IMG/VR virus record: IMGVR_UViG_3300046011_002466
Span: 1 to 21,119 of that record
Origin: a virus
Strand: one strand, 5' to 3'
Length of the DNA: 21,119 bases
Position 1 is the first letter of the stretch; each line of letters starts with the position of its first letter. Shown one piece after another: positions 1 through 21,119 of this stretch. The notes beneath the pieces are model-generated. The model did not search any database. It had not been told where the DNA came from and worked only from the letters and a program-made list of their open reading frames with translations. The position numbers and the translations under genes are program-made.

Positions 1-158
1 GACGTTACATTAATTAACGTGTTTTTATTAGAGCTGATAATAGTATAATTTTCCGCTGATACTTCAATAGTAGACTTAAAACTTGCCATAAATTGCGCTC
101 CTCCCGAGCCTCTAAAAATTGAGCCAATAACAGGGGTTATGACATTGCCGATTATCAT
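1..158 (-). CDS. Unknown phage protein, 5' part only (runs off left edge)
   Basis: An open frame of 52 codons starts at ATG 158-156 and continues past the left edge without a stop. The visible N-terminus begins MIIGNVITPVIGSIFRG, a short hydrophobic stretch followed by a Gly-rich turn, and then becomes polar with many Ser, Thr and Asn. The start lies 4 bases after the stop of the preceding gene, so it is probably translated by coupling. I see no strong Shine-Dalgarno sequence of its own. I do not recognise the family. Its place after the fibre genes would suit a further tail-associated, lysis or packaging protein, but nothing in the visible part decides this. The call rests on the open frame, the tight spacing and the shared strand. 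Confidence 0.5.
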   Translation of the reverse strand, partial: MIIGNVITPVIGSIFRGSGGAQFMASFKSTIEVSAENYTIISSNKNTLINVT

Positions 159-162
159 TTTA

Positions 163-531
163 TTATTCTATTTTACTAAGGATTGCATTATAATTATAAG
201 TTCCACCAACCACAGTATTTTGGCTAGTCACAATATCAAAAGCGCATAATTGCACTTCAATAGAAGCTGAACCTGTTGCAGCGGTTTCGCTTGAGGTGAT
301 TGTTGCCGTATCACCAGTTTTAGCATCCGAATATACTTTTGCAGATGCAGCATCTTTGGGTTTCACAAAAAGTTGAGGTGTAGCAGTATCAAGCGTGCCA
401 GTGACTTCTTCAATATAATACCTATATCTTCCAGCATCAGTAATTTCACATTCCGCCCCTGCAACTGTGCTAGTTGCGTTTGCCTGTAAAACTACAGATG
501 TATTTCTAGCCCCTATTTGTTTGTCCACCAT
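163..531 (-). CDS. Small unknown phage protein, 122 aa, probably beta-rich
   Basis: The start ATG (531-529) follows a good ribosome site, AGGAG, seven bases upstream. The gene overlaps the end of the 51-aa gene by 26 bases and is followed after 4 bases by the next start, so the three form one unit. The protein is rich in Thr, Ala, Val and Ser and has alternating hydrophobic residues typical of a beta-sandwich. It has no signal peptide, membrane segment or catalytic motif that I can see. Its position beside the receptor-binding genes makes a minor virion or fibre-associated protein plausible, but that is inference. Similar beta-rich small proteins in phages include decoration and neck proteins. 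I cannot assign a family. Confidence 0.75.
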   Translation of the reverse strand: MVDKQIGARNTSVVLQANATSTVAGAECEITDAGRYRYYIEEVTGTLDTATPQLFVKPKDAASAKVYSDAKTGDTATITSSETAATGSASIEVQLCAFDIVTSQNTVVGGTYNYNAILSKIE

Positions 532-661
532 CTTGCTCTCCTTGCTGCGCTAGATACATTTGCTCTTGTTGCTCAATTTCTTTAATCATATATTGAACTA
601 ACTGCATTTGCGTATAAAAAAGATGTTTTTTTAATCGTATATTTTCTAATTCTTTATCCAT
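506..661 (-). CDS. Small helical protein, 51 aa
   Basis: This short gene starts at ATG 661-659 behind GGAGC, seven bases upstream, and ends at TAG 508-506. The product is strongly helical and polar, with a Glu/Gln-rich stretch (KEIEQQEQMYLAQQGEQ) at about residues 28-44, compatible with a short coiled coil. It overlaps the start region of the 122-aa gene by 26 bases, and the ribosome site of that gene lies inside its last codons, so the two are translationally linked. A promoter-like sequence lies just upstream at 681-709. The function is unknown. It has no membrane helix, so it is not an obvious holin. It could be a small chaperone or assembly factor for the neighbouring virion genes, which is a guess from context only. 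Confidence 0.65.
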   Translation of the reverse strand: MDKELENIRLKKHLFYTQMQLVQYMIKEIEQQEQMYLAQQGEQDGGQTNRG

Positions 662-680
662 TCAAAGCTCCATAAAATGT

Positions 681-709
681 ATCATACAGTATATTATCAA
701 TTATGTAAA
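681..709 (-). promoter_or_regulatory. Sigma70-type promoter before the small left-edge genes
   Basis: On the minus strand TTTACA (709-704) and TATGAT (686-681) are separated by exactly 17 bases. Each differs from the sigma70 consensus at one position. Transcription would start near 674, about a dozen bases before the ATG of the 51-aa gene and just before its GGAGC ribosome site, giving a very short leader. It lies in the 161-bp gap after the large fibre gene, the natural place for a secondary late promoter. The sequence is very AT-rich, which raises the chance of a fortuitous match. Confidence 0.5.
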
Positions 710-822
710 ACTCAACATTGCAAATATATATTATTTTAACATTAAAAAATCTTTTTATTATTCTAGTAAAATTGAATTTTTTATTCGTTGTCATGTTTTT
801 CTTTGTTTTGTCTAATTTTCTT

Positions 823-3498
823 TTAATTTGGATTGCTAGAGTCAGCTACCATAATTGGAATGTAAGCATCAGTTCCACGTCCATTAATACTTACACGAAT
901 AAATCTTCCACTATATGGTATTCCCCCATGTTTCAAATTTGTAAAAGTCCCGTAATTCTCTAATGTTTTCCAATTTAATAAACCTCCACTGCCAATCTCA
1001 AAAGATTGCCCTCTAATTAAACCATTAGCCAATGAAGCAGCTTGCATGTCAACACCCCAACCACCATTGCCAATACCATTAAGATAAGCACTCCCATTAT
1101 TCGCATTTATTGAAAGCCCCCTATTAGCCGATAACCAAGTGCCATCAAAACCAAGCGTTACAATTCCGTTTATATCAAAACCTATAGTTGATAATGCAGG
1201 AATACGAAGAGCATTACCACCTGTATATGTTCCTTCAAGCAATATACCTACAGTTTTTACGCCCCTATCCCATATTCCAGTTGAGCCTGTTGTAAAAATA
1301 TTCAGTCCATTGGTGCATGACATTCCAGCAGCAATTCCTAGCTGAGTTCTTTTGAAATTGTCACCAATTAAAATGCCATTAACCATAGTATTTGGCGCAG
1401 CAGGGCTTGACAATGTATCATAACTAAAGCTCTCAATTTGCATGGCGCAATGTATATTTGCAGCAGCAGCAGTATAATCTGTTACTCCTCCACCAGTGAG
1501 CTGCCCACGCCCATTAATAATCATTAGTCCAATTCTAGCACGATTATTATCCATACCATTAGTTAATATATCAATTTCAAGTCCACATAGTGGACTTAAG
1601 TTATCTCCAGTTATATCACGCAGTTCAAAAACTCCAGCCCAAGTACCATAAAGCGCACTTGATGCCATACGTTTCCCCGTCGCATAAAATGCGCAATTTT
1701 CACCCTGCCCATAATCTTCAAGTATGGGCGTTAAGTTCCATTCAAAATCAGCATTGCCATTAGCTGCAACAGTTCTTACCTTCATAGAAGTGCAAACATT
1801 ACCATCCCCCCTAGCCACTGTTTGATTGGCAAATCTTTCCACTCCAAAACTAAAATTATCAGTTGGAAAAGTGTTTGTATGATTAAACTGAAGCCTTCTG
1901 CCGTTATCTATAGTATATATATCTGCAAACTTACCAGTGGTATAATTAACAGAATTAACTTCCGTTAAATCTGTATAGTTACCACCAAAAGCCCCTGCCA
2001 CAGTTGCATTAACCCAATTAGAACCATCATATTTCACCACTTGCCCAGAAGAAGGCGAAGTTATTACCACATCTGTTAAATCATTTAACGCACTTGCGCC
2101 ACCACCTGCCCCACCGCTAATAGTAATATCGCTCGTGCCACCAGTAATAGTGACATTACTACCCGCTACCAGCTTCTTAAACTCTAAATCAGTGCCAGTT
2201 TTTTGCTTGAATACTCCAGCACCACTTGCACCAACATTGCTTGCCGTATTAACCTCACCCGCACCAGTTACAGTGTCAAGCGTATATCCGCCAGATACAC
2301 TGCTATATTCCAATACATAATTCGCACCATGAACTGTTGCGCCAGTGGTATCAACATCATTCAAATCATCTAACTCTATACTTGCAGCAGTAAGAACATT
2401 AACTCCGCCAACTTGCAACGTGGTTGCATTAATATTGCCACCAGTGATTGTTGGTGATACAAGCGTTTTATTCGTCAATGTGTCAGTGGTTGCACGCCCG
2501 ACAAGCGTATCTGTGCTGGTTGGAAGTGTTAATGTGCCAATGTTGCTAATACTACTAATTACTGGTGATGTAAGTGTTTTATTAGTTAATGTTTGCGCAG
2601 CTGTTGCCCCAACAATCGTATCGCTTGCATTAGGTGGGGTTAATGTGCGAGTTGTGCCAGTTGAAATCCCTGATGTTTCAAATGCTAGTTTTTTAGTGCT
2701 GTCTGAATTATCCTGAATACGAAATACGCTATCATCAAATACGCTAGAACCGCCAGCCACTGTATCCCACGCTAAACCGCTTGCAGATGCACTACTTGCC
2801 ACTAAAACCGCACCATCAGCACCAACAGGCAACCTTATGTTATCCGTGCCATTATGACCTATTAAATCGCCCTTGGTTGTGCTTGGTGCAAGTGCATCAA
2901 ATGCAGCAGCTTTAACAGTTTCGCCAGTGCCACCCTTGGCGATTGTTACAGTTGGCAAATCTGATATTGCCACCCCCTGCCATGAAGGGGAAGCACTGTT
3001 TGAGCCATCGCCAGTTTGAGATAAAAACTTACGTGTGGTGGTTATGTTACCACCCAAACGCTCAGATACGCCATCTAAACCACCATAAATAATATCACCT
3101 AATTGCGTAATAGGAGATATTGCATCAAAGCCCGAAGTATCCTCGGCTGCAAAAACAATTACAGTTGTGCCAATAACTATTGGATTATTAGTAGTTATAT
3201 AAAATATTTTATCGCTATTTGTTGAACCATCAGTGACAAATATACGTGTTCCTTTTGCTGCATCTCGTGCGCCGTTCCAATCTTGCGCCCTTACCCATTC
3301 ACCAGTGGAAGCAAGATATATCCCATTATTTGCGCCAAGCGTTTGGTTTTTTACTAAAACCCTATCATTTTCAAGTAAAGCAATACCATCAATCGTTTGC
3401 AATCCTGACAAAACAATATTTGCAGTAGTGGCAACCTTCACTGGAGCTTTTATAGCTAAAGATGTTTCTAAACCTTCAATCCGTGATGTTGTTGTCAT
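823..3498 (-). CDS. Tail fibre / receptor-binding protein, 891 aa
   Basis: A large virion fibre. Residues 1-120 are a tail-anchor domain of a type common in phage fibres (LAIKAPVKVATTANIVLSGLQ, then DRVLVKNQT, NGIYLASTGEWVRA, NGARDAAKGT); the neighbouring fibre protein at 4333-5532 carries a homologous copy. Fibre-shaft motifs follow: STTKGDLIG with LPVGADGAVL (about 206-233), two TLTNKTL-SP repeats (about 303-312 and 339-349), and two LDDLNDV/LNDLTDV units (about 376-382 and 471-477), the second with GQVVKYDGSNWVNA. The last 340 residues are aperiodic, Gly- and Asn-rich and probably form a trimeric receptor-binding head with beta-helical character. The protein ends in a compact module (YSGRFIRVSINGRGTDAYIPIM). 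The start is supported by alignment with the neighbour's N-terminus. An AAAAGG sequence lies 12 bases upstream of the ATG, a poor spacing, and a promoter lies directly before it. Confidence 0.9.
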   Translation of the reverse strand: MTTTSRIEGLETSLAIKAPVKVATTANIVLSGLQTIDGIALLENDRVLVKNQTLGANNGIYLASTGEWVRAQDWNGARDAAKGTRIFVTDGSTNSDKIFYITTNNPIVIGTTVIVFAAEDTSGFDAISPITQLGDIIYGGLDGVSERLGGNITTTRKFLSQTGDGSNSASPSWQGVAISDLPTVTIAKGGTGETVKAAAFDALAPSTTKGDLIGHNGTDNIRLPVGADGAVLVASSASASGLAWDTVAGGSSVFDDSVFRIQDNSDSTKKLAFETSGISTGTTRTLTPPNASDTIVGATAAQTLTNKTLTSPVISSISNIGTLTLPTSTDTLVGRATTDTLTNKTLVSPTITGGNINATTLQVGGVNVLTAASIELDDLNDVDTTGATVHGANYVLEYSSVSGGYTLDTVTGAGEVNTASNVGASGAGVFKQKTGTDLEFKKLVAGSNVTITGGTSDITISGGAGGGASALNDLTDVVITSPSSGQVVKYDGSNWVNATVAGAFGGNYTDLTEVNSVNYTTGKFADIYTIDNGRRLQFNHTNTFPTDNFSFGVERFANQTVARGDGNVCTSMKVRTVAANGNADFEWNLTPILEDYGQGENCAFYATGKRMASSALYGTWAGVFELRDITGDNLSPLCGLEIDILTNGMDNNRARIGLMIINGRGQLTGGGVTDYTAAAANIHCAMQIESFSYDTLSSPAAPNTMVNGILIGDNFKRTQLGIAAGMSCTNGLNIFTTGSTGIWDRGVKTVGILLEGTYTGGNALRIPALSTIGFDINGIVTLGFDGTWLSANRGLSINANNGSAYLNGIGNGGWGVDMQAASLANGLIRGQSFEIGSGGLLNWKTLENYGTFTNLKHGGIPYSGRFIRVSINGRGTDAYIPIMVADSSNPN

Positions 3499-3504
3499 GA
3501 AATT

Positions 3505-3533
3505 ATTATACCTTTTCTATAAAAGTTTGTCAT
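3505..3533 (-). promoter_or_regulatory. Sigma70-type promoter directly before the large fibre gene
   Basis: On the minus strand ATGACA (3533-3528) and a perfect TATAAT (3510-3505) are spaced by 17 bases. The predicted start falls about seven bases beyond the -10 box, at or next to base 3498, which is the A of the fibre ATG. The only Shine-Dalgarno-like sequence (AAAAGG) lies inside the promoter spacer, so a transcript made here would lack it. The promoter sits in one of the few intergenic gaps of the module (3499-3541). Confidence 0.5.
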
Positions 3534-3541
3534 TGATTTTT

Positions 3542-4333
3542 TTATGGCGTGGTCGGTGATACGGTAAAATAATCAGGCGTGTTTGGATTAAAAAACCCAC
3601 TCTGTCCTGAATTAGTATCAAGTAGTGTTGCGCTTCCCTTGTTTTGCTTCCATTGAGAAAATCCACCGCTTAAAAATAAACGTGGTTGCGAACTAAAAGG
3701 AAGCGAGCCATTTGCGCCTAGATTAACTGGTGAACCTGCCAATATAAACTTTTCTCTAGTTGCAGATAGCGAAATATCAGGATTAACTAAATCATACCAC
3801 ACATCATATAGGCTTACTGGCTCTTGTGTGCTTGCATCAGTTGGAGTTCCATTTAATGTTAATGAATTAGTTATCAAAAACACATTTGAATTAGAGATAT
3901 TATTATTTGAAAGAAAACTACCATTTTTTGCAATCTTGACATATTTGTTTGTCCCTGTGCAATCCCATTCAATCATTACATGTGTCCATGTATCTAATGA
4001 AAAAAAACTACTTTCCGTTACAGATAAAACGTTACTGCCAGAATTATCTATAGCAGCAAAAATTAATGCGCCTCCAGTGCCAATTCTAACTTGCAACCCC
4101 TTTATTCCATTGTCTGTTGCAGTATTAAATAAAGATGTTGCGACTGTCAATGTTAAGCTATTAAGCTTTACCCAAAAAGCAAGCGTTCCATAACCTTGAA
4201 TTAGGTTTGATGAATTGGTGCGCAACCTTGCCTTATTAGCAACATTACTACCATCCCAAAATTGCACTGCATCATTGCCACCAGCGACACCAGCTTCACC
4301 TATTCCCATCATTGATTGATTAATCATTAACAT
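3542..4333 (-). CDS. LamG/concanavalin-like lectin-fold virion protein, 263 aa
   Basis: The body (about residues 20-180) reads like a laminin-G / concanavalin A-like jelly roll. It has AVQFWDGSN, TLAFWVKLNSL, a buried-strand pattern around GIKGLQVRIGTGGALIFAAID, then DTWTHVMIEWDCTGTNKYVKIAKNG and SLYDVWYDLVN. These beta-sandwich domains commonly bind glycans, so a role in surface recognition or virion decoration is likely. The C-terminal 80 residues are a separate Ser/Gly/Pro-rich tail. The ATG overlaps the stop of the fibre protein at 4333-5532 as TAATG, which supports coupled translation. There is no clear ribosome site, and Met3 or Met8 are possible alternative starts. The fold is inferred from pattern only. 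It sits between two fibre genes, consistent with a multi-part receptor-binding complex. Confidence 0.78.
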   Translation of the reverse strand: MLMINQSMMGIGEAGVAGGNDAVQFWDGSNVANKARLRTNSSNLIQGYGTLAFWVKLNSLTLTVATSLFNTATDNGIKGLQVRIGTGGALIFAAIDNSGSNVLSVTESSFFSLDTWTHVMIEWDCTGTNKYVKIAKNGSFLSNNNISNSNVFLITNSLTLNGTPTDASTQEPVSLYDVWYDLVNPDISLSATREKFILAGSPVNLGANGSLPFSSQPRLFLSGGFSQWKQNKGSATLLDTNSGQSGFFNPNTPDYFTVSPTTP

Positions 4334-5532
4334 TATTGCAAAGCCGTTACATGAAGTTGAGAAAATCCATTTAATTTTTCAATACGCAAAAAGAAATCAT
4401 CGCCATTTGTTGTAGTAAGCGCATCACCTGTTACAATCGTAAAACTACTTATGGTAATTGTGCCAGCACTGCCATTATTACTGACCTGTATAGTAAGAAC
4501 TGTATTATTTGTTGGTGGTGCTAATGTGTGCGCCCCGCCATTAGTATAATATTGTTGTTGTCCATTTGCCTCATTAGGGGTAAAAGTGCCACTTGATATA
4601 GTGCCAGCATTATATGGCGTTGTGGCGTAACCAACAGTAAGCACATCTGTTGTATCAGCCTTTAATATATCAGCATCATAGGCTTGCACTACAGAACCAA
4701 TATCGCCATCAACTAATATATTTGCAGCAACTACGCCACCATCAACCGCATCGCCGTCACTATTCCACATAGCAACATTGCCATTAGTGCCAGCCGTCCC
4801 GCTTACCAGTTTTGTATCTGCGCCAGTTGTATCAGTAAGAGTTGTGCCTCCAAATGTAAGGTTACCCTGCAACGCAAGCGTAGTGCTACCACCTCCGCCA
4901 TAACTAAATGCAGTAGTGCCACTATTTGTCTTAAAGTTAAGTCCTGCACTTGTTGCAGCTTGTAAATCCGTGGTAAAAACATCATCAAACGTGCCGCCAG
5001 CGAGGGTTGCATTACCACCTGTCACCGTTACACTATTTGCGTTTTGAGTTGAAATAGTGCCAAGCCCAGCAATCTTGCTACGTTCAGAACTTGTTAAAAA
5101 TAATTGCGTGCTTCCCTGAGTTATATCATCACTATTACCAATTAAATCACCTAAATTAGGAGAGGAATTATCAATAATTTTAGTGAATGTTATTGCTGAA
5201 GTTCCAATGATTATAGGGTCATTATTATTGATATACCATAAACCTTGATGTGTTCCTTTATTCACCCGAATATAAGTTCCTGCAACAATATCCTTTGCGC
5301 CGTTGAAATCAGCACTGCGCACCCATTCGCCTGTTGATGCAATATAGATGCCATTTTGTGTTTCATTGGTTTGTAATCTTACTAATATTCTATCGCCTTC
5401 AACTACAGTGATAGAAAATGGTGCATCTATTACCTGTAATCCTGATAGCGTTATATTACTACTGGTTGCAGCAACACATGGTGCTTTTATTGCTACGCTT
5501 CCAGTTATTCCGCTTAATCTATCTGTTGCCAT
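4333..5532 (-). CDS. Tail fibre protein with shared anchor domain, 399 aa
   Basis: Residues 1-120 form the same anchor domain as in the 891-aa fibre (SVAIKAP, ITLSGLQVID, DRILVRLQT, NGIYIASTGEWVRSADFNGA, IIIGTSAITFT). A beta-rich shaft follows, then GSVVQAYDADILKAD, a motif often seen in phage fibres, and DVLTVGYATTPYNAGT. The last ~100 residues form a compact beta domain ending LNGFSQLHVTALQ that I associate with alphaproteobacterial phage tail proteins. The frame stays open for six codons upstream (first Met at 5550), but I place the start at 5532 for three reasons: alignment with the paralogue's N-terminus, the TAATG overlap with the upstream stop, and a G-rich ribosome-like sequence 8-9 bases upstream. 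Likely role: a tail-bound fibre or adaptor for the lectin-like protein encoded directly after it. Confidence 0.88.
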   Translation of the reverse strand: MATDRLSGITGSVAIKAPCVAATSSNITLSGLQVIDAPFSITVVEGDRILVRLQTNETQNGIYIASTGEWVRSADFNGAKDIVAGTYIRVNKGTHQGLWYINNNDPIIIGTSAITFTKIIDNSSPNLGDLIGNSDDITQGSTQLFLTSSERSKIAGLGTISTQNANSVTVTGGNATLAGGTFDDVFTTDLQAATSAGLNFKTNSGTTAFSYGGGGSTTLALQGNLTFGGTTLTDTTGADTKLVSGTAGTNGNVAMWNSDGDAVDGGVVAANILVDGDIGSVVQAYDADILKADTTDVLTVGYATTPYNAGTISSGTFTPNEANGQQQYYTNGGAHTLAPPTNNTVLTIQVSNNGSAGTITISSFTIVTGDALTTTNGDDFFLRIEKLNGFSQLHVTALQ

Positions 5533-8033
5533 TATCTTGCACCCCACCATGGTTCTGCACCACGTTCTTCTAATTTTCTTTTCTCTAAATTACGCATGCG
5601 CCTATCAAAATTAGGGTCAATCGCACGTTCTATGCTATCCATAATTACCCTGTTCAAAATTAAATCAGCATACCACACATTTGTCGGTGCTGCATATCTA
5701 GTTGTCACCTGCGCTAATTTTGTTCTAAGATTTTTGCTTGCATTTTTCTGTCCAACGGCAGCTTTTGCCGATAAAGCCACGATTGCGCCAATATCTGTTG
5801 CGATTCCAACTGGTGCGCCACTTAATAAGTCGCCAAAATCTTTGCCATATAAAGAAACATCGTTTTGAATTAAATCGCCAAATAACCCTATTGCGCCACC
5901 TTGCAAAGCTGCCCTTACCCAAAATGCGCCATCTGTCGGGTCTTCTGCGGTAAATCCACCTGTCAATGATTTTAATTCTAACGTCAATGCGCCCATTAAT
6001 GTTAATGCAACGAAATAACTAGATAACTCACCAATTTTACCTGTTGCAGATGCGCGCCTTATTATTGGCGCAATATGGTTAATGGTTTGCGTTACCATGA
6101 AGCTCTTAAACATCAAAGTTGAACCAAGCATTGCTCTGCCACCAGTGCCGAACTCCTGCCCTCCATTCATTACCGCTTGCGTGAATAAACGACTTTCATT
6201 TGATGATTGTTGCGATAATTCCGCTAACCACATTTCATATTTGAATGCGATTTTTTTATCCGCTTTATCCATTCCTTCAGGCAAAAGATAACCTAAATCT
6301 TCTTCCATCATGGTTGGCTTTCCACGCATGATAGCGTTATATTCATTCTCGCCAAGTCCAAACTTATCCATGGATTTTTTTAGCAAATCAGGCAATTCTT
6401 TGTATGGCAATTTTAGCGTTCTATATTCATCAAATAAGCCACCAATAGCCATATATGATGATTGACGTGTCGCATCGGTTATAACTGACATTCCAGTTAA
6501 TCGGTGCTGCATATCAGAAAAACCACCCATGGCATTATCAAACTTGCCCCATCTGGTATCAGTGTTGCGCACCTCCATTGAAGCTGCATATTTTGCTTGC
6601 CTAATGCTATTGCCAGATGCAGCTTGTGAGATTAAAATCGCTCGCCTTGCAAATCGTCTATCGGTTGCGTCTGCTGGGTTTAATATTTTCAAATAGCTTT
6701 TAGCCAACGCATATTGAGGCAATCCGTTTAATTTAGCCATTTGTCGCATTGAGGCTTGGTCTGATAATGTGCTAAGTGGTGCTTTAGTTAGGAATACTGC
6801 CCTTGCTAAGTTATTTATTCCACGCCACAAATAATAACGTCCTGCTACACGCTCATTGCCAACGCCCAATATTTCACCGCTTAAGTTTTTCCACATAGCG
6901 TCAATCATGGTTTTCTTTTCACCATCTTGTGCAGCAAGTAACCTAATGCGCTGATATTGATTTCTAGGTTTTGCACCTAATACTTTCATCGTGCCAACAT
7001 CTCTAGCCATACTTTCAATATGTGCCATAAATGTATCAAAAAGCCCTTCATCACCAACGCCGTATTTATCGTTAATTTTAAAAAAACTATCAGCATCTTT
7101 ATAAACAAAAAAGCGTGATGATGAACGGCGCATCATCATTCCGCCTCTGCCACCAGTGATAACTTTCTCATCTTCAATCGCCCCTAGAATATCATTTAAT
7201 CCTTGGGATTTAATGTTTTCAAAAGAACCTTTCATAATTACATTTTTTACATATTCTTCACCATCAATGGGTAATTGATTTCTTGCATGAACCAAAAATG
7301 GCATTCCAGTTCTATCGTCAATCATCTTATCCCATGCAAGAGTGGGCATCATGTCATTATACCATTGCTCAAACGCAATATTATCGTCTAATTTTGGAGG
7401 CGCAACTCTTGAAGCAATTAACCTTTGCGGAAAGTAATTAGGCAGTTTCCCCATTACGCCACCAACGCCTCTAAAATCATTGCCCATATATTCAAATAAT
7501 TCACTTACCTTTGGAGCGGTTGCCTTAGCATAGGCATCACCACTGTCTTTTTGCAATATTTCAGCAACGATATTCTTAAAGCCCTTCCAATCTTGCGCAA
7601 ATCCAAGTGCTTTTGAACGGAATTTTTCTATAACTTCACCAGCCATCATCGTATATTCACGTTGTTTGGCAAGCTGTGCGGTGTATCCTTCCTCTAATAT
7701 TTGATGCGCTGCATAAGTGTTTTTACCATAAATATAAGTTGCCTCACCTATTTTACCAGCTTCATTGCGCTCTAATTCATAAGTGTCTGCAATTTTACCA
7801 TGCTTTGCTTTTATCTGACGATAAGTTAATATATCATTAATTGCCGCTTTATTTTTAGCATTTAATTCTATGATGGTGGATTGCACCACCCTAGTTGCAG
7901 CAAGATGCGCAGCCTCATTATCGCCAATAGTTTGTTGATAAGTTTTATAATGCTTTTCATAATCTTTTTCAATCTGCTGCCGTTGTGCGGGAGTTAATGC
8001 AGCGGTGGATTTAATACAATCTAAAAAACTCAT
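5532..8033 (-). CDS. Polyvalent-type internal virion protein, 833 aa (C-terminal-half type)
   Basis: The protein matches the pattern I know from the C-terminal part of very large phage polyvalent/ejection proteins. Landmarks are RFFVYKDADSFFKINDKYG (about 307-325), MARDVGTMKVLGAKPRN (342-358), ARAVFLTKAPLSTLSD (410-425), MFKSFMVTQTINH (641-653), a hydrophobic helix (about 673-688), QGGAIGLFGDL (711-721), NVWYADLILNRVIMD (785-799) and the tail motif DPNFDRRMRNLEKR ending WWGAR. The N-terminal 150 residues are helical and charged. It is probably packaged in the capsid and ejected with the DNA, where the hydrophobic helix could insert into the envelope; this is inference from family and position. 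The start follows AAGG by about six bases and lies 3 bases after the preceding stop. In some phages I believe this region is fused to the preceding zincin protein; here the two are separate genes. Confidence 0.82.
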   Translation of the reverse strand: MSFLDCIKSTAALTPAQRQQIEKDYEKHYKTYQQTIGDNEAAHLAATRVVQSTIIELNAKNKAAINDILTYRQIKAKHGKIADTYELERNEAGKIGEATYIYGKNTYAAHQILEEGYTAQLAKQREYTMMAGEVIEKFRSKALGFAQDWKGFKNIVAEILQKDSGDAYAKATAPKVSELFEYMGNDFRGVGGVMGKLPNYFPQRLIASRVAPPKLDDNIAFEQWYNDMMPTLAWDKMIDDRTGMPFLVHARNQLPIDGEEYVKNVIMKGSFENIKSQGLNDILGAIEDEKVITGGRGGMMMRRSSSRFFVYKDADSFFKINDKYGVGDEGLFDTFMAHIESMARDVGTMKVLGAKPRNQYQRIRLLAAQDGEKKTMIDAMWKNLSGEILGVGNERVAGRYYLWRGINNLARAVFLTKAPLSTLSDQASMRQMAKLNGLPQYALAKSYLKILNPADATDRRFARRAILISQAASGNSIRQAKYAASMEVRNTDTRWGKFDNAMGGFSDMQHRLTGMSVITDATRQSSYMAIGGLFDEYRTLKLPYKELPDLLKKSMDKFGLGENEYNAIMRGKPTMMEEDLGYLLPEGMDKADKKIAFKYEMWLAELSQQSSNESRLFTQAVMNGGQEFGTGGRAMLGSTLMFKSFMVTQTINHIAPIIRRASATGKIGELSSYFVALTLMGALTLELKSLTGGFTAEDPTDGAFWVRAALQGGAIGLFGDLIQNDVSLYGKDFGDLLSGAPVGIATDIGAIVALSAKAAVGQKNASKNLRTKLAQVTTRYAAPTNVWYADLILNRVIMDSIERAIDPNFDRRMRNLEKRKLEERGAEPWWGAR

Positions 8034-8036
8034 TTC

Positions 8037-11000
8037 TTACCTTGCGCACGTTTGCATTGCAGCGATTATATTATTATCAGCCTCAATCATAGCATTTATG
8101 TCATTATATGACAAGCCAGTTACTTCGTCAATTTCATCGCCAAAATCACGCACCAACCTTGCAAAATCTGCCTGTTGCGCAAAATCAATCTCGCTTTGCT
8201 CAAACTCTAATTGCGGTGGAATGGATTTATCATTCACGCTATTGGTGACAAAATCATTAGGCTCAATCATAGCTGGTTGTCGCCATTTATCCATAACTGC
8301 CACTATATCATCAGGAATATAAGCATCACTATTCCATAGTTCTTCATATTTAGATGATGCAAGTTTGCGCATATTGCTGAACACTTCCCTTAATTCTTCA
8401 TTTGGTGGATTGCCAGTCATAAAATGTGTTTCAACTGCATCTGCTATCTGTTGTTTTTGCGCAACATTAAGCGGAGTGCGCATATCGCCACCAACAAAAT
8501 TAACAATCGCTTGATAATCTTTTAATGCTTTCACGCTAGTGCTTGGTTGTAAAATAGCTTCCTGCATGGTTGAAACATAGAAGTCACCAGCCTCATAGAA
8601 TAAATCATTTGCGCTTTGAGTTGTGCTGAATAGTGTCTGGTCATTACTTAGCTTTGCAGCCATTATCGCATCATAGCTATCATTTTTAGATGCGTATTTT
8701 CTGGTAACATCAGGCGTTAGCCATCTATCAAAAACTTGCCTTATGTCATCGTTCAATTCAACATCAAGGTCACGCCATGATTGATATATCTGCATCAACC
8801 AATCTTTCATGGTTGCGAATAGCGATTTCAACTGCTCATTTGGCGCAATTCCTTCTCGCATATGTTGCTCAAAGCCACGAGCAAGTTTTTCTTCCTGCTC
8901 AACTGTGAATTTCTGTCCTCGCTCTGCACCGACCAAATCTTCCATGGTTTCCCAATCAGCTTTTAATTCCGCTGGTGCTTTTTCATGCGCTGCCAATTCA
9001 CGCATCATATTAGTGTAAAAATGCCCCATTTCATGAATGAACGTTGAAGCGTCCGCATCTTTGAAAAGCGTGATTGTGGCTTGATTGCCGTTAAATGTGA
9101 TAGAGCCTTTTGCGGGTTGAAATAAAGTATCCTGCTTTAATTCTGACTGGTCAAACAAGTTAGTTTCACCCTGCATTCCTTTCTGCGCAACCTTGGCTTT
9201 GCTTGCGCCTTCCATTTTACGCTCAATTAATTCACGTTGCGATATTGGCTCAAAGCCTTCTAGTGATGGCGTGGAGTTGTCTGGGGGTTGTTTTTTGCCA
9301 CGTTGGTATAGGGTGGTTGATTTTTTATTTTCAAAATCCTGCCTTGTGATAACATTGCCATCTTTGCTACCAAGGCTGCGCATTAACGCTGCGCCGTCTG
9401 TGGTTGTTCCAGTAGAGTTTTTTATAATTTCAACATTTGGATAATCATTAAATATTTTCTGAATAGCAGCTTTAATAACGCCTTTTTTCCTATGTGCTTC
9501 TTTTGTGAAAGGGCTATCAAACTCCATTTCATTTGGTTTTTCTGGGTCAATGTAAAAATCAATAGATGCAACTTGTTGTCTAACTAAATTAGGGCTTTCT
9601 TTTCGTTCTGCTTCGGTTAATGTATAATCTATGAATAATTTAATTTTATTATTTTTACCTACTGCAAACTCACCATTTTCTTTTTTATAAACTTCATTTG
9701 AAATTGTTTCACGAAATGTATAATTTTCTGGTAATTCATAATTATTATTGCCACCTTGATATAATATCCGTGCATCGTTAGGTGAAAATGCGCCTTGGTT
9801 GCTGCCAATATCCAACCCGTCAAAGAAATTATTAATAGCAGCTTCAAACGCATCATCAACATCACCATATCTTTCAACAAAGCTATCATAGCTCGTCATA
9901 ATCATATCTTGATATTCCCATAATGGCAGGTCATTACGCCCTGTTGCCATTAGCTTTTCATGGATATTATTGTGCATTAAATTACGCTTTTGGTCACGCA
10001 AATCTAATTTTTCATAATATAGTTTTTGCGCTAATTCATAAGGCGTTGTGCGGTTGGTTATGCCATAAGGATTACTTTCAACTGTGCCAACATTAGCTTG
10101 TTCCCAGTTGCGCATTGCATCAACATCTGATTGCTTATAGATAGGTTCTTCTTGAATTGATTTTGCTAGTAAATCATAAAAATCGTCCATAGTTGGCGCA
10201 TTATTTACCATGGCTGCATAATCAGAATATTCAACACCTTGCGCTTGTGGAAAATAACCTTCATTAATAGCACGCTGCAATAATCCACCAGTGCCATCAA
10301 CATTAAATTGTTCCATTGAACCAACTGCAAAACCAGTTTTGCGGTCAATGTTTTTTTCATAACCTTTACTGCGATTACCCTTGTATTCAGCACGAATACC
10401 GCCAGCAAATGTTTTTGGAGTAATGTCACGTGCTTTAAGTTCTCCGCCTTTATCAACCACCCCGCCTTGTTGCTTAACCCATTGATGAAAAGCTATTGGA
10501 TTATAGCCTATTTTCTGTTTCCAAGTATTTTGAACTTTTGTCTTGTTAGTTTTCCAATCTGCAATAATGGTTTCAGCCCTAGGAATAGATTGCTCTATTC
10601 CTAGGGTAGTTCTATTGATTTGCTCTGCATTATCAACCCTAATATTAGCTGGTTGCGGTGCTAAAATATCATCATTTGCATCGTATCTAGGAATACTATT
10701 ATAATCAGGTTGTCGACCCGCTTCAATCGCATCTAATGTTTCTTGCAAGTTCTCTCTATGGATTTGCACAGCTTTATTAATAGCAGTTTCAGGCGTGATA
10801 TTTGGATTAGTGGTTTGCACCGCTTCAATGATTTCTTGTGGGATATTATCTTCAACTTGCGCTTTTCGGTTTATCCATTTTGCAGCATATCTTTGTGCTT
10901 TAGTCGCAATCGGACTTTCTACAATTTTATTCATTACCTCAATACGATTTGCACGATTTCTAATAAAGTTATAAGCAGGAGGCAATCCTTTTGCTACCCC

Positions 11001-11747
11001 TGTTATAACTCCTGCCCCAATACCAGCCGTTGCAACCTGTAAAGCCATATCTGATGCGCTCATTGGCGTTCCAAGGGCAGTTTCAACACGCTGATTAGCT
11101 GGTAATTGTGTTGCCTCAATTCCCATATTAATTGCAGCTTCACCTGCAATAGTTTTTAATATCCCATTAGCTGCGCCCATTCCAAGTGGTAACGTGGCAA
11201 TATTAATAGGGTCAAGCATTGAACCAGCAATTTCACCCACAAAAGGCGCAACATACTTTGATGTAGTTCCCGCACCACGAGAAGAGTAATCTGCTACAAC
11301 CTGCCTTTGTGAGTTTATTTCTTGATTATAATATTGCTTTATTTCTTCTGTTGTGTTAATTCCCGCCCATTTTTCAGGATTAGATTTTCTACCTTCAATA
11401 ATTTGCGCATCAAGCAACGAGTATGTTTTGTCATTAAGGTTTCTTTGTTGCAAAGATGCTTCTATTGGTGTTGGTTGCGTGAATTTCTCAAAAAACCCTT
11501 CAGGTTTTGGCATAGCTTTTTCAGCTTCCAATTTTGCAGTGCCAACATAATCAAAATCTGTGAAATTATTTTTAATAAAATCATCACGTTCTGATATTTT
11601 CTTATCAAGGTTATAATCATAAACTTCTGATTTACGAAAAAACGCACTAGTTGCCACTGTTGCATTTTCTAATGCGCCTGTTGATTGCGTATTTGGTGAA
11701 TAAGCTGGCAAATAATCAATTCCACTTTTTAGAAAAGAAGCACCCAT
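8037..11747 (-). CDS. Large polyvalent internal virion protein with zincin domain, 1236 aa
   Basis: The gene occupies the gp16 position of T7-like phages. Visible segments: a helical N-terminus; glycine-rich hydrophobic stretches (about 165-212 and 232-256) that could insert into membranes; a polyvalent-protein (LPD-type) region starting FHQWVKQQGGVVDKGGELKARD (420-441); a GNAT-like region (about 700-793, with FTKEAHRKKGVIKAAIQ and TDGAALMRSLG); a zincin metallopeptidase domain (about 900-1012) with HEMGH at 905-909 and a downstream ARGFEQH that could supply the third ligand; and a degenerate second copy (about 1046-1158). LYQ or LFQ motifs mark several borders. It is probably ejected into the host, where the protease-like domain might act on host or virion proteins; the target is unknown. 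It starts 1 base after the preceding stop. No T7 gp16-like lytic transglycosylase domain is visible. Confidence 0.85.
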   Translation of the reverse strand: MGASFLKSGIDYLPAYSPNTQSTGALENATVATSAFFRKSEVYDYNLDKKISERDDFIKNNFTDFDYVGTAKLEAEKAMPKPEGFFEKFTQPTPIEASLQQRNLNDKTYSLLDAQIIEGRKSNPEKWAGINTTEEIKQYYNQEINSQRQVVADYSSRGAGTTSKYVAPFVGEIAGSMLDPINIATLPLGMGAANGILKTIAGEAAINMGIEATQLPANQRVETALGTPMSASDMALQVATAGIGAGVITGVAKGLPPAYNFIRNRANRIEVMNKIVESPIATKAQRYAAKWINRKAQVEDNIPQEIIEAVQTTNPNITPETAINKAVQIHRENLQETLDAIEAGRQPDYNSIPRYDANDDILAPQPANIRVDNAEQINRTTLGIEQSIPRAETIIADWKTNKTKVQNTWKQKIGYNPIAFHQWVKQQGGVVDKGGELKARDITPKTFAGGIRAEYKGNRSKGYEKNIDRKTGFAVGSMEQFNVDGTGGLLQRAINEGYFPQAQGVEYSDYAAMVNNAPTMDDFYDLLAKSIQEEPIYKQSDVDAMRNWEQANVGTVESNPYGITNRTTPYELAQKLYYEKLDLRDQKRNLMHNNIHEKLMATGRNDLPLWEYQDMIMTSYDSFVERYGDVDDAFEAAINNFFDGLDIGSNQGAFSPNDARILYQGGNNNYELPENYTFRETISNEVYKKENGEFAVGKNNKIKLFIDYTLTEAERKESPNLVRQQVASIDFYIDPEKPNEMEFDSPFTKEAHRKKGVIKAAIQKIFNDYPNVEIIKNSTGTTTDGAALMRSLGSKDGNVITRQDFENKKSTTLYQRGKKQPPDNSTPSLEGFEPISQRELIERKMEGASKAKVAQKGMQGETNLFDQSELKQDTLFQPAKGSITFNGNQATITLFKDADASTFIHEMGHFYTNMMRELAAHEKAPAELKADWETMEDLVGAERGQKFTVEQEEKLARGFEQHMREGIAPNEQLKSLFATMKDWLMQIYQSWRDLDVELNDDIRQVFDRWLTPDVTRKYASKNDSYDAIMAAKLSNDQTLFSTTQSANDLFYEAGDFYVSTMQEAILQPSTSVKALKDYQAIVNFVGGDMRTPLNVAQKQQIADAVETHFMTGNPPNEELREVFSNMRKLASSKYEELWNSDAYIPDDIVAVMDKWRQPAMIEPNDFVTNSVNDKSIPPQLEFEQSEIDFAQQADFARLVRDFGDEIDEVTGLSYNDINAMIEADNNIIAAMQTCAR
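10577..10606. repeat. Perfect 13-bp inverted repeat with 4-base loop
   Basis: CCCTAGGAATAGA at 10577-10589 and its exact complement TCTATTCCTAGGG at 10594-10606 flank the loop TTGC. Each arm contains CCTAGG. The repeat lies inside the 1236-aa gene, around residues 381-390, in a linker-like stretch before the LPD-type region. It is not followed by a T-run on either strand, so it does not look like an intrinsic terminator. Confidence 0.9.
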
Positions 11748-11748
11748 A

Positions 11749-14166
11749 TCAGTTTCCGTTTATAATTTTTTTCAAGTTTAACACAAATGTTTTGCCATCT
11801 CCATCAAGTAATCTTGCGCCATTGAGGATAACGCCATACTGTCCGTCACCAATAGATGCTAAAATTGCATTATCACGCCATTCATCAACAGATACATCAC
11901 CCATATCGCTTCTAGGTAATCCACCATTTATTTGTATAATTTGCTTATCTGTTAAATCGTCTATTGCGCTTTGCAAAATATCTTCATCAACCATATTTCC
12001 CGCATTATCTTTGAATGAGAAAACTTTGCTACCATTATCTAATTCAACTGGTGCGCCGATAATGTCTGTAACGGCTTTAGTTATTAAATTGGTATCAATA
12101 ACAGTTTTGTCGCTGCTTCCTTCCCCAACTTGTGTATTACGATAATCCATCGCTTTATAATATGAAGTTAGAGCATTGGTTAAGCCTTCAACTTGAGATG
12201 CAGGAACGAACATGCCATCAAATATAGAGTTTAATTCGGTTCTGAAATCGCCAGCCTTAAATTCAGTTGGCAACCTTTCACCTTCAATAATTGCGGTAGC
12301 AACCTGTGGTTCTTGTGCTAATGCAACCGCAAATGAACTATTGGCTTTGAATGCTTTATATGCAACTCTTTCAAGTTCATCTGGGGTCATGACTTCTTTT
12401 AATGCAGCTATTTTTGCAACAAACGCACTTGGCTCACCTTTCTCAAAATCAACTTTAAGCGCATCAATTTCATTTTCTGATAAAATCGGAATATTGAGAT
12501 TATTACCTTCAAATGATTTAATCTCGTTAATGCTTTCACGGCGTGAAATAAGCTCTCTAAAAACTGCATTACTATCCAATTCTTGCGAAGATAAATCAAG
12601 CGGAACAACTGGCGCAGTTAAACCGCTTTTAGCATAATAATCCAGTGGGTCTTTCTCAATTCTTTTAAGGTTTTCAGCGTGAGTTTCTTTTAGCAATCCA
12701 TATAATTCTGCATTTTTTGTGTTGCCACTCCCTAATTCCATTTGCAATTCTGATAATTGAGAAACTTGCTCATCTATGCGTCTACCCGAAAATAGCGATA
12801 TATTTTGTTGGTTATCGCCATAGGTTTTTATCTTATTGGCTAATTCAGGCTCGCCAACTTGATTTGCTTGCGTAACAAGGTTAGCAAACACTTCATTTGG
12901 AATAACTGCATTTTCTGACGTGGCTTTTTTTATTCCTTCAAACTCGGTGGATATATTGTTTTTTACATATCCATAAGTTGTGTTTCTTAATGTTTTCTGT
13001 TGCGCAGGGGTAACATAATTTAACAATGCAGCGTCATCGCTGCCATCAAACTTAGTTAATCTGTTTTGCCAACCGCCTAAAAACTGCTCATATTTTGCAG
13101 GGTCAAGCGATGCAAGGCGCATATATTCTTCATTGCGCATATTTTTAATATCATCTAATGACGCACCATTTTTAGCTGCATCAACTAATTCTTTCGCAAA
13201 ATCACTGCGATGATTAACCACACCATCAAACACGATTGCTTGCACATCATTAGGAACTTGTTCTAAATTATATTTGTCCCAATATCTTTCTTTATATAAT
13301 TGCTTGGCTTTGTCAGTAGTTAAGTTGGCAACATCAATATCAGGATTGGCTTTTTGATTAATTCCAAAGTTTGCAGGTGCGCCACTATTGCCATCATTGG
13401 CAACATAACCACCTTCATTTTGCAAAACAATATCAATAGCAGCATCAAATCCACCCGAATTGCCATTGAAAATCTTAAGTAAATCTTGAGGTGATTTTTT
13501 GCTCAACTGTGAAAATGCAGTTGCGTTTTGAATTTTTAATATTATCTCAGGTCTTTTGTCTGGAGGCAATACGCCCGCAGCAATCAAAGTATCAACTTCC
13601 GCTATTTGAGTTTGCATTAATCGCTGCATTGTATTTGGGTCATCTGTTGCGCTTATCTGATTAATCGTGCGGTCAAACGTTACATCTAAACCAGCAACCA
13701 GTTGTTTGTTACGCATTTCATAAGCGTTTTCATTTAGCTTTAATCCATAATTGGACATGTCCTGCTTTGCGGATAATTCAAACAATGAACGCTCACGATC
13801 ATCAGTGATATTGCTAGAATATTTTTGTAATGTTTTTTGCGCAAACTCATTAAATCGCTTTGGTTTTGTTGAATAATCAGGATTACTTAATTCTTGCGCA
13901 TACCAATCATTAAAATCCTGCACAAGCGCAGTTTGAGATTGTGCTTTTTGCAACTGTGTGACTTTCTGCCTTTCTTGCTCCATCAATTTCGCTTCATAGC
14001 GTTGCGTTTTTATTGCTTGATTTTGCAAAACCGCACCAGTTCTTTGCAACTGATTACCAGCTTGTTGCATTATTTTCCCTGTTGGGTCTTCAGGCAACGC
14101 AACAAACTGCCTATCATAAGATGGCGTTTGTCTATTTATATCCTGTGCCGATGGTAAGCGTGGCAT
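11749..14166 (-). CDS. Internal virion protein with GH108-type muramidase domain, 805 aa
   Basis: The N-terminus (about 30-160) is helical and Gln/Lys-rich, like internal core proteins. Residues about 238-375 match the glycoside hydrolase 108 / peptidoglycan-binding pattern: NEGGYVANDGNSGAPANFGIN (250-270), with the expected catalytic Glu at 251, then LTTDKAKQLYKERYWDKY (282-299) and VPNDVQAIVFDGVVNHR (304-320). This family cleaves the glycan backbone of peptidoglycan. The remaining ~430 residues are mostly helical without a known motif. It sits at the T7 gp15 position and probably forms part of the ejection channel, opening the cell wall locally during DNA entry. The start overlaps the preceding stop as TAATG, with a strong GGAGG nine bases upstream. 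I see no signal peptide or holin partner, so it is a virion hydrolase, not an endolysin. Confidence 0.88.
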   Translation of the reverse strand: MPRLPSAQDINRQTPSYDRQFVALPEDPTGKIMQQAGNQLQRTGAVLQNQAIKTQRYEAKLMEQERQKVTQLQKAQSQTALVQDFNDWYAQELSNPDYSTKPKRFNEFAQKTLQKYSSNITDDRERSLFELSAKQDMSNYGLKLNENAYEMRNKQLVAGLDVTFDRTINQISATDDPNTMQRLMQTQIAEVDTLIAAGVLPPDKRPEIILKIQNATAFSQLSKKSPQDLLKIFNGNSGGFDAAIDIVLQNEGGYVANDGNSGAPANFGINQKANPDIDVANLTTDKAKQLYKERYWDKYNLEQVPNDVQAIVFDGVVNHRSDFAKELVDAAKNGASLDDIKNMRNEEYMRLASLDPAKYEQFLGGWQNRLTKFDGSDDAALLNYVTPAQQKTLRNTTYGYVKNNISTEFEGIKKATSENAVIPNEVFANLVTQANQVGEPELANKIKTYGDNQQNISLFSGRRIDEQVSQLSELQMELGSGNTKNAELYGLLKETHAENLKRIEKDPLDYYAKSGLTAPVVPLDLSSQELDSNAVFRELISRRESINEIKSFEGNNLNIPILSENEIDALKVDFEKGEPSAFVAKIAALKEVMTPDELERVAYKAFKANSSFAVALAQEPQVATAIIEGERLPTEFKAGDFRTELNSIFDGMFVPASQVEGLTNALTSYYKAMDYRNTQVGEGSSDKTVIDTNLITKAVTDIIGAPVELDNGSKVFSFKDNAGNMVDEDILQSAIDDLTDKQIIQINGGLPRSDMGDVSVDEWRDNAILASIGDGQYGVILNGARLLDGDGKTFVLNLKKIINGN

Positions 14167-14690
14167 TAGTAATATCCTCCCGCTGGATTAACATTGCCAG
14201 CCGTTTGCCATGGTAATTTTTTGCTTCCTGTCGAGCCACCAGTTGCGCCAGCCATTAAAGCATATTGTGATATACCGCCAATCGCACCATATAATCCTGC
14301 TTTTTTAGCATTCCTTCCTGCCAATACTTGAACATCAGCAGCAGTATTCAACCCTGTTGCGCTTTCTTGTCCTGCCACAATAGAACTATCAAGCGCATAT
14401 TGCGCTTCATTATCTAATCCAGCTAACAAATTAACGATAGATGGTGATGCGCTAGATACGCCACTTGCTGCACTCAAAGCCCTTGCCCGTGATGAAGCTA
14501 AATCAATCTGACGTTTTTTCTCTAAACCTTGACGTTGTGCCACCGCTTCATTTTGTTTTGCTTGTTGCCGATATTGCGTAGCTTGAAAATTAGCAGAAGC
14601 CCGTGCAGCGTTACCCTGCTGTATAGAACCAGCTGCGCTTACCGCCGTTCCAACCGCTCCTGCTATTAATGCGATTTCAATTCCTGTCAT
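14166..14690 (-). CDS. Small internal virion protein, gp14-like, 174 aa
   Basis: The N-terminus is a hydrophobic Ala/Gly-rich helix (about residues 3-22, IEIALIAGAVGTAVSAAGSI) without charged residues after Glu5, long enough to cross a membrane. It is followed by a long Ala/Gln/Arg-rich amphipathic helical region (about 25-80) and a Gly-rich C-terminus. This pattern (membrane-like N-terminus, then helices with SRARALSAASGVSSASPS) is what I associate with gp14-type internal core proteins, which insert into the outer membrane at the start of DNA ejection. Length and position, between the gp13-like and gp15-position genes, agree with T7 gp14 (196 aa). Its ATG overlaps the previous stop as ATGA, and its stop overlaps the next start as TAATG. 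The family call is by architecture, not strong sequence motifs. Confidence 0.82.
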   Translation of the reverse strand: MTGIEIALIAGAVGTAVSAAGSIQQGNAARASANFQATQYRQQAKQNEAVAQRQGLEKKRQIDLASSRARALSAASGVSSASPSIVNLLAGLDNEAQYALDSSIVAGQESATGLNTAADVQVLAGRNAKKAGLYGAIGGISQYALMAGATGGSTGSKKLPWQTAGNVNPAGGYY

Positions 14691-15046
14691 GTTCTATAAA
14701 CCCCAAGCCCCAGCTCATCTATAGTTCCAATAAATCTAAAACCTAATTTTAACAAATATTTATCAGGCGTGATTTTACCATAAGCATAAATATCTTTCTC
14801 ATATTTTAACGCTTCTTCAACAATATAGCAAGAAATACGAAATATTGATAGCGCAGAATGTGTCATATTTTGATTAAAATCGCTATTCAAAATACATAAT
14901 CCATTGGTTTTTGCCAAACTACCAATGCAAGCAATGTCACCATCACAAATAACAGTCCATGCTTTAATGCTATCAGCTTGTGGAACTTTACCACATATTA
15001 ATAAAAAATCATCATCAACCGTATCACGAATGCTATATTGCGTCAT
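14687..15046 (-). CDS. GNAT-fold protein at the gp13 position, 119 aa
   Basis: The sequence follows the acyl-CoA N-acyltransferase fold: an N-terminal strand and helix (MTQYSIRDTVDDDFLLICGKV), central strands (AWTVICDGDIACIGSLAKTNG), a helical section (about 60-83) and the typical final motif DKYLLKLGFRFIGTI (about 94-108). The classical R/Q-x-x-G-x-G/A acetyl-CoA loop is not evident, so catalytic activity is doubtful. In T7-like phages the gene between the nozzle and gp14 encodes gp13, a small protein of GNAT-like fold needed for assembly of the internal core, and this gene has the same place and size. It starts 14 bases inside the end of the nozzle gene and has only a weak ribosome site, so coupling is likely. 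Confidence 0.75.
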   Translation of the reverse strand: MTQYSIRDTVDDDFLLICGKVPQADSIKAWTVICDGDIACIGSLAKTNGLCILNSDFNQNMTHSALSIFRISCYIVEEALKYEKDIYAYGKITPDKYLLKLGFRFIGTIDELGLGVYRT

Positions 15047-17741
15047 TTGTTTCTAGCCCCATAACTACGCCTAAAATAGTGCATGGACGTGGTGCTTGCA
15101 TCTCTAAACAAATGCGACTATCACCGCTCCAATCGCCATCAAATTCAATAACATTTTCGTCAAAATCTTCCCACACAGTGTCAGCATCTATTAATGCTTC
15201 CTCATATTTTAACGGCAACTCGTCCATTTCTGCAAAATCCTGACCATAGCGCAAACATCTATTATGGCTATTAAGTAAAATTACTCCTAGCCGACTTATG
15301 CGTTTGGTAAAAGTCAAAGGCTCACCATAATTAGCAAAATATGCTAGCTTACTTGATTTATACCGCCCTTTATATGGCAACCCTACCACCGCTTGCGTTA
15401 CTGGTGAAGGCAAGGTTATTTGCCCACCTGATACAGTGTATAACGTTTGATTGTTGCCATATCCTTTTGAAAAGTCCTTGCCATCAGCCCATACAACAAC
15501 TTGCTCACCTTCCAAATGGGATAATTTATTAATTACGTTACCGCTACCATTCCAAACAATAAAGCTATCCGCCTGTTTGTTTAACGTGCCACCAACACAT
15601 TCATTTTCAAAAGACCATTTGCAAATATGGCGAACTGTATTGCCATTAATAATTCTACGCACAACATAATAAACCCTATCTTCTTCTGCATTAGCTTCGG
15701 CTGGTAATATAAAAATGTCTTCAATTACGCCGTCTGTTTCTATTATTTGCCAGCATTGCACTTCTTCTAATTCATCAAACACAAATAAAGCAACCTTACC
15801 ATCGTTACGCAAGCCATGAATGCGAGTATCAGGATAACGTTGCACTGCCAAGCGAATAAATCCACCAATTCCAACTTCAGGCGCAATTAGCGTTACATCT
15901 TTAGCTTGATATGATGTATCCACTCTATCACTTGGAGCAAGATTAAAAAGCCTATTATTACGCACAAAAAATCCAGACTGGTCAACTTCAATCGCTTCAA
16001 CTGGTGAACTACCACGAGTTCCATCTTTTTTTAAGCTAAAATTACTTGGCGTTAGAGGCTCATCAAGTGATGTGCTGCGGGCGGTGCGTTCTGCTAATTC
16101 ACCACCAATAACCAAACGAAATAATGGCAGCAACCAGTTTATTGTATCGTTCCCATTAGAACCTATAATAACATTAATTGGCGCAATATCACCTTCTATT
16201 TCTTCATCATAACTTTCTAATGCGTCCGATGAACTACCAATAATTCTATCTTTACCAGCCCACCATAAACGCCCCTCATGTGTTGCCACGGCAGAAGGAT
16301 AATTACCATTACGCCATATTCCTTGATACCAGTTTATTGTTGCTCCGACACCGCCAAATGGTTTTAATACACTAGCAATCACGTTCGTTGGTGAAACATA
16401 ACCTATGATACGAGCAACCCCTGTAATACTTCCTAAACCTATAGATAATTGCACTGTTGCAGAACCAGAGCCATAACCACTAACAAAAGCCAACCGATAA
16501 TAAACTATTGCGTTATCATCGCCATCGCTTCGGATAACATTTGTATTAACAGCAAAAGTAGTGCCAGTATCAGCCCAAGCATTAGGCTCACCAACTGCAC
16601 GCTGCAATGAAATTATACCAGTCCATGCGCCAGAAATAATCACATTATAATTTCTATTTGCACCAACTCCAGTAAGGCGAATATAATCACCAAATTGATT
16701 GTTACCAGTTAAAACATTATTGGTTTGTTGACCACTAGATGTGATTTTAATTAAAGAATTAATCATTGAAGTATTAAAATAACTTGCATTTGAAATCAGA
16801 TTAACCTGCCCAGATAATGCAGTTGGTGCAATCGTAATATCAGACGTGTTAATTAAATCAAAAACCCCATCTAAAGGAGCAAAATCTTCTATGCCCCAAC
16901 TATATTTACTAAATCTCAATATCTTTTTAGGATTTTTATTTTTACAAGCAACATAAACAACATCTCTCACTTGAGTTGTGCGAATAAATGGCAAATCAGC
17001 TTCGGCAAATGGCGTTGCAAGTTCTGTTGTGTTATTATTCACAATTTCAATGCTATCAATTAAACTATCAGCATAATTCTTATCATTAGATAATTGAATA
17101 TAAAAATTACCAGTGGGAACAAATGTAAAATAATAATAACTTGTAGATTGTGTGCCACCACTTGCAACTGTTGCGTTTATATATGCGCCATCGCTATAAG
17201 TATTACCAATATTTATTTTAACTTCACCACGAGCAACAGTTAATTTCACACAATGGCGTTTATTCCTATCACCAACTGCAACACTTATTAATTGCCACCT
17301 GCGGGCAGTTGATGCAACGCCTTGGCTTTTCAAAACCATAAACCCAGTAGAATGATATGATAACGCTCCCGCATCATCATTGGCAGTCCACCCAGATAAA
17401 TCAGATGCAAAAGATTGGTTAGTTATAACTGTATTAGTTGCGGGAATTGTTATAGGTTGGTCATCAACTAAAGGACGTAAAATATTATTGCTAAACTCTA
17501 AAATTGCCGTGTCATCTACAGCAAACACAAATGGAACGCATCTAACTTTAGAATTATTAAACGTGTTAAATAAATATTGCATACCAGCACGAAACTTACC
17601 AGCTCCAAGTGTGCGCCCTATAATATTAGTTTGCTCTTCGGCTGCAAGTGCAAGTTTTGGAATATCACGACGTGCAAATGCTAGCTTTGAAACAATACCA
17701 TAATTAAAGCGATTTAAGATAATGTTTCGTTTTGCGCCCAT
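15033..17741 (-). CDS. Tail nozzle protein (tail tubular protein B, gp12-like), 902 aa
   Basis: It forms the tail tip below the adaptor ring. Diagnostic stretches are RNIILNRFNYGIVSKLAFARRDIPKLALA at the N-terminus, LATPFAEADLPFIRTTQVRDVVYVACKN (about 241-268), THEGRLWWAGKDRIIGSSSDA in the middle and VEAIEVDQSGFFVRNNRLFNLAPSD later. Between the N-terminal part and the second motif lies a likely insertion (about residues 106-236) resembling a carbohydrate-binding jelly roll, starting TNQSFASDLSGWTAND. The frame stays open four codons upstream (Met at 17753), but Met at 17741 overlaps the adaptor stop as TAATG, like several other junctions here, and fits the family's N-terminus. T7 gp12 has 794 residues; the insert explains much of the extra length. 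Virion location is certain if the family call is right. Confidence 0.9.
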   Translation of the reverse strand: MGAKRNIILNRFNYGIVSKLAFARRDIPKLALAAEEQTNIIGRTLGAGKFRAGMQYLFNTFNNSKVRCVPFVFAVDDTAILEFSNNILRPLVDDQPITIPATNTVITNQSFASDLSGWTANDDAGALSYHSTGFMVLKSQGVASTARRWQLISVAVGDRNKRHCVKLTVARGEVKINIGNTYSDGAYINATVASGGTQSTSYYYFTFVPTGNFYIQLSNDKNYADSLIDSIEIVNNNTTELATPFAEADLPFIRTTQVRDVVYVACKNKNPKKILRFSKYSWGIEDFAPLDGVFDLINTSDITIAPTALSGQVNLISNASYFNTSMINSLIKITSSGQQTNNVLTGNNQFGDYIRLTGVGANRNYNVIISGAWTGIISLQRAVGEPNAWADTGTTFAVNTNVIRSDGDDNAIVYYRLAFVSGYGSGSATVQLSIGLGSITGVARIIGYVSPTNVIASVLKPFGGVGATINWYQGIWRNGNYPSAVATHEGRLWWAGKDRIIGSSSDALESYDEEIEGDIAPINVIIGSNGNDTINWLLPLFRLVIGGELAERTARSTSLDEPLTPSNFSLKKDGTRGSSPVEAIEVDQSGFFVRNNRLFNLAPSDRVDTSYQAKDVTLIAPEVGIGGFIRLAVQRYPDTRIHGLRNDGKVALFVFDELEEVQCWQIIETDGVIEDIFILPAEANAEEDRVYYVVRRIINGNTVRHICKWSFENECVGGTLNKQADSFIVWNGSGNVINKLSHLEGEQVVVWADGKDFSKGYGNNQTLYTVSGGQITLPSPVTQAVVGLPYKGRYKSSKLAYFANYGEPLTFTKRISRLGVILLNSHNRCLRYGQDFAEMDELPLKYEEALIDADTVWEDFDENVIEFDGDWSGDSRICLEMQAPRPCTILGVVMGLETNDAI

Positions 17742-18382
17742 TACATTAACCACCCACCAGAACTACGAGTTCCACTTCTGCGCCCATTCAATCGTGCGCT
17801 AGCTAATGCACCAAGCGGAGTTTCTTTCGCCCCTTGATTAGTTGCATCTTTAGTTTTTGCGGTGCTTAAAGCATCTTTATAAAGCTTTTCTATTTTAGCA
17901 ACTATAGTGCTATCATGAGTAATTGAAGGCGCAGCACGTTGCGCTAAGTATAATTCAACAAACCTTGTAAAACTCTCACTCCAATCACCAAGCGAACCAC
18001 CATAAGAAACATCATCAGATATATATGAGATATATAATTTATCATAATCCGCAAACCAATAATGCGCTTCATCAACAAACCGATTAAGTGGAATATCCAT
18101 ATATTCACCATAGCTTATAGATAACATACGCACAAAGTCACTAGGTTGCGGAAACGCATACCTATAACCAAAGTCATTAGGTTCAACACTAGGCGTTGCG
18201 TCAATCTTAATGGTGCGAGTTGCAAAGTTCCAATAACCTTGCTGTAAGCAGTAACGAACCGCACCCGCAGCCCATATTGTATCTAGCACACGGCGTGATT
18301 TTCGTTCCTCAGTTAAAGTTGCAAGTGTTTTTGCGCCTAAATGAAGTAATGCACCATTATATACTTGCAATTTATCTGCCAT
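17741..18382 (-). CDS. Tail adaptor protein (tail tubular protein A, gp11-like), 213 aa
   Basis: It is recognised by the family pattern VYNGALLHLGAKTLATLTEERKSRRVLDTIW (about 7-37), then CLQQGYWNFATRTIKI (45-60), a YRYAFPQPSDFVRML segment (73-87) and the conserved helical C-terminal part around RFVELYLAQRAA. These adaptors form a dodecameric ring that connects the portal to the nozzle; T7 gp11 has 196 residues. The C-terminal ~25 residues are a flexible Gly/Ser/Arg tail. The start is ATG 18382, one base after the stop of the preceding gene (TAACATG), without an obvious strong ribosome site. The stop overlaps the nozzle start as TAATG. The order adaptor-nozzle is conserved across T7-like phages and supports both calls. 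Confidence 0.93.
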   Translation of the reverse strand: MADKLQVYNGALLHLGAKTLATLTEERKSRRVLDTIWAAGAVRYCLQQGYWNFATRTIKIDATPSVEPNDFGYRYAFPQPSDFVRMLSISYGEYMDIPLNRFVDEAHYWFADYDKLYISYISDDVSYGGSLGDWSESFTRFVELYLAQRAAPSITHDSTIVAKIEKLYKDALSTAKTKDATNQGAKETPLGALASARLNGRRSGTRSSGGWLM

Positions 18383-18383
18383 G

Positions 18384-18791
18384 TTATGCCGCTAGTTTTT
18401 GCGCCTCAGTTAGTGCTTGCTCTTTTGTGTCAAAACCACGCAAAATAGGGTCTGTTGCGCCATCTAAAAACACACAAAACTTACCTTTTCCACGCCATTC
18501 AACCTTAAACTTGCCAGCTTTTGTTTCTTGGCTATCATCATAAATAATGACTTCGCCACGCAATTTAAGAGTAACTATTTTGTCACGCTTAGAAATAACC
18601 CTAAACTCACATTCTTTGCTCATATCTTCCCAAATTACTTGGATAATATGTTCTTTGTCTAATTTTTGCGCGACATTAACCCATGTAGAACTATCAAGCA
18701 ATTCTTCAACAGTTACATGCACAGGCGCACGATACAAGTGAATAATCACGTTATTATTGCCATTTCGTAAATCAGAATAATCTATTTGCAT
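18384..18791 (-). CDS. Unknown protein between head and tail genes, 135 aa
   Basis: The start ATG (18791-18789) follows AAAGGA five bases upstream. The protein has two visible parts: an N-terminal alpha/beta part (about 1-60, with HLYRAPVHVTVEELLDSSTWVNVAQ) and a C-terminal strand-rich part (about 65-135) with KFKVEWRGKGKFCVFLDG followed by GFDTKEQALTEAQKLAA. The last motif is typical of small domains in which a helix 'TKEeAl..A..la' follows a beta-hairpin. I do not recognise a family. T7 has no gene in this place; a neck, connector-completion or regulatory role is possible. It is separated from the head genes by a strong hairpin, so its expression may differ from the capsid genes. Codon use looks like its neighbours. 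Confidence 0.8.
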   Translation of the reverse strand: MQIDYSDLRNGNNNVIIHLYRAPVHVTVEELLDSSTWVNVAQKLDKEHIIQVIWEDMSKECEFRVISKRDKIVTLKLRGEVIIYDDSQETKAGKFKVEWRGKGKFCVFLDGATDPILRGFDTKEQALTEAQKLAA

Positions 18792-18808
18792 AAAGTTCCT
18801 TTAGTTGT

Positions 18809-18842
18809 TAATAGAGAGGAGAAATAAATCCCCTCCCTATTA
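18809..18842 (-). promoter_or_regulatory. Strand-specific RNA hairpin in head/tail intergenic gap
   Basis: In minus-strand RNA, bases 18842-18830 (TAATAGGGAGGGG) pair with 18821-18809 (CTCCTCTCTATTA) over 13 base pairs, two of them G-U, around the loop ATTTATTT. On the plus strand the two wobble pairs become A-C mismatches, so the structure favours the transcribed strand. No U-tract follows, so a classical intrinsic terminator is unlikely. It ends about 9 bases before the ribosome site of the 135-aa gene. It could stabilise the 5' end of a processed or newly started RNA, or be an RNase III-type cut site. Confidence 0.65.
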
Positions 18843-18854
18843 TATAATAAATTA
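18833..18854 (-). promoter_or_regulatory. Possible phage-RNA-polymerase-like promoter (weak)
   Basis: The stretch TAATTTATTATATAATA followed by GGGAGG resembles the outer parts of a T7 class III promoter (TAAT at the upstream edge, ATA just before the start, GGGAG at the start), but it lacks the central specificity bases of T7. It also contains a perfect TATAAT (18844-18839) without a matching -35 box. A start at 18837 would put the hairpin at the very 5' end of the RNA, as in T7 phi10 transcripts. No second copy was found in the other gaps, so confidence is low. Confidence 0.2.
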
Positions 18855-19139
18855 ATCACTATCGGTAGCGGTAATTGCAACGCCGTCTGATAAATCAGCA
18901 GAGCCATTAGCATTAATAGCAGCAACAGTCATAATTTGCGTTGCGTTCGGGCTTGCGTCAGTATCACGAACATAGACAATGTCACCTACCTGCATACCGC
19001 GGTCACGTGCATCGGCAATATAACCATCTACACGCACAACAGTTGCAGCATCAGTGCTTTCATATTTCCAAGAGCGTTGACGAATACCGCCAATACCGCC
19101 CACTTCCGTTAAAGAAAGATTTGCAGTTGAATAAGCCAT
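18852..19139 (-). CDS. Small head / capsid-associated protein, 95 aa
   Basis: The gene lies 17 bases after the capsid gene and has a near-perfect ribosome site (AGGAGG, nine bases before ATG), which suggests high expression. The protein begins MAYSTANLSLTEVGGIGG, then WKYESTDAATVVRVDGYIADARDRGMQVGDIVYVRDTDASP and a short beta-rich end. This 'DGY..dA...GM.VGDiVyV.d' pattern is known to me from small proteins encoded directly after the capsid in many podoviruses, probably capsid-stabilising or decoration proteins. The fold looks like a small beta-barrel. The function is inferred from position, expression signal and pattern; it has no catalytic motif. It could instead be a head-fibre base. Confidence 0.82.
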   Translation of the reverse strand: MAYSTANLSLTEVGGIGGIRQRSWKYESTDAATVVRVDGYIADARDRGMQVGDIVYVRDTDASPNATQIMTVAAINANGSADLSDGVAITATDSD

Positions 19140-19156
19140 AATTTAATCCTCCTAAA

Positions 19157-19990
19157 TTAAGCAATTATCATTCCAGTGTCATCGTGAGTAATCTCAACAA
19201 CACCAGCAGGTTGAAGAACAACGGCAGCATGAGCAGAGCTAGCACGAGTATAATGAAAAGCATGACGATTATCAAAGTCAATAGTGAAATCCAATTTACC
19301 ACGAGCAATAGCGTGTCCTACTGCCTCTTTTGCATAAACAAATAATTTTGCACTAGATGTGCCTACTCCAGTTAATTCAGGGTGAACAATAAACTTAACG
19401 CCCATCCACTTAAAAGCCATCATAGCATTACTATCACCAAACACTTTCGTATCAATGTAGTCAGCACTAGTGAAGCTATCAATTTGATGTAAATAAGCTG
19501 ATGCAGCAGGGGTAATAACAGCAGTAATATCTTTTGCTGCTTTATTGGTTGCCAAACGAGCAACAGACTTAAGAATATCCTGTAAGCTCAATCCAGCAGA
19601 TGTTAATTGATGTCCATTTCCAGCACCTAACGCCGTCAAAATTTCTTTATCATGGTCACGATAAATAACAGACATACCTTGTTGCATTGCTTTAATTGTA
19701 TTGCTTTGAGATGCAAACACGTCAAAATCGGTATGCTCCGCTACAAAATGACGCTCGTGCATAATTGCGGTAACTTGAGAGCGATTAATGCTATCCCCCG
19801 GAATTAATCCATTTAGGTCACGAGTAACCGCAGTTTTACCTGCTAAACCATAAATAGCAAACGTGGCAGTCTCGCCTTTATCTACATCTTCAATGGTAAC
19901 AGTATCACGCAATAATGCTTCTTTTAATTCAAATTGAGCAATCGCTTCTGTGCGATACGCAATTTGTTGCACAGGACTTAAAGCTGGCAT
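19157..19990 (-). CDS. Major capsid protein, 277 aa
   Basis: The start has the strong ribosome site AAGGAG seven bases upstream. The sequence has the features of T7-type HK97-fold capsid proteins: an N-terminal helical arm, the beta-rich E-loop region with GETATFAIYGLAGKTAVTRDLNGLIPG, HERHFVAEHTDFDVFASQSN leading to the spine helix, then TAVITPAASAYLHQIDSF, KVFGDSNAMMAFKWMGVKFIVHPEL and a C-terminal strand section with AIARGKLDFTIDFDNRHAFHYTR. At 277 residues it is shorter than T7 gp10A (345) but otherwise complete. It lies between scaffold and the small head protein, as expected. I saw no sign of a gp10B-like frameshift extension: the frame closes with TAA and the next gene has its own start. 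Confidence 0.92.
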   Translation of the reverse strand: MPALSPVQQIAYRTEAIAQFELKEALLRDTVTIEDVDKGETATFAIYGLAGKTAVTRDLNGLIPGDSINRSQVTAIMHERHFVAEHTDFDVFASQSNTIKAMQQGMSVIYRDHDKEILTALGAGNGHQLTSAGLSLQDILKSVARLATNKAAKDITAVITPAASAYLHQIDSFTSADYIDTKVFGDSNAMMAFKWMGVKFIVHPELTGVGTSSAKLFVYAKEAVGHAIARGKLDFTIDFDNRHAFHYTRASSAHAAVVLQPAGVVEITHDDTGMIIA

Positions 19991-20125
19991 AACAAACTCC
20001 TTTATATAAAAATGATTAAAATATTGGTTAAAATATCTTAATTAAACTTATCCTTAGAGTTTGCTTGCGAATTATCCATTAAAGGCTTTCTCCGCAAACC
20101 GACAGGCTTTTTAATTAAAAAAAAC
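19991..20125 (-). other. AT-rich gap before capsid gene with 9-bp direct repeats
   Basis: This 135-bp gap separates scaffold and capsid. It contains two exact copies of ATATTTTAA (minus strand, 20036-20028 and 20024-20016) at a 12-base period, a palindrome TTTTTAATTAAAAA near 20109-20122, and two direct AAAGCCT copies. A weak promoter-like pair TTGCGG/GATAAT with only 15-base spacing lies around 20072-20098. A gap here fits the need for extra capsid expression (T7 has phi10 here), but I find no convincing promoter or terminator. Confidence 0.35.
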
Positions 20126-21049
20126 TTACTTTTTCAACTTTTCCTTAATTTCTAACAATCTAAGATATTCAGCATGGTCTTTATCAGCCTTTGCTTTATT
20201 CTTAACATGGTAGTAATCAGGGGAAGTCTTGCGTTGCAAGATTTCGTTGATTTGGTCGTCAATGCTTTTGCCGTCGCTTTTTCCTGCGCTCATCACATCA
20301 GCATATCCAAAGGCTCTAGCTTGTTCATTAAGCCACTTAGCAACCAATGGGTTATTTCCTAGAGGTCTACCATCAGCACTTGTCGCACCAAGCAACATTT
20401 GTGCTAATTCTTCACCACCAGCATTAATTAAGAAAGCCTCATTTGCTTTCATATTATCGGCAGCATCACTGCCCCATAATTCTTTAATCGCTCCATCTTG
20501 AGAACGAGTTACCTCTTTGAAGTCTTTTTCTGCCTGTTCACGGATTGATGCTTCCATAGCATAATAAGCAGGAGCAAGCTTAGTAAAATCTTTTTGCGAT
20601 ATATTGTTTTCAATAGCAAACTTACCAAATAAATCCCATAACGGCTTATCTTCCTCTTTAACTGCAACGTTTTCAGGGAACTTATATTCATTTGGCGCAG
20701 CAGGAACTCCAATCTTTTCACGATATTCTTTGATTTGCGCTTCAGTTGCGTTTTTAGGCAACTCAGGCTCTTTGAACCCTTGAGAAATGCGCTTTTGTAA
20801 TTCATAATTCTGCTTAACTACATCATCAACACTTGATGCGGTTTTTGCGACATTATATAACTTTTCATCTTTTTGTTTAATTCCATCAAGGTAGGTATTC
20901 CATGAAAACTCATTAGCAACAACAGTGTCATTCCCACTAGAAACAACTGTATCACTTGCGCCAGAAACCACAGTGTCAGCATTACTCGCTGCAACTGTAT
21001 CGTTGCTAGATGTCACTGTATCATTTGCGCCTGTGTTTTCTTCCGTCAT
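20126..21049 (-). CDS. Scaffolding protein (capsid assembly), 307 aa
   Basis: Acidic, mostly helical and lacking cysteine, as expected for a scaffold that guides capsid assembly and then leaves. The N-terminus has five DTV units (Asp at 10, 17, 25, 33, 41) in a Ser/Asn/Ala-rich low-complexity stretch. From about residue 95 it follows the podoviral scaffold pattern: NATEAQIKEYREKIGVPAAP, NEYKFPENV, DKPLWDLFGKFAIENNISQKDFTKLAPAYYAME, then NEAFLINAGGEELAQMLLG. It ends in a very basic helix (LRLLEIKEKLKK), where scaffold proteins usually bind the capsid. The ATG overlaps the preceding gene's stop as ATGA and follows AAAGGAAG by about ten bases. Its position directly before the capsid gene supports the call. 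Confidence 0.88.
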   Translation of the reverse strand: MTEENTGANDTVTSSNDTVAASNADTVVSGASDTVVSSGNDTVVANEFSWNTYLDGIKQKDEKLYNVAKTASSVDDVVKQNYELQKRISQGFKEPELPKNATEAQIKEYREKIGVPAAPNEYKFPENVAVKEEDKPLWDLFGKFAIENNISQKDFTKLAPAYYAMEASIREQAEKDFKEVTRSQDGAIKELWGSDAADNMKANEAFLINAGGEELAQMLLGATSADGRPLGNNPLVAKWLNEQARAFGYADVMSAGKSDGKSIDDQINEILQRKTSPDYYHVKNKAKADKDHAEYLRLLEIKEKLKK

Positions 21050-21119
21050 TTAATAGCTTCCTTTATTGTTGCTAAATTAGCATTAACTAATTGAATAATT
21101 TGCAATCCAACCGCACGCT
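21046..21119 (-). CDS. 3' end of an upstream gene (runs off right edge)
   Basis: An open frame enters from the right edge and ends at TGA 21048-21046, overlapping the scaffold start as ATGA. Only the last 23 residues are visible (RAVGLQIIQLVNANLATIKEAIK), a single amphipathic helix. In T7-like phages the portal gene precedes scaffold, but a small gene may also lie between, and this fragment is too short to decide. The other two minus-strand frames here are closed by stops, which supports this one. Confidence 0.6.
   Translation of the reverse strand, partial: RAVGLQIIQLVNANLATIKEAIK

What the first reader, a model, noticed from the sequence alone, without database searches (positions are those of the whole stretch)
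8274..9050. Tandem zincin domain: active-looking copy followed by a copy that lost its zinc ligands
In the 1236-aa protein, residues ~900-1012 carry HEMGH and ~1046-1158 repeat the same layout with YEAGD. Aligned pieces: FIHEMGHFYTNMM with LFYEAGDFYVSTM; LARGFEQHMREGIAPNEQL with IADAVETHFMTGNPPNEEL; LFATMKDWLMQIYQ with VFSNMRKLASSKYE; VFDRWLTP with VMDKWRQP. The Glu of HExxH, the Gly, and the later E-x-H pair (960/962 versus 1106/1108) persist, but both His ligands are gone (H905 to Y1051, H909 to D1055). An old internal duplication followed by loss of catalysis suggests a pseudoenzyme that binds, positions or inhibits the first copy, or recognises the substrate. I am not aware of a description of this arrangement in a virion protein.
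Basis: partly seen in the sequence, partly recalled or inferred. Interest (0 to 1): 0.72.

Follow-up and report, generated by a model that had tools for sequence, protein, structure and literature searches.

The report
Phage zinc protease with inactive twin
A large phage protein that is probably injected into the host carries a normal-looking zinc-protease domain followed by a second copy of it that has lost every zinc-holding residue and its front beta strands, yet is as tightly conserved as the active one, so the dead copy is probably a working support or docking part rather than junk.

Summary
In the 1236-aa protein (8037-11747, - strand), residues 1038-1159 are homologous to the zincin at 881-1016 (BLASTP E 6e-19; 0 of 5000 shuffles reach the score; a profile built without this phage or its close relative finds both copies). 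The E-x-H 'pair' is half real: E960/E1106 is family-wide, but H962 is Tyr in 98% of relatives.

Among about 255 zincin loci, only this phage and one close relative (IMGVR_UViG_3300020044_006787) have copy 2. Between these two, copy 2 is under strong purifying selection (dN/dS 0.04; copy 1, 0.05). The protein is epsilon15 gp16-like with a native C-terminal tail. The module upstream of the pair is swapped between the two phages, and single-zincin members have a linker where copy 2 sits.

Most likely copy 1 is the protease and copy 2 a zinc-free helical domain that positions, docks or restrains it in cis. Phage polyvalent proteins with several zincins are known (Iyer 2017), so this is a new variant of a known kind. 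In-place duplication is favoured, not proven.

The parts
8037..11747 (-). 1236-aa polyvalent internal virion protein (epsilon15 gp16-like position) that holds the zincin pair
   Evidence: Open frame with ATG start; PHROG 9880 E 1.7e-50; lies between a virion lysozyme and a phrog_684 pilot protein as gp16 does in epsilon15-type phages
10923..11345 (-). residues ~135-275: N-terminal segment shared with gp16-like proteins of epsilon15-type phages
   Evidence: phmmer E 1e-9 to 7e-13 against the gene upstream of phrog_684 in several phages
9138..9770 (-). residues ~660-870: exchangeable module (weak GNAT resemblance here; LPD23, an HEIQH segment and ART-PolyVal in L002)
   Evidence: Alignment to L002 breaks here while flanks are 91-96% identical; Pfam LPD23 1.8e-14 and ART-PolyVal 0.0014 in L002; Acetyltransf_1 only E 0.21 in the window
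8700..9107 (-). residues 881-1016: copy 1, active-looking zincin
   Evidence: HMM from 162 relatives, 168.9 bits; keeps 31 of 36 family-conserved positions
9066..9107 (-). residues 881-894: predicted beta-hairpin of copy 1, absent from copy 2
   Evidence: AlphaFold2 strands 12-17 and 20-25 of the model; helix in the matching place of copy 2
9021..9035 (-). HEMGH motif, residues 905-909
   Evidence: Sequence; H905, E906 and H909 are 100% conserved in the family set
8889..8891 (-). E953, probable third zinc ligand
   Evidence: Glu in 99% of relatives, in a helix after the motif; the gluzincin arrangement follows Iyer 2017
8868..8870 (-). E960, invariant second Glu (alternative third ligand), kept as E1106 in copy 2
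   Evidence: 100% conserved
8271..8636 (-). residues 1038-1159: copy 2, degenerate zincin without ligands
   Evidence: 58.7 bits to the family HMM; five helices at a constant offset of 146 residues from copy 1; dN/dS 0.041 versus L002
8583..8597 (-). YEAGD, residues 1051-1055, in place of HExxH
   Evidence: H905->Y1051 and H909->D1055; E1052 and G1054 kept
8451..8453 (-). Q1099, in place of the conserved Glu E953
8040..8270 (-). residues 1160-1236: native gp16-like C-terminal tail ending ...EADNNIIAAMQTCAR
   Evidence: Similar closing motif (acidic, then A..A..C) in gp16-like proteins of 15 or more other phages, with or without a zincin
5532..8033 (-). 833-aa downstream protein, epsilon15 gp17-like pilot protein (phrog_684)
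   Evidence: PHROG 684 E 2.3e-80; homologue annotated as pilot protein, epsilon15 gp17-like, in phage Piluca
11749..14166 (-). 805-aa virion lysozyme gene upstream
   Evidence: Glyco_hydro_108 E 5.9e-17

Best explanation
The window belongs to a short-tailed (epsilon15/BPP-1-like) phage. Its gp16-like internal virion protein, probably ejected into the host at infection, carries a zincin metallopeptidase (copy 1) followed at once by a second zincin-derived domain (copy 2) that cannot be expected to bind zinc or act as a peptidase. Copy 2 arose from a zincin, most likely by duplication of copy 1 in this lineage. It lost all three ligands and the N-terminal strands, diverged fast, and then came under strong constraint. 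I think copy 2 now works as a zinc-free helical domain that acts in cis: it fixes the active zincin to the native C-terminal tail that follows, and probably positions or restrains copy 1 or docks it on a partner. Copy 1 then either cuts the polyvalent protein itself, releasing the exchangeable module upstream, or cuts a host protein. Shown: homology, loss of ligands, selective constraint, position, and swapping of the upstream module. Inferred: virion location and ejection, peptidase activity of copy 1, and contact between the copies.
For: Homology. All three ligands lost while 14 of 36 family-conserved positions are kept. The two copies share five predicted helices at a constant offset of 146 residues, although in that model the copy-2 part rested on only two sequences. 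The hairpin is replaced by a helix. Copy 2 dN/dS is 0.041 (about 29 synonymous and 6 nonsynonymous changes over 128 codons, dS 0.53), against 0.054 for copy 1; neutral probability about 4e-15. The pair and the tail are 92-96% identical between two phages whose upstream modules differ. In zincin-bearing proteins of the same gp16-gp17 type, L053 and L231, a Pro-rich or long linker lies between the zincin and a similar tail. The best maximum-likelihood placement of copy 2 is beside its own copy 1 (SH-aLRT 95). Copy 1 of this phage shares more rare residues with copy 2 than any of 162 relatives: 8 against a mean of 2.2 and a maximum of 7. Iyer 2017 proposes autoprocessing or host targeting for such zincins.
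Against: There is no direct evidence that the copies touch: tandem model pTM is 0.44 and coordinates could not be superposed. No activity data were found for this zincin family, and no solved structure matches it by sequence or fold. Only two related phages have the pair, so the constraint rests on one pairwise comparison. Copy 2 scores slightly higher against another phage's zincin (L019, 170) than against its own copy 1 (153).
Confidence: 0.5

Rival explanations
1. Copy 2 is a docking domain for something other than copy 1, such as a host protein, the portal/core stack or the gp17-like neighbour, and does not affect copy 1.
For: Strong constraint without catalysis. It lies directly before the conserved C-terminal tail. 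The degenerate zincin-like domain of anthrax lethal factor, which serves in delivery rather than cleavage, is a known precedent (own knowledge).
Against: No partner is identifiable from sequence, and the domain is found in only two phages, whereas the core and pilot proteins are widespread.
Confidence: 0.25
2. Copy 2 is an inhibitor in cis, a built-in prodomain that keeps copy 1 silent in the virion until ejection.
For: Adjacent to copy 1, homologous and without zinc ligands; a protease packaged with its own substrate protein would need timing control (inference).
Against: About 255 relatives keep an active-looking zincin without any such domain, so inhibition by a twin is not a general need. 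The interface is not predicted.
Confidence: 0.15
3. Copy 2 was not made by duplication in place but was acquired by recombination from another phage's zincin and then lost its ligands.
For: 64 of 117 placements of copy 2 on the copy-1 tree survive the AU test. The highest pairwise score is to L019. Modular exchange is common in these proteins (L002 versus window).
Against: Best placement and SH-aLRT support favour its own copy 1, as does the largest number of shared rare residues.
Confidence: 0.25
4. Copy 2 is a non-functional remnant on its way out.
For: Catalytic residues lost; found in only two phages.
Against: dN/dS 0.041 with about 29 synonymous changes, as strict as copy 1, and an intact frame in both phages.
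Confidence: 0.03
5. Copy 2 keeps a changed active site (Y1051, E1052, D1055, E1106) with another metal or chemistry.
For: E1052 and E1106 are retained and D1055 could bind a metal.
Against: No metal site of this make-up is known to me in zincins; the strands that hold a substrate are missing.
Confidence: 0.05

Closest known systems
Phage-type polyvalent proteins with zincin-like MPTase domains (Iyer et al. 2017, PMC5512222)
   Same: Large multidomain proteins in virion gene cassettes that mix MPTase, ART, GNAT and LPD domains. The paper reports one to five MPTase domains per protein, with more than one copy in about 8%.
   Different: [quoted passage not shown] No curated Pfam model covers this zincin.
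Bordetella phage BPP-1 Bbp10 and relatives (PHROG 9880)
   Same: The same zincin domain (34.9% identity, E 4e-14) within a large protein downstream of the virion lysozyme.
   Different: One zincin, followed in the same chain by about 1100 aa. Here the chain ends after copy 2 and the tail, and a separate phrog_684 protein follows.
epsilon15 / phiV10 gp16-like and gp17-like internal virion proteins
   Same: Gene order, N-terminal segment 135-275, C-terminal tail motif, and a gp17-like neighbour.
   Different: Most gp16-like proteins have no zincin. Of the loci examined only the window, L002, L053 and L231 do, and only the first two have the pair.
M16 metallopeptidases (insulin-degrading enzyme, MPP)
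   Same: Works-like analogy: an active and a homologous inactive half, both needed for function (PMC12731061).
   Different: Unrelated fold and an inverted HXXEH motif; no evidence here that both halves are needed.

Membership tests
Phage zincin-like MPTase (polyvalent type), copy 1 | HExxH motif in a helix | tested here: met
   HEMGH at 905-909, 100% conserved His/Glu/His across relatives, in a predicted helix. One of the patterns in the first loci scan contained the motif, so that conservation is partly by selection; the scan was not motif-based and still gave HExxH, or in three cases HExxxH, in every complete domain
Phage zincin-like MPTase (polyvalent type), copy 1 | Third ligand Glu in a downstream helix | tested here: met
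   E953 (99%) and E960 (100%) in one predicted helix; which of the two binds zinc is inferred
Phage zincin-like MPTase (polyvalent type), copy 1 | Core fold with a beta sheet flanked by helices, shared with solved zincins | tested here: inconclusive
   A two-stranded hairpin plus helices is predicted; no zincin among Foldseek, VIA-align or convincing sequence matches to the PDB
Phage zincin-like MPTase, copy 2 | Sequence homology and helical order | tested here: met
Phage zincin-like MPTase, copy 2 | Zinc ligands (two His, one Glu) | tested here: not met
   Y1051, D1055 and Q1099; copy 2 is a derived relative and is not filed as a peptidase
Phage-type polyvalent protein | Several unrelated effector or LPD domains in one chain within a virion gene cassette | tested here: met
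   Near-identical relative L002 carries LPD23 above cutoff and ART-PolyVal below cutoff beside the zincins; virion gene neighbours. In the window itself only the zincin is certain
epsilon15 gp16-like internal virion protein | Gene order lysozyme - gp16-like - phrog_684 | tested here: met
epsilon15 gp16-like internal virion protein | Shared N-terminal segment and C-terminal tail motif | tested here: met
   phmmer hits to 135-275; tail motif by eye over 15 or more proteins
epsilon15 gp16-like internal virion protein | Present in the virion and ejected | not testable with these tools
   Needs virion proteomics

The most novel reading that the evidence does not exclude
Copy 2 is a dedicated cis-acting pseudoprotease that times or directs cleavage by copy 1 inside the virion or on entry: a dead twin built into an ejected protein to control release of its exchangeable effector modules.
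Probability: 0.2. Interest if true: 0.6.

Novelty: new variant of a known kind. Interest (0 to 1): 0.4.

Why it matters
It has been proposed (Iyer 2017) that zincins in phage polyvalent proteins cut the protein they sit in or host targets, but how they are controlled inside the particle is open. A natural active/inactive pair under strong constraint, with relatives that have one zincin and a linker instead, makes the question testable: delete the dead copy and see whether processing, packaging or infection changes. It also adds a phage case to the list of peptidases whose inactive twin is kept for binding or shape.

Tried and rejected
Chance or compositional similarity: rejected. Decay: rejected by dN/dS. 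A wider family with the pair: none among about 255 zincin loci, by the copy-1 or copy-2 profile, in the 400 aa after copy 1. The best other hit is E 0.02 after correction, in scattered fragments; the best shuffled-control hit is 0.14. None in the phage collection by tblastn, none in plasmids, and two copy-2 DNA patterns found only the one relative. tblastn matches that seemed to run into copy 2 in Carin1 and UFJF_PfDIW6 were copy 1 matched twice. The weak Pfam DUF3848 match lies below its cutoff and was set aside. Fold searches of both models gave nothing above background and no zincin; a missing match is no evidence of a new fold. The attempt to search with a nine-member alignment of the downstream protein failed.

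Full report
Observation. The 1236-aa protein is an intact frame on the - strand at 8037-11747. The window is a 21-kb virus record with no more sequence held. Residues 881-1016 contain HEMGH (905-909) and residues 1038-1159 contain YEAGD (1051-1055). Comparing the halves gives BLASTP E 6e-19 with 28% identity over 121 aa. The alignment score of 157 is not approached by any of 5000 shuffles (maximum 59), and other parts of the protein score at background. A profile made from 162 relatives, leaving out this phage and its close relative, finds copy 1 at 168.9 bits and copy 2 at 58.7 bits; HHalign gives 98.4% probability.

What copy 2 lost and kept. At 36 positions conserved in at least 80% of relatives, copy 1 keeps 31 and copy 2 keeps 14. 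The two His of HExxH (100%) are Tyr and Asp in copy 2, and the downstream Glu E953 (99%) is Gln. Kept are the motif Glu, the Gly, A956, E960 and structural G, P, L, F, Y, V and D positions. AlphaFold2 of the tandem gives helices 31-51, 57-70, 80-96, 102-124 and 131-140 for copy 1, and 177-197, 203-216, 226-242, 248-269 and 277-287 for copy 2: a constant offset of 146 residues. Copy 1 starts with a beta-hairpin and copy 2 with a helix instead. A separate model of copy 2 agrees (mean pLDDT 80). Copy 2 therefore lacks both the metal site and the strand region with which zincins normally hold a substrate (the latter from general knowledge of zincins). The overall tandem model has pTM 0.44, so the arrangement of the two domains is not known.

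Distribution. tblastn in annotated phages finds copy 1 in 43 records, among them BPP-1-like and Xanthomonas, Pseudomonas, Caulobacter and Vibrio phages. Scans of viral and genome contigs brought 80 loci each, plus 80 from an alignment led by copy 2. Of about 255 loci with the domain (some contigs occur twice), only the window and L002 (IMGVR_UViG_3300020044_006787) have a second copy. All complete single copies keep HExxH, or HExxxH in three loci. One caution: one of the patterns contained the motif, so its conservation there is partly by selection; the pattern did not contain it. In most relatives about 1100 aa follow the zincin in the same chain.

Setting. Upstream lies a virion lysozyme gene (Glyco_hydro_108). 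Downstream lies phrog_684, whose homologue is annotated as the epsilon15 gp17-like pilot protein. The 1236-aa protein thus takes the place of gp16 in epsilon15-type phages. It shares residues ~135-275 with gp16-like proteins. It ends with a tail motif (acidic residues, then A..A..C) also seen at the end of gp16-like proteins in 15 or more other phages. The zincins are therefore best read as an insertion ahead of a native tail. Most gp16-like proteins examined have no zincin. L053 and L231 have one, followed by a Pro-rich or long linker and the tail. Copy 2 thus sits where those proteins have a linker. Between the window and L002, the region just upstream of the pair is exchanged: weakly GNAT-like in the window, LPD23 plus an HEIQH segment plus ART-PolyVal in L002. 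The pair itself is 95-96% identical.

Selection. Between the window and L002, copy 2 shows about 29 synonymous and 6 nonsynonymous changes in 128 codons (dS 0.53, dN 0.022, ratio 0.041). Copy 1 shows 23 and 6 (ratio 0.054). The chance of so few nonsynonymous changes under neutrality is about 4e-15. This is one pairwise comparison, but it speaks strongly against a decaying remnant.

Origin. Copy 2 sits beside its own copy 1 in the tree (SH-aLRT 95) on a very long branch. That is also the best of 117 tested placements, but 64 placements are not rejected. Copy 1 of this phage shares more rare residues with copy 2 (8) than any of 162 relatives (mean 2.2, maximum 7), yet the highest pairwise score is to another phage's zincin. 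Duplication in place is favoured; acquisition from another phage remains possible.

Mechanism. Iyer et al. 2017 propose that zincins of polyvalent proteins either process the protein that carries them or attack host proteins. I take copy 1 to be such a peptidase (inferred; no activity data). For copy 2 the best reading is a zinc-free helical domain kept for shape and binding: it ties the active zincin to the gp16-like tail and may position or restrain it. Inhibition in cis and docking on another partner are the main rivals, and nothing here separates them. M16 peptidases are a known case of a needed inactive half (PMC12731061). Inactive zincin-like domains have been predicted in bacterial conflict proteins (PMC8195603).

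Novelty. Proteins of this class with one to five zincins are described, and pseudoenzyme halves are known elsewhere. Literature searches did not turn up an adjacent active/dead zincin pair in a phage virion protein, but most subscription papers and the supplements were not searched. I file it as a new variant of a known kind, with moderate interest.

Noticed in passing
L002 (IMGVR_UViG_3300020044_006787) 7921-9640 versus window 9138-9770: The module just upstream of the zincin pair is exchanged between two phages that are otherwise 91-96% identical there: a weak GNAT-like segment in the window, LPD23, HEIQH and ART-PolyVal in L002.
   Followed up: partly
window 8040-8270 and the gp16-like ORFs of L053, L231, L099-L106, L269-L278: gp16-like internal proteins of epsilon15-type phages end in a short motif (acidic residues, then A..A..C near the last residue), and the aligned phrog_684 neighbours share an invariant Cys6 near their start (MS...CI in most). 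Possibly a linked feature of assembly or processing.
   Followed up: partly
L203, L214, L218 zincin domains: HExxxH spacing (HEFTGH, HEFAGH) instead of HExxH; probably the HEXXXH set described by Iyer 2017.
   Followed up: no
window 5532-8033; BPP-1 Bbp10 (L006): In BPP-1-like phages one chain of about 2000 aa continues about 1100 aa beyond the zincin, whereas epsilon15-type phages encode gp16-like and gp17-like proteins separately. The window's 833-aa protein showed no detectable similarity to the BPP-1-type C-terminal part.
   Followed up: partly
window residues 1-300 of P0001 (10848-11747) versus L002: dS falls to 0.06 in residues 1-300 against 0.35-0.53 in the zincin pair, and is 1.2 in the 833-aa gene, which points to recent recombination mosaicism between the two phages.
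   Followed up: no
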